A stretch of DNA of 64,000 nt, from positions 98,814,232 to 98,878,231 of the forward strand of contig NC_081554.1 in the NCBI RefSeq assembly GCF_963082655.1. Direction: 5' to 3'. Within the stretch, counting starts at the first letter, position 1; each line of letters begins with the position of its first letter. Of the stretch, positions 1 to 64,000 are shown piece after piece. A program made the translations under genes and the position numbers. The stretch is from Stomoxys calcitrans. Its lineage: Eukaryota; Arthropoda; Insecta; Diptera; Muscidae. The notes below the pieces were generated by a model, which was not told where the DNA came from, made no database searches, and saw nothing but the letters and a program-made list of their open reading frames with translations.

Positions 1-963
1 CCCGGTATCTCTTTTTAAGGCAAACAAAGGATTAAAGAAAATTGCGCCCTTTAGGTAAAATAGAAGTAAAATAGCACGATCGGTTTATAGGGGGGCTGTA
101 TCAGGCTATAAACCGATTCAGACCATATTCAACACGTATGTTGAAGGTCATGGGAGAAGCCGTTGTACAAATCGGATAATAATTGTGTCCTCTAGAGGCT
201 CAAGAAGTCAAGACCCCAGATCAGTTTATATGGCAGCTATACAAAGTTATGGACCGATTTAAACCATACTTAGCACAATTGTTCAAAGTCACAACAAAAC
301 ACGTCATGCAAAATTTCAGCTAAATCGGATAGGAATTGCTCCCTGTTGAGGTTTAAGTAGTCAAGACCCCAGATCGGTTTATATGGCAGAGGTTATGAAC
401 CGATTTAAACCATACTTAGCACAGTTGTTGAAAGTATAACGAAACTGTTCATGCAGATTTTCAGTTAAATCGGATAATAATTGCGCCCTCTAGTAGCTCA
501 AGAAGTCAAAACCCAATCGGTTTATATAGCAGCTATATCAGGTTATGGACCGATTTGAATCATTCTTAGCACAGTTGTTGGAAGTCATAACAAAACACGT
601 CATGCAAAATTTCAGTCAAATCTGTTAAGAATTGCGCCTTCTAGTGGCTCAAGAAGTCAAGATCCAAGATCGGTTTATATGCCAGCTATATCAAAACATG
701 TACCGATATGCCCCATTTACAATCCCAACCGACCTACACTAATAAAAAGTATTTGTGCAAAATTTCAGGCGGCAAGTTTTACTCCTTCGAAACTAGCGTG
801 TTTTCGATACACAGACGGACGGACGGACATTGCTAGATCGACTTAAAATGTCATTACGATCAAGAATACATATACTTTATGGGGTCTTGGACGAATACTT
901 CAAGGAGTTACAAACAGAATGACGAAATTAGTACACCCCCAATGTATGGTGGAGGGTATAAAG
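1..963 (-). mobile_element. DINE-1/Helentron-like element, cut by window edge
   Basis: Read on the minus strand, the 5' end (TATACCCTCCACC) lies near 960. It is followed by the family core (TCGATCTAGC, repeated GTCCGTCCGT, GCTAGTTTCGAAGGAGT) near 780-850. Several imperfect internal repeats of roughly 150 bp follow, each holding ATATAAACCGAT, GACTTCTTGAGCC and a TATCCGATT block. The 3' terminal hairpin lies beyond position 1. Non-autonomous, no coding potential. The resemblance to Drosophila DINE-1 is from recalled family features, not a search. Confidence 0.8.
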
Positions 964-1240
964 ATAGATTTTCGATAATATGCAACTGTTTCGACTGAAG
1001 CGAGCTCTTGTTTCATCGAACATAGAAGTGGACACATATAGGAACACATGGACACAGAAAGTGACAGCGACATATATAACTCACATTTCGTGTGATAGTA
1101 ACTTAAGCGACAATGTGCGTTAATTAAGTTTGAATCTCATATTAAAGAACTAAATTGGTCTTTATTGTGAACGGCTTATTCCTGTCTGTCATTCTGGAGC
1201 TTTAACTAATTAGAGTGGTGTTTACCGTTTACTTGATGCC
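964..1240. other. Unassigned spacer between DINE and SINE
   Basis: AT-rich sequence without a convincing ORF or recognised repeat. Confidence 0.5.
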
Positions 1241-1545
1241 AACGTGGCGCAGAAGTTGCCATATCCGCATATGACGCCGAACGCCTGGGTTCAAACCACG
1301 ACTTGAACATCTGAAAATTTTTCAGTCGTGGTAATCCGTTTACTAATGAAGGTTACATTTGTGAGGTATCCTGACACGTAACAACTTCTCTACCAAGTGG
1401 TGTCGCTATGCGGCACGCTGCTCGTACTCGGTATAAAAAAGGAGGCCCCTTGAGCTTAAACTTTAATCTGACTGCACTCAATAATATGAGAGAAGTATCT
1501 GCTGTTGCTTAATGGAATGTTCCTGAGAAATTTAGTAGTTGCTGC
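1241..1545 (+). mobile_element. tRNA-derived SINE, diverged copy
   Basis: The tRNA-like head is at 1245-1300, with a B-box-like GGGTTCAAACC after CGAACGCCT. The body contains the family blocks GTGAGGTATC, GGTGTCGCTATGCGGCACGC, TATAAAAAAGGAGGCCCCTT and a tail block TTAATGGAATGTTC. The same block order recurs at 9866-10171, which identifies the family. It would be transcribed by Pol III and mobilised by a LINE. The copy is degenerate. Confidence 0.75.
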
Positions 1546-1546
1546 G

Positions 1547-2510
1547 TACACAGAAAAAAAAAAATAACACAAGCAATATGGCTATAAAAAATGTATTTGA
1601 ACATAGAAATGTTTTCAATAAAAAATTAATTGAATCAATCATTTTTTAATCGAATCCGATTTTTTTTAATTACGATCGTGATTGAAATTTTTAAAATTTT
1701 CAATTGAAGAAATTAATTGTCTTAATTATTTTTTAATTGAAATAAATTTTTATATAAAAGGTGATTGAAAATTTTACCTCTTTCAATTAAACAATAACGG
1801 CCTAAACCAGCAACCAATTTTTTGTGGGTATACTTATTTTGTCATTCTGTTTGTAACTCCTCGAAAGAATGTCGTGATCGTCATGAAATGTTAAGTCGAT
1901 CTAGCCACGTTCGACCGTCTGTCTGTCGAAAGCACGATAACTTTCGAAGGAGTAAAGCTAGGCGCTTGAAAATTTGCACAAATTTATAGCTGCCATATAA
2001 ACCGATCTTGGGTCTTGAATTGACATTTGGCTGAAATTTTGTATGCGGTGTTTTTTTATGACTTCCAACAATTGTCCTAAGTATGGCGCAAGTCAGTACA
2101 TATCCGAAATTTTGTACAGCGGCTTCTCCCATGGCCTTCAACATACGTGTCCAATATGGTCTGAATCGATCTATAGCTTGATACAGCTCCCATATACACC
2201 GATCTCCCGATTTTGCTTCTTCAGCCCCTACAAGGCGCAATTCTTTGTTTGCCTAAAAAGAGATACCGCGCAAAGAACCCGGCAATTACGATCCATGGTG
2301 GAGGGTATATAAGATTCGGCCCGGCCGAACTTAGCGCGCTCTTACTTGTTTTAATTGAATATGCAATTTTTTAATTGAAATTTTTTCAATCTCCTTTTTT
2401 AGAAACTGCTATTGATATTATCATTTTCGTAATTGAAGCAGTTTCAATTAAAAAATTAATTGGAACAATTAATTTCGTGATTGAAACCGATTTTTATTCT
2501 TTTCTGTGTA
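1547..2510. mobile_element. AT-rich MITE with TACACAGAAAA termini, split by a DINE
   Basis: The left end starts TACACAGAAAAAAAAA at 1547 and the right end is its complement, ending TTTTCTGTGTA at 2510. The body is built of AATTGAAA/TTTCAATT motifs. A DINE at 1826-2350 interrupts it. A second copy of the same family starts at 23953 with the same terminus and the same TCAATCACGAAA / GATAATATCAAT internal blocks. No transposase. Superfamily not determined; no clean target-site duplication was found. Confidence 0.6.
1826..2350 (+). mobile_element. DINE-1/Helentron-like element nested in MITE
   Basis: A short copy. It has a 5' GGGTATAC start, then ATTTTGTCATTCTGTTTGTAA, the TCGATCTAGCCACG core and CGTCTGTCTGTCGAAAGC. 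It contains roughly one and a half internal repeats and an intact 3' end with the subterminal hairpin TTCGGCCCGGCCGAA (about 2314-2328), ending CTTACTTGTTTT. The 89- and 119-codon frames here are chance frames. Confidence 0.8.
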
Positions 2511-2888
2511 GGCTGGTTGACTGCATTTTGGACGAATGGATGTACTACTTTGTTTTGTTGCATTTCATTTAATTTCCAGATATCCCGACAGGGTTTACAA
2601 CAAATATTCTCCCCCTTCCTGTTAAATGCTTATAATTCGACGTTTGCGTTTACTAATACGCAGCAGTTTCCTCAATTGATGTTTTGAAATTAACTGATTT
2701 TGGCTATAGAGCACGTGACAGAAACCGTTGTTCGTCCCAACAACTTATGTTGCTATAACTGCGCGAATTTTAGCAAGAGCGAATGCTGCGAATTGTGGCC
2801 CAAACATTACTCTTACTTCAATATTCTGTCTGCAGAAGGTCTGTTAGATAATAAAACTCTTTTCGTATGTTAATCTCAAAACTCTGTT
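2511..2888. other. Non-coding, no feature recognised
   Basis: AT-rich stretch after the MITE. Only short chance ORFs. Confidence 0.5.
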
Positions 2889-3866
2889 ATGTTAACGGCT
2901 CTCGCTTTGCCTGTTAGATTTTCTGCTAGCATGCGAGCACAACGCACATTGCAGAGTAGCTGCAGCAAATGCCTTGGAAGCTCCGTTTCCAACCCCAGAC
3001 AGCACAACTGTTTTTTGAACAAACAACAAAGCAGCTGCAAACACTCTACGGATAAGAATATTTACAGAAGGTGCTCCTCTCTCGCTCATCGTACAGCCTG
3101 TGAAACTGAAATTAAACAGAACCACAAAAGTGACGAGAGAAAGAGAGCACTCTCACTTAGCAGCACAGATGATGGAAATGTTTGTGTACCTTTAGTTAAG
3201 CGAAAGATCTCTGTTGCAACGGACTTGTGTCACGGACGGCATTGCGTTGCGTTTCCGTTTTCCCCTCTTGTTTGTGGAATTGTATTTGTCATGTATTGTA
3301 AGACACGCGGTTTATAACAACAAATGAAAAGTAAACAATACAAGAAATAAAAAATATTTGTGTGTATGGCAAATAAGTTTGAATTAACAACGCAGCGGAG
3401 AAGTGCGAAACAAAAATGTGAATAAACCAAAAGTTGTGTTTCCGTTAATAAGACAACAATAAATTGCAACTAAACGAAAACCGAGAAAAAGGTAAACCAA
3501 TGAAAAATATAACAAAATAATAGTGAATAAATTTGGTATGACAAAATATTAAACCAAATGCATAAAACAAAAATCCAGTGAAATTCATTTAATATGTGAA
3601 TAAAAGTGTAGTGAAAGAAATCACAGCATTCAACTTTTCCTAAGAAAAGAAAACAAGTAAAAATTGCCACAATAAAGAAGGATTAAACGCCAATACCCAC
3701 ATACTTCTGCATTTAGTGCAATTAAAGTCCAATAACCAGTCAGCTCTATGAGACAGAACATGATAATTTCCAGTTTCTTCAGATTCTACAGCTCCGGCTC
3801 AATGTTTGGATAACTCACTGAAAAGTCAACACAAATATGTGGATGTCAATGTGTTGGTGGGGGAAC
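2889..3866 (+). promoter_or_regulatory. Candidate promoter and 5' leader of a host gene
   Basis: Composition changes here from repeat-rich to a less AT-biased stretch (2889-3320) with GA-rich GAGAGAAAGAGAG blocks like GAGA-factor sites. An A-rich, ATG-poor leader-like stretch of the kind common in fly 5' UTRs follows (about 3300-3800). A possible splice donor, CAG/GTAACA, lies near 3866. An open frame of 142 codons (2889-3317) shows no recognisable domain and I do not call it coding. The evidence is compositional only, so this is weak. If real, the exon at 17460 could be the next exon. Confidence 0.2.
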
Positions 3867-5182
3867 AGGTAACAGACAACTAAGAAGACAGACATCGATG
3901 GACAGACAGACAAACGGTCAAGACCGCAGAAATGAGGCAACGAAATATCACCGCAGCAGTCAAAGGCTTCTCAGAAGAGTTAAATTGGATAACATGTCCA
4001 TGAACATACTCACACATTCGGTCTCATGCAACACTTCAAACCAACAGTTATCCAAGTGAGAGGAGTGAACTCTGCATGAAAGAAAAAAAAGAAACCCAGG
4101 CTCAACTCAACTATCAAATCAACCAAGTGCTTTGAAATCAACGTGAATGCTAAGACGGCGTCGTTTACCTGTCAAACTGGTTCTCAACTGTAATCACCGC
4201 CGCGCGCTTGCCATCATACAACTGTGTATATTTGTGTGCGTGTGTGTGAGCTCACCTTAAGTCGTACTTACATTCTCCACCTCCTCTCTACACCTCGCCA
4301 AACCTATAGTGGTCGATGGCTGATTGTTATATGGCTACCTTCAACATTGTTTTGTTGTTGTGTGTCTCTACGACGTCGTCACCGCCACCATCGCAATGTT
4401 GATGTTATTGTTGTTGCTTGTCATCGTCACTAGTTTTGTTCAGTTGCGTGTGTGTTTGTTAGTGTAGTCTTTGGCCCATAGTAAAACAAGCAGAAATTCA
4501 AGTCTTATGCTTAGCTGGCTGTCTGACTGTCTGTCTTTATGTTGTTATTACGGGTTGCTTTTTTGTGTTGAATCGTTTCTTCTTAAGAAAATACGAAACA
4601 AGGCACAGCGAACGAATGAACGTTCAAAATAGAAACAAACGAAAAAACACAACTGTGGCAAAGCAGAGAGTAGTAGTAACAATAACCGAAAAGAAAGAAA
4701 TAAGAAACTACAAAGCCAAACGAGTTTTGTCTTTGATTTTCTTGTTTATGTTTATAGCCAAGAAGTGATGCAGAGATAGATGGATAAAAACAAGACCAGC
4801 ATTTTAAGATCCATCTACACTGGGAGAAACAACCCATAAGGAAATCGCGCCAAAAACTACAATCCAATAGGACACATATATTTTTTAAGGCGAAACAACA
4901 GCGATGATTAGAATAAGGCAGAAGTTAGAGATGGCTGGAGGGAAAATAAATATTGTCTAGACTTGTTTTGTCAGAAATCAGAAACTGGGATGTAGGCATC
5001 TAATAGAGTAGTTTTTTTATTTGGTAAGATTACGAACTTGCTATTTTGTTTTTGCGAAGAAAGATTTCTTGTAGCTGGACTTACTCATCATTCAAACTGA
5101 ACGATATCAACGCCCGAATGGCATTTCAACGAGGATTTTAGTCGATTTATTTACATACAAAAACATAATGAATGATGCTTGA
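3867..5182. other. Non-coding, possible intron
   Basis: Contains TG-rich and CACCGCCACC low-complexity pieces but no repeat family or ORF I can support. The 94- and 67-codon frames near 4565-4867 overlap on opposite strands and look like chance. Confidence 0.4.
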
Positions 5183-5680
5183 CATACAGTACCGGGCAAA
5201 ATAACAGCACAATAAGGATTACCTGCATACTGGTCTACAATATACATATACGATTGTTTCTTATTGTGTTCAGTATTATATGGAAGTTGTATAAATGTGT
5301 TATCTATTGGAAACATATGCATATGTCCAGCATAGTAGATTTTTTTCTTGCTCTAAGTGATATTTCTTGTTGGAGCCAATATTACCGCGATAAAAATGAT
5401 GACACCAAATAACTTTTCTCTCACAAATCTGGTTATTTTTATTGCATGAATGACAAATTGGACAATTTTAACATTCTTTAATTGCCTTAAATACAAATGT
5501 GTTAAAATTTTTTAACCATTTTACATTGCAATGGGTCATTGACAGCCCTCCGCAGATGAAAACCAAAAATTTTACCCCAAAGCTGGTGATATATTGTGAA
5601 TGGTGCGAGCGACTTTTTTGAAAGGATCTCCTTTGGATGAAATAATTTTTAGCCATTTCGATGCATGGGTGCCTTATGTT
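5183..5680. mobile_element. Possible Tc1-like transposon remnant
   Basis: TACAGTACCGGGCAAAATAA near 5186 resembles a Tc1-family terminal repeat beginning CAGT next to TA. The following AT-rich 500 bp has no intact transposase. A frame on the minus strand (5468-5656) is not convincing as a transposase piece. The matching right terminus was not located. Low confidence. Confidence 0.3.
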
Positions 5681-5827
5681 GACAGCTTGTTTTTTAGAGA
5701 ATTGATTGTTTTATCTTGTAAGCCATCATTAATTCCACCAATTTGCAAACTTATAACTTAAACCACATATTTAGAACAAAAATATAAAGGGTTTGTAAGT
5801 TAAATGGAATAAAACCTCGAATTGAGC

Positions 5828-6395
5828 TATTTATGTTTTCCTTTTCCATTTGCAATCTCCGATCTATGAGCTCGCCTCGAAAGAAAAACAAACAAAAATT
5901 GTAAAATTTAATGATCATTCGCCCTAACAGGCATAAAAATTGACACATTAAAAAATTCGACAGGGCCGGGATTCGAACCTGGGCACGCGAGCAACAGCGA
6001 GAGCCGTTGTCGTTCGACGCCATCAATGCAACTTCCAATAGATGCACAAAACCAAGTGGAAGAAGTGTAATTGCCACAGAAAAAAGTCTGTCATTACACG
6101 AAAATACATGCATTGGGAAAAAGTACAGCTAATAGACCGGTTAGTCTTGCGTGGGTAATGTGGTAATTGTATCATAGTTGCGTTTTCTCAATTAATACGA
6201 TTCAATTACAACATACCAACGCACGGCCCTTGAAGCCACCACACCTAATATGGTTGAAAAGTCTTCTAACCAAAGACTTAACGCGTCCCATAGTGGACGG
6301 TGTGTGTTGCTATCTTTAGCTTTCCTTTCTCATTTGCAATCTCCAATTATTGGGCTCATCTCGAAAGAGAAAAAAACAAAAATTAAAAAAATTTT
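5828..6395. repeat. Pair of ~75-bp direct repeats flanking a SINE-like head
   Basis: The blocks at about 5835-5905 and 6326-6395 share CATTTGCAATCTCC, then GGGCTCATCTCGAAAGA (variant in the first copy), then AAACAAAAATT. They sit about 490 bp apart with the tRNA-like segment at 5960-6045 between them. They could be ends of a composite insertion or a local duplication. Confidence 0.5.
5960..6045 (-). mobile_element. tRNA-like SINE head or tRNA pseudogene
   Basis: On the minus strand a near-perfect B box, GGTTCGAATCCCGGCC, lies about 42 nt after an A-box-like GATGGCGTCGAACG. No cloverleaf with a good acceptor stem is visible, so a functional tRNA is unlikely. It differs from the SINE family at 1241 and 9866. 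Confidence 0.45.
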
Positions 6396-6660
6396 ATTGG
6401 TGCTATTATTTTGACCGCAGCTCTAGTTCGTGTGTCTGTCGATGGTAACCAAACTTTCAGACTAGTAATGATGGCTGTTCGAAAAGTTAAGCAAATACGT
6501 ACTTATTTACTTGTCTAGATTACATGGGTTTGTAAATGAGACATATCGGCGCATGTTTAGATATAATTCCCACATAAAAGGATTGTAAATTTTGCTTATT
6601 GAGTCTGTGGAGGAACTATTTCTTTGCCTTATTATCAAAAATTTCCATTTAGAGTTTTGT

Positions 6661-6740
6661 TGTGGCCACCGTAGCTCAGAAGTTAACATGTCCACCTTTG
6701 ACGCTGAAAGCCTGAGTTCAAATCCCTGTGAAAATATGTG
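6661..6740 (+). mobile_element. SINE head fragment (same family as 9866)
   Basis: Carries the tRNA-like head GTAGCTCAGAAGTTAACATG, GACGCTGAAAGCCTGAG and TTCAAATCCC. It is truncated after the head: none of the downstream SINE blocks follow. Confidence 0.6.
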
Positions 6741-6786
6741 AAAAATAATAATAAATATGTAAAATTTAATAAATAAAATCCCATCT

Positions 6787-7451
6787 TTTTTTTTTTTATT
6801 CAAGTCTATAGTTAAGAAGTACCCTTACAGGAAAATAACAATATATTTAGAAATGTATTAACCTAAGAATTTAAAAATAATATAATTTTCCTTTTTAAAT
6901 TTTCTCGATTCTCAGATAGATCTATTATATCTTTCAGTTGATTAAATTGATAACGTAGTTGCTGAAAAGGATCATTATTGACATAGTTGGTTCTATAATA
7001 AGAAATTTTCAAAAGATCAAAATCTCTGGTAGGTTTGATAGGAACGTTAAAGAAAATTCGACTCAAAAGAAAGCAAGAATCTATTTGACCATGAATTAAT
7101 TTAGTCAAAAACGTAATGTTTAGCATGGCTCGACGACTTTTTAATGTAGAAAGCTTTATAAGATTTAATCGGTACTCATACGAAATAGAATAAAAATTGT
7201 TTTTGATCCGATTCTATCAAATCGGAATGAATATTATAGTACGGATCCCATACCAAAGAACCGTACTCGAGATTACTTCTGACTAGCGATGTATATAAGT
7301 TTTTCGTCACAGAGAAATCATTAAGTTCTTTACTCCAGCGTTTCATGAACCCAAGAGCACCACGTGCTTTGTTTACAACCATTGAGATGTGTTGACGGAA
7401 GCTTAAGCGTTGGTCGTTCATCTTAAATAAATAACTGTCAATTAGAGTATC
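6787..7451 (-). mobile_element. 5'-truncated LINE tail (RT C-terminus), with poly(A) and TSD
   Basis: The minus-strand frame 7457-7176 encodes the region after the RT catalytic core in Jockey-group LINEs, with LSFRQHISMVVNKARGALGF and YTSLVRSNLEYGSLVW. After one frameshift near 7150-7190 the frame continues to 6863 with LINGQID-type residues (HGQIDSCFLLSRIFFNVP) and the usual RTNY motif. The catalytic RT domain is missing, as expected for 5' truncation. The element ends in an A-tract on the minus strand (T-run at 6786-6798 on the plus strand). TCCCATCT occurs at 6779-6786 and 7452-7459, consistent with an 8-bp target-site duplication. Dead copy. Confidence 0.75.
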
Positions 7452-7574
7452 TCCCATCTACTAAAAGGTATATGTGTCATTGTATATTTATAATGCCGAT
7501 CACATCAGGTCAAACAAGCCTTTTTAAAAAAGTAAAGCTTGCTGTTTGCATTTTTCACAAATATATTTTTTTTT

Positions 7575-8190
7575 TACACAGGTCGGTTAGGATTTAAAAT
7601 GAGCTGATCGGTCAATGTTTATATTGTATATGGCCCCCTTTTAAACCCGTATCGCATTTAAATTCTTCTAATAATACCTCGAACATCTTTACCAAGAGTG
7701 GTCCATATCGACCCACAACCTGAGATAGCGGACATATAACCTTCTTTCTGGATTTAAATTCTTTAGCCTCAACAGTGAACAAATCTTTTCCAATTCGAAT
7801 GAAATTTTGTACCATGAGTTTTATTATGGCTTACAACATCTATACCAAGAATCGTTGGATATCCCGATTTCGCTTCTTGACGTTCTAAAATTTGCACAAT
7901 GATGTATTTTTCGAACTCCAAGTACTATAGCGTGTATGATCGGAATCGGTCCATACCTGATTAGATCCCATAGAAAAAGAACTCACAATTTGATCTCTTC
8001 AGCACGTACAGTAAGCAATTCCATAAATTCCAAAAATTCAAAGAATTTCCTGTTTTGATCAGACGTTATTCTTTTCTAGTTTTTGCCTATAAAAAGAAAT
8101 CTTGCAAAGAATTTGACAAATGCCATCCTTGGCAGAGAATGTATAAGATTCGATCCATCCAAGCTTAACATCCTCTTAAATATCACTCAC
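7575..8190 (+). mobile_element. Old, strongly diverged DINE-like copy
   Basis: Recognisable only by block order: GGTCGGTTAGGATT, GATCGGTCAATG, CGAATGAAATTTTGTAC, then a decayed 3' end near 8120-8190 (GAATTTGACAAATGCCATCC, GTATAAGATTCGATCC, AAGCTTAACATCCTCTT). Far more diverged than the copies at 13.4 and 19.2 kb, implying several waves of amplification. Confidence 0.55.
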
Positions 8191-9860
8191 CTTATATAGG
8201 ACACATACATTGCTGACATATATTATTGATGCTCTTGTCACAATTTAAACAATATGTTCTGTACCCCAGTAGTCCAGCTGGAAAAAAAATAGAAGAAAGC
8301 AACTTTTTGAAACATTCATTTCATAGAATTCGATTCATAGAATTGTAAGTGAAAGCATCAATGACGACATATGTATGTATTTGAGTTTTATGCTTCACGA
8401 TTTTAATTGTATCTAAGGTTTGTAGTGAATTACTCATCTATTGCTCATTATGTGTGTACGCGTACACATACTCGCATTAATACCAAAAAGTCCAAATAGA
8501 TTTATAAATTGAGTCTTAAATCATGTATGTGTATTGGTTGCTATCTCTTAATTAGTCCTTGAATTCATGAGTATCCCTCTGCAAATTGACAATTTCACTC
8601 ATTAGTCTTACACTGATTATCCACCCCAAATTCGTGGCAATTCTTGTTTAAATCCCGGCAACAAAATTGGCATTTGTTTTTATCTGAAGTTAAAATAAAC
8701 AATAACAATGCATTGATGTGATGAGCCAGAAATCAAATGTCAACCCTCGTTGTCAGGTAAACATAGAAATAATCCTTGATATGAGTTTTTTTTTATTTCT
8801 AAACTTCAAAAAGGGATTCACATTTCACAATATTAATACCTTGTGGGAATAATAAAACATTGAAATCTACTCTGTCGGTATATGTTGATAATAAATTATA
8901 TACAATATATATATATATAATCAACTTTTTGAGTGGTTGTCTAGAATTTTTAGTAAATCGTTTTTTAGGTTAGAGTGTCCTTCATAACATCCTAAAAGCA
9001 CGCGTTCGTAAAGCCTACTTTAAGTTGTTAAGAACTTTTTTGTTACTGCTGTTAAATAAAATAAGCTTATCAGGAATTTTCTTGCTATTATCATGAACTA
9101 AGATTTATTTATATAAAGCTAATGTTGCGTATTCATGGCTGGTTAGATTTCACTAATCGAATTTGTCGATGATCTACCCATGAGTTACGGAAAATTTATT
9201 AAAATCGGGCTCTAATTCAAAATTTATTTAAAATTCAGAAGGAACTCTTTTTTTTATACAGTCAACATACTCCGAGCAAGGGTCTCTTAATAATCGGGTA
9301 GAAAATTAAAAAGAATACAAATTGGTCACTTGTCCTATATCAATGAGAGTAGTCTGATTCAATCTTCAATGATAAGAGACCGACACTTCTTTATAAAGAG
9401 GTTCTACATAACTGAAATAGCCATAAATATAGCCAACATTTAACGAAGCAATGGCCATCGCTGAAAAAAATTTTATCGGATGTTAAAGTCAAACATTAGC
9501 ATCATTGGCAGACAATATAAACTTTGCGCTAAAAAAGTCCCCCGATTAAATTCACCTTGATTGTTACATTGTTCTTTTTAATACATGACATTTTTATTTT
9601 GATGGACCCAACACAAGTATAATACTTATTGACTTGCAACTCTTAAACGCAATTCAATTAATGCATATTAAAGTAACTCCACATATATTTATTTGCAACT
9701 AATAACGTCGTGTGTATTGATCTGCGACCCTATAAATCATATCGAGTCCTTCCGCGAAAATGTTTTAAGCGAAAAAACCTAGTTTTACAGGAGAAGGTTT
9801 TTATTGAAAAGCTTTTCATATAGTCATATATGGACGCTTCAATTTGGTATTGGTATTAAC
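8191..9860. other. Non-coding, no gene recognised
   Basis: About 1.7 kb of AT-rich DNA with a short (AT)n tract near 8905-8922. No ORF of 60 codons or more and no repeat family I can name. Confidence 0.5.
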
Positions 9861-9865
9861 CATAT

Positions 9866-10171
9866 TTACGCAGATGTTAGCATGTCCGCCTATGACGCTG
9901 AACGCCTGTGTTCGAATCCTAGCGAGACCATCATAAAAATTGTCCGCAATGGATAACCCGTCCTAATGCTGACGAATGCTAATGAGGTACTATGCTATGT
10001 AAAAACTTCTTCTCAAAAGAGGTGTCGCACTGCGTCACGCCGTTCGGACTGGGCTATAAAAAGGAGGCCCCTTATCATTGAGCTTAAAGTTGAATCGGAT
10101 TGCACTCATTGATGCGTGAGAGTTTGCCCATGTTCCTTAATGGAATATACATGGGCAAATTTGTAATTTGC
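9866..10171 (+). mobile_element. tRNA-derived SINE, best-preserved copy
   Basis: Head TTAGCATGTCCGCCTATGAC with B box GTTCGAATCC (about 9870-9920). The body then has ATGAGGTACTATGC, AGAGGTGTCGCACTGCG, CGCCGTTCGGACTGGGC, TATAAAAAGGAGGCCCCTTA and a tail TTCCTTAATGGAATATACAT. This copy defines the family used to name the fragments at 1241, 6661, 11580, 14824, 15831, 20160 and 51503. Confidence 0.8.
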
Positions 10172-11575
10172 ATTATCTGCTGTATAACAGGGTTTTATAG
10201 GAGTATCGCTTACATTTATTTTTCACTTTAGAAGGCAGATACACCATCATATAAAATTAAAGTACATATCGCAATTTTAATCCAATTATTCGAAAAAGTA
10301 CACTAGAATTGTTTCAGGTTTAGATATATCTCGTCCGATTTTGGCTTATATTGCAATATTATGGTCATTTGTCAACTAATCTTTACGAAATTCGGAACAA
10401 AGTATTTTCTTATTACTCTTGGGAATGCTTCATAGATATCGGTTGCGATTTGGATACAGCTCCCATAAAAATATTTCGGCTGACTTGCCAGTTTATTAAG
10501 CCTTTTAAAATTTTGCACAATTGTTTTCCCTATGACTGCCACTATGCCTTGATGAAATTCAATCACGCAAACGACCAATCTGCTCGAAATTTGAAGAGGA
10601 TTGAAACTATAATGTCCCGTAATCTCTAAATTATTTCACTAAAATCGGTTCACATTTTAATACTGCAGCCATTATATATACATCGCCCTATTTTGACTTG
10701 TAAGGTCGTATCCACTACATCACCCTTCAGAACATCTCCGCCAAAGTCCAGCAAATTGGGCTCAGATTTCTATAAAGCGATAATGATATCACCCAGTTTA
10801 AACTTATAGAAAAGTATTATTAACCTTACCTTAAAAATGGCAATTGTCCCTTGTTATATATTCGTAAATACCAACAGAAAAGATATAACTTATTCCTATA
10901 ACTTGTTTTTTACAAAGCTTCTTAGACAAAAGTGAACTTGTTGGTAAAGTTGTCGAATTATTTCTTATAAAGTTAAAGAAAATAGTTAATTTTGATGTGT
11001 CCACTCAAAAATGTGAACAAACCTTGAATGGCGCTTACGCCAAAATCATATGCGCTCTCATTTCGTAACGGTTTAAGGTACAGCTCCGTTATTTGGAGAG
11101 CTAACATAATGCGATATTCTGTATCGATATTCATCAAAAAACGAAAACCAGAAAAATGTCGCTAACATCGTTTTCGCAGGATGGGCTCGATGTGAATAGG
11201 CCATTTACTTAAAAAAAAAAAAATATAATAGTACTAAAATTCAAACTTTGCAGGTGAGGCCTTTTAACAAATTCACCTCAATTTGAAGGCTATGAAAATA
11301 CATGTGACTTGCATAATTGATATCAAAGTTATGCGGAAGACAGATATGGTTAGATTTTCCGTTTTCATTAAAAGCAAGTTTTTGTAGATTTTAAAATGTA
11401 CATCTTTTTGGCAGTTAGCTCGTTATCCTTGAAATTCAAAATTGTACAGGCTAGCAAAATGTACACATATGACCACTTATATCCAATCTTCAACATGAGT
11501 ACTATATTCTCCTTTTACAACTTTGGCAAATATTGTACACATATATTGAGTTTTCGATCAGCAAATTTGTCCATG
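10172..11575. other. Non-coding; decayed DINE-like blocks at ~10300-10760
   Basis: The 10300-10760 stretch has faint DINE internal-repeat blocks (ACAGCTCCCATAAA, AAAATTTTGCACAATTG, AAAATCGGTTCACA). The 92-codon frame at 10351 arises from these and is not a gene. The rest is unassigned. Confidence 0.4.
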
Positions 11576-11579
11576 CCAT

Positions 11580-11845
11580 AAGTAATAGGAGGGATACTTC
11601 TCTCATATCAATAAATGCTATCCGCTGTAAGTTTAAGCTCAATGATAAAAGACCTCTTTTTTATTGATGGGTTCACAGCTTGTCGCGAAGAGAGACCACT
11701 TAGCAGAGAAGTTTACAAGGGTGATTACCTTAGGCAAATACCTCATAAGTCTCGCTAGCACTAAGAGGGGAGACTACAGCTGAAAATTTTTCCTGATGTT
11801 CTCGCCGGAACCCATGCGTTCAACATCAGAGGAGGATATGATAAT
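11580..11845 (-). mobile_element. SINE, diverged minus-strand copy
   Basis: In reverse order it shows the tail-to-head blocks: TTCTCTCATATCAATAAATG, TTTAAGCTCAATGATAAAAG, AATACCTCATAAGT, then the head complement near 11800-11845 (GGAACCCATGCGTTCAACATC). Confidence 0.6.
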
Positions 11846-13340
11846 GATACATTCATACGGCGCATTTTTCAACCGAAGTAAACGGTGCCCGATCCAAATA
11901 TACCCAAACTCTTATATATATATTCTTATTTATGTAGGTGGCTTGTGATTGTAAACAGTATAAATCTGTTCAAATACAGCTTCAACAGGAACTAAAACCA
12001 AAATATTCGAGGGCAGCTATATAAATTGCCGACCTATCAAAAATGATTTATTATTCTTCAATGTATCCTCAAGGATAAAATTAGGAATTTTTCTGTATTT
12101 CTCAACAAAGCATTTTAGCCTTATTTACCTTTGTTGTTAGTTTTTTTCACTTTTCCACGCTGATCATATTTAGATCATTATTTCTAGGTTAAACAACGTG
12201 TTTAACTTCGTCCCATCGAAGGGGGAAATTAAAAAATAATACTAAAAAATAAACAAAATAATATTTATTATAAACCTAATTTTTATTTGCGTGGCAGACG
12301 GATGTGCGCAAAAATCAGATGAACAATGGAAAGCTGTATACTTGACAAGATCAAATGACAAGTCGCGTTGTTGCCATCAAATTTAATTAAGCCTAGTTGT
12401 ATTTACTTCTGTAGATGGCGCTGTAGATGTAGTGTTGTTGAAGAGCAGTTGATGTCGCTTCAACACAACGAAAAAAGAACTGCCATCTGTGTGTCAGATC
12501 CGGCTGATTTGTTTTTCCCTCGTATTTATCTGATCGGATACATTTAACTTACGGGTTGTTTTATTAGGCAAGCATGTGGATTCGCTATCTTCTGGATATA
12601 TAAAATGCACTTCCCGCTTAACGCATAGCACTTTTACGTTGAACAACACTATGAGTACTCTGAAAAAAATTAAACATATATTCCCAAAACAAACAAAAAA
12701 TACATTTCGCTTACGGCCAATTTCTTATCAAATTCTACATTCTAGAAAGATTTTTTCATTAAATGATGAAACTATATTCGCTTTTGGAAAATTTTCACTA
12801 TTACTTTTTTAAGATAATAGATTTTGACGATTTCATCTAGTAGGACATTCCCTCATTACTTATGAAAAATTTTCATAAAAGTTTAAAGCTTTCATTCAGA
12901 TTTTTGTAGTGTTTCAAAAAAGTAACCGTGAAAAACACACAAACGAATAATGTACCAGCCTTTACTAAATAAAGTATGTTTTTCATCTTTTATTGGGATT
13001 CAGTGAGTGATGATAAATGGACGGTAATACGGCAAGTCGTTTAGTAAGCATGATCCCCATATATAACAAAACGAGAAAATTCTAATTTTTGGTAAATATA
13101 ACAAACTTATCGTTAAATTAAGATCTTAACTCTTCCCATATATGACCCGATTTAGATAAACTACTGGTAATGCTTTTTGTGTAAACACCGACTTACGAAT
13201 CTTGAGTAATCTGGGAATGGCTTCTGCTAAAAAATTTTAACATATTAAAGGTGTTTTATTTACCCATAAAGGACATTTTCTCGCTTAGCTTGTTCCCGCT
13301 TGATATCGCCGTTTATTGAAACATATGGTGTCATGTCATC
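11846..13340. other. Non-coding, no gene recognised
   Basis: AT-rich. Contains a 78-codon frame (12576-12812) with no recognisable motif; probably chance. Confidence 0.45.
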
Positions 13341-13360
13341 GGTTAATATTGCGGCTATTT

Positions 13361-14438
13361 TTATACCCTGCACCATAGGATGGGGGGTATACTAATTTCG
13401 TCATTCTGTTTGTAACTACTCGAAATATTCGTCTGAGACCCCATAAAGTATATGTATTCTTGATCGTCGTGAAATTTTATGTCGATCTAGCCATGTCCGT
13501 CCGTCTGTCTGTCGAAAGCACGCTAACTTCCGAAGGAGTAAAGCTAGCCGCTTGAAATGTTGCACAAATACTTCTTTTTAGTGTAGGTCGGTTGGTATTG
13601 TAAATGGGCCCTATCGGTCCATGTTTTGATATAGCTGCCATATAAACCGATCTTGGGTCTTGACTTCTTGAGCCTCTAGAGTGCGCAATTCTTATCCGAT
13701 TGGGATGAAATTTACCACAACGTGTTTTGTTATGATATCCAACAACTGTGCCAAGTATGGTTCAAATCGGTTTATAACCTGATATAGCTGCCATATAAAC
13801 CGATCTTGGGTCTTGACTTCTTGAGCCTCTAGAGTGCGCAATTCTTATCCGATTTGAATGAATTTTGACACGTAGAATTTTGTTATGATATCCAAGTATG
13901 CCAAGTATGGTTCAAATCGGTTCATTACCTGATATAGCTAAACAGATCTGGGGACTTGACTTCTTGAGCTTCTAGAGGGCGCAATTCTTATCCGATTAGA
14001 ATGAAATTTTGCACGACGTGTTTTGTTATGATATCCAACAACTGTGCCAAGTATGGTTCAAATCGGTTCATAACCTGATATAGCTAAACAGATCTTGGGT
14101 CTTGACTTCTTGAGCCTCTAGAGTGCGCAATTCTTATCCGATTTGGCTGAAATTTTGTACGACGTATTTTATTCTTACTTTCAACAACTGTGTCAAATAA
14201 GGTTCAAATCGGTTCATAACCTGACATTGCTGCTATATAAACCGATCTGGTATCTTGACTTCTTGAGCCTCTAGAGGTCGCAATTATTATCCGATTTGCC
14301 TGAAATTTTGCATGACTTATTCTATTCTTACTTGTTTTGCCCAAGAAGATATGCTTGGAAAGAACTCGACAAATGCGCTCCATGGTGGAGGGTATATAAG
14401 ATTCGGCCCGGCCGAACTTACCACGCTTTTACTAGTTT
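13361..14438 (+). mobile_element. Full-length DINE-1/Helentron-like element
   Basis: Complete copy. It has a 5' TATACCCTGCACCATAGG, ATTTCGTCATTCTGTTTGTA, CCCATAAAGTATATG and core GTCGATCTAGCCATGTCCG, then CGTCTGTCTGTCGAAAGC. About five internal repeats follow at intervals of about 143-153 bp (marker blocks at 13651, 13804, 13947, 14093, 14246). The 3' end has hairpin TTCGGCCCGGCCGAA and CTTTTACTAGTTTTT. It is inserted in a T-rich site within a local 166-bp repeat, and an uninterrupted version of that site is present at about 14583. No coding sequence; would depend on a Rep-helicase supplied elsewhere. Confidence 0.88.
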
Positions 14439-15877
14439 TTTATAGATCTGTATGACAGGGGCGTAGGTGATTTACACGGCATTTGGTATGTAATCTGAGA
14501 GTCTCAGCTAAATTCAAAATCGGTTCAAATTTGGCCAAATAAAAGTCTTATAGGGGCTCAAGGGTCAATAGGGGCTCAAGAGTTAATATTGCGGCTATTT
14601 TGTTTTTATAGATCTGTATGACAGTGGCGTAGGTGATTTACACGGAATTTGGTATGTAATCTGAGAGTCTCAGCTAAATTCAAAATCGGTTCAAATTAGG
14701 CAAAAAAAAAAGTCTTAAAGGGGCTCAAGAGTTAAATCGGTGATTCGGTTGAGTGTTGGAGCTATCGGTGATTCGGTTGAGTGTTTGATCATAAAAATTC
14801 GGACTTTACCTATCAGCGCTGTGCCCTGTTCCTTGATAGAATGTTCATGGGAAATTAAATAGTTTAGTAGAGTGGTGTCAGATTCACGATTAAGCTAAAT
14901 GATAAAGGAGTTCACCAACATTAACAGGGAACTACCACTGAAATTTTGCACGACGTGTTTTGTTATGATATCCAACAACTGTGCCAAGTATGGTTCAAAT
15001 CGGTTCATAACCTGATATAGCTAAACAGATCTTGGGTCTTGACTTCTTGAGCCTCTAGAGTGCGCAATTCTTATCCGATTTGGCTGAAATTTTGTACGAC
15101 GTATTTTATTCTTACTTTCAACAACTGTGTCAAATAAGGTTCAAATCGGTTCATAACCTGACATTGCTGCTATATAAACCGATCTGGTATCTTGACTTCT
15201 TGACTCTAGAGGTCGCAATTATTATCCGATTTGCCTGAAATTTTGCATGACTTATTCTATTCTTACTTGTTTTGCCTAAGAAGATATGCTTGGAAAGAAC
15301 TCGACAAATGAGCTCCATGGTGTAGGGTATATAAGATTCGGCCCGGCCGAACTTACCACGCTTTTACTAGTTTTTTATAGATCTGTATGACAGGGGCGTA
15401 GGTGATTTACACGGCATTTGGCATGTAATCTGAGAGTCTCAGCTAAATTCAAAATCGGTTCAAATTTGGCCAAATAAAAGTCTTATAGGGGCTCAAGGGT
15501 CAATAGGGGCTCAAGAGTTAATATTGCGGCTATTTTGTTTTTATAGATCTGTATGACAGTGGCGTAGGTGATTTACACGGAATTTGGTATGTAATCTGAG
15601 AGTCTCAGCTAAATTCAAAATCGGTTCAAATTAGGCAAAAAAAAAAGTCTTAAAGGGGCTCAAGAGTTAAATCGGTGATTCGGTTGAGTGTTGGAGCTAT
15701 CGGTGATTCGGTTGAGTGTTTGATCATAAAAATTCGGACTTTACCTATCAGCGCTGTGCCCTGTTCCTTGATAGAATGTTCATGGGAAATTAAATAGTTT
15801 AGTAGAGTGGTGTCAGATTCACGATTAAGCTAAATGATAAAGGAGTTCACCAACATTAAGAGGGAACTACCACTGCT
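14004..15877 (+). repeat. Tandem duplication of ~936 bp, nearly identical copies
   Basis: Sequence from 14004 (AAATTTTGCACGACGTG) to 14940 is repeated from 14941 to about 15877. The offset is 937 bp at the start and 935 bp at the end, because of a 2-bp deletion in a GAGCCTCTAGAG block. Each copy holds the 3' part of the DINE, the 166-bp repeats and a SINE tail. Near-identity implies a recent event. Confidence 0.85.
14441..14772 (+). repeat. Two tandem copies of a ~166-bp repeat
   Basis: TATAGATCTGTATGACAG starts units at 14441 and 14607, each followed by GCGTAGGTGATTTACACGG and GTATGTAATCTGAGAGTCTC. The left half-unit (TTAATATTGCGGCTATTTT) lies at 13343, before the DINE, so the DINE split a pre-existing tandem array. 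Confidence 0.75.
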
Positions 15878-15975
15878 GAAAAAATTGTTTAATAATGTTT
15901 TCTCCAGGATTCGAAACCAGGAGCTCAAAGTTATAAGCGGTCTTGCTAAACTTTGCGCTACGGTGGGGGCATTAT
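15831..15975 (-). mobile_element. SINE fragment, minus strand
   Basis: The head complement CCAGGATTCGAAACCAGG and GCTAAACTTTGCGCTACGG (about 15904-15966) follows body blocks shared with the truncated copy at 14893-14940. A separate plus-strand tail piece (CTGTTCCTTGATAGAATGTT) precedes it at about 15762 and 14828. Annotated on the basis of the head. Confidence 0.6.
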
Positions 15976-16109
15976 TGCCTATTAAATAAAAAGTGATTTC
16001 AGCCATGTAAAAATTCTCTTTGAAGAGGTGCCGCCCAACGACACTATGTTTATCTAGACCGTATTTGGTTTTGGTTTTAGGTGGTATTCTACGTTTCAGT
16101 CCAGTACAT

Positions 16110-16345
16110 TCATTCCTGTACCAAATTTGGTAAGAATTGAGGCTTTTAGGAAGCAAAGTCGGCGCAAATATGGGAGTTATATTGAAATATAAACTGATTT
16201 CATCTATATACAACCCCAACGACATACATTAATAAGAAATATCTGTGCTAAGATAAAGCGGATATCTTTATTCGTTCGTTAGATATCGTCATTTTGAGAT
16301 ATGGGTGACCATAGTTAGATCGACTTAAAATGTTTACTTTAATAA
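16110..16345 (-). mobile_element. DINE remnant (5' half)
   Basis: Ordered minus-strand DINE blocks: ACAACCCCAACGACATACATT, AAATATCTGTGC, AGTTAGATCGACTTAAAATG. The 131-codon minus frame at 15830-16225 runs through SINE and DINE DNA and is an artefact. Confidence 0.5.
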
Positions 16346-17459
16346 TGCTTTAAATATGAAGTAAAGGAATATTATTTAAGTATAGTTAACTCAACGCTCG
16401 CTTGATGCATTACAGATCTCCAAAATTGTTAATTTCCTTAAAGTGGGAAAGCTATTGGAATTGTTTGAACAAACAGAGTTTTGCTAAACAGTGTCATTAA
16501 AATTCTTAAGGCAATAAAAGAAGCTAACATTTGTAGTTGCTCAATTTGCAAGGTATCGGGGGGAAGAGTAAACAATTGAAATATAAATTGTGACAATTGA
16601 AATATAAATTGAGACGAGACGAGACAGCAAACAATAACCCAACATTTTAAAGTGGATAACATAGGCAATGCCGTCCCACATAATTTGCAAATTCAATTTT
16701 CCTGTTGGCTTCTAGGTAGCTAATTGGCAAGCAATTTTCCACAGTGTAGCTTTATTTGGTGTTCATAAGAAAATATATTCCAAAGATAAAACCAAATGAG
16801 GTAAAAAAACAAACACGACAACAATCCCATATAGAGAAACTACTTCTTGGAAGCCAGGCTGGTTCTGCATATGTTTTTGTCGCTAGCTGTTGGCGACGCC
16901 AAAGCCATCACCGTTGCCGCTGCTATGGGTATCATTTTGTTGAACTGGTGAAGCCTTCCAAGCGCAAACATAAAACTCTGAGCATTCGCGTATACAGGCA
17001 CAACTGGAATTAAACCCTGGCAATCCCGTATCCATGCATCTAACCAACCAACAAGCACGACAATGGCCAAACTCATGTTGTACAACAACGCTTTGGTAAT
17101 ATCGGGAGAGTTGGCTGGTGTTTGGTAAACAAGACCTAAATTGCTTACCTCGGCTCAAGCTGCTGGCCACCGCTGCCGCTACGACAGCATAGCATCGGCA
17201 GTGCTTGGGAGACAGAGGACGACATGTTTCTTACCTGAGCTCTACCAACTACCATGTTCTTGACTTTTCAGCGTTGTCTTAAGATTGGGCCAGCAGAAGA
17301 AACGGCCAAGACAAAAACAAGAATAACAAATTGTTATTCCCCTATCCACTACCGTGACCTGTCCCTAACCCTTGTTCATTCCTACATGTGTGATGTGCGT
17401 TTGTGTGTATGTCGATGTCTGTCTTACTAAAACATATCGCTTTTTCCTATTCCTTTTAG
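16346..17459. other. Non-coding or intronic; less AT-rich block at 16840-17230
   Basis: 16572-16612 holds two copies of CAATTGAAATATAAATTG. The block at 16840-17230 is less AT-rich and has overlapping frames on the minus strand (95 and 82 codons). One is hydrophobic, but there is no domain I recognise. It could be an exon or old regulatory DNA; unresolved. The segment ends in a polypyrimidine tract. Confidence 0.35.
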
Positions 17460-18469
17460 ATTATAAAAGTTCTTGCATACATCCGAGGCGAGTGTATGTG
17501 TAAGCAAAGAAATACAATAAGAAAGTCAATAGCAAAAGAGAATCAAGAAAACAAACTGCAGCCAAGAGGCAAAGCAACAAGTCAACAACTTTAAGACCAG
17601 TTTAAACAAAGTGAAACGTTGTGCACGTATTTTTGTTCGTCGTCCAAGGGGGGACAAGCCAAAGAGCAAGAAGGGGGTGCTGCAAACACAAGAAGCCAGC
17701 CATTTTGTTTTTTCCTTTGGCTTGCCACAAAAAATCAAGAAAGTGCAAAAGATATCGTCGCAACAGAAGGCGATCGTACCAACTCCAATATTAAGAAAGC
17801 AAACATGACCTAAAAACAGTGAAAAGTGCATTTTAAACTAAGAAAAAGTCCAGAAGAAGTCATCAAACAAGCCAGCAAGATGTCTCCAAAAACTTAGCAT
17901 CCAGTGGCCCCCGCCCCCTACTTTTCTCTGTCCCCAAAACTGGTTCAACCAAAAGGAACTGTGAAACAAACAACAACAAAATTAGTGCAATAATTTAAAG
18001 TTAGTGTTATTCGTAATAAGAAAAAAAAACACATTTGTCCGACAACAACAAATTTGTTCGCCGAAAAATCAAAAACACAAAAAATTGAAAACGAGAAAAA
18101 ACGAAATAGTCATTAAATTACCCCACCTACATTTGCATTATTTCTCTCTCTCTCTCTCTATCAACGTGACGTGATAAAATTAAACAAAGTCATCATTATC
18201 CACAACACATCCATCCATTTAGCATCATAAACGCCGCAGTCTACGTCTTTAGCATCGCTGCTGTTGCAATTGCATTGTCAAACACATTCTCCGCAGCAGC
18301 AGTATTGTCAACAAATCACGGTGACACTTTTGGGAATATCATTTACGGACGCTCTCCCACTCTTTTATTGCTGTCACACTCCCGTGTGTTGTTGGACAAC
18401 ACTTAGGAGGACCATTGGTGCGACCAACCCACAGAATGGCACCAACATCTTGGAAATACTTTTTGATCG
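17460..18469 (+). other. Candidate 5'-UTR exon with splice sites
   Basis: A strong acceptor context (CGCTTTTTCCTATTCCTTTTAG) ends at 17459 and a consensus donor (GATCG/GTGAGTACT) follows 18469. Between them is about 1 kb of A-rich, CAACAA-rich sequence with short upstream ORFs, for example an ATG near 17880 that stops after five codons. This looks like a long fly 5' UTR. A (TC)n tract lies at 18142-18159. The frame opening at 18264 runs through the donor and could be a coding start, but its composition is not convincing. Which gene it belongs to cannot be told from this window. Confidence 0.35.
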
Positions 18470-19218
18470 GTGAGTACTGGGATTTGTAAGAAATTTGTTA
18501 TGACAAACCATTCTACTTGTTGTTGTTATGTTGTGTGGTGTTGCAGCACAATTGATAGCTTCTGCTTCGCTTGTGGTTACTAAGCAGATATGGTTTTTGT
18601 TGCATCGACAATGTATGTACTCAGTGTGGCAGGCCCACCCCTTGCCCATAGGTCCCTCTCGACACCCAATCTAGAATGCCTTGTGCTGTGCGTACGTGAT
18701 TTGCAGTCTCAATTTAAGTTTTACTATGGACAAATAACTGGTCACAGGGAGAGAAATTCAAAGCCTTGCTTTGTTTATCCGTTTATGGTTGTAGTTGTAG
18801 ACATTGGAAAGTTCTTGTTTTTTTGCATTATAAATTTTTGCCTCAATACTACTCTCTTTGTTCGCCAAAGCGGCAATAGTTTTGATTGTGACGATTAGCT
18901 TTTGAAAGCCTTTCGGTGAAGGGGCATAAAATATGACAGAACACTTACTAAGATGACTCATAATCGAGGCCAAGTTACAAGATGCCAATAGTTTAGTAGC
19001 AGCAAAAACAAAACGTAACATAATGGGTCGTTCACATCAAATGATTAGCTTGACAAGGTAAGGAGCTAAAAATGTCTTCCAATTTATTTTGTGCTTTTGG
19101 TTTTAATTAAGGTCAACGGTAAAGGTTGTGCTTCAGAATCGTAATCCCTCTGCGAAAAATTCGTAACCTACGCTCTTGTAGGTATAGTAGTTGTGCAAAA
19201 GATGATATACTATATTAA
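18470..19218. other. Non-coding, presumed intron
   Basis: Follows the candidate donor. A 102-codon plus frame (18590-18898) and a 91-codon minus frame have no recognisable domains. Confidence 0.4.
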
Positions 19219-20045
19219 ACAAGTAAGACCGTGCTAAGTTCGACCGGGCCGAATCTTATATACCCTCCACCATGAATCGCATTTGTCGAGTTCTTTGCGC
19301 AGTATATCTTTTTAGGCAAACAAAGAATAAGGAATAAGGACTGTTATGCTATTGGAGCTATATCAAGTTATAGTCCGATTCGGACCATAAATAAATTGAA
19401 TGCTGAACATTGTAGAAGTCATTGTGTAATATTTCAGTCCATTCGGGTAAGAATTGCGCCTTGTAGTGGCTCGACAAGCAAGAGAGCTGTATCAAGCTAT
19501 AGATCGATTCAGACCATATTGCACACGTAAGTTGAAGGCCATGGGAGAAACCGTTGTACAAAATTTGTGCTACATCGGATGAAAATTGCGCCCTCTAGAT
19601 GCTCAGAAAGTCAAGATCCCAAATCGGTTTATATGGCAGCTATATCAGGTTATATATCGATTTGCGCCATACTCAACACCGTTTTTGAAAGTCATATCAA
19701 AACACCTCACGACAAATTTTAGCCAAATCGGATGATAATTGCGTCCTCTAGCAGATCAAAGATCGGTTTATATGGCACCTATACCAGGTTATGGACTGAT
19801 TTGAACCATACTTCGCACAAATGTTGCAAGTGATACCAAAACACCACATGGAAAATTACAGCACAATCGGACAAGAACTGCGCCTTCGAAAAGCTCAAGA
19901 AGTCAAGACTCAAGATCGGTTTATATGGCAGCTATCTCAAAACATAGACCGATTTGGCCCTTTTACTATTCCAACCGACCTACACACATAAAAAGTATTT
20001 GTGCAAAATTTCAAGCAATTAGCTTTACTCCTTCAAAATTGTTTC
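19219..20045 (-). mobile_element. DINE-1/Helentron-like element, minus strand
   Basis: The 3' terminus is at 19219 (complement ACAAGTAAG), with the hairpin TTCGACCGGGCCGAA at about 19238-19252. Four or so internal repeats follow, running to the 5'-proximal block AGCTTTACTCCTTC near 20020-20035. The 5' end itself is missing. The one base change in the hairpin marks it as diverged. Confidence 0.8.
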
Positions 20046-20159
20046 AGAACCATGCAATGTTGAGCAACCGTAAAATTACACTTCAAAACAATTTTCCGGA
20101 TCTTCTGCAAAAAGTGGCAATGTCAGTATACAAATTTGCACATGAAAATTTCATTTACA

Positions 20160-20338
20160 AACAGCGAGGATACTTCTCTCACTTAAACGGCTTATTAACT
20201 AAAATATCTCCAAATGTGACGCAATTACAAGGAGGGGTAACTATCGCTGACATTTTCTTGATGTTCTGGCCAGGATTTGAAAACAGGCGTTCAGCGTCAA
20301 AGGCGAATATGCTGACCTCCGAGCTACGGTGGCCCCCA
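20160..20338 (-). mobile_element. SINE fragment, minus strand
   Basis: The head complement CCAGGATTTGAAAACAGG, CGTTCAGCGTCAAAGGC and CTGACCTCCGAGCTACGG occupies about 20265-20335, with body blocks from 20160. It abuts the truncated 5' side of the preceding DINE. Confidence 0.65.
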
Positions 20339-20344
20339 ACATCA

Positions 20345-21190
20345 AAAAAGTTAACAAGGCTTTGACATTTTTTGTGAACCTTTTTTTTTCTTAAAAACCC
20401 TTCTTTTGACCCTTTTTATAAAATCTCAACGATAACACTGCTACAACAACTAACCGGCTTTTTCCAAAAAGCGATATAAAGTAGGATCCACATTTGGTCT
20501 CAAACCTGATATCGCTTATGGCAGTACCAAAGTAGATAAAGTCGCTGACATTTCAACTATGATCTGCATTTATTGAAACCTCACTTACGTATTTGAAAGA
20601 GCAAGCAGTAGATTGCCCTCTTCTTGGACACCTCGATTTGTACTGAATTGTTCCAAGAATCTATTCTATATATCACCTTATGATGACTTCCAATGCTTCT
20701 GAAAGATATGGAGGGTGTGCATCAGGTATTGAAAAATCTGTACTATAGCTCCTTTTTAGTACTATTTCGACTAGAGGCGTACCGTGGAACCACATGAAAG
20801 CATCGAATAAACATAAAATAAGTTCTATGAAACTTGTTTCTCTTCACATTTGAGTAGTTCTCACATAAATTTAACCATCACCATAGAATAGAGGTTTTCA
20901 CAATTTTAATCTTTCGATCTAGCTATGATCGTTCGACTGTCGAAATCGTGTCTTACAGTTCGTTGGAGGATTGTTAGGGCGTCATATCGCTTTATTTATC
21001 GACAATTTTTATAAGATTTAACATAAAATCAGTAGTTGTTTTATAAATCTAGAAAGAAGCTTTAATTGGTCAGGTACACATTTTGGCAGAGTGCACTTTT
21101 GGACCAAAAATACCTCTTTGATTTATCTCCATATCCCCAGCATTTCTGTTAATAGATAGTCATTTTGATGTCTAGTAGTGGATGCGGCTA
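20345..21190. other. Non-coding; DINE 5' remnant near 20880-21000
   Basis: Only the blocks ACCATAGAATAGAGG, TCGATCTAGCTATGATCG and GACTGTCGAAATCG mark a decayed plus-strand DINE start. The rest is unassigned. Confidence 0.4.
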
Positions 21191-21199
21191 CATCAAAGA

Positions 21200-21436
21200 C
21201 AGGATTCACTGAATAAGGTTAAGCCAAGCGATCAGCCGATATACTTTTTTTTTAATATTTGGCAGTACTTGGCATTGAGGATGTCAACTTGTTCTCTTTT
21301 TACATTCATTCTTTGTTTACGTTTTCTCCTATATGATGACATTTTCAATCGTCAGATTTGACATCCTTAATGATGTTTATGGGGCCTATCCACTTTGTGT
21401 TTTGCATGTGACCTAACCTTCTATTAGTGAATCCTG
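21200..21436. mobile_element. MITE copy 1, CAGGATTCACT termini, 9-bp TSD
   Basis: The left end CAGGATTCACTGAATAAGG and right end CTTCTATTAGTGAATCCTG are imperfect inverted repeats. CATCAAAGA occurs immediately outside both ends (21191-21199 and 21437-21445), an exact 9-bp target-site duplication. Internal sequence is non-coding. A 9-bp duplication suggests Mutator-like or another 9-bp superfamily; not decided. Confidence 0.8.
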
Positions 21437-22334
21437 CATCAAAGACATCAGTTTCATATTTTATTATTTGTTAAATTTTTAATAACTAATATTAGCCCCG
21501 GCACGGCACGGCAGAACTGCACACAAGTGGTTTGATTAGATAATTAGAGTTTTTCAAAGCTTATTCTTTGTGTCTACAGCCAGAATGTGTGGGCCCAATT
21601 ATTTCATTGGCTTAAGATCTCAGTTTCGTCCAGTGGCATTGCATCCCTATTGCACTGTATGGCATATTCGTCGTTTGCAACGAACTTTACTGTCAAACAA
21701 TTTCAAAATAAAAGTATATAGCATTCTTCCCAACTTCCAAAAAATGTGTAGGGCATGATCCCACCGATGGACAATATCATCTGAAACTCCTCTAGTACAT
21801 GATTTGTCTATTTTTTTATATTCTTAAAAATTTGATTGAGTTTTATGGATCTGCTTAGAAAAGCATGTCCATTCGTACCATTTGCAACACTTGCAAACAA
21901 TTTTTGGCTCAGATGATGATCACCATATGCCACTGTGAACATTTGATTCCTATATTTAAGATAAGGCTCCCATGTACCGAAATTCCGGTTTGATAAACTT
22001 ATGATCACAGAACACTCAACGTTCTTCTGTTTGAAAAAAATAAGTCTATCGTTAAATTGGCAGCAAATTTGAATGGCTTTCGCTGTGTTTTATTTTATTC
22101 CTATACAGTGCAAATCAAAAGTTCTGGATAGAATTTCAGTGCAAGGTTGTACTGGATTGTTATCGATATCATGCGATAACGCATAATAGTAGTACTAAAA
22201 CAAAAACACAGTCATGATCGGTTAGAATTATGGCATTTATTTATATATGCTTCAATATAAACTTAGCTCCACATAGGAGAGTTATTGATTCTCACTAGTC
22301 CTTTAAAAGTTCCTTAGAGTTTAGTGCGTACGAT

Positions 22335-22575
22335 CTGGATTCACTGAATAAGGTTAAGCCAGGCGATCAGCCGATATACATTTTTTTTTTTAATTTTTGG
22401 CAGTACTTGGCATTGAGGATGTCAACTTGTTCTCATTTTATATTCATTATTTGTTTACCTTTTCTCCTATTTGATGACATTTTCGATCGGCAAATTTGAC
22501 ATCCTTAATGATGTTCATGGGGCCTATCCACTTTATGTTTTCGCAAGTGACCTAGTCTTCTGTTAGTGAATCCTG
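22335..22575. mobile_element. MITE copy 2, same family as 21200
   Basis: Co-linear with copy 1 over its whole length (AATAAGGTTAAGCCA, TTTGGCAGTACTTGGCATTG, GGGGCCTATCCACTTT). The left terminus has one change (CTGGATTCAC). Flanks are GCGTACGAT (22326-22334) and GTGTACGAT (22576-22584), a 9-bp duplication with one mismatch. Confidence 0.78.
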
Positions 22576-22584
22576 GTGTACGAT

Positions 22585-23933
22585 GTTGTCTTTACTATAT
22601 TGCATTCATACAGTTGCTGGCATGTTAGAGTTTCCGCGAAACATTTATTCAAATAATAAATTTATTCATACAAGTTTTCCATGTTGATTTACCGATAAAT
22701 TAGTGTGCACATCTAAAGCAGAAACAATTCTTTACGCTTCAGACATTTAAAATATTTTTAGTACAAATATTGAAATGCTATTACATTTGATCGAAAAAAT
22801 TTCTTTTTGATTACTTTTGGCCAGGCATTGTTTATTTAATGTACATTGAGGATGAATGTGAGTCCCAAAAACAACCAACGAATAAAGATTTCTTAACACA
22901 CGATTTCAAACTGAATGGAAGGCAGATTGAGATTTGAAATGCTTATTTTATATTTTTGTGAATGTATGTGTGGATGTTCTTTCTATACTCCACACAAATA
23001 AATTTGAATATCTTAATTTGGATTACCTGCATAGATGAAGTAGATTTCCCGAATTTCTCAAGTTGTTTAAACAATTCCAAACTTGAAGAAAATTGCCTGT
23101 GCCACTGGTGTAAATAGGAATTTTTGAGTTTCCCATAGAAATGGGGGGAAAGCTTAACTTTGTTCGGTTTTAAGTGAGGAGGCTTTTGTTGTTATTATTG
23201 GCCAAGTACAAAGAATTCAGAGACATTAAAGACCGCCCACAAAATTTTTAAATTAATTTTGAGTTTTTTTTTTAAATTGAAGATTATTAACAATAAAAGT
23301 ACATAGAGTTACGGAATAAGAATAACAGACACATGAGCCTCAAAGCCTATTTTGTTTCAACCAAATACATCATAAATAATAAATAATATGTAACAACCTA
23401 TTAACATGACATTTCTTGCGAATCCATTAAATCCTTGAGCACAACAAAGCCCAACTCGTACGCCCAAAGTGCGTGCTAGGCGCTTGCCGTCGTCCTTCCA
23501 GGATCCTAGATGAATGGCTGAGCGGTTGGCTGGTTGGTTGCTTGGTTGCTTGGTAAGATGTATGATACTCCCTTGAAAAGACAAAGCTGGCGTCGAAATA
23601 AATTGAGGTACTGTGTTACAATAAAAATCATTTTAAAATATGCAAAATAAATTATAACTGAAATGGAACACATACTACTGAACACAGCAATCAGCCAAAC
23701 TCATACAGACGCATACATTCAGGCGACTTTGCAACGTCTTCGGCTCTGATACGCACGTCTTTGATTTTTGCATAATTCATGCAGAATAGACAAAGCAGAT
23801 GAAAAATAACAAACGAATGTAAGGAAAACAGCAGCACAAAGGACCTGAGCCATACTGATGGTTCTAATGACGACGATGATGATGATGATGATGGTACTGC
23901 TTATAACACCAACTGCAGGCGGACAGTGGCGCT
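22585..23933. other. Non-coding, no gene recognised
   Basis: AT-rich with a (GAT)n microsatellite at about 23868-23894. A 75-codon minus frame at 23357 has no support as a gene. Confidence 0.45.
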
Positions 23934-23952
23934 ATTTTTATACCCTTCACCA

Positions 23953-24101
23953 TACACAGAAAAAAATAAAAATCGATTTCAAGCAGGAATTTAATTGATC
24001 CAATTAATTTAAACTGCTTCAATCACGAAAATGATAATATCAATCACAGGTTTTGAAAATTGTGTTTAAAAAAGTTTTCAATTAAAAATTAATTTCAATT
24101 A
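23953..24101. mobile_element. AT-rich MITE, second copy, truncated
   Basis: Starts TACACAGAAAAAAATAAAAA, as at 1547. It carries CAATCACGAAAATGATAATA and AATTAATTTCAATT, and stops where a DINE 3' end begins. Just before it, 23936-23952 is a DINE 5' start (TTTTTATACCCTTCACCAT), so the MITE sits between two DINE ends. Confidence 0.6.
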
Positions 24102-24545
24102 ACAAGTAAAAGCGTGCTAAGTTCGGCCGGACCGAATCTTATATACCTTCCACCATGGATCGCACTTGTCAAGTTCTTTGCCCCATATCTCTTTCGGCCG
24201 AACCGAATCTTATATACCTTCCACCATGGATCGCATTTGTCAAGTTCTTTGCCCCATATCTCTTTATAGGGTAACACATGATAATGGATAAGAATTGCTA
24301 TGCTATCCCACGTTAAAAACCGATTGGTGCCATAATTGATTTGACTGTTGGTGACCAAAAAGAAGTCATTGTGCAAAATTTCAGTAAAATCGGATAAGAA
24401 TTGCACTATAGGCTCAAGAAGTATAATTAGGAGATCGGTTTATATGGGAGCTGTATCAGTCTATAGATGGACTCAGACCATATGTGACACTTATGTTAAA
24501 GGTCTTGTGAGAAGTCGTTGTACAAAAATCATTTGTCAATACTGA
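24102..24545 (-). mobile_element. DINE copy with duplicated 3' end
   Basis: The minus-strand 3' terminus (complement of CTTTTACTTGTT) is at 24102. The terminal block with hairpin, CCACCATGGATCGCA and TCAAGTTCTTTGCCCCATAT occurs twice in tandem, starting 24122 and 24193 (71-bp offset). Internal repeats continue to about 24545. Confidence 0.75.
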
Positions 24546-24914
24546 AATGCGAATATCTTATTTGTATATGTTATACCGCACCGTGGCCCAAACCCACAAA
24601 ATGTGGAAATTCGCATTTTTCAGCAACCTCTGTGCCACGATGGCCTCCAAATTTGACTCTATTTACCTTACTTTCCTCATCGACCGCACTAAATTCGTCT
24701 TAAAAAGTCATGTTGCTGTTGCAGCAATGTGTTGTACACTAAGTCGGCAGCCCTTGTCGATGAAGGACTTCATCGCGTCAATCCGGTACGTACAACCGGC
24801 TGCCATGGGATTGTGGAATGTACTTACATAGGGACGGCTGCGAACATATTTAAAAATTTACATGAAAATGGTTTGTGCCAAATTGTAGAAACATCTGAGC
24901 AATGATATGGCATG
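24546..24914. other. Non-coding; possible unnamed interspersed repeat at ~24715-24830
   Basis: The less AT-rich segment with GCAGCAATGTGTTGTACACT and GTACGTACAACCGGCTGCCA looks like a dispersed fly repeat, but there is only one copy in this window, so it cannot be confirmed here. Confidence 0.3.
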
Positions 24915-24916
24915 TA

Positions 24917-25130
24917 TTGGGTTGCCCAAAAAGTAATTGCGGATTTTTTAAAAGAAAGTAAATGCATTTTTAATAAAACTTAGAATGAACATTAATCAAA
25001 TATACTTTTTTACACCTCTTTTCTAAAGCAAGCTAAAAGTAACAGCTGATAACTGACAGAAGAAAGAATGCAATTACAGAGTCACAAGCTGTGAAAAAAT
25101 TTGTCAACGCCGACTTTTTGGACAACCCAA
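24917..25130. mobile_element. mariner-type MITE, 214 bp, TA target site
   Basis: Left end TTGGGTTGCCCAAAAAGTAA and right end TTTTTGGACAACCCAA are inverted repeats, flanked by TA on both sides (24915-24916 and 25131-25132). The internal 150 bp is non-coding. Terminal sequence and TA duplication are typical of Tc1/mariner deletion derivatives. Confidence 0.85.
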
Positions 25131-25132
25131 TA

Positions 25133-25555
25133 CTTACCAAACCCTTCGGAATCGCATAAAAAGTACGTATTGTGTAAGCTCCAAAAATTGTTATAGAGAT
25201 CCGTTTATATGGCGGCTATATCCAAAGGATGTGCTTTAATGCATGCGTATGTAATCATTGTCCCAAATCTAATCAAAATAAGTTGCCAGATCAACCTTTA
25301 CGAGCTAAAGAAGTCAAGTCGGGAGACCAGTGTAAAAATGTGGGAGTTTTAGTTAATGGTGAGAGATGTGTAGGAAAAGACAGTGGAGTTCTTAGATTAT
25401 GACATTTGCTGAAGGAATAATTATCTTCTGTTCAAATGAAACTTTCTTTTATACGAGGACTGATATGTAAGTTTCTTGCCTAATCATGAAAATGCAAATA
25501 TTTACTATCATGAATTGTTTACTCTTTTGCATGCTCTCAAACCAATTGTCTAAGC
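25133..25555. other. Non-coding; decayed DINE-like blocks at ~25190-25340
   Basis: GTTTATATGGCGGCTATATCC and AGCTAAAGAAGTCAAG hint at an old minus-strand DINE. Nothing coding. Confidence 0.35.
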
Positions 25556-25559
25556 ACAT

Positions 25560-26195
25560 TTTCCAATCCGATTAAGGCACCTCTAAAACAGGGCTTGAAC
25601 AGCATTTTCTGGCCACGAAAATCATTATCCATGCATTTTTACCTTAATGTGCGGGAATAAAAGGAAGTCATTGGGTTCCAAGTCAGGGTTGTATGGTGGA
25701 CGACCTATCAATTTGACGTTTCGGCTGGTCAAAAAGGCTCTGGATTAAGCCAATGTGTGAGAGCTCGTATTGTCATGATTCGTCTTCTCTTATCCATTTT
25801 TTGAATTGCACCCAAGTCTTCAGACAATCAAATTGTGATACACCACTCAGAATTGACCGTCCTACGTTGCCCAAGCGGAACAGGTGCTACTTCACCAGTT
25901 TTGCCGAAGAAACAGGTGAGCGTTTACATTAAAGTGCTTCTTCCACGAACAACATTCGTTGGATTTGGGTCCTCTTCCAAGACCCATACGGGTTTTCAAG
26001 GTGTTCGTGCAATATCGAATGTACGGTAGTGAAATAAATGCCCAAAGCTGCCTCTATCTCATGGAATGTCATGTGACGTTCTTGCGTTATAAGTTCACTC
26101 ACGGCACCAGTGTTCCCTGGTAAATGGCCGTTTTTTAGTGACCTTCACGGAATTCACAAAATTTTCGTACGAAATTGTTCTCGAGTTAAATCCAT
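25560..26195 (-). pseudogene. mariner transposase pseudogene (DD34D)
   Basis: The minus-strand start codon is at 26193-26195, with a mariner-type N-terminus (MDLTREQFR). Broken frames downstream keep family motifs in order: DPNPTNV, then FFGKTGEVAPVPLGQRRTV and NSEW, HDNTSSHT and PPYNPDLEPNDFLLFPHIK. The last two carry the second and third catalytic aspartates. Their codons are at 25772-25774 and 25667-25669, giving exactly 34 intervening codons, the mariner DD34D spacing. The first catalytic motif (TGDE type) is not found, and the segment between the helix-turn-helix region and VWVLEEDP is shortened, suggesting an internal deletion. Several stops and frameshifts: inactive. Confidence 0.85.
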
Positions 26196-27275
26196 ATTGC
26201 CAAAATAATTTTTTCAAGACACTTTAAACAACACAAGTGATGGCCGTACATCAAAACGTTTCTGTGTACAATTATGCTGAAAAATGTAAAATTTTCCAAT
26301 GTAAATGTCAAATTCTACATGGCAACACTTGGTGTTGCCTAGGCCGGAAACTTGTATAGGAGCCCTCTTACAAAATGCCTATATGAATGATTTCAATTAA
26401 AAACAAATATTTAAATTTTGTAGAATTCCATCAGAGTTTGACCAGTCAGTGAATAAGTAAAAAAAAATTAACCTGAAGACTATTTGTAATTAGTTTAAAG
26501 AGTCTCTCTGTGTTTTGCTATTGTCCATTACTAACCAAATATTTTGCAGTTCTTGGTGGAATGGCTTGTGAAACTTTCCATTTCTGTATTCAGTAATAGG
26601 CTAATGCTATGCAGGATATTTGTTCAGCTTCTAAGCGAAAGAAAATGTTCAAATTTCTTTTGCCTAGCAGTTATGCACCAGTGGGGCACAAAATGTAGAT
26701 TTTCCTTATGAAATCGTTCATGCCTAATTCACATGAACACTTATGCTCTTGGATTGTCGTTGTTGAGCCAGTAACGAGTGCACTAATGTACGACGGGTTT
26801 TCTGTTTTTATTTTTAAATTAATGTTTTTTTGTCTTATTTAACGCTAGAAATGAGGGGAAAACTGTTTATGCTCCCTAAATAGAATGTGCATGATCAAAA
26901 ACTCCATAACATTAAGTGAAATAATTTAATTTTTACAGGTAGATAGAAGTAGAAAATGTTTGAAGAGAGAATCTCACTCTATGTAACTTCTATTACCAGG
27001 TATATAGTAGTTCCAATTGGCTCTATCAGTAATAGAAGTACAGTAATTTTTATTAAAAATCGGCTACTGTATCAAAGAAAAACAATGTCCGTAGGCATGA
27101 CCAAAAAGAAAGCTTCCTTAACCTCACAGCACCATCAAATTCTGTGCATCAGATGATGTCGTCCTCAGTGCTACACTGATGCACAAACAAGCCATCCTTT
27201 GGATCCGGCTGAGTATTGAATAATAGGCTAACTATTGAAGCACCGTCTACTAGACAAAATACCCAGGTGTTTTGC
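26196..27275. other. Non-coding, includes mariner 5' flank
   Basis: The mariner 5' UTR and terminal repeat probably lie in 26196-26345, but no clear TA-flanked terminus was found. The remainder is unassigned. Confidence 0.4.
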
Positions 27276-27279
27276 TATT

Positions 27280-28100
27280 TAAGTAAATGGGATATTTTTT
27301 CCTTCCAAGGAGGTAGGTGCTACGGTAGGCAATTTGTATCTCCTACCGAATAGAATAATGAATTTACGCCTAGACCACTTTCGGTAGCCCATTTCGCTGA
27401 AGTATATCTCTAATCGCCATAGGAAACTTTTTCTTAACCACAATAACAACGTCACCTGCATACTCAACCAGTTTTGCACCTCTTTCTTCCACAGACAATA
27501 TTATATTGTCAATGGCTGTATTCCAAAGTAGAGGAGACAGGATCTTCCTCAGCCTAGAGGCCATCCTCTCTCTGCATCTCTTCCTTAGACCAACCAGTTC
27601 TGGGGTCCACCATGGCGGTCGCTGTTTGCCCCTTGGCTTGGCACTAGGACATGCTAACAAAAGCGAGTCATTCAGGGTGTTCATTAAGAGCCGAGGGACC
27701 ACATCTGCAGTATTTTCTTCAAGGCAGAAACAAGCATAACGATGTTCAGAGAAGCTGTTGTCACCCAGCACTTCCCAGTCACATATCCTTCGTCTTATAT
27801 CCTCCGATAAAAGGTAGCATCTAGTACCTCCTGCCTATTCTTTGTAATAAAGGTCGGTGCACTCCCTTTATTACAAACCACCAGATTGCAACTTATAATA
27901 TGTTCGATAAGCTACATACACCTTTCGTTTATATACGAACTTCCCCATATCTGCTGATGTGCATTAGCATCACTTCCTGCAATGAGGGTCTTTTTCTCTG
28001 CAGAAGCGGTTCCACCAACAACTTAAGGTTTGAACCGGCATGTCTGAATCGTGTGCCTTATATAGGGAAGCTAGCCAGTGTTGAGACTTAATTTCAAGGC
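27280..28100 (-). mobile_element. LOA-type LINE fragment: endonuclease and RT pieces
   Basis: On the minus strand, about 28010-27840 reads as the APE endonuclease core with GSDANAHQQIWGSS, NERC and CNKGSAPTFITKNRQEVLDA, broken by stops. The frame 27771-27370 then has the linker PPWWTPELVGLRKRCRERM. After an apparent internal deletion comes an RT motif-C region (EYAGDVVIVV, where functional elements have a YADD-type motif). It ends in a YKLPTVAP block like that in the element at 59.2-60.7 kb. The catalytic Asp pair is lost (AGD for ADD). Dead copy; the clade name is from motif order. Confidence 0.7.
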
Positions 28101-28312
28101 TGGCTACTACAGAATCTTCGGTGCTTAGCGAAGGAAAAATAAAACATTTACACTTCTCTTTGCAAGAATACAGGCTCTGTGTCTCCCAGTCCTCCGAGAC
28201 CTTGAGTAGTTTAGATCCAGGAATTTTTAGCACACGAACCATATTAACCACGAACCATACGAACCATACCAATTCATCCATATACCCACGTCAAGTCCTC
28301 CTGCTATCTCGC

Positions 28313-29446
28313 CTATGGGCGAAATGACCGATTTAGCGCCGCAAAACTTGTGGCACTTACGATTTTTTTTTTATTTTGCTAATATTTTTTTATTCAGACT
28401 AGATTTAGCTACAATAAAAAACCAAACAAAAAATTTTAAACTTCTTTTTACATTTTTTTGGTTTTTTTTTTATTTTTTGTGAAAGTTTCAACTTTTATGC
28501 ATGTTTTAAAAGTTGTTTTTATACCCATTACCGTAGGATAATATGCTAATGTAGTCATTCCATTTGCAACACCTCGAAATATTGATATATGACCCTATAA
28601 AGTGATATATTCTTAATCTTCTTGATATTCTAAGTCGATCTAGCCATGTCCTTCCGTCTGTCTGGCGATATCACAATAGAGAACGAAAGAATGATGCTAG
28701 CCACTTAAAATTTTGCAAAGATACTTTTTATTCTTGTTCGACATTGGAGATTGAAAATGGACCATATCGGTTCAGATTTGGGTATAGCCTCCATTTAAAC
28801 CGATCCATCTATTTAACTTCTTGAGTAGGGACTCAATTTGTACAACGACTTCTCGTACGACCTTTTCCCACTGTGCCATAGCTCCGTAGCTCCCATATAC
28901 ACCAATCTTTAAATTTGGCTTACACTATACTATATAAATTTCTCGTCTGAGCACCGACTTTGTTCCCAACAAATTCAATATCTCGTAAAGTTGCAGGTAG
29001 GCGCAGATGATTCATACCGCCAAATAATCACAAGACAAGTTATTAATTTATTAAAAAGATACTAGATTGAATCCCCGTAATTGGAAGTCATAATTTGTTT
29101 TCTTTTTGGAGTTTTAGTATAAGCTACTTTAACATAAATATTTTTTCCTATATCATTAAAGCTCAGGTCACAAATATATATTTTTTTCAGATTAATAATT
29201 TCACATACACTTAGTTGGTACAAACTCAAATTTATAACTTGTTTAATAATGCAAAAAAAAAAAATGGTAATGAAACATATGTAGGGTTTAACAGCTTACA
29301 TCTGATCTACTAGACCGAATCAATTAATGTAGAATCCATTTCTCAGATCAGTGAAATGTTTGTGGTCGATTGGTGCACAATATTACCGGTTTCAAACAAG
29401 TTGAAAATTGAGTTTTGCGGAGCTAAATCGATCATTTCGCCCATAG
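28313..29446. repeat. ~38-bp inverted repeats flanking a DINE-containing segment
   Basis: TATGGGCGAAATGACCGATT (about 28313) and its continuation to GCCGCAAAACT recur in reverse complement at about 29409-29446, with three mismatches. Between them lie poly-T-rich DNA and a DINE. The right arm lies next to LOA ORF1-like sequence; the left is an inverted copy of it. Confidence 0.65.
28513..28990 (+). mobile_element. DINE-1/Helentron-like element, 5' part
   Basis: Start TTTTTATACCCATTACCGTAGG, then TCATTCCATTTGCAACACC, CCCTATAAAGTGATATATTC and the core GTCGATCTAGCCATGTCC. One internal repeat follows. The 3' hairpin is absent, so the copy is 3'-truncated. It splits the LOA-derived region. Confidence 0.75.
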
Positions 29447-29459
29447 TGCGCTGTTGCGT

Positions 29460-30400
29460 TAGCCTCATCATGTGAGTCCGCCAGAAGTTCATCCTCTCAA
29501 GATTAGTTCGATCTTGGCATGATAAGTTTCCTTGCAGTTAAGAAGCACGTTTTGAGTTCCGTCCTTCCCCGCTGGCGAACATCTTAAGTTCCATTCCATC
29601 CGATGACACATCCACACAGGGCTTGCCGGGTCCCCCGTTTTGACACCTCACTCTCCTGTTTTGGTCATGGCAAGGGGATTTTCAGTCTCCTGCAATCCAC
29701 TAGACCTTAGAGATGTGGTCGATAGCTCCTCAGGCAAGTGTTCAGCAACACACTCTTCTAAACACAAAGAATACAACTCCTTTAGATTTGTTGACAGCCA
29801 GAGTTTAAAACGAATACTGCATGTCTCCGGTCGCCATCAGCCTCACCCAATTTACCAATTTTCCAGTCGGTGGTTGAATAATTGGGATTACAGCCCCCTA
29901 GTCTCGCTAGTTTGAACTCAGGATCTGGGGGATTCCTTGTTATCCATGCGTTTGTCATTGGTCGAGAAGAAATGTCTTCCTTCCTTACTAAATACTCTGC
30001 TGCATCTGGTCAAATTTCACCAATTTTTTTAACGGGCAACGATACATGTCAATTGAACGTTGATCCCCGAATGCAAGTAGTTAGTATCGGCCCCAATTGT
30101 CACAAACTGAAGGAGGTCCAGGCAATTGTGAATTCTTCCTCCAATTCTACCAGAGCAGATTTTCAAAAAAGCAAGCTAGCAATAATATTTTAAGTTGGGC
30201 AACCATTACCACACTCATCAGTGATGTCGGGGTATACAGATGATAGTCCTTTGATTATCCCACTTTAATTCTTCCTAGGTATGCAGCCTGTTGTTCTCTC
30301 TATTCAACAACTACCATCACCAAGCTGTCCTTACCGACATTAGCAAGGGTTCTTGGACCCATCTTTTTGTTGCTCATCTTAGTCCTTTTGGGCGAGGGAT
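29460..30400 (-). mobile_element. LOA-type LINE ORF1 remnant
   Basis: On the minus strand, about 29960-29790 translates as WITRNPPDPEFKLARLGG, CNPNYSTTDWKIGKLGEA and HAVFVLNSGCQQI. This matches the pattern of the ORF1 domain found in LOA-group LINEs (DUF4780-like: NP..T.DWK, then vlLN). Upstream (30380-30200) a frame starting MSNKKMGPRTLANVGKDS is broken by stops. No zinc knuckles seen. It lies upstream, in the right order, of the endonuclease/RT pieces at 28.1-27.3 kb on the same strand, so these may be one element interrupted by the DINE and rearranged. Confidence 0.5.
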
Positions 30401-30854
30401 ACCCCCCAGAAGACCGCAGCCTGCTGTGCCGTTTCCGAAACTAAACTTTTAGCTTTTGGGGTAGCCTGGATCTCCAAGTCCAATTAATGTGGCCTCTGTC
30501 CTTATCGATGAGAGTTTTGGGATCATTCGCATCAAGCCTCTCAATAAACCTAAGTACAATGGGTCTTTTATTATTTTAATCTCTATAAAAGCGTGTAGGT
30601 TTGCCAGGATGGCCGATAGCCTAGGCAAGTTATAGGCATGCGAAGATAGATAGATTTCGCATTATCCTTAGACTCAAATTAGGTGTCTTCATCAAAAGCC
30701 TCTGCTGACCAGTAGTCTATGGAGCAGTCACTACACTGGTCGAAGACAACACGCTACGGCCTGATACCACCAACGCAGAAGTTGGGTCTTTGGAGACCAT
30801 TATAGGCCTACTTCCAGGCTCTAGATTGGAAACTGGAAACAGAACTGCGTCTGC

Positions 30855-30982
30855 TTCAACCGCCTAGTAATTAACACCATCGTAGCATTCCTTAAATAAC
30901 TTAAAGTTTTGTTGTTTTCGGACAACATAATTTTAAGTTATTTAAGGAATGCTACGATGGTGTTATTTACTAGGCGGTTGAA
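30855..30982. repeat. Compact ~50-bp-arm hairpin
   Basis: TTCAACCGCCTAGTAATTAA at 30855 begins an arm of about 50 bp that is repeated in reverse complement ending GGCGGTTGAA at 30982, with about one mismatch. The loop is about 26 bp and contains GTTGTTTTCGGACAAC, itself a short stem. No ORF of significance. Could be a small palindromic MITE or a hairpin RNA source. Confidence 0.8.
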
Positions 30983-30989
30983 CCACCCC

Positions 30990-31996
30990 AAGTCAAGAGA
31001 TTTTACACCGCAGGCAAACTACATTTGTCTTTACCAATTTAAATTGGTCCAGCACGAGTATAGAATGTATCACAAAAAATTGAGCTTTTAAGAAATAAAT
31101 ATAAATATCTTTGTCTATGCTTGAACCAATTTTTTTACACAGCTTGCAAGGTCAATGAAGACGTAAAAGTTCAAATGAGCTATAGCTAAAAATTAAATCT
31201 CTACATTGAACATCCTTTAAACTTGGCAAACTTATTACTTGTTTCGTTTTTTTCTGCCTTTTTCATTTGCAAATCTAAAGTAGCACTTCTGTTATAAGCC
31301 TCACATCGATATTTTATTAAATCATAATTTTTATGACTCTTGATCCCACTGTACATATGTACGATCCCAAAAGCATATATATATAAAATAAACTTTTTGG
31401 CAACAACAAAACCAACGAAATTGCCAACATTTAGCACACAATTTTCGCATTTTATATTTGCTGTTGTTTGTGTTTGTGTTTGCCTGCTGTTGCTGTTCTT
31501 TTTTCATGTTCCCTGCTATTGTTAGGGCGTGCAAATCAAAAGGATGTCTGTCCTTCACCATATGAAGAATGAGCTCCCCCCATTCAATCTCTGTTGTTTT
31601 ATTTTAAATGTATAATAAGATTTCGTGTTAATAAATACACATGCAACGCTCTCTCCACTCACACACTTGCGTATCCTTAAAAGGATTCGCTTTTGGTGTA
31701 ACATTTATTCACCGTTTAGCTTGGCCAAACGCTCTCGCTCTCTCTACCAACAACACGCACACACACACACACACACACCAAATACATGTGTTCCTGCATG
31801 CATTTAAATGTGTCAGAAAAGGGAAGGGGATGTGCGTGTATTTTTGTGGAAACGGAAATAAAGCCACTAAAGTAATAACTTGAAAAAAATTGTAACGCAT
31901 AAATTTTATACGGCTGCTCTTCATTTTCATCTTTATTTTTGTGCGAGTTGTTTTTCGCAGTCACTTCGTGTTACTTTTCAGTTCTGGCATTCTTGC
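30990..31996. other. Non-coding left flank of the foldback element, with (CA)n
   Basis: A (CA)n microsatellite lies at 31753-31778. Short overlapping frames on both strands are not genes. Confidence 0.5.
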
Positions 31997-31997
31997 T

Positions 31998-32005
31998 TCT
32001 GGTTT
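31998..32005. repeat. Left target-site duplication
   Basis: TCTGGTTT directly precedes the terminus ATGTCC. It matches 46329-46336 exactly. The match extends to nine bases (TTCTGGTTT, 31997-32005 and 46328-46336) if the last T of the right terminus is counted. Confidence 0.88.
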
Positions 32006-32280
32006 ATGTCCGTGAAGATAAAGTTAACTTTAACTAGCAGAGACACAAACCCATTCAATTAGCAGCACACTGTTACGAGCTTAGCAGAGCTATGCTAACA
32101 ATTTAACAGAAAAGATCTAGAAATAAAATCAAGAAAAATAATGAAAAAATTCATAAGAAACGACAACAAGAGCACTAAAAGGACCACAAACATTGCGAAT
32201 TTTGTAAAAAACTATCTAACAAAGTAATAAATGCATAAGAAACAAATCTTCAACACCAAAAAGTCCAAAGCGAAAAGTAG
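32006..32280 (+). repeat. Left 275-bp outer terminal inverted repeat
   Basis: Single-copy outer segment from ATGTCCGTGAAGATAAAG to CCAAAGCGAAAAGTAG. It has a 12-bp palindrome AAAGTTAACTTT at 32020-32031, 15 bp from the terminus, a plausible transposase site. By eye it is the exact reverse complement of 46054-46328, with the same length. Confidence 0.88.
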
Positions 32281-35200
32281 AAAAACTAAGAGGGGTGCCG
32301 GGTATCCACTTATAGTGAAGGAAGCTCTTGATGCCTAGGATCTAAATCAAAAAGCAAAATATGCAAAAAGCCGCCAGTATTTGAGATAATTGGCATTTAA
32401 AGTTAAAGTTAGAATTAACAGAATGGCCCACTGTGCAAAAACTAAGAGGGGTGCAGGGTACCCACTTATAGTGAAGGAAGCTCTTGATGCCTAGAATCTA
32501 AATCAAAAAGCAAAATATGCAAAAAGCCGCCAGTATTTGAGATAACTGCCATTTAAAGTTAAAGTTAGAATTAACAGAATGGCCCACTGTGCAAAAACTA
32601 AGAGGGGTGCAGGGTACCCACTTATAGTGAAGGAAGCTCTTGATGCCTAGAATCTAAATCAAAAAGCAAAATATGCAAAAAGCCGCCAGTATTTGAGATA
32701 ACTGCCATTTAAAGTTAAAGTTAGAATTAACAGAATGGCCCACTGTGCAAAAACTAAGAGGGGTGCAGGGTACCCACTTATAGTGAAGGAAGCTCTTGAT
32801 GCCTAGGATCTAAATCAAAAAGCAAAATATGCAAAAAGCCGCCAGTATTTGAGATAATTGCCATTTAAAGTTAAAGTTAGAATTAACAGAATGGCCCACT
32901 GTGCAAAAACTAAGAGGGGTGCATGGTACCCACTTATAGTGAAGGAAACTCTTGATGCCTAGAATCTAAATCAAAAAGCAAAATATGCAAAAAGCCGCCA
33001 GTATTTGAGATAATTGGCATTTAAAGTTAAAGTTAGAATTAACAGAATGGCCCACTGTGCAAAAACTAAGAGGGGTGCAGGGTACCCACTTATAGTGAAG
33101 GAAGCTCTTGATGCCTAGGATCTAAATCAAAAAGCAAAATATGCAAAAAGCCGCCAGTATTTGAGATAATTGCCATTTAAAGTTAAAGTTAGAATTAACA
33201 GAATGGCCCACTGTGCAAAAACTAAGAGGGGTGCATGGTACCCACTTATAGTGAAGGAAGCTCTTGATGCCTAGGATCTAAATCAAAAAGCAAAATATGC
33301 AAAAAGCCGCCAGTATTTGAGATAATTGGCATTTAAAGTTAAAGTTAGAATTAACAGAATGGCCCACTGTGCAAAAACTAAGAGGGGTGCAGGGTACCCA
33401 CTTATAGTGAAGGAAGCTCTTGATGCCTAGGATCTAAATCAAAAAGCAAAATATGCAAAAAGCCGCCAGTATTTGAGATAATTGCCATTTAAAGTTAAAG
33501 TTAGAATTAACAGAATGGCCCACTGTGCAAAAACTAAGAGGGGTGCATGGTACCCACTTATAGTGAAGGAAGCTCTTGATGCCTAGGATCTAAATCAAAA
33601 AGCAAAATATGCAAAAAGCCGCCAGTATTTGAGATAATTGCCATTTAAAGTTAAAGTTAGAATTAACAGAATGGCCCACTGTGCAAAAACTAAGAGGGGT
33701 TCAGGGTACCCACTTATAGTGAAGGAAGCTCTTGATGCCTAGGATCTAAATCAAAAAGCAAAATATGCAAAAAGCCGCCAGTATTTGAGATAATTGCCAT
33801 TTAAAGTTAAAGTTAGAATTAACAGAATGGCCCACTGTGCAAAAACTAAGAGGGGTGCATGGTACCCACTTATAGTGAAGGAAGCTCTTGATGCCTAGGA
33901 TCTAAATCAAAAAGCAAAATATGCAAAAAGCCACCAGTATTTGAGATAATTGCCATTTAAAGTTAAAGTTAGAATTAACAGAATGGCCCACTGTGCAAAA
34001 ACTAAGAGGGGTGCATGGTACCCACTTATAGTGAAGGAAGCTCTTGATGCCTAGGATCTAAATCAAAAAGCAAAATATGCAAAAAGCCGCCAGTATTTGA
34101 GATAATTGCCATTTAAAGTTAAAGTTAGAATTAACAGAATGGCCCACTGTGCAAAAACTAAGAGGGGTGCATGGTACCCACTTATAGTGAAGGAAGCTCT
34201 TGATGCCTAGGATCTAAATCAAAAAGCAAAATATGCAAAAAGCCGCCAGTATTTGAGATAATTGCCATTTAAAGTTAAAGTTAGAATTAACAGAATGGCC
34301 CACTGTGCAAAAACTAAGAGGGGTGCATGGTACCCACTTATAGTGAAGGAAGCTCTTGATGCCTAGGATCTAAATCAAAAAGCAAAATATGCAAAAAGCC
34401 GCCAGTATTTGAGATAATTGCCATTTAAAGTTAAAGTTAGAATTAACAGAATGGCCCACTGTGCAAAAACTAAGAGGGGTTCAGGGTACCCACTTATAGT
34501 GAAGGAAGCTCTTGATGCCTAGGATCTAAATCAAAAAGCAAAATATGCAAAAAGCCGCCAGTATTTGAGATAATTGCCATTTAAAGTTAAAGTTAGAATT
34601 AACAGAATGGCCCACTGTGCAAAAACTAAGAGGGGTGCATGGTACCCACTTATAGTGAAGGAAGCTCTTGATGCCTAGGATCTAAATCAAAAAGCAAAAT
34701 ATGCAAAAAGCCGCCAGTATTTGAGATAATTGCCATTTAAAGTTAAAGTTAGAATTAACAGAATGGCCCACTGTGCAAAAACTAAGAGGGGTTCAGGGTA
34801 CCCACTTATAGTGAAGGAAGCTCTTGATGCCTAGGATCTAAATCAAAAAGCAAAATATGCAAAAAGCCGCCAGTATTTGAGATAATTGCCATTTAAAGTT
34901 AAAGTTAGAATTAACAGAATGGCCCACTGTGCAAAAACTAAGAGGGGTTCAGGGTACCCACTTATAGTGAAGGAAGCTCTTGATGCCTAGGATCTAAATC
35001 AAAAAGCAAAATATGCAAAAAGCCGCCAGTATTTGAGATAATTGCCATTTAAAGTTAAAGTTAGAATTAACAGAATGGCCCACTGTGCAAAAACTAAGAG
35101 GGGTGCAGGGTACCCACTTATAGTGAAGGAAGCTCTTGATGCCTAGGATCTAAATCAAAAAGCAAAATATGCAAAAAGCCGCCAGTATTTGAGATAATTG

Positions 35201-37577
35201 CCATTTAAAGTTAAAGTTAGAATTAACAGAATGGCCCACTGTGCAAAAACTAAGAGGGGTTCAGGGTACCCACTTATAGTGAAGGAAGCTCTTGATGCCT
35301 AGGATCTAAATCAAAAAGCAAAATATGCAAAAAGCCGCCAGTATTTGAGATAATTGCCATTTAAAGTTAAAGTTAGAATTAACAGAATGGCCCACTGTGC
35401 AAAAACTAAGAGGGGTTCAGGGTACCCACTTATAGTGAAGGAAGCTCTTGATGCCTAGGATCTAAATCAAAAAGCAAAATATGCAAAAAGCCGCCAGTAT
35501 TTGAGATAATTGCCATTTAAAGTTAAAGTTAGAATTAACAGAATGGCCCACTGTGCAAAAACTAAGAGGGGTGCATGGTACCCACTTATAGTGAAGGAAG
35601 CTCTTGATGCCTAGGATCTAAATCAAAAAGCAAAATATGCAAAAAGCCGCCAGTATTTGAGATAATTGCCATTTAAAGTTAAAGTTAGAATTAACAGAAT
35701 GGCCCACTGTGCAAAAACTAAGAGGGGTTCAGGGTACCCACTTATAGTGAAGGAAGCTCTTGATGCCTAGGATCTAAATCAAAAAGCAAAATATGCAAAA
35801 AGCCGCCAGTATTTGAGATAATTGCCATTTAAAGTTAAAGTTAGAATTAACAGAATGGCCCACTGTGCAAAAACTAAGAGGGGTGCATGGTACCCACTTA
35901 TAGTGAAGGAAACTCTTGATGCCTAGAATCTAAATCAAAAAGCAAAATATGCAAAAAGCCGCCAGTATTTGAGATAATTGGCATTTAAAGTTAAAGTTAG
36001 AATTAACAGAATGGCCCACTGTGCAAAAACTAAGAGGGGTGCAGGGTACCCACTTATAGTGAAGGAAGCTCTTGATGCCTAGGATCTAAATCAAAAAGCA
36101 AAATATGCAAAAAGCCGCCAGTATTTGAGATAATTGCCATTTAAAGTTAAAGTTAGAATTAACAGAATGGCCCACTGTGCAAAAACTAAGAGGGGTGCAT
36201 GGTACCCACTTATAGTGAAGGAAGCTCTTGATGCCTAGGATCTAAATCAAAAAGCAAAATATGCAAAAAGCCGCCAGTATTTGAGATAATTGCCATTTAA
36301 AGTTAAAGTTAGAATTAACAGAATGGCCCACTGTGCAAAAACTAAGAGGGGTGCATGGTACCCACTTATAGTGAAGGAAGCTCTTGATGCCTAGGATCTA
36401 AATCAAAAAGCAAAATATGCAAAAAGCCGCCAGTATTTGAGATAATTGCCATTTAAAGTTAAAGTTAGAATTAACAGAATGGCCCACTGTGCAAAAACTA
36501 AGAGGGGTTCAGGGTACCCACTTATAGTGAAGGAAGCTCTTGATGCCTAGGATCTAAATCAAAAAGCAAAATATGCAAAAAGCCGCCAGTATTTGAGATA
36601 ATTGCCATTTAAAGTTAAAGTTAGAATTAACAGAATGGCCCACTGTGCAAAAACTAAGAGGGGTGCATGGTACCCACTTATAGTGAAGGAAGCTCTTGAT
36701 GCCTAGGATCTAAATCAAAAAGCAAAATATGCAAAAAGCCGCCAGTATTTGAGATAATTGCCATTTAAAGTTAAAGTTAGAATTAACAGAATGGCCCACT
36801 GTGCAAAAACTAAGAGGGGTTCAGGGTACCCACTTATAGTGAAGGAAGCTCTTGATGCCTAGGATCTAAATCAAAAAGCAAAATATGCAAAAAGCCGCCA
36901 GTATTTGAGATAATTGCCATTTAAAGTTAAAGTTAGAATTAACAGAATGGCCCACTGTGCAAAAACTAAGAGGGGTGCAGGGTACCCACTTATAGTGAAG
37001 GAAGCTCTTGATGCCTAGGATCTAAATCAAAAAGCAAAATATGCAAAAAGCCGCCAGTATTTGAGATAATTGCCATTTAAAGTTAAAGTTAGAATTAACA
37101 GAATGGCCCACTGTGCAAAAACTAAGAGGGGTTCAGGGTACCCACTTATAGTGAAGGAAGCTCTTGATGCCTAGGATCTAAATCAAAAAGCAAAATATGC
37201 AAAAAGCCGCCAGTATTTCAGATAATTGCCATTTAAAGTTAAAGTTAGAATTAACAGAATGGCCCACTGTGCAAAAACTAAGAGGGGTGCATGGTACCCA
37301 CTTATAGTGAAGGAAGCTCTTGATGCCTAGGATCTAAATCAAAAAGCAAAATATGCAAAAAGCCGCCAGTATTTGAGATAATTGCCATTTAAAGTTAAAG
37401 TTAGAATTAACAGAATGGCCCACTGTGCAAAAACTAAGAGGGGTGCAGGGTACCCACTTATAGTGAAGGAAGCTCTTGATGCCTAGGATCTAAATCAAAA
37501 AGCAAAATATGCGAAAAGCCGCCAGTATTTGAGATAATTGGCATTTTAAGTTAAAGTTAGAATTAACAGAATGACCC
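32281..37577 (+). repeat. Left array: 34 units of 156 bp
   Basis: Units start with AAAAACTAAGAGGGG at 32281, 32437, 32593 and so on to 37429. The last start minus the first is 5,148 = 33 x 156, so there is no net indel. Units differ by a few substitutions: GTGCAGGG/GTGCATGG/GTTCAGGG, CTAGGATC/CTAGAATC, GAAGCTC/GAAACTC, AATTGCC/AATTGGC. The unit contains GGGTACCC and CCTAGG palindromes. The first unit has a private GTGCCGGGTATCC; the last has GCGAAAAGCC and a broken end (ATGACCCAC). Confidence 0.95.
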
Positions 37578-37703
37578 ACAAAAATTAATATTTTATCACA
37601 TTTTCTTATATATCATATATATGTTATTTTGTATAACATTTTTTCTATTCGTGCTTATAAGGCCGGTATGATTTAAAATACTATTTAATATATATTATCA
37701 CAT
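37578..37703. other. AT-rich central spacer (loop) of the foldback
   Basis: About 126 bp rich in TATATAT, with one GC block (AAGGCCGGTATG). Only non-array DNA between the opposed arrays. No ORF. Either the remnant of a lost internal coding region or the junction where the arms were joined. Confidence 0.85.
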
Positions 37704-40700
37704 ATATTTTGCTTTTTGATTTAGATCCTAGGCATCAAGAGCTTCCTTCACTATAAGTGGGTACCCTGAACCCCTCTTAGTTTTTGCACAGTGGGCCATT
37801 CTGTTAATTCTAACTTTAACTTTAAATGGCAATTATCTCAAATACTGGCGGCTTTTTGCATATTTTGCTTTTTGATTTAGATCCTAGGCATCAAGAGCTT
37901 CCTTCACTATAAGTGGGTACCATGCACCCCTCTTAGTTTTTGCACAGTGGGCCATTCTGTTAATTCTAACTTTAACTTTAAATGGCAATTATCTCAAATA
38001 CTGGCGGCTTTTTGCATATTTTGCTTTTTGATTTAGATCCTAGGCATCAAGAGCTTCCTTCACTATAAGTGGGTACCCTGAACCCCTCTTAGTTTTTGCA
38101 CAGTGGGCCATTCTGTTAATTCTAACTTTAACTTTAAATGGCAATTATCTCAAATACTGGCGGCTTTTTGCATATTTTGCTTTTTGATTTAGATCCTAGG
38201 CATCAAGAGCTTCCTTCACTATAAGTGGGTACCCTGAACCCCTCTTAGTTTTTGCACAGTGGGCCATTCTGTTAATTCTAACTTTAACTTTAAATGGCAA
38301 TTATCTCAAATACTGGCGGCTTTTTGCATATTTTGCTTTTTGATTTAGATCCTAGGCATCAAGAGCTTCCTTCACTATAAGTGGGTACCATGCACCCCTC
38401 TTAGTTTTTGCACAGTGGGCCATTCTGTTAATTCTAACTTTAACTTTAAATGGCAATTATCTCAAATACTGGCGGCTTTTTGCATATTTTGCTTTTTGAT
38501 TTAGATCCTAGGCATCAAGAGCTTCCTTCACTATAAGTGGGTACCCTGCACCCCTCTTAGTTTTTGCACAGTGGGCCATTCTGTTAATTCTAACTTTAAC
38601 TTTAAATGGCAATTATCTCAAATACTGGCGGCTTTTTGCATATTTTGCTTTTTGATTTAGATCCTAGGCATCAAGAGCTTCCTTCACTATAAGTGGGTAC
38701 CATGCACCCCTCTTAGTTTTTGCACAGTGGGCCATTCTGTTAATTCTAACTTTAACTTTAAATGGCAATTATCTCAAATACTGGCGGCTTTTTGCATATT
38801 TTGCTTTTTGATTTAGATCCTAGGCATCAAGAGCTTCCTTCACTATAAGTGGGTACCCTGAACCCCTCTTAGTTTTTGCACAGTGGGCCATTCTGTTAAT
38901 TCTAACTTTAACTTTAAATGGCAATTATCTCAAATACTGGCGGCTTTTTGCATATTTTGCTTTTTGATTTAGATCCTAGGCATCAAGAGCTTCCTTCACT
39001 ATAAGTGGGTACCATGCACCCCTCTTAGTTTTTGCACAGTGGGCCATTCTGTTAATTCTAACTTTAACTTTAAATGGCAATTATCTCAAATACTGGCGGC
39101 TTTTTGCATATTTTGCTTTTTGATTTAGATCCTAGGCATCAAGAGCTTCCTTCACTATAAGTGGGTACCATGCACCCCTCTTAGTTTTTGCACAGTGGGC
39201 CATTCTGTTAATTCTAACTTTAACTTTAAATGGCAATTATCTCAAATACTGGCGGCTTTTTGCATATTTTGCTTTTTGATTTAGATCCTAGGCATCAAGA
39301 GCTTCCTTCACTATAAGTGGGTACCCTGCACCCCTCTTAGTTTTTGCACAGTGGGCCATTCTGTTAATTCTAACTTTAACTTAAAATGCCAATTATCTCA
39401 AATACTGGCGGCTTTTCGCATATTTTGCTTTTTGATTTAGATCCTAGGCATCAAGAGCTTCCTTCACTATAAGTGGGTACCCTGCACCCCTCTTAGTTTT
39501 TGCACAGTGGGCCATTCTGTTAATTCTAACTTTAACTTTAAATGGCAATTATCTCAAATACTGGCGGCTTTTTGCATATTTTGCTTTTTGATTTAGATCC
39601 TAGGCATCAAGAGCTTCCTTCACTATAAGTGGGTACCATGCACCCCTCTTAGTTTTTGCACAGTGGGCCATTCTGTTAATTCTAACTTTAACTTTAAATG
39701 GCAATTATCTGAAATACTGGCGGCTTTTTGCATATTTTGCTTTTTGATTTAGATCCTAGGCATCAAGAGCTTCCTTCACTATAAGTGGGTACCCTGAACC
39801 CCTCTTAGTTTTTGCACAGTGGGCCATTCTGTTAATTCTAACTTTAACTTTAAATGGCAATTATCTCAAATACTGGCGGCTTTTTGCATATTTTGCTTTT
39901 TGATTTAGATCCTAGGCATCAAGAGCTTCCTTCACTATAAGTGGGTACCCTGCACCCCTCTTAGTTTTTGCACAGTGGGCCATTCTGTTAATTCTAACTT
40001 TAACTTTAAATGGCAATTATCTCAAATACTGGCGGCTTTTTGCATATTTTGCTTTTTGATTTAGATCCTAGGCATCAAGAGCTTCCTTCACTATAAGTGG
40101 GTACCCTGAACCCCTCTTAGTTTTTGCACAGTGGGCCATTCTGTTAATTCTAACTTTAACTTTAAATGGCAATTATCTCAAATACTGGCGGCTTTTTGCA
40201 TATTTTGCTTTTTGATTTAGATCCTAGGCATCAAGAGCTTCCTTCACTATAAGTGGGTACCATGCACCCCTCTTAGTTTTTGCACAGTGGGCCATTCTGT
40301 TAATTCTAACTTTAACTTTAAATGGCAATTATCTCAAATACTGGCGGCTTTTTGCATATTTTGCTTTTTGATTTAGATCCTAGGCATCAAGAGCTTCCTT
40401 CACTATAAGTGGGTACCCTGAACCCCTCTTAGTTTTTGCACAGTGGGCCATTCTGTTAATTCTAACTTTAACTTTAAATGGCAATTATCTCAAATACTGG
40501 CGGCTTTTTGCATATTTTGCTTTTTGATTTAGATCCTAGGCATCAAGAGCTTCCTTCACTATAAGTGGGTACCCTGCACCCCTCTTAGTTTTTGCACAGT
40601 GGGCCATTCTGTTAATTCTAACTTTAACTTTAAATGGCAATTATCTCAAATACTGGCGGCTTTTTGCATATTTTGCTTTTTGATTTAGATCCTAGGCATC

Positions 40701-43700
40701 AAGAGCTTCCTTCACTATAAGTGGGTACCATGCACCCCTCTTAGTTTTTGCACAGTGGGCCATTCTGTTAATTCTAACTTTAACTTTAAATGGCAATTAT
40801 CTCAAATACTGGCGGCTTTTTGCATATTTTGCTTTTTGATTTAGATCCTAGGCATCAAGAGCTTCCTTCACTATAAGTGGGTACCCTGAACCCCTCTTAG
40901 TTTTTGCACAGTGGGCCATTCTGTTAATTCTAACTTTAACTTTAAATGGCAATTATCTCAAATACTGGCGGCTTTTTGCATATTTTGCTTTTTGATTTAG
41001 ATCCTAGGCATCAAGAGCTTCCTTCACTATAAGTGGGTACCATGCACCCCTCTTAGTTTTTGCACAGTGGGCCATTCTGTTAATTCTAACTTTAACTTTA
41101 AATGGCAATTATCTCAAATACTGGCGGCTTTTTGCATATTTTGCTTTTTGATTTAGATCCTAGGCATCAAGAGCTTCCTTCACTATAAGTGGGTACCATG
41201 CACCCCTCTTAGTTTTTGCACAGTGGGCCATTCTGTTAATTCTAACTTTAACTTTAAATGGCAATTATCTCAAATACTGGCGGCTTTTTGCATATTTTGC
41301 TTTTTGATTTAGATCCTAGGCATCAAGAGCTTCCTTCACTATAAGTGGGTACCCTGCACCCCTCTTAGTTTTTGCACAGTGGGCCATTCTGTTAATTCTA
41401 ACTTTAACTTTAAATGCCAATTATCTCAAATACTGGCGGCTTTTTGCATATTTTGCTTTTTGATTTAGATTCTAGGCATCAAGAGTTTCCTTCACTATAA
41501 GTGGGTACCATGCACCCCTCTTAGTTTTTGCACAGTGGGCCATTCTGTTAATTCTAACTTTAACTTTAAATGGCAATTATCTCAAATACTGGCGGCTTTT
41601 TGCATATTTTGCTTTTTGATTTAGATCCTAGGCATCAAGAGCTTCCTTCACTATAAGTGGGTACCATGCACCCCTCTTAGTTTTTGCACAGTGGGCCATT
41701 CTGTTAATTCTAACTTTAACTTTAAATGGCAATTATCTCAAATACTGGTGGCTTTTTGCATATTTTGCTTTTTGATTTAGATCCTAGGCATCAAGAGCTT
41801 CCTTCACTATAAGTGGGTACCATGCACCCCTCTTAGTTTTTGCACAGTGGGCCATTCTGTTAATTCTAACTTTAACTTTAAATGGCAATTATCTCAAATA
41901 CTGGCGGCTTTTTGCATATTTTGCTTTTTGATTTAGATTCTAGGCATCAAGAGCTTCCTTCACTATAAGTGGGTACCCTGCACCCCTCTTAGTTTTTGCA
42001 CAGTGGGCCATTCTGTTAATTCTAACTTTAACTTTAAATGGCAATTATCTCAAATACTGGCGGCTTTTTGCATATTTTGCTTTTTGATTTAGATCCTAGG
42101 CATCAAGAGCTTCCTTCACTATAAGTGGGTACCATGCACCCCTCTTAGTTTTTGCACAGTGGGCCATTCTGTTAATTCTAACTTTAACTTTAAATGGCAA
42201 TTATCTCAAATACTGGCGGCTTTTTGCATATTTTGCTTTTTGATTTAGATCCTAGGCATCAAGAGCTTCCTTCACTATAAGTGGGTACCATGCACCCCTC
42301 TTAGTTTTTGCACAGTGGGCCATTCTGTTAATTCTAACTTTAACTTTAAATGGCAATTATCTCAAATACTGGCGGCTTTTTGCATATTTTGCTTTTTGAT
42401 TTAGATCCTAGGCATCAAGAGCTTCCTTCACTATAAGTGGGTACCCTGCACCCCTCTTAGTTTTTGCACAGTGGGCCATTCTGTTAATTCTAACTTTAAC
42501 TTTAAATGCCAATTATCTCAAATACTGGCGGCTTTTTGCATATTTTGCTTTTTGATTTAGATCCTAGGCATCAAGAGCTTCCTTCACTATAAGTGGGTAC
42601 CCTGAACCCCTCTTAGTTTTTGCACAGTGGGCCATTCTGTTAATTCTAACTTTAACTTTAAATGGCAATTATCTCAAATACTGGCGGCTTTTTGCATATT
42701 TTGCTTTTTGATTTAGATCCTAGGCATCAAGAGCTTCCTTCACTATAAGTGGGTACCCTGCACCCCTCTTAGTTTTTGCACAGTGGGCCATTCTGTTAAT
42801 TCTAACTTTAACTTTAAATGGCAATTATCTCAAATACTGGCGGCTTTTTGCATATTTTGCTTTTTGATTTAGATCCTAGGCATCAAGAGCTTCCTTCACT
42901 ATAAGTGGGTACCCTGAACCCCTCTTAGTTTTTGCACAGTGGGCCATTCTGTTAATTCTAACTTTAACTTTAAATGGCAATTATCTCAAATACTGGCGGC
43001 TTTTTGCATATTTTGCTTTTTGATTTAGATCCTAGGCATCAAGAGCTTCCTTCACTATAAGTGGGTACCATGCACCCCTCTTAGTTTTTGCACAGTGGGC
43101 CATTCTGTTAATTCTAACTTTAACTTTAAATGGCAATTATCTCAAATACTGGCGGCTTTTTGCATATTTTGCTTTTTGATTTAGATCCTAGGCATCAAGA
43201 GCTTCCTTCACTATAAGTGGGTACCATGCACCCCTCTTAGTTTTTGCACAGTGGGCCATTCTGTTAATTCTAACTTTAACTTTAAATGGCAATTATCTCA
43301 AATACTGGCGGCTTTTTGCATATTTTGCTTTTTGATTTAGATCCTAGGCATCAAGAGCTTCCTTCACTATAAGTGGGTACCCTGCACCCCTCTTAGTTTT
43401 TGCACAGTGGGCCATTCTGTTAATTCTAACTTTAACTTTAAATGCCAATTATCTCAAATACTGGCGGCTTTTTGCATATTTTGCTTTTTGATTTAGATTC
43501 TAGGCATCAAGAGTTTCCTTCACTATAAGTGGGTACCATGCACCCCTCTTAGTTTTTGCACAGTGGGCCATTCTGTTAATTCTAACTTTAACTTTAAATG
43601 GCAATTATCTCAAATACTGGCGGCTTTTTGCATATTTTGCTTTTTGATTTAGATCCTAGGCATCAAGAGCTTCCTTCACTATAAGTGGGTACCATGCACC

Positions 43701-46053
43701 CCTCTTAGTTTTTGCACAGTGGGCCATTCTGTTAATTCTAACTTTAACTTTAAATGGCAATTATCTCAAATACTGGTGGCTTTTTGCATATTTTGCTTTT
43801 TGATTTAGATCCTAGGCATCAAGAGCTTCCTTCACTATAAGTGGGTACCATGCACCCCTCTTAGTTTTTGCACAGTGGGCCATTCTGTTAATTCTAACTT
43901 TAACTTTAAATGGCAATTATCTCAAATACTGGCGGCTTTTTGCATATTTTGCTTTTTGATTTAGATTCTAGGCATCAAGAGCTTCCTTCACTATAAGTGG
44001 GTACCCTGCACCCCTCTTAGTTTTTGCACAGTGGGCCATTCTGTTAATTCTAACTTTAACTTTAAATGGCAATTATCTCAAATACTGGCGGCTTTTTGCA
44101 TATTTTGCTTTTTGATTTAGATCCTAGGCATCAAGAGCTTCCTTCACTATAAGTGGGTACCATGCACCCCTCTTAGTTTTTGCACAGTGGGCCATTCTGT
44201 TAATTCTAACTTTAACTTTAAATGGCAATTATCTCAAATACTGGCGGCTTTTTGCATATTTTGCTTTTTGATTTAGATCCTAGGCATCAAGAGCTTCCTT
44301 CACTATAAGTGGGTACCCTGCACCCCTCTTAGTTTTTGCACAGTGGGCCATTCTGTTAATTCTAACTTTAACTTTAAATGCCAATTATCTCAAATACTGG
44401 CGGCTTTTTGCATATTTTGCTTTTTGATTTAGATCCTAGGCATCAAGAGCTTCCTTCACTATAAGTGGGTACCCTGAACCCCTCTTAGTTTTTGCACAGT
44501 GGGCCATTCTGTTAATTCTAACTTTAACTTTAAATGGCAATTATCTCAAATACTGGCGGCTTTTTGCATATTTTGCTTTTTGATTTAGATCCTAGGCATC
44601 AAGAGCTTCCTTCACTATAAGTGGGTACCCTGCACCCCTCTTAGTTTTTGCACAGTGGGCCATTCTGTTAATTCTAACTTTAACTTTAAATGGCAATTAT
44701 CTCAAATACTGGCGGCTTTTTGCATATTTTGCTTTTTGATTTAGATCCTAGGCATCAAGAGCTTCCTTCACTATAAGTGGGTACCCTGAACCCCTCTTAG
44801 TTTTTGCACAGTGGGCCATTCTGTTAATTCTAACTTTAACTTTAAATGGCAATTATCTCAAATACTGGCGGCTTTTTGCATATTTTGCTTTTTGATTTAG
44901 ATCCTAGGCATCAAGAGCTTCCTTCACTATAAGTGGGTACCATGCACCCCTCTTAGTTTTTGCACAGTGGGCCATTCTGTTAATTCTAACTTTAACTTTA
45001 AATGGCAATTATCTCAAATACTGGCGGCTTTTTGCATATTTTGCTTTTTGATTTAGATCCTAGGCATCAAGAGCTTCCTTCACTATAAGTGGGTACCCTG
45101 CACCCCTCTTAGTTTTTGCACAGTGGGCCATTCTGTTAATTCTAACTTTAACTTTAAATGCCAATTATCTCAAATACTGGCGGCTTTTTGCATATTTTGC
45201 TTTTTGATTTAGATCCTAGGCATCAAGAGCTTCCTTCACTATAAGTGGGTACCATGCACCCCTCTTAGTTTTTGCACAGTGGGCCATTCTGTTAATTCTA
45301 ACTTTAACTTTAAATGGCAATTATCTCAAATACTGGTGGCTTTTTGCATATTTTGCTTTTTGATTTAGATCCTAGGCATCAAGAGCTTCCTTCACTATAA
45401 GTGGGTACCATGCACCCCTCTTAGTTTTTGCACAGTGGGCCATTCTGTTAATTCTAACTTTAACTTTAAATGCCAATTATCTCAAATACTGGCGGCTTTT
45501 TGCATATTTTGCTTTTTGATTTAGATTCTAGGCATCAAGAGTTTCCTTCACTATAAGTGGGTACCATGCACCCCTCTTAGTTTTTGCACAGTGGGCCATT
45601 CTGTTAATTCTAACTTTAACTTTAAATGGCAATTATCTCAAATACTGGCGGCTTTTTGCATATTTTGCTTTTTGATTTAGATCCTAGGCATCAAGAGCTT
45701 CCTTCACTATAAGTGGATACCCGGCACCCCTCTTAGTTTTTGCACAGTGGGCCATTCTGTTAATTCTAACTTTAACTTTAAATGGCAGTTATCTCAAATA
45801 CTGGCGGCTTTTTGCATATTTTGCTTTTTGATTTAGATTCTAGGCATCAAGAGCTTCCTTCACTATAAGTGGGTACCCTGCACCCCTCTTAGTTTTTGCA
45901 CAGTGGGCCATTCTGTTAATTCTAACTTTAACTTTAAATGCCAATTATCTCAAATACTGGCGGCTTTTTGCATATTTTGCTTTTTGATTTAGATCCTAGG
46001 CATCAAGAGCTTCCTTCACTATAAGTGGATACCCGGCACCCCTCTTAGTTTTT
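37704..46053 (-). repeat. Right array: 53 full units plus a partial, inverted
   Basis: The unit-boundary motif CTTAGTTTTT occurs at 37776 and every 156 bp to 46044 (8,268 = 53 x 156). The array starts with an 82-bp partial unit. Units are the reverse complement of the left array. Variants recur with a 13-unit (2,028-bp) period over about 39.3-45.5 kb. The outermost unit carries the same private variant (GGATACCCGGCACC) as the left arm's outermost unit; a second copy sits two units inward at about 45715. Confidence 0.95.
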
Positions 46054-46328
46054 CTACTTTTCGCTTTGGACTTTTTGGTGTTGAAGATTTGTTTCTTATG
46101 CATTTATTACTTTGTTAGATAGTTTTTTACAAAATTCGCAATGTTTGTGGTCCTTTTAGTGCTCTTGTTGTCGTTTCTTATGAATTTTTTCATTATTTTT
46201 CTTGATTTTATTTCTAGATCTTTTCTGTTAAATTGTTAGCATAGCTCTGCTAAGCTCGTAACAGTGTGCTGCTAATTGAATGGGTTTGTGTCTCTGCTAG
46301 TTAAAGTTAACTTTATCTTCACGGACAT
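46054..46328 (-). repeat. Right 275-bp outer terminal inverted repeat
   Basis: Reverse complement of 32006-32280 with no difference noticed by eye. It begins CTACTTTTCGCTTTGGAC right after the last array unit. Confidence 0.88.
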
Positions 46329-46336
46329 TCTGGTTT
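46329..46336. repeat. Right target-site duplication
   Basis: TCTGGTTT directly follows the terminus GGACAT, equal to 31998-32005. Removing the element and one copy restores a continuous site, CTTCTGGTTTTGCGG. Confidence 0.88.
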
Positions 46337-47704
46337 TGCGGGTTGACTGGCTGAATGGCTGGATGGCTGGTTGCCTCAACAACATTGTATGGGCTCGTAA
46401 AATGTTTATATTAACGTAAAATGCCATAATCAAAAAACGCGCAACCGACACAGCCCTAGACCCGCTACTGTATGTGGGTTTATCGAAAACCCCCCACAAC
46501 CAGCAGCCGCAACAATGTTCAATTTTTTCATTTTCTGTTTTCCCATCTTTTTGTTTGGTTTGCGAAAAGCTCCTCTACTTAAGACAGATACTACTGCTAT
46601 TGAAACTCCCTCGATTGTTTGATTTTAATATGGAAAATGCGTTTGCCATTTCTTAACGCAATTTTCTGCGAGACAGATAAACATATTCTTCGTTGCGTCG
46701 TTTCTTTTTCTTTTTTTTACTTATCCCTTGGATCCTTGCCTCTGGCAAGGTTCTGCGATCAATTTCTCATTTTGTTGGTTTGTTGTTTTTTGTTGTTGTT
46801 GTTTTTGTTTCCTTCAAGATGCCCATAAATTTGACAACGCTATATTCCAATTAGATGCGAGTCTTTCTGTGCTGAGTCGGCTACTTGAAAGCTTTTGTGA
46901 GAGTTGAGCAGGAGTTTATTGTGTCTATTCATAACTGGCGAAACACTTCATTATATACCCTTCAGCCACTTCATTGGCTTTTAACCAATTCACACCATTA
47001 CAGCCATTAACAACTTAATTGAAATGTTTTCGAATCGAAAGGCGCTTAATGTTATTAATTAGCTGGATTATCTTTTGCCGCTTGCGAATCGTTGCCATAA
47101 TTATGCTTAATTTGTAATTCAGCTCAAAATTTAAAACGTTGCATAGAATTTCAATATAACATAAATCGTTAAAGGACAATAAATGAATAAAAGAATGATT
47201 TGGCAGCAACGCGTTGGACGAAACAATTAATGTTGGCATAAATTATAATAATGATAACTATAATGATGTTTTCAGTTGTCCATTCCCAGATCAGTGTGCA
47301 GATTTTCAAACATATCTAGCATTTGTTTTGTGACAAGGGATTTGTGATAATAATAAAAATGTACTCACAAAAGGTCTCTATGGAATTAGCTGAAATTGTA
47401 TATAAAAAGAAACGCAGCTTACATGAATGATATCTTTGTAAGGTGTCAACATTGGAGGTTCTGTTTATATGGGTACCATATCTGTTTATAGACATATCTG
47501 TACGATGTTTAGTATGATCATAAAATATTTTGGGCAACAGAACATTTTTGATTTCTACGAATCTGTTGTGAAACATTAGACAGTTGAGTCTTCCAGTAGC
47601 ATATGTCAACACAATGTGTGTGCGTCTCTCAAAATCTCTCGTTTAAAGATTTTTAAGTGCATTTTCCAGTTTTTGAACGAGAAACAAATATGAAAAGGCA
47701 AATG
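46337..47704. other. Non-coding right flank of the foldback element
   Basis: Pyrimidine-rich, TTG-repeat-rich DNA (46500-46830), then AT-rich DNA. No supported ORF or repeat family; could be intronic. Confidence 0.45.
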
Positions 47705-50005
47705 TCGGGAGTAGCCGACAATATAACACACTACATCTACACCAGATCGGTCTATATGGGAGCTACATCCGGTGATTCACCGATTCGGACCCTACATGGC
47801 ACGGTTGTTGGGAATCATAACAAAACATCATGCGCAAAATCTCAACAAATTCGGATTCGCCCTCTAGAAGCTTAGGAATTATAATCGAGAGCTCGGCTTT
47901 TTCCGGAAGTCGATTCCACATACGAACGGTTCGGGCGAAATAAGAATTCTCTCTATAATGCATTGTGCGGTCCGCTGGCCAATCAGTTACAAACGGTTGT
48001 AAATTCCTGGAATGTCTAGTATCCCCGACAAACATCCTTACATCAGGAATAAGAAGACTAATATCGGACGAACACACACCATGAAAGTACCAATAGAACA
48101 GCGCCAAACAACCCACATTGCGACGATGATGAAGGGAGGCAATAGAGTTGGATACACGGTCCAGTAGCTCCAGGGATGAATTTGAAGCTCCAGCCCATAC
48201 ATGTGAGTTGTACTCCATTTTCGGCCTTATGAAAGTGGTGTAGATGTTAGGAAGATCAGACGGAATGAAGTAATTCTTACACCGTCACATCAAGAGCTTG
48301 CTTGATTGCTCAACATTTACACCGTTAATAGACAGAGATGATCGTAATGGGTCAGCGAATCGTTTGTGTGACAACAAACAGCACTGAGTCTTCCGTGCAT
48401 TAAAATCTACTTGATTCATTCGACCCCACTCAGAAATGGCCAGCAAATCCTGGTAGAGTGTATCGTCCATAAGCCGCCTCTTTTCCTCAATCTCTCTAAG
48501 ACTTGGCCTATGGTCAAATGAGTACGAATGAAAGAGATTATTGTCATCCGCAAATGAGTAGATGGGATTCGAAAGAGAGAAGGAGAAAGAACAGAGCCCC
48601 GGGGTACACCTGCGGTCAATTTGTGCTCATTGGATGAGAACCCATCTATAACGACTCGAATAGAGCGATCTCTGAGAAAGCTCGAAATAAATCGAACGAA
48701 GCCATTACCGACATATGCGACAAGCTTTGATAGTAGTACACCGTGCCAGACCCTATCAATTGCCTTGAAGATATCCAGAGCCACATCCTTACTCTCAAAA
48801 AACTGGTGGATTGAGCGATTTCAACGTTCCGACAGAAGTGTCATGAGGTCGCCCGTAGAGCGATTTCTGCGGAACCCATACTGTTGGTCGCTTAGAAGGC
48901 CAATAGACTCTAAATACCTCACAGAATGTTGATTAACCATGCTCTCCATGACCTTGCAGAGAGCGGAGCATATCGCAATTGGCCGACAATTCGCAGGGTT
49001 GTTTGCCTCACCCTTCTTGGGTATTGGCTGAACGTTCGCAACCTTCCAAAGCCGGGTAGACTCCCGCACGGTAGGCAAGGTTGAAAAGGTTGCGTAATGG
49101 ACGAGCGAGCGTCGAAGAACACTTGCGTATGACAAGTGTTGATATGCCATCCGGGCCCGGGGATTTATTTGCGTCTAGATGTTCCAGAACCCTTTTAACT
49201 CTACGAGTTCGAAAAAATATTTGGGGCATGACGTCAGATACATTTTCGATTGAGGGGAGTGGTTGATTGCTATCCGGCAGGGAAGAGTTCCCTGCAAATA
49301 TATCAGCCAGCACCCTAGCCTTATCGACCGGGTCAGTGAACGTTTGATCGTCCTTAACAAGAGTTGGAATAAATGAAGAACTACCCTTTACTCTTTTCAC
49401 GAACGACCAAAAGCTCTTACTTCCTCGTGTAGAAGCAAGAACCTTAGTGCGCAGGTGCTGTTCGTACAGAAATTTTTCGCTCCTAAGCACATTGGCGCAC
49501 GAAGATATTGCCTGTTTGCGCAGCAGTTCAGTATTGGCATTTTTATCCAAGCGCCAATTCCTGAATGCTACCACTTTCGATCTTACAGCATCTCTGCATG
49601 TCTGGTTAAACCAACTTTTGTCGTCGGATTTAGCCGTTATAGTCTTAACTGGAATAAATGTCCTCATCCATTAACTATCTTATATGGGAGCTGTACCAGG
49701 TGATGGACCGTACTTGACACGGTTGTTGCGAGTCATAACAAAACATTACGTGCATAATTTCAAATAAATCGGAAAAGCTGAAGAAGTACAATAGGCAGAT
49801 CGGTGCTATGGGAGTTACATATACAGTATTTGTGCAAAATGTCAAGCGGCTAGCTTCACTCCTTCAAAAGCTAGCGTGCTCTAGACAAATGGACAGAAGG
49901 ACGGATAAAGCTAAATACACTTTATGAAGACTTAGATCAACATTTCAAGGTGTTGCAAACGGAATGACAAAATTAATACACCCCCATCCTATTGTGGAGA
50001 GTTAC
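47705..50005 (-). mobile_element. DINE copy interrupted by a LINE fragment
   Basis: Minus-strand DINE internal-repeat blocks lie at 47740-47898 and resume at 49678 with TATATGGGAGCTGTACCAGG. They continue through AAGCGGCTAGCTTCACTCC and GGACAGAAGGACGGA to the 5' terminus near 49975-49995 (complement of CTCCACAATAGGATGGGGG). The two halves join in register if 47899-49677 is removed. Confidence 0.75.
47899..49677 (-). mobile_element. Jockey-group LINE fragment (linker and RT), truncated at both ends
   Basis: On the minus strand: a 219-codon frame from 49667 covers the endonuclease-RT linker (KSWFNQTCRDAVRSKV, FWSFVKRVKG) and enters RT at ANKSPGPDGIS. After a frameshift the next frame gives VQPIPKKGEANNPANCRPIA and QYGFRRNRSTGDLM. 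The next has motif A as ALDIFKAIDRVWH and motif B as AGVPRGSVLSPSLF. Catalytic motif C is FADD at 48543-48554. The C-terminal domain runs EYNSHVWAGAS to RMWNRLPEKAEL and stops abruptly. No 3' UTR, poly(A) or endonuclease domain. At least three frameshifts; inactive. It sits inside a DINE. Confidence 0.85.
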
Positions 50006-50649
50006 AAAATCTGGCACATCATATATATGGAAGCTATATCTAAATCTGGACCAATTTCGATCACAGTCCGGACATATTATGGAAGTTATCTACTAAATTG
50101 TTATGCAAAATTTGAAGAAGATCGGTTGATAAATACACTTGTAAAGGCTCTAGCAGTGGAAAACGAGCTATTTATATTTGTGGTATATCTGAATCTGAAC
50201 CGATTTCTTCGAAATTCTCCAGTTTTGCCGAGACTCATAGGTGAATCCTTTTTGCCATAATTCGTGGGAATAGGTTAATAATAGGCCACATTAATGCATT
50301 ATTAGTTAAAAGGGGGCGAATGTGTGTGGGGGAGCTACATTTCAATCTTAACCGACGTGACCATTTCAATTTGCCAATAAAGTGGGATTTCCAGAGTAGA
50401 AAAGCGGTATTTGGCTTGAAAACTATTCTAAAACCGCGAGACTTCTGAAACCCTCCTTTACAATAAAGATTAACAACTTTTCACCACAAATAAATTTTTT
50501 TATTTCTGAAATAACTATTCAACTCGGAAAATTTTATATGAAGTGAGATCAATTATATTCATATTTGCATTTGCGCAATGTATCCCTTAGTAATGTTGAC
50601 AGTGAAACATTCTTAGAGATCTTAGCAGGAAAAGGAAGCGTTACATGTT
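50006..50649. other. Non-coding; repeat-like blocks at 50010-50230
   Basis: GGAAGCTATATCTAAATCTG and ATCTGAATCTGAACCGATTT look like units of another dispersed fly repeat. The 98-codon frame at 49964 runs through DINE DNA and is not a gene. Confidence 0.4.
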
Positions 50650-50830
50650 TTAACCCTCCACCGAAGGATGGATAATATTCTTGATCTTTATCACATGACA
50701 TTTTAAGTCGATCTTACCATATCCGTCCATATCGAATTTTCGATCGTGTAAAGCTAGCCGATCCAAATTTTGCAGGAATACTTCTTATTTGAGTATATTG
50801 TTAGGATTGAAATCCGTCCACTTAAATTTT
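50650..50830 (+). mobile_element. DINE 5' fragment
   Basis: TAACCCTCCACCGAAGGATGG, ATTCTTGATC, TAAGTCGATCTTACCATATC and GTAAAGCTAGCCG in the family order; truncated after that. Confidence 0.6.
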
Positions 50831-51502
50831 GAAACTTGAGAAAATGGTTTTGTATCGTACAAGCCCATCTCTTTCTTCACTGATTTAAGGAAAATTTTGT
50901 TTCCAGTTTCGTTCTTCGACAGACGACTCAACTTGATTTGCTGATACACTGCCGCCCTGTACTTTGCAGAAAATTTGCTTGAATGGAACTTCTAATAGTA
51001 AAATCTTATTTAAAGAATCGATCTATAATCCATTTTCCATTTTTTAGGAAAAGTTGGATTTGTCATTGAAGAAAAGGGCGGGATGAACGTCAAAAAGTGG
51101 GATAGTTCCGTTAAAGGCGAGACAGATGGTCACTTTAGACATAGCTAAATCAAATCAGAACATGATGCTGAGTCGATCAGTATACTTATCAATGGGTCCA
51201 TCTCTCTTCCTTATGGGCGTTACAAAAAATGCACTGAGTTATAATATCCTGTACCACAGTAGTGGTGTAGGGTATACAAATTTGGTTCGGGATGACTTCG
51301 CTACATTTTAGTTTTGCTATCTAGAACCCGTGTCGCTTATATAAGAGCCAAATATATATTCTAAACCATCGTTGAGCAAATAAATTGTACAATCTAAGGA
51401 TAAGATTCCCAACAAGTACAATCTAAGGATGACTGCACATTGAAATATTTATGTCTATGAAAATAGAACGGAACTTATTAATTATTTCTTAAAGCTTAAG
51501 GA
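50831..51502. other. Non-coding, no gene recognised
   Basis: Only short chance frames. A short duplication, ACAATCTAAGGAT, occurs at about 51389 and 51419. Confidence 0.4.
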
Positions 51503-51655
51503 TGAAGTGACGCAGAGGTTAGCATGACCCCCTATTACACTGAAACTACATAGCGGAGTAGAAGCTGGTTCCTTATTATTGGGCTTAATATGACAGTCGT
51601 CCCGCTGTTCCTTAATCGAATGTTTGTGGGCAAGCTTTCAAGCTTTAAGACGATT
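51503..51655 (+). mobile_element. SINE fragment with internal deletion
   Basis: Head GACGCAGAGGTTAGCATGAC followed, after a deletion of most of the body, by TTGGGCTTAATATGACAG and the tail GTTCCTTAATCGAATGTTTG. Confidence 0.6.
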
Positions 51656-52800
51656 ACAAACAAAATCTGCTCAGTTTTGAGATATATATAAGCTCCCATA
51701 TATATTTCATCCAATCCAATCTTAGACTGATTCCCCTAGTAGCTCTATTGTATTGCTTCTTGTGTAGTTGTGCAACATTTTGCATTTTTTTAGTTGCCGC
51801 TTCTAAAATAAAATCTTAGATTTTTTTTGGAACATTTTGTTGTTTGTTGGCTTGCCAATTTTCCAAAACATAAGCTTCAATGATTTGTGGTGGCTGCCTT
51901 TGGTAACCGGCAAAGTTTTTGTATAAACTAAACTGAGACAGCGAGATGTCCTGTTGTTCTGAAGTTGATTAGAATTATCATCAGCAGCATCATTGACAAC
52001 AAATCAGAGCTTAATCTGTTTTTGGCTTTCATGCCGATAAATTGGCTGCGCTCGAATAAAAATTCATTATTTTGTCGTTGTCACACCACACCACCGGCTG
52101 ACCGGCTGGCACATAGATTTGCAAATGTGAAACCTGAAATAACGCGAAAAAGTGCCCTCTAATATGCCACAAAAACTAAAAATGGATAATAAATTGTTGA
52201 TTGGAATTTCGGTGAGTTTTGCGTTCATGCTACGCTGCTGCTGTTGCTGATCTTTTTTCTCCATTCTGGGTGAGTTGGAACCCCAACAGCTAGCAGCTAC
52301 ATAATCGAATACCATACATCACACAATGATATATGAGCTGCTGCCTTCCTAGAAGTGGTTTTTTCTTCGATTTTGGCACACTAAAAAGCTCAACTCTCAT
52401 AAAACAATGCTACACAAAGGGAAAAGTTTTAGCGTTTTTCTATGTTTTAATTGAAATGAGAAAAAAGACCCGAGTAAAAAACTCTCATACACCCGTACAT
52501 GTGAAAATCGATGTAGTGTACAAAGCATTGAATTTGTGAATATGAAACGCTTGTGCGTTTGTTTGTTGTTTGTGTTGGATAATTTCAAGAGTTTTCAGGT
52601 ACTCGAAACTTTACTTTGCGCATATGTTTTGGAGTTTTTAGTGTTTGTTTTGGTGGGACGCAATATTGGGAAATTAGTCTGGCGGTGCTGATGCAGCTGC
52701 AACATGAGAAGTAGATACTTCATGCGGCACACAGCCAAACTACAATCCTAGCAAGAATTGTTGGAGTATGTTATGTGTGTGTGTGTGTGTGTATGAAAGG
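51656..52800. other. Non-coding, (TG)n at 52773-52792
   Basis: Frames of 60-82 codons on both strands overlap each other and show no domains. The (TG)n tract sits just before the inverted CGTGAG element. Confidence 0.45.
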
Positions 52801-52801
52801 G

Positions 52802-53488
52802 GCTAGAGTGGGTATATGGTAATCGTGAGTTTTCGATTCACGCGTGAGTCACGTGAATCGTGAGTGAGTGAGATCTAAGTCCAACCGCATGATAGTGCGT
52901 GACCGTGATGGAATTAAAATGCATCGTGCGTGAGTGTTGGAAATCCAGTTCACGACACTAATCACGGCTCACGAGAAAATCACGACTCCCGAAACACTCA
53001 CGACTCACAAGACATTCACGACACGATCACCACTCACAAGAAAATCAAGACTAACCGTTAAAAAATGTCGAAAAAACACAATTTTTTGGAGGCGTGTCAA
53101 ATCACACGCTGAAAAGTATGGAAGAAGTAGAAACAGTTTCCGTCAACAGATGCATACAAATGAAAAGACCAAATAAGCGGTTGTGCAGTGTTGGAACATT
53201 TTATACATTAATATAAATACGTACGTTAAAATACCGTATGAATTGAGAAGCTTGAAGCAAACATATTATTCGTTTCATGGAAAAAATATTTTAAAACGTG
53301 AGTTTTGAGTGCCTTGTGACTTCTGGGTATTTCGTGAGTGTTTCGTGATCTTTCGCGTGAGTCGTGCGTGAGTAAAGTTTTGACTCGTAAGCGTGCGAGA
53401 ACGAGAGTCGAAATAAAAAGTCGTGCGTGAGTAAAATATTTTCTCGTGAGCGTGAGTGAAAATTCACTCCCGTGCACATCTCTAGCAT
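52802..53488. mobile_element. Inverted-repeat element rich in CGTGAG/CTCACG
   Basis: The left end GCTAGAGTGGGTATATGG and right end GTGCACATCTCTAGC are imperfect inverted termini. Between them, short motifs (CGTGAGT, GTGAGTGAG, CTCACGA, CGACTCAC) recur many times. CTCACG-oriented blocks lie at about 52950-53040 and CGTGAG-oriented blocks at about 53300-53470, so the interior can also fold. No convincing ORF or target duplication. Probably a non-autonomous DNA transposon with microsatellite-like expansion. Confidence 0.5.
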
Positions 53489-54191
53489 ATGGTTCAAATG
53501 TTTATACTTCTACCTCCTGCTTTACCCACTCCTCTACCTCACACACACACAGGCAACACATTCCATTTCGCCTGCTTTGATATTTGGGAATTTATTCGAT
53601 GTTGTTGTTGCTTTGTTTATAAATTTGTTTCATAAAACTTTTCGGTTTTTAACTTTTAATAAACAATTGTGCAAATAGCATTTGCTTCGTTCTCCCGTTG
53701 GTCGTTCTGCCGTCACTCGCATAGACGTTTTAGCGTTAGTTGAGTATGGCGAGCGCAGGAAAAAAACAAAGCAAAAATGTTGGGCTAATGCTAGTGAAGA
53801 TAAAGTGGTGGGTTTTTAATCGAATATCCAATTGATCATCACTTCTACGTTGGCTTATCGTTTAAGATTGAGACTGATGTCTTGGAAATAACAGAAGCTT
53901 TAGTACGAACATTCGTCATACAAATGACAGAGGTAAAGCAAAGACGCAATACAACCAGTGTTACAACTCAAAAAAATTAATATTTTATATATTTTATAAT
54001 ATTTTAATATTTTCGTCCCATAAAAAATCGGGAACAGTGAATTGCACTAGACCACTCACCTGCTACCATAAAGATGAAATAAAAGCTCGATTTAATCAAA
54101 AAAGGTGCATATATAGTCCAAAATCCCATTGTCTTATTAAATTTGTCCTACGTATCACACGATATATTCAACTTTCAGCGTTGCTGAAATT
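53489..54191. other. Non-coding, no gene recognised
   Basis: Nothing identifiable on either strand. Confidence 0.45.
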
Positions 54192-54420
54192 CCCCCATCA
54201 CCATAGGATGAGGGCATACTAATCTAGTCATTCCGTTTGTAACACTTCGATTCTTGATCGTCTCGACGTCCTGAGCCGATCTAGCCATGTCCGTCCGTCT
54301 GTCGAAATCGCGATAGCGGTCGAACGCCTAAAGCTAGCCGCTTGAAATTTTGCATAGGTACTTAATATTGATGTAGGTCGTTGGGGATTGCAAATGGGCC
54401 AAATCGGTTCAGTGAGGTAA
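54192..54420 (+). mobile_element. DINE 5' fragment
   Basis: CACCATAGGATGAGGGCATAC, CTAGTCATTCCGTTTGTAAC, GATCTAGCCATGTCCGTCCG and AAAGCTAGCCGCTTGAAATT, truncated after the first internal-repeat block (AAATCGGTTCAG). Confidence 0.75.
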
Positions 54421-55684
54421 TGATAACGCCTGACATAATACGAGTATATATCTTCAAATGTTCATCCAGGACAAATAATTTCTGATTTAAAAAACATTAG
54501 CCACTGCATCTTATTTTTTATCAGATGACTGATAAACATATGGTCATTTAATGTAATAAGCACGACCTAAAACAACTAATACCATAGCTTGACTATGTAT
54601 AATATTGCAATTCCTTATGTATAATATTGCAATTCCTTAACTGCCACCTATATAGAGTCTTTAAGTTTCATTTCTTCTTCTCTCCATCCATAGGACTTAA
54701 TTCTGTTTAAGCAAATCTTGCCGTAGACTTTTACCATAACCTAACCTATCTAAACGCCAAAACCGAATACCAATTACTTTTAAACAGTATTTTTCATTTT
54801 ATACATCGCTGACTGTTCAAGGTAGCTTACTCATACCAACGATTAGTTTTTCTAGTTCCATTTCAAACATCCACTCATAGTCATTCAATTACTGCCTCAA
54901 TGGCGATTGACGGTTCGGCCGACTAATCGGCTGAATGAACCCATTACGAGTACCAGCCAAAGGGGCACGTGTTGCAATACCAAAAATGCTCAGTTGTAAA
55001 GCGTGCTGAATATAGAAAAAAGATTTCCAATTGAAACATAGGGCAAATATGTATCTGTGGCACACAATAGCTCTAATAATGGCTAAGTACATTCATATGG
55101 AGTATGAATGGGAATGCATTTTGTATGCAGCGGCCATAAATTAAATTATGACCAACCAAACGCAGAGTAGAATGCTGATCGCCGTCTGCAATGAAAATAC
55201 AACAGAAATTATAATGAAATTTGAGTTGTTAAATGTTCGCTTGCCCCGCTGCCGTCTCTTTGTACGCCCCCGTCATCAGTAGCACATTAAAATCTGTGGG
55301 TGTAGCTTAAATGGCGTTGTTAGTTGTTGCCCAAGTGGGGGAGGAGGCAATCAGTAATGGCGGCAGTACCTACTCTATACAAGCACTAATGCAATTCCGC
55401 CAAAGTTGCTGGGCCTGCTGTTAACCGCATTCGTGTCGATGAATGTAAGCTTGCATATGAGTCTCCAGGGTTTATGGAAATGCATAGCAGCAATTTGGGT
55501 CAAATGAAATCAAGTAGAAAAGTGTTTAAGTGTAATGAACAAACACCTAAAGAAGAACAACAAAAACAAGTGCTGTTGAACAGCAACAACAACTCATAAC
55601 AATAAAGTCATAAAAACTTAATAATTTAAACGAAAGCTCTTTAACACTTAGTAGCCCAGCAAAATACATTTTGAGAATTTCATA
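54421..55684. other. Non-coding, no gene recognised
   Basis: A short tandem duplication (TATGTATAATATTGCAATTC twice, about 54594-54638). Otherwise unassigned; CAACAA-rich near 55560-55600. Confidence 0.45.
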
Positions 55685-56025
55685 GGTGATCGTCTATATG
55701 GGAGCTATGTCAGATTATTGACCAACTTGGACCGTACTTGGCACTACTGTTTATAGTTGTAATAGAACACTATGTACAAACTTTTGCTCAACCAGATAAC
55801 AATTACGACTTATGGGAGCTCATGTTTTAAAATCGATGGAGCATCTTATGTCCAAATCTGAACTGATATGGCCTATTTGCAATTCCCAACGAATTACATT
55901 ACTAATAAGTCTCTGTCGAAAATGTCGAGTGGATATCTTTATTCTTTACACCGCTATCGCAAGTTCCACTGACGGACGGGTAGGATTAGATCGACTTCTC
56001 CGACTTAGATTCTGCATAAGATTAA
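55685..56025 (-). mobile_element. DINE fragment, diverged
   Basis: Minus-strand blocks CTATATGGGAGCTATGTCAG, GATATGGCCTATTTGCAATTC, ACTGACGGACGG and ATTAGATCGACTTCTCC in family order. Confidence 0.6.
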
Positions 56026-56229
56026 AGTAAAACGAAAACCGAATTATATCTTTGGTAGATTAAGATTTGCCAGATCCAGAAAAGGGAGAAAGTTAATTCC
56101 CTTAAAACGACGAAGTCTGATATCTATATTCTATACGTCTTTGGAATGCTCTTTCACATGAAATCCAAATCATTTAAAAGGAGAATTTTAACTTTATTTA
56201 GTTGTTAACTCATTTCAAACTTAAAACTT

Positions 56230-57517
56230 GTATTTTATACATTCCTTACCTTTTTAATTTTTTTACACTCCCCCTTACCTCCTCTTACCCAGGTGCGATT
56301 TAAGCGAAATTTTGTGTGCTCTCTTATAGTACCTTTAAAATAAAAATTTGTATCCAAATTTCGGATGGGGTACCCAGCGGTCTGTCCCACCCTAAAATCT
56401 ACCAAATATATATTTAGACCAATCACGACAATATGGGACTCAAATGAAAGGTGTTAGGGGGACCACCCCAACCCCCTAAAACACCCCTAAATCGAATCTG
56501 ATAAATTTTTTTTGGGCCAAGTCACTGAACGGTGCCCCAACCCTCAAAACACTTCCCAAACCGGTCATGTTTGTCGACTATGGAAATATGAGGCTCAAAT
56601 GAAAGGTATTTGGAAGTAGACCACGAATCTGATAACAAAATTCGGGACCAACTGCCTAGGGGACGTACCACCCCCATAACAACCCCCAAATGGGACGGAT
56701 TCGCTAACCATGACAATTTGGGTATTAAAGGGAATTGATCTCGATATTATTGTTTTTAGGGCCCATACCGCAAACAGGACATATTTGCTGACTTTTGCAA
56801 TAATGGGTTTAAATGATAGGTATTTGAGATTAGAAAACGAATTTGATATCCAATTTTGAGGCCAATGTCGATATGGGGTTCAAATAAATGATATTTGAGA
56901 GTAGAGAACGATGCTGATTTATTTTTAGAGGTAAGTGCTAAGTTTGGGGGACCACCCCACTCGTACATATTTACCGACCACGTAAATTTGGGGCTCAAAT
57001 AATGGTATTTGATAGTAGAAAACGAATCTTATATCCAAATATGGGACCTTGTCTTTGGGGCACCGCCCCTTTTCCAAAACACCCCCCAAAACACACATAT
57101 TGGGTCCAAGAGTTTGAGGGCGCCTCATCTCATAAACTTCCCTTAAACCAATGGCAATATGGGGTTTAAATAAATGGTATTTAAGCACGATGCTGATATT
57201 TTTTTCAGGGTAATGTGTTTAGGGGACCACCTCACCCCCGAAAACACCAAATCGGACATCATGACAATATCGGGCTGAAATAAAGACTTTTAAGAATAGA
57301 TTATATCAAACATCCAAACGCTAATGACCCTAAACTCTCCGAGCAAATTCATTGAGCAATAAAGATCATATAGGATTCAGATAAAGGCATTTATATCTGT
57401 TAGTTAGGTATTTCACTAAAGGTTCTTTAATTGTCGAAAATACATATTCAAAGGATAATTTTGTACCATGCAAAGTCAGAGAATTCGCAGCGGAGCGGGC
57501 CCGGTTCAGCTAGTTTC
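56230..57517 (+). mobile_element. Helitron-like element with degenerate tandem cassettes
   Basis: A cassette of very roughly 150-170 bp repeats with strong decay. Its blocks are GGGGACCACCCC, CCCCCAAAACACC, a GACAATATGGGGCTCAAA type block, GGTATTTGAGAGTAGA and AACGAATCTGATATCC. The downstream end, GCAGCGGAGCGGGCCCGG followed by TTCAGCTAGTTT (about 57487-57517), looks like a Helitron 3' end (GC-rich short palindrome then CTAG next to T). The 5' terminus was not located. Small minus frames here are shadows. Confidence 0.45.
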
Positions 57518-57872
57518 GAGATGTTACTACTATTCTACTGCTACTACCGAAAAATTCATCAAATGATTGATTAGTTACTTGAAAAAGGGCATCAAACTAA
57601 TTGATAGTTAAACAAGTTTTGTCAGTTTTACAAATCCTCAGAAAAGTTTATGTGGCAGCTATGTTTAAAAATGGCCCGCTTTGATATCGATATAATTTGG
57701 ATCGGATTGTTTTTTTTTGTTCCAAAGTTAAAGTGCTCTTGATAGTCAGACTGATAGATATACTTTGACTATTATGGCGTTCAAGAAGATTCATAATTTG
57801 AGGTGTTCAAGACAGTATGGCGAGTTTGTGTTTTTTTTTTTTCATCTTAAAATGAAGGATGTAAAATGAAAC

Positions 57873-58256
57873 TTAAAAAGTAAAGCAACAAGTCGTTCGT
57901 GGCTTATCATTTGCCTGCTTATGTGGATCTTTATTTCTGGTTTCTTTATTACTCATCACTCGGTTTCGCCCAACAATGAAACTTTCTTTAAACATCTCAG
58001 CGCAAAAATGATTTTTTAATTTTTGGAATTTTAACTCAAAACTGTCAAAGCGGTTACACTCGACAAAATCGTCTATGACAATACGTTTTCCTAAAAGAAG
58101 ATCAATGTTCGTCAAATAAGAATATTCTTTTTGTGAAAACGTGGCTTTCTTGTATACATTGTCGTATACATTGTTGTATCCATCTGAGTTTACTCGCCTG
58201 TTTACGGGAAAAACGAATCTTTCACTCATCTTTTCGTTAACAACAAAACTTAGCAT
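57873..58256 (-). CDS. Unknown 127-codon ORF
   Basis: The longest uninterrupted frame here not explained by a known repeat. The product would be a basic, polar protein without signal peptide or membrane segment, and I recognise no family. A second in-frame ATG is ten codons in. A perfect DRE (TATCGATA) lies about 32 bp upstream of the first ATG. About 30 bp past the TAA stop is a 12-A run on the minus strand (57831-57842). It could be a small single-exon gene, a retrocopy with its poly(A) tail, or chance. The DRE argues mildly for the first, the A-run for the second. Confidence 0.3.
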   Translation of the reverse strand: MLSFVVNEKMSERFVFPVNRRVNSDGYNNVYDNVYKKATFSQKEYSYLTNIDLLLGKRIVIDDFVECNRFDSFELKFQKLKNHFCAEMFKESFIVGRNRVMSNKETRNKDPHKQANDKPRTTCCFTF

Positions 58257-58287
58257 GATTATGCAGACTTGTTTGCTGGGATTAGTT

Positions 58288-58295
58288 TATCGATA
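58288..58295 (-). promoter_or_regulatory. DRE motif upstream of the 127-codon ORF
   Basis: TATCGATA is the DREF-binding element found close to start sites of many fly housekeeping genes. Being palindromic it has no fixed orientation; the strand is given by the adjacent ORF. Confidence 0.35.
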
Positions 58296-58299
58296 CTTT

Positions 58300-59220
58300 T
58301 GGGGGAATATTTAATGGCATAAATACTCTCGCATATGCTGTCTCTTGACAATTTGAATGACTAAATCAATGCCCTAAAGACATGCCGCAATTGAATATCA
58401 GGAACGACAGTAGTCAGAATTATTGCCAGGCAATGCTGGCTAAATACCTTCTTTTACAAACGTCAATCAATAGAATCGTGTCCATATGTCTCTCTTTTAT
58501 TGTTTCTCTGAGTGTTTGTGTCTGGGCGTGTGTAATACACACTGTGTATATGCGTGGTAGTTATTCGAGTGTCTTCCATGCTTTGATACCTTTGCTGATT
58601 CAAATCAAATGTAATGAAATTCCAGACACGCATTTCACCAAACAATCGAACACAAACGTGCAAATATTTACTGGCAACAGAACTCATCCATCGAGCCATT
58701 GATTCGTTCGGGTTTGACTTCTTGGCGCTTGGGTCGACTTAAGCGCTCTCTTCTTTGGCTTTTTTCTCATTTAGTGTGTGAAAGCTTCCGAAAAATGGGG
58801 TGTGTTACAGCCTGTTGACGGAAATGTCAAAATAAATGTCTATAATTTGGTTTTCGACTCTTGGAATACATCAACGAAGCAATTAAGCCTCTGAATTGAT
58901 TACCACTTGTCTAAAAGAACTCCAAATATTTCAATTACACACATCCCTCAAACATCACAAAGAAAGAGAGGGCGTTTGCATTCTCCCAACCAGCCTTTAA
59001 AAAAAGTATTGAAAACGCGTTTTTAAAACACGTACTAGCAAATGCGATATGAACATTCGCAAACCTTTGCAAAAGTCACGTGAGATAAATAGCTTATTTG
59101 CTTAAATTCACAAAATAACAAGGCTTACGCAGATAAAAATCAAATTTAAAAAAAGTGTTTGCCCATATTAAAACCTTTATACCGTAGGATTCTTAAAGTA
59201 TACCAGTAGGTTAGGTTAGG
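58300..59220. other. Non-coding, no gene recognised
   Basis: Overlapping frames of 106 (plus, 58382) and 78 (minus, 58463) codons lack motifs. GGTTAGGTTAGG at about 59209 is a short common fly repeat. Confidence 0.4.
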
Positions 59221-59223
59221 ATT

Positions 59224-60720
59224 ATGTGCCAGACTCACTTAGACGATTTCGTCCATTGTGATAATATACATAATAATATACATATCGGCATACATGGCGC
59301 TAGAGGCATATCCACAGACTCCAGTCCCTCCGGAATGTGTAGGGTAGGCTCGTCCGCTCTACAATTCGCTGATATATCTCTGATGACTGGCACCCAGAAC
59401 AGGTGCATTTTTAACGGTTCAGCCATTTTGTTGAGAGATCTGGTTTCTGGCTGCCTGGCTGTCTGAGAATATATTTATGTCAATCGTTCGTGAAAATATA
59501 TTTATGTCAATCGTCGGCATACATGGCGCTAGAGGCATATCCACAGACTTCAGTCCCTCCGGAACGTGTAGGGTAGTTCCTAGTCTCGAAAGTTCGTCCG
59601 CTCTACAATTCGCTGATATATCTCTGATGACTGGCACCCAGACCAGGTGCATTTTTAACTGTTCAGCCATTTTGTTGAGAGATCTGGTTTTTGGCTGCCT
59701 GGCTGTCTGAGAAGATATTTATGTCAATCGTCGTTATGACATTACATCTTAGCCACTCCACCACTGCAGTGATCTCCGCTTGATACACACTGGTCAAGAG
59801 TTGTCTTACTTGTTCTTTCCAAAACGTTAGTTCTTTCCAAAATTGAACTTCAAAATTTCCTGTCCAGCAAAACACCCAGGTACAGAACATTCTCTCCTCC
59901 CAAGGACACAGGTGCTACTGTGGGTAACTTGTATTACCTACTGAACAAAAATACGTCTGTCTTGTACGGATTTACGGCTATACCACTTTCTGGAGCTCAC
60001 TTCGCTGTCGTACTAAGAGCTTCCTAAAGTATATCTCTTAGAGTGCTGGGTGCCTGCATCTTTTAGTAAGTAAGTTATAAATAAACTTTCTTACTTTAGT
60101 GTTGAAAATTCCAGCTCCTTCATGATTGACGTGGTTAAAAGCACCATCAATGTCAAAAAATGCCACTGTATACGAGTATTCCTTGACAGCGACAACGTCG
60201 CGAAGGGCTCTTTCAGTGAACTTGCCCTTGCTATATGCATACTGTTGCCGAGACTGCCGATCTGCAGACATTTCTTTAAAACGAGCCAAGGCTATTTATC
60301 GCCCAAAGGGTTTTCGACACAGACACAATTTCCTAGCAACCTCCGACAAATGCATATCAGTGAAAACCTCTTCAGGCGCCTTGTTGTTCGTTGAAGAGTT
60401 TCGCGGGAAATGTGTGTTGACGATTAGTTCCACTGTTTCCTCACTAAACATTGCCCATACATTCTCTGACTTTTGAATGTTTCCTACCGTTATAGGTTTC
60501 TAAGGTAGGATCTTCCTTAGCCTAGAGGCCTCAGAGCTGCAGATTTCCGTCTATGATTTGTTCTGAACCTTTTTCAGCTCGCCCTTGTAGTTTCTTAGCT
60601 CTGCTTTACATAAGTCCCAGTCACGTGGGGCCCTTGTATATTTTGCCCTGTTGGAGAGTTTTCTGCAGATCTTCCTTAGACTAACCAGTCCTGGGGTCCA
60701 TCAATCCGCATTTCTTCTGT
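59224..60720 (-). mobile_element. LOA-type LINE remnant: linker, RT, RNase H
   Basis: On the minus strand: about 60690-60560 is the linker (LVSLRKICRKLSNRAKYTRA, PRDWDLCKAELRNYKGELKK). 60289-60120 is the RT core start (YAYSKGKFTERALRDVV) and motif A (YTVAFFDIDGAFNHVNHE). About 59970-59880 has a VNPYKTDVFLFSR and YKLPTVAPVSLGGENV block. 59810-59700 is RNase H (SVYQAEITAVVEWL, INIFSDSQAAKNQI), ending in HLVWVPVIRDISANCRADEL. RT motif C is lost to a deletion. An RNase H domain after the RT fits LOA/I-type LINEs. Multiple stops and an internal duplication; inactive. Confidence 0.75.
59283..59740 (-). repeat. Tandem duplication of the RNase H tail (~230-245 bp)
   Basis: The block TACATGGCGCTAGAGGCATA through GGCTGCCTGGCTGTCTGAGA occurs from 59291 and again from 59520. 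The second copy has about 16 extra bases (TTCCTAGTCTCGAAAG), so the offset grows from 229 to about 245 bp. Confidence 0.8.
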
Positions 60721-60919
60721 TTAGCGGAGGGACCACTTCTGCAGCATTTCCTCCAAGGCTGCAACTAATATAACGATGATCAGAGAAGCTGTGGTCATCC
60801 AAATCATCCCATTCACATATCCTTCCGCTGATATTCTCCAATACAAAGGTAACATCTGTGTACTTCCTGCCTGTACCTGGTAAAAAAGGTCGGTTTAGTT
60901 AACAGTATAATCAGATCAG

Positions 60920-61395
60920 TACACTCATAGAAAAAAGTTTGCTGAAAATAGCAAACACTGTCTGCTGAATATTAGTAGTTTATTTTGCTGCTATTTTAGC
61001 AGTAGCTCTGCTATTATAGCAGTATTTCCATTTCAGAGTAGCAGGCTTACTGCTGAAAAGTCTGTTGTTTGCTGAAAATGTCTGCTGTTTAATTATGAGC
61101 GGGATGTAAGAAGAATAAATAGAACACATAGGCGGATGTTTATAATCACCATTGAATGTATACTTTCCATAGCAGTAGAGCAATAACAAAATAAGCGAGC
61201 TAGCTCAGCCACATTTCAAAATGTATACCAATGATAGGATCAGGTAGCTTCTTTACAGTATTATTCCAAGCAAATTTTGTAAGTTCAAAAAGCAGTAAGA
61301 AATGTTTGCTGATACAGCATCCCTATGTCTGCTGAAACAGCAGACAAAAGCTGCTGATTTAGCATTTTTGCTGTTTTGAATAACAAATACTTTTA
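60920..61395. repeat. GCTGAAAA/AGCAG-rich dispersed repeat
   Basis: Starts CTCATAGAAAAAAGTTTGCTG. It then has many copies of GCTGAAAA, TCTGCTG, AGCAGTA and AGCAGACA in both orientations, giving several small hairpins (for example GCTGAAACAGC near 61330). Likely a non-autonomous DNA element; termini unclear. Confidence 0.45.
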
Positions 61396-61439
61396 TGTGG
61401 GGCACTTGTGCAGTGACTGGCAACAAAGGAGAAAACCAA

Positions 61440-61790
61440 TCAAAGGCAAGTCTGCAGCATATAGATCTCTGTGCACCGAAATGACAGGGGAATGCGCACT
61501 TGCCCTGCCGATGCCCTCAAGAGAATGTTGCACATATTGGTGATCGATATACACAAATGTGACAACGCTTCGAGTCTTCTATTTCCTAGGACTTGGAAAG
61601 CTAGAACATACTGACATGTTTGGATCTTTCCGAAACTTCCTGGAAAACTAACCACAGTGTTAACTATCATGGTTAAAATAGGTAGCAGAAATCCGTTAAT
61701 GGGTTGGGGCATCAAAGTATACAGTGGCACAGAAAAGACTACATACCCCAGTGAAAAAACACGTTTTACAAAATGAAATTTTTGAACGTA
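61440..61790 (+). mobile_element. LOA-type LINE fragment (post-RT region)
   Basis: The plus frame at 61492 reads MRTCPADALKRMLHILVID, the pattern found just after the RT domain in RNase H-bearing LINEs (a T/P..AL..LL.L.P.D/HI block). After frameshifts, LGKLEHTDMFGSF suggests continuation. The 190-codon open frame on the opposite strand (62012-61440) is taken as its antisense shadow. Confidence 0.4.
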
Positions 61791-61799
61791 ACCATATTT

Positions 61800-64000
61800 T
61801 GAAATAGCTAATATTTTGAAATCTAAGCTTTTGATATAACAGCTAAACCACATACACACATTTTGCCATGTGATGCATTCTGTTATGGCATACACCTTCA
61901 CTTTGGCTATATGTCCAAGAGTAGAACTTAGAGTAGACAATGTCGATTTTCTATTCTCATAAATCAACATTAGGCCAGAATTACTCCCGAGTTTTATATA
62001 TCTATGTTGCATTGGAATCCTAACGTTTAATAAAAATTAACATTAAATAGGAATATTTCAATTAAAAACCTTTGATCCTTTTTTGTTAGCTCAGATGTCA
62101 ATAGTACTGAATGGCTGCTGCTACAATCATCATTGTACACATTATTACGCCTGGACCCAATGGGACAGTAGACAAAAAACCATTGATATGACGAAACTTC
62201 AATTAAACTCTATATCAAACATTTGTTTCCAAACAATTTACCTATCTGATATTCAAGCTTTTGTACTTTTCAAAAAAAAAAATACTTTTTAATGTTCAAG
62301 CTTTTAAAGCCATACTCGACTATATACAAACATGCTAAGTAACACCAGTACTAAATGTAATTGCTGGCAGTGCCCTTAACTGCCTACCCATTGTAGACAT
62401 GAAGTCATTATATTTGATAGAGATGGAAGTCGGTGTTCAATAGCTGCAACCTTAGCTATTGCTAAACGGACGGATGGAGAGATTGATGGTTATGTCGATA
62501 GATGATAGCTCTGATTAACTTGGCCACACATTGAGGTAAAAAGTATACCAAAGAAGTTATAGGCCATAATTAAAAACGCATTAAGAATTTGAAAACTTTT
62601 TATCACTTTTCTTTACGTCTATACTTAAAAAGAAGAACAGAGCCAAAGGTAAATAGGTAATAAAATAGGTAATGTTCGTAAATGTCCATGGATAGATGGG
62701 GGTATAAAGGAGTAACAAACAAACAAAATTATATAACGATGTTGAGTTTGGTTATGCATGGACGAGGAAAAAGCTCAAAAAAGATTTTCTAAGTTTTTCT
62801 TCGTCATCTCTTAAGTATCCAGAACAAAGGGAAAGGGAGTATAGCTCGATAAATTTCGCTAATAAAATTGTATTTAGCACTTCATTAAGGGCTTAACGAA
62901 GCATGCATATACATTTATTTTTGGCTGCATATACAAACAAATATACGATTCACCAAAAATACAATAATTTCAAGTTTTTATGTATATAGAATCATAAATT
63001 GTTCACAAATATGCGCAACGATTGAAAAAAAAACTGAATCAACCTTAATATTTATTTTGAAATTTCGATTGATTTGAGCTTACTGAAGCGGAAGTATTGC
63101 ACAATTATTGTGAAAGCTTTAATGCATGTTTTTCAATTTTTGTTAATTTACCAGTGTCATTGATTATTCACTTTATTGCCTTGTTGAAGTAGACATAGTG
63201 ATTAATATAGCCTACTGCCTTATAAATTGTTGGAAGGATTCAAAGCAAGGGATTATGCTAAACTATGTAACAGGATAGTCGACACTGATTGCATGATATC
63301 TTCCATATATACTGTGATGTGAAACACGAAGGCATTTTTTTTTATTGATTTGCTTTATACAGCTCCCAAAGCATCTTTGAAATCAACTTTTCGAGCAACT
63401 AAAAAATGCAGTGTCTAATACATTTTTTCTATCTTGTATTCTGTTGTGAATTTGTTTGACTCCGAAGCCGAATTAGATATAAGTAGGCCTACAGTGATGG
63501 GTTCTCCATACACACGAATTCGCTCAGTCGTCTCACGTGAACCAGCCGAAATGGATTATTGTTAATTTCTCTTTCGAGATGAGCTTAATGGTCAAACATT
63601 TTATACAACGGAAAAATTAAATGATTTGACGCGTTTCGACTTAGTTTGAAATCATGAAATCCGCAGCCACCGATTCTATGTCTGACTCGCTAAAGCCACA
63701 AATTGTAGGAGCCGACAGGAATGACTAGGCTTCAGTATAATGATGGAGTAGGTACAACGCGTATAAAGAAACAGAAGAAGTGTAGCAGAACATAGCAGCA
63801 CGCCCACTCAGTAAACACGGAGGCGGGAGGAAACGATTAAAATTCCGGATAAAATTCGGCAATATAAGCGGCTGGAACAGGAGGAAAAACTTTAGTTGGC
63901 AAACCTTAAGTTAGATTCGATGTGAAATTTTTCGCCCTAACTCTAATTTTACACGTACTTAAGTGTGCTACCTACTTTTTACAACAACCTGATATTTATG
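61800..64000. other. Non-coding, no gene recognised
   Basis: About 2.2 kb of AT-rich DNA. No repeat family, RNA gene or ORF that I can support. Confidence 0.45.

Follow-up and report, generated by a model that had tools for sequence, protein, structure and literature searches.

The locus considered here, in the 64,000-nucleotide stretch of Stomoxys calcitrans DNA that was analysed (contig NC_081554.1, positions 98,814,232 to 98,878,231; the window), raises the question of whether a long inverted array of one 156-bp repeat is a transposon, a satellite or both, and what would move it. The original prediction, made from the sequence alone, took it to be both a foldback transposon and a satellite-like array, and this is supported by shared termini, target duplications and a transposase-like relative. 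We read the window copy, with considerable confidence, as a non-autonomous foldback that would have arisen by deletion and been moved in trans by a DDE transposase, with arms that turn over, in a family provisionally placed beside Rehavkus.

Structure of the Window Element

The element is a single insertion of 14,323 bp at 32006-46328 of the window, with the following features:

31998-32005, unstranded: left target-site duplication TCTGGTTT, the same 8-mer at both borders
32006-32283, plus strand: left terminal inverted repeat (TIR; flanking domain), beginning ATGTCCGTGAAG, 278 bp, 100% identical to the right end
32284-37579, plus strand: left array, 34 units of 156 bp (TRF, anchor spacing)
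37580-37703, unstranded: spacer of 124 bp, corresponding to the 3'-terminal part of the 7.5-kb middle domain of the family
37704-37706, unstranded: internal-deletion breakpoint with 3-bp microhomology (ATA), from comparison with copy C5_18.38 and the 156-bp unit
37704-46050, minus strand: right array, 53.5 units of 156 bp (TRF, anchor spacing), with 13-unit periodicity
46051-46328, minus strand: right terminal inverted repeat, 278 bp, 100% identical to the left end
46329-46336, unstranded: right target-site duplication TCTGGTTT, the same 8-mer at both borders

TRF placed 34.0 units at 32281-37579 and 53.5 units at 37704-46053 (98% matches in both), and anchors spaced at exactly 156 bp numbered 34 on the plus strand and 54 on the minus strand, the innermost of the latter set being partial. 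The predicted opposed arrays of 34 and 53 units were thereby confirmed, the exact unit numbers being those of the assembly. Matching outer ends and a central spacer were likewise found, but their lengths were corrected from 275 to 278 bp and from 126 to 124 bp, respectively. The target-site duplications are present as expected, with a length of 8 bp; for a single specified pair of 8-mers, a chance match has a calculated probability of about 1.5e-5. Units are 98.8% identical, both within and between arms, and no clear shorter ancestral period was found inside the 156-bp unit. Similarity between TIR and unit is weak, being reached for the whole TIR by 15 of 500 shuffles on the plus strand and 11 of 500 on the minus strand, and for its first 60 bp by 28 and 2 of 500.

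Related Copies in the Genome

The original prediction had proposed a search for other loci with the same termini and for a relative with a transposase between the arms, and both were found. The 275-bp TIR query returned 448 first-look candidates in the 1.07-Gb genome, and all of the 40 that were scored match at 96-100%. The genome contains no fewer than 13 paired copies sharing these termini, and target duplications occur at 13 loci. Twelve other same-ended copies carry duplications of 8-9 bp that differ in sequence; among the 14 two-ended copies examined, the duplication is 9 bp in ten, 8 bp in three and absent in one (C1_105.09). The 7.5-kb middle with a transposase-like gene is kept in four of the 13 paired copies, which measure 10.2-17.9 kb, and one of these gene-carrying copies reaches up to 44 units per arm. 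The transposase-like frame is open in one of the four and interrupted in the other three. An inverted middle in C4_108.04 was considered and rejected, since its borders are swapped as well and the whole copy is thus inserted in the other direction.

A second subfamily shares the terminal 46 bp, and its protein is 41% identical to that of the window family. Its one examined member measures 22,986 bp and has a 9-bp duplication, and its TIR of 330 bp is followed by tandem arrays of unrelated 175-bp units. In the viral contigs the TIR pattern had no match; a 21-base unit pattern occurred in three of them, and blastn of the unit added nothing beyond these 21 bases, so these candidates were dismissed as chance. 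A 24-base unit pattern had no match in the genome-contig collection, and searching the literature for terminal and unit strings gave only short-string matches, none on the subject by title.

Candidate Transposase

The one open copy encodes a transposase-like protein of 1026 aa from its ATG. The D, D and E residues are conserved in it, a protease domain of Ulp1/SENP type lies at the C terminus, and there is a PHD-like cluster of cysteines. Predicted structures of the catalytic part were poor (mean pLDDT 54.7 and 46.1), and these low-confidence models lent no support to a transposase fold; among the matches listed for the P0001 structure, one domain only was represented. We infer that this DDE-type protein would move the family, probably by cut-and-paste, and that fuller copies on other contigs would supply it in trans, with the ends common to the family (ATGTCCGTGAAG...) as its target. 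These terminal ends may be the binding sites of the candidate transposase, and the TTARCAG motif of each 156-bp unit would perhaps be bound as well; the motif was picked post hoc and its shuffle counts are exploratory. TTARCAG is absent from the unrelated 175-bp unit, indicating that the arrays are not generally arrays of this site.

Proposed Origin and Turnover of the Arrays

The window spacer corresponds to the final 124 bp of the 7.5-kb middle (100% identical to C5_18.38 and C2_95.13, 99.2% to C1_73.69), in an orientation opposite to that in C5_18.38. The window copy is therefore derived by internal deletion, and the deletion junction itself is visible at the sequence level. A presumed parent with the full middle would have lost about 7.4 kb through microhomology deletion, with the two inverted arms and 124 bp of the middle remaining. 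Judged from sequence, the window copy is non-autonomous, having lost its own enzyme gene, with a candidate enzyme in fuller relatives of the same genome, and was probably moved in trans.

The right array shows a higher-order periodicity of 13 units (2.03 kb), reached by none of 1000 shuffles. Unit order is mirrored between the window arms, to a degree reached by 10 of 1000 shuffles when the innermost units were scored as different and 1 of 2000 when L34 and R43 were taken as one type, a merger made after their three shared variants had been seen. A copy's own two arms best match each other in 7 of the 11 copies tested, where units too divergent to type were dropped and copies with a distant second unit block were scored up to that block only. 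No mirror order was found in the subfamily-2 element (Spearman -0.17, p 0.50). The arms would lengthen and shorten several units at a time, in blocks (of 13 units in the right arm), through replication slippage or unequal exchange, and would copy sequence from each other in mirror register, by which we propose that the 98.8% identity is maintained.

A bolder idea, possible but doubtful, is that the family is a recently active 'satellite factory', in which a transposase bearing an Ulp1-type protease (de-SUMOylating or similar) would act on ends that amplify units and copy them in mirror order via hairpin or template switch. Subfamilies would then recruit unrelated units, and array-building would be a property of element replication rather than of unit sequence.

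Classification and Alternative Explanations

It is unlikely, on our assessment, that the same anatomy belongs to a canonical Mutator/Phantom-type foldback rather than to Rehavkus. Duplications of 8-9 bp would suit such an element; Phantom elements are described as sometimes carrying FLYWCH fingers and, in aphids, as able to have a minisatellite that follows the ORF (PMC6446971), and Tm1 of nematodes, itself a foldback, is described with a transposase of Phantom type (PMC3169594). P0007 gave a weak WRKY-like match in its N-terminal strands (Foldseek E 0.04-0.06, from a low-confidence model with nothing at E<=0.001), and among 11 Pfam-scanned proteins MULE (PF10551) was matched only by P0009 (26% identical; E 1.5e-3, below the curated cut-off). 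Nevertheless, the literature characterises Rehavkus by a satellite in its inverted termini and by a PHD finger (PMC10218199, PMC6446971). Six of 12 proteins have a C-terminal PHD-like cysteine pattern, and the window family's own protein has no MULE match and no significant Pfam match at all. The PHD finger has the form C4HC3; its H position is C in five of the six and H in P0009, while Pfam PHD was matched by P0008 only, below its cut-off.

Rehavkus has been described with 9-bp duplications and a PHD finger (PMC6446971), and published accounts give a TIR of 26-400 bp and a minisatellite before the 3' TIR. Here, the 9-bp duplication occurs in 10 of 14 copies and in the subfamily-2 element (8 bp in the window copy), and TIRs of 278 bp (330 bp in subfamily 2) adjoin arrays on both sides. 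The outer domain and variable-number tandem repeats around a middle are those of the foldback class. On published features the best fit is to Rehavkus, a neighbour of the Mutator-like elements, and we provisionally file the family beside it.

That the locus was retained as a source of small interfering RNAs from its long inverted array seems improbable. Transcription through the element would yield kilobases of near-perfect double strand, and siRNAs have been linked to long MULE TIRs (PMC6446971). Each of the six frames of the unit contains a stop and Rfam gave no match at gathering score in the window, neither of which would exclude such a role; every feature is explained by transposition, and small RNAs could be a consequence of the element rather than its cause. 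Still less credible is a satellite array inverted by rearrangement or assembly error. Near-identical units and the difficulty of assembling arrays speak for it, and the unit counts could be wrong, but 13 loci have exact ends and target duplications and four have a coding middle, which contradicts it for the family as a whole; an assembly foldback should also mirror the flanks, whereas the inverted match stops at the TIR borders. A hAT- or P-type element, suggested by the 8-bp window duplication and by the foldback-like TIRs of Galileo in the P superfamily, can scarcely be entertained, given 9-bp duplications in 10 of 14 copies, no Pfam match to hAT domains or (at E<=1) THAP in 11 scanned proteins, and the 7-bp duplications described for Galileo (PMC3573991, PMC3688188) against 8-9 bp here.

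Significance and Comparison With Known Systems

Within the preferred reading of a deletion-derived foldback beside Rehavkus, the fuller relatives still carry a candidate enzyme, so that the likely mover can be named and tested; as published, FB4 (PMC8277862) and Tetris (PMC4079207) are foldbacks without an identified transposase, while Galileo and Tm1 have candidates. With fuller copies, deletion derivatives, an open transposase-like frame and two subfamilies of unrelated units in one genome, experiments could address three points: the identity of the enzyme that mobilises these elements, any help that it gets from tandem units, and the way in which satellite DNA is seeded by a transposon. Inverted-array expansion and mutual copying are also directly recorded in the unit variants.

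The original prediction did not recognise the family, which is indeed new, but Rehavkus-1_TC and Tetris, likened by description, are published precedents. Rehavkus-1_TC of Tribolium castaneum is described as a DNA transposon with a 164-bp satellite, close in size to the unit here, in its inverted termini; it is 9.5 kb long with arrays of mostly five and eight monomers, against 34 and 53 in the window copy (PMC10218199). Tetris of Drosophila virilis has an outer flanking domain and a tandem-repeat domain in its TIRs and 8-10 bp duplications, its repeats also forming long arrays of up to 66 copies, which fibre-FISH placed between two flanking domains (PMC4079207). Its sequenced TIRs are at most 1,735 bp and a transposase was not found in that account; the window copy, by contrast, has opposed arrays sequenced over 5.3 and 8.3 kb and bounded by intact ends, and some of its relatives carry a transposase-like gene. 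Helitron-derived 154-bp tandem repeats are also described in D. virilis (PMC12910113).

Drosophila FB4, likened by description, has 9-10 bp duplications, repetitive TIRs and rearranged copies, but it is non-autonomous with TIRs of about 700 bp and a transposase described as unknown (PMC8277862); the window element is, as predicted, far larger than such few-kb FB elements. Galileo has long TIRs whose internal repeat number may differ between ends, with THAP binding sites in the repeats, but belongs to the P superfamily with TIRs up to about 1.26 kb (PMC3573991, PMC3688188). Tm1 of root-knot nematodes has foldback-like composite TIRs of variable repeat number, a transposase-coding group and 8-10 bp duplications in 45 of 53 cases; it differs in its 13-15 bp repeat unit and in a transposase assigned to Phantom (PMC3169594). 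An arthropod survey of MULEs, a related superfamily with recent activity in several species, describes 322 complete elements of 1.4-10.0 kb with a longest TIR of 1,193 bp (PMC13359780), against 10.2-17.9 kb for the gene-bearing copies here and 23.0 kb for subfamily 2. Compared with known systems by description, this is a new family of an already known element type, with extreme arms.

Structure of the window element

The interval 32006-46328 is a single insertion of 14,323 bp. Both of its ends are formed by 278-bp terminal inverted repeats (TIRs) that are 100% identical to each other, and a target duplication, TCTGGTTT, adjoins the element on either side. Between the TIRs, tandem-repeat detection revealed two opposed arrays with a constant spacing of 156 bp, enclosing a 124-bp spacer.

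Arrays of the window element
Left array: 34 units of 156 bp, inward from the left
Right array: 53.5 units of 156 bp, inward from the right

Over 86 full units that were compared, 12 of the 156 positions are variable, and mean pairwise identity is 98.8% inside the left arm, inside the right arm and between the two. No reading frame stays open across the units, and an Rfam search of the window at gathering score gave no matches.

Other features were observed nearby. Broken open frames lie 1.4 kb right of the element (47766-49670, minus strand), with an RVT_1 reverse transcriptase domain at 48419-48820 (E 5.7e-6, under the curated cut-off); they resemble a non-LTR retrotransposon remnant. At 13627-15268 lie two tandem arrays that are older, with units of 146-153 bp and 81-85% matches; blastn gives no match between them and the 156-bp unit. 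A 71-bp tandem pair (97% matches) is located at 24122-24265.

Copies of the family in the genome

The 297 contigs of the assembly add up to 1,070,917,216 bases, and the window occupies C3:98814232-98878231. The Lucilia cuprina relative and the character of the short repeats suggest that the host may be a higher fly. A search of the assembly with the element's outer 275 bp turned up 448 first-look candidates; all 40 that were scored matched at 96-100%, and 26 of these form 13 facing pairs, window included, with 1.1-18.8 kb between them. Genome-wide counts are lower bounds. The 12 other pairs and three of the 14 unpaired TIR matches were retrieved as well. Target duplications in the 14 two-ended copies measure 9 bp in ten and 8 bp in three (window, C1_73.69 and C5_18.38); the remaining copy, C1_105.09, has none, and its ends may stem from different insertions. 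Over 275 bp, the ends of the window element show no difference from either end of the copies C5_105.85, C4_131.74, C2_95.13 and C1_73.69, which points to recent movement, although gene conversion could contribute to the likeness. Units per arm range from 0.8 to 53.5 across the family, and the two arms of one copy are mostly unequal. An 18.8-kb copy at C4:119880567-119899372 carries on its right side two inverted-unit blocks separated by about 9 kb, and may represent a nested insertion or two fused copies.

Gene-bearing copies and a probable internal deletion

A middle of 7.5 kb, 98-99.8% alike among copies, is kept in four of them.

Copies with the 7.5-kb middle
C5_18.38: 17,868 bp
C2_95.13: 11,009 bp
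C1_73.69: 10,164 bp
C4_108.04: 11,099 bp

C5_18.38 contains a single open frame of 1069 codons, giving a transposase-like protein of 1026 aa counted from the first ATG; the frame is broken in the three others. The inner borders are fixed in these four copies, the 5' end of the middle adjoining one arm and the 3' end the other. The left arm of the window element bears the 3' border. The 124-bp spacer corresponds to the 124 bp of the middle that abut this border (100% to C5_18.38 and C2_95.13), and it is joined to the right arm within a unit, with 3 bp of sequence common at the junction. Because of this border, spacer match and junction, the window copy is best explained as derived from a full-length element by loss of about 7.4 kb of its middle. 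Inner borders were compared in 12 copies, the window copy being one, and none of the others showed this junction. In C5_105.85 and C4_119.88 the middle is short and the 3' border is present on both sides of it, and C4_131.74, C2_112.91 and C1_199.32 consist nearly of arms alone.

In its C-terminal part, the protein's residues 754-1005 (protease region) are matched with equal scores by 312-aa open frames at C1:32704486, C1:32722850 and C1:32737889, within 35 kb; these may be a gene family of their own or a protease that was captured. A distant relative from Ceutorhynchus assimilis (P0008), annotated as ubiquitin-like protease family, combines its transposase-like part with an adjacent YqaJ recombinase domain (E 4.2e-18).

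A second subfamily with a different unit

A genome search with the protein produced a list of 47 matches, with 75 candidates of which 45 were scored. Eight of the listed places hold open frames that are 1073-1107 aa long and show 40-41% identity. Since five of these are equal in score, the copies are probably very recent.

Open frames of subfamily 2
C4:120088826
C5:107872201
C1:24919145
C4:71387493
C4:101497606
C5:87727386
C2:129917546
C4:111796224

The element was assembled at one of the eight places, around the C5:107872201 frame. It spans 22,986 bp (C5:107865432-107888417), flanked on both sides by GGGTCTTAG, with ends of 330 bp that align at 329 identities and 2 gaps. Opposed arrays of a 175-bp unit, 18.8 and 23.8 copies long, enclose a middle of about 14 kb. 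The outermost 46 bp share homology with those of the window element (0 of 2000 shuffles reach the score), but no similarity links the 175-bp unit to the 156-bp unit (287/300 and 122/300 shuffles reach the observed scores); judged from this one element, the unit thus appears to have been replaced while termini and protein were conserved. The motif TTARCAG occurs three times in the window TIR, four times in the subfamily-2 TIR and once in each 156-bp unit. Its absence from the 175-bp unit speaks against a general reading of the arrays as tandem TTARCAG sites. The middle of the subfamily-2 element also holds an inverted repeat of 303 nt whose arms are 94% complementary and 26 nt apart (2675-3306 of the extracted stretch L034).

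Growth of the arrays

Typed by variants, the 87 window units fall into 14 types, whose order along the arms is non-random. In the right arm the types recur every 13 units (2.03 kb), a periodicity matched by 0 of 1000 shuffles; the left arm by itself has no significant period (248 of 1000). Read from outside in, left units 24-34 align with right units 30-43, barring a three-unit insertion. Three variants are common to right unit 43 and the left unit lying innermost; when the two are scored alike, 1 of 2000 shuffles attains the alignment score, and when they are scored as different, 10 of 1000 do. Reversed unit order gave no comparable match (7.06 vs 13.2-17.0). Given the periodicity and the outside-in match, blocks of about 13 units have therefore been duplicated, and one arm holds a mirrored copy of a stretch of the other.

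Across the family, a copy's own arms agree better with each other than with the right arm of any other copy in 7 of 11 copies, five of the 16 sequences being excluded for an arm with fewer than three typed units. The clearest case is C5_18.38, whose outer 13 units differ by one variant between arms; mirror order is absent in the single subfamily-2 element inspected. Unequal exchange, replication slippage and template-switch copying from arm to arm would each fit array growth, and a choice among them would be inferential.

Comparison with known systems

Judged from its sequence, the window element would behave as a foldback that is mobilised in trans. Going by published features rather than a tree of transposases, its membership fits best with Rehavkus, a group next to Mutator-like elements (MULEs). 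Rehavkus is described by 9-bp duplications, TIRs of 26-400 bp, a minisatellite beside the TIR and a PHD finger, with few known members, in arthropods and annelids (PMC6446971); Rehavkus-1_TC is a 9.5-kb element whose inverted termini contain a 164-bp satellite (PMC10218199). The PHD finger may have a counterpart here in a PHD-like cysteine cluster, seen in 6 of 12 proteins. The foldback-like Tetris of Drosophila virilis comes near the window element in anatomy, but its transposase is not known and its TIRs reach up to 1,735 bp (PMC4079207). In a 2026 survey covering 4268 genomes of arthropods, complete MULEs span 1.4-10.0 kb and their TIRs are at most 1,193 bp long (PMC13359780); the gene-bearing copies here measure 10.2-23.0 kb.
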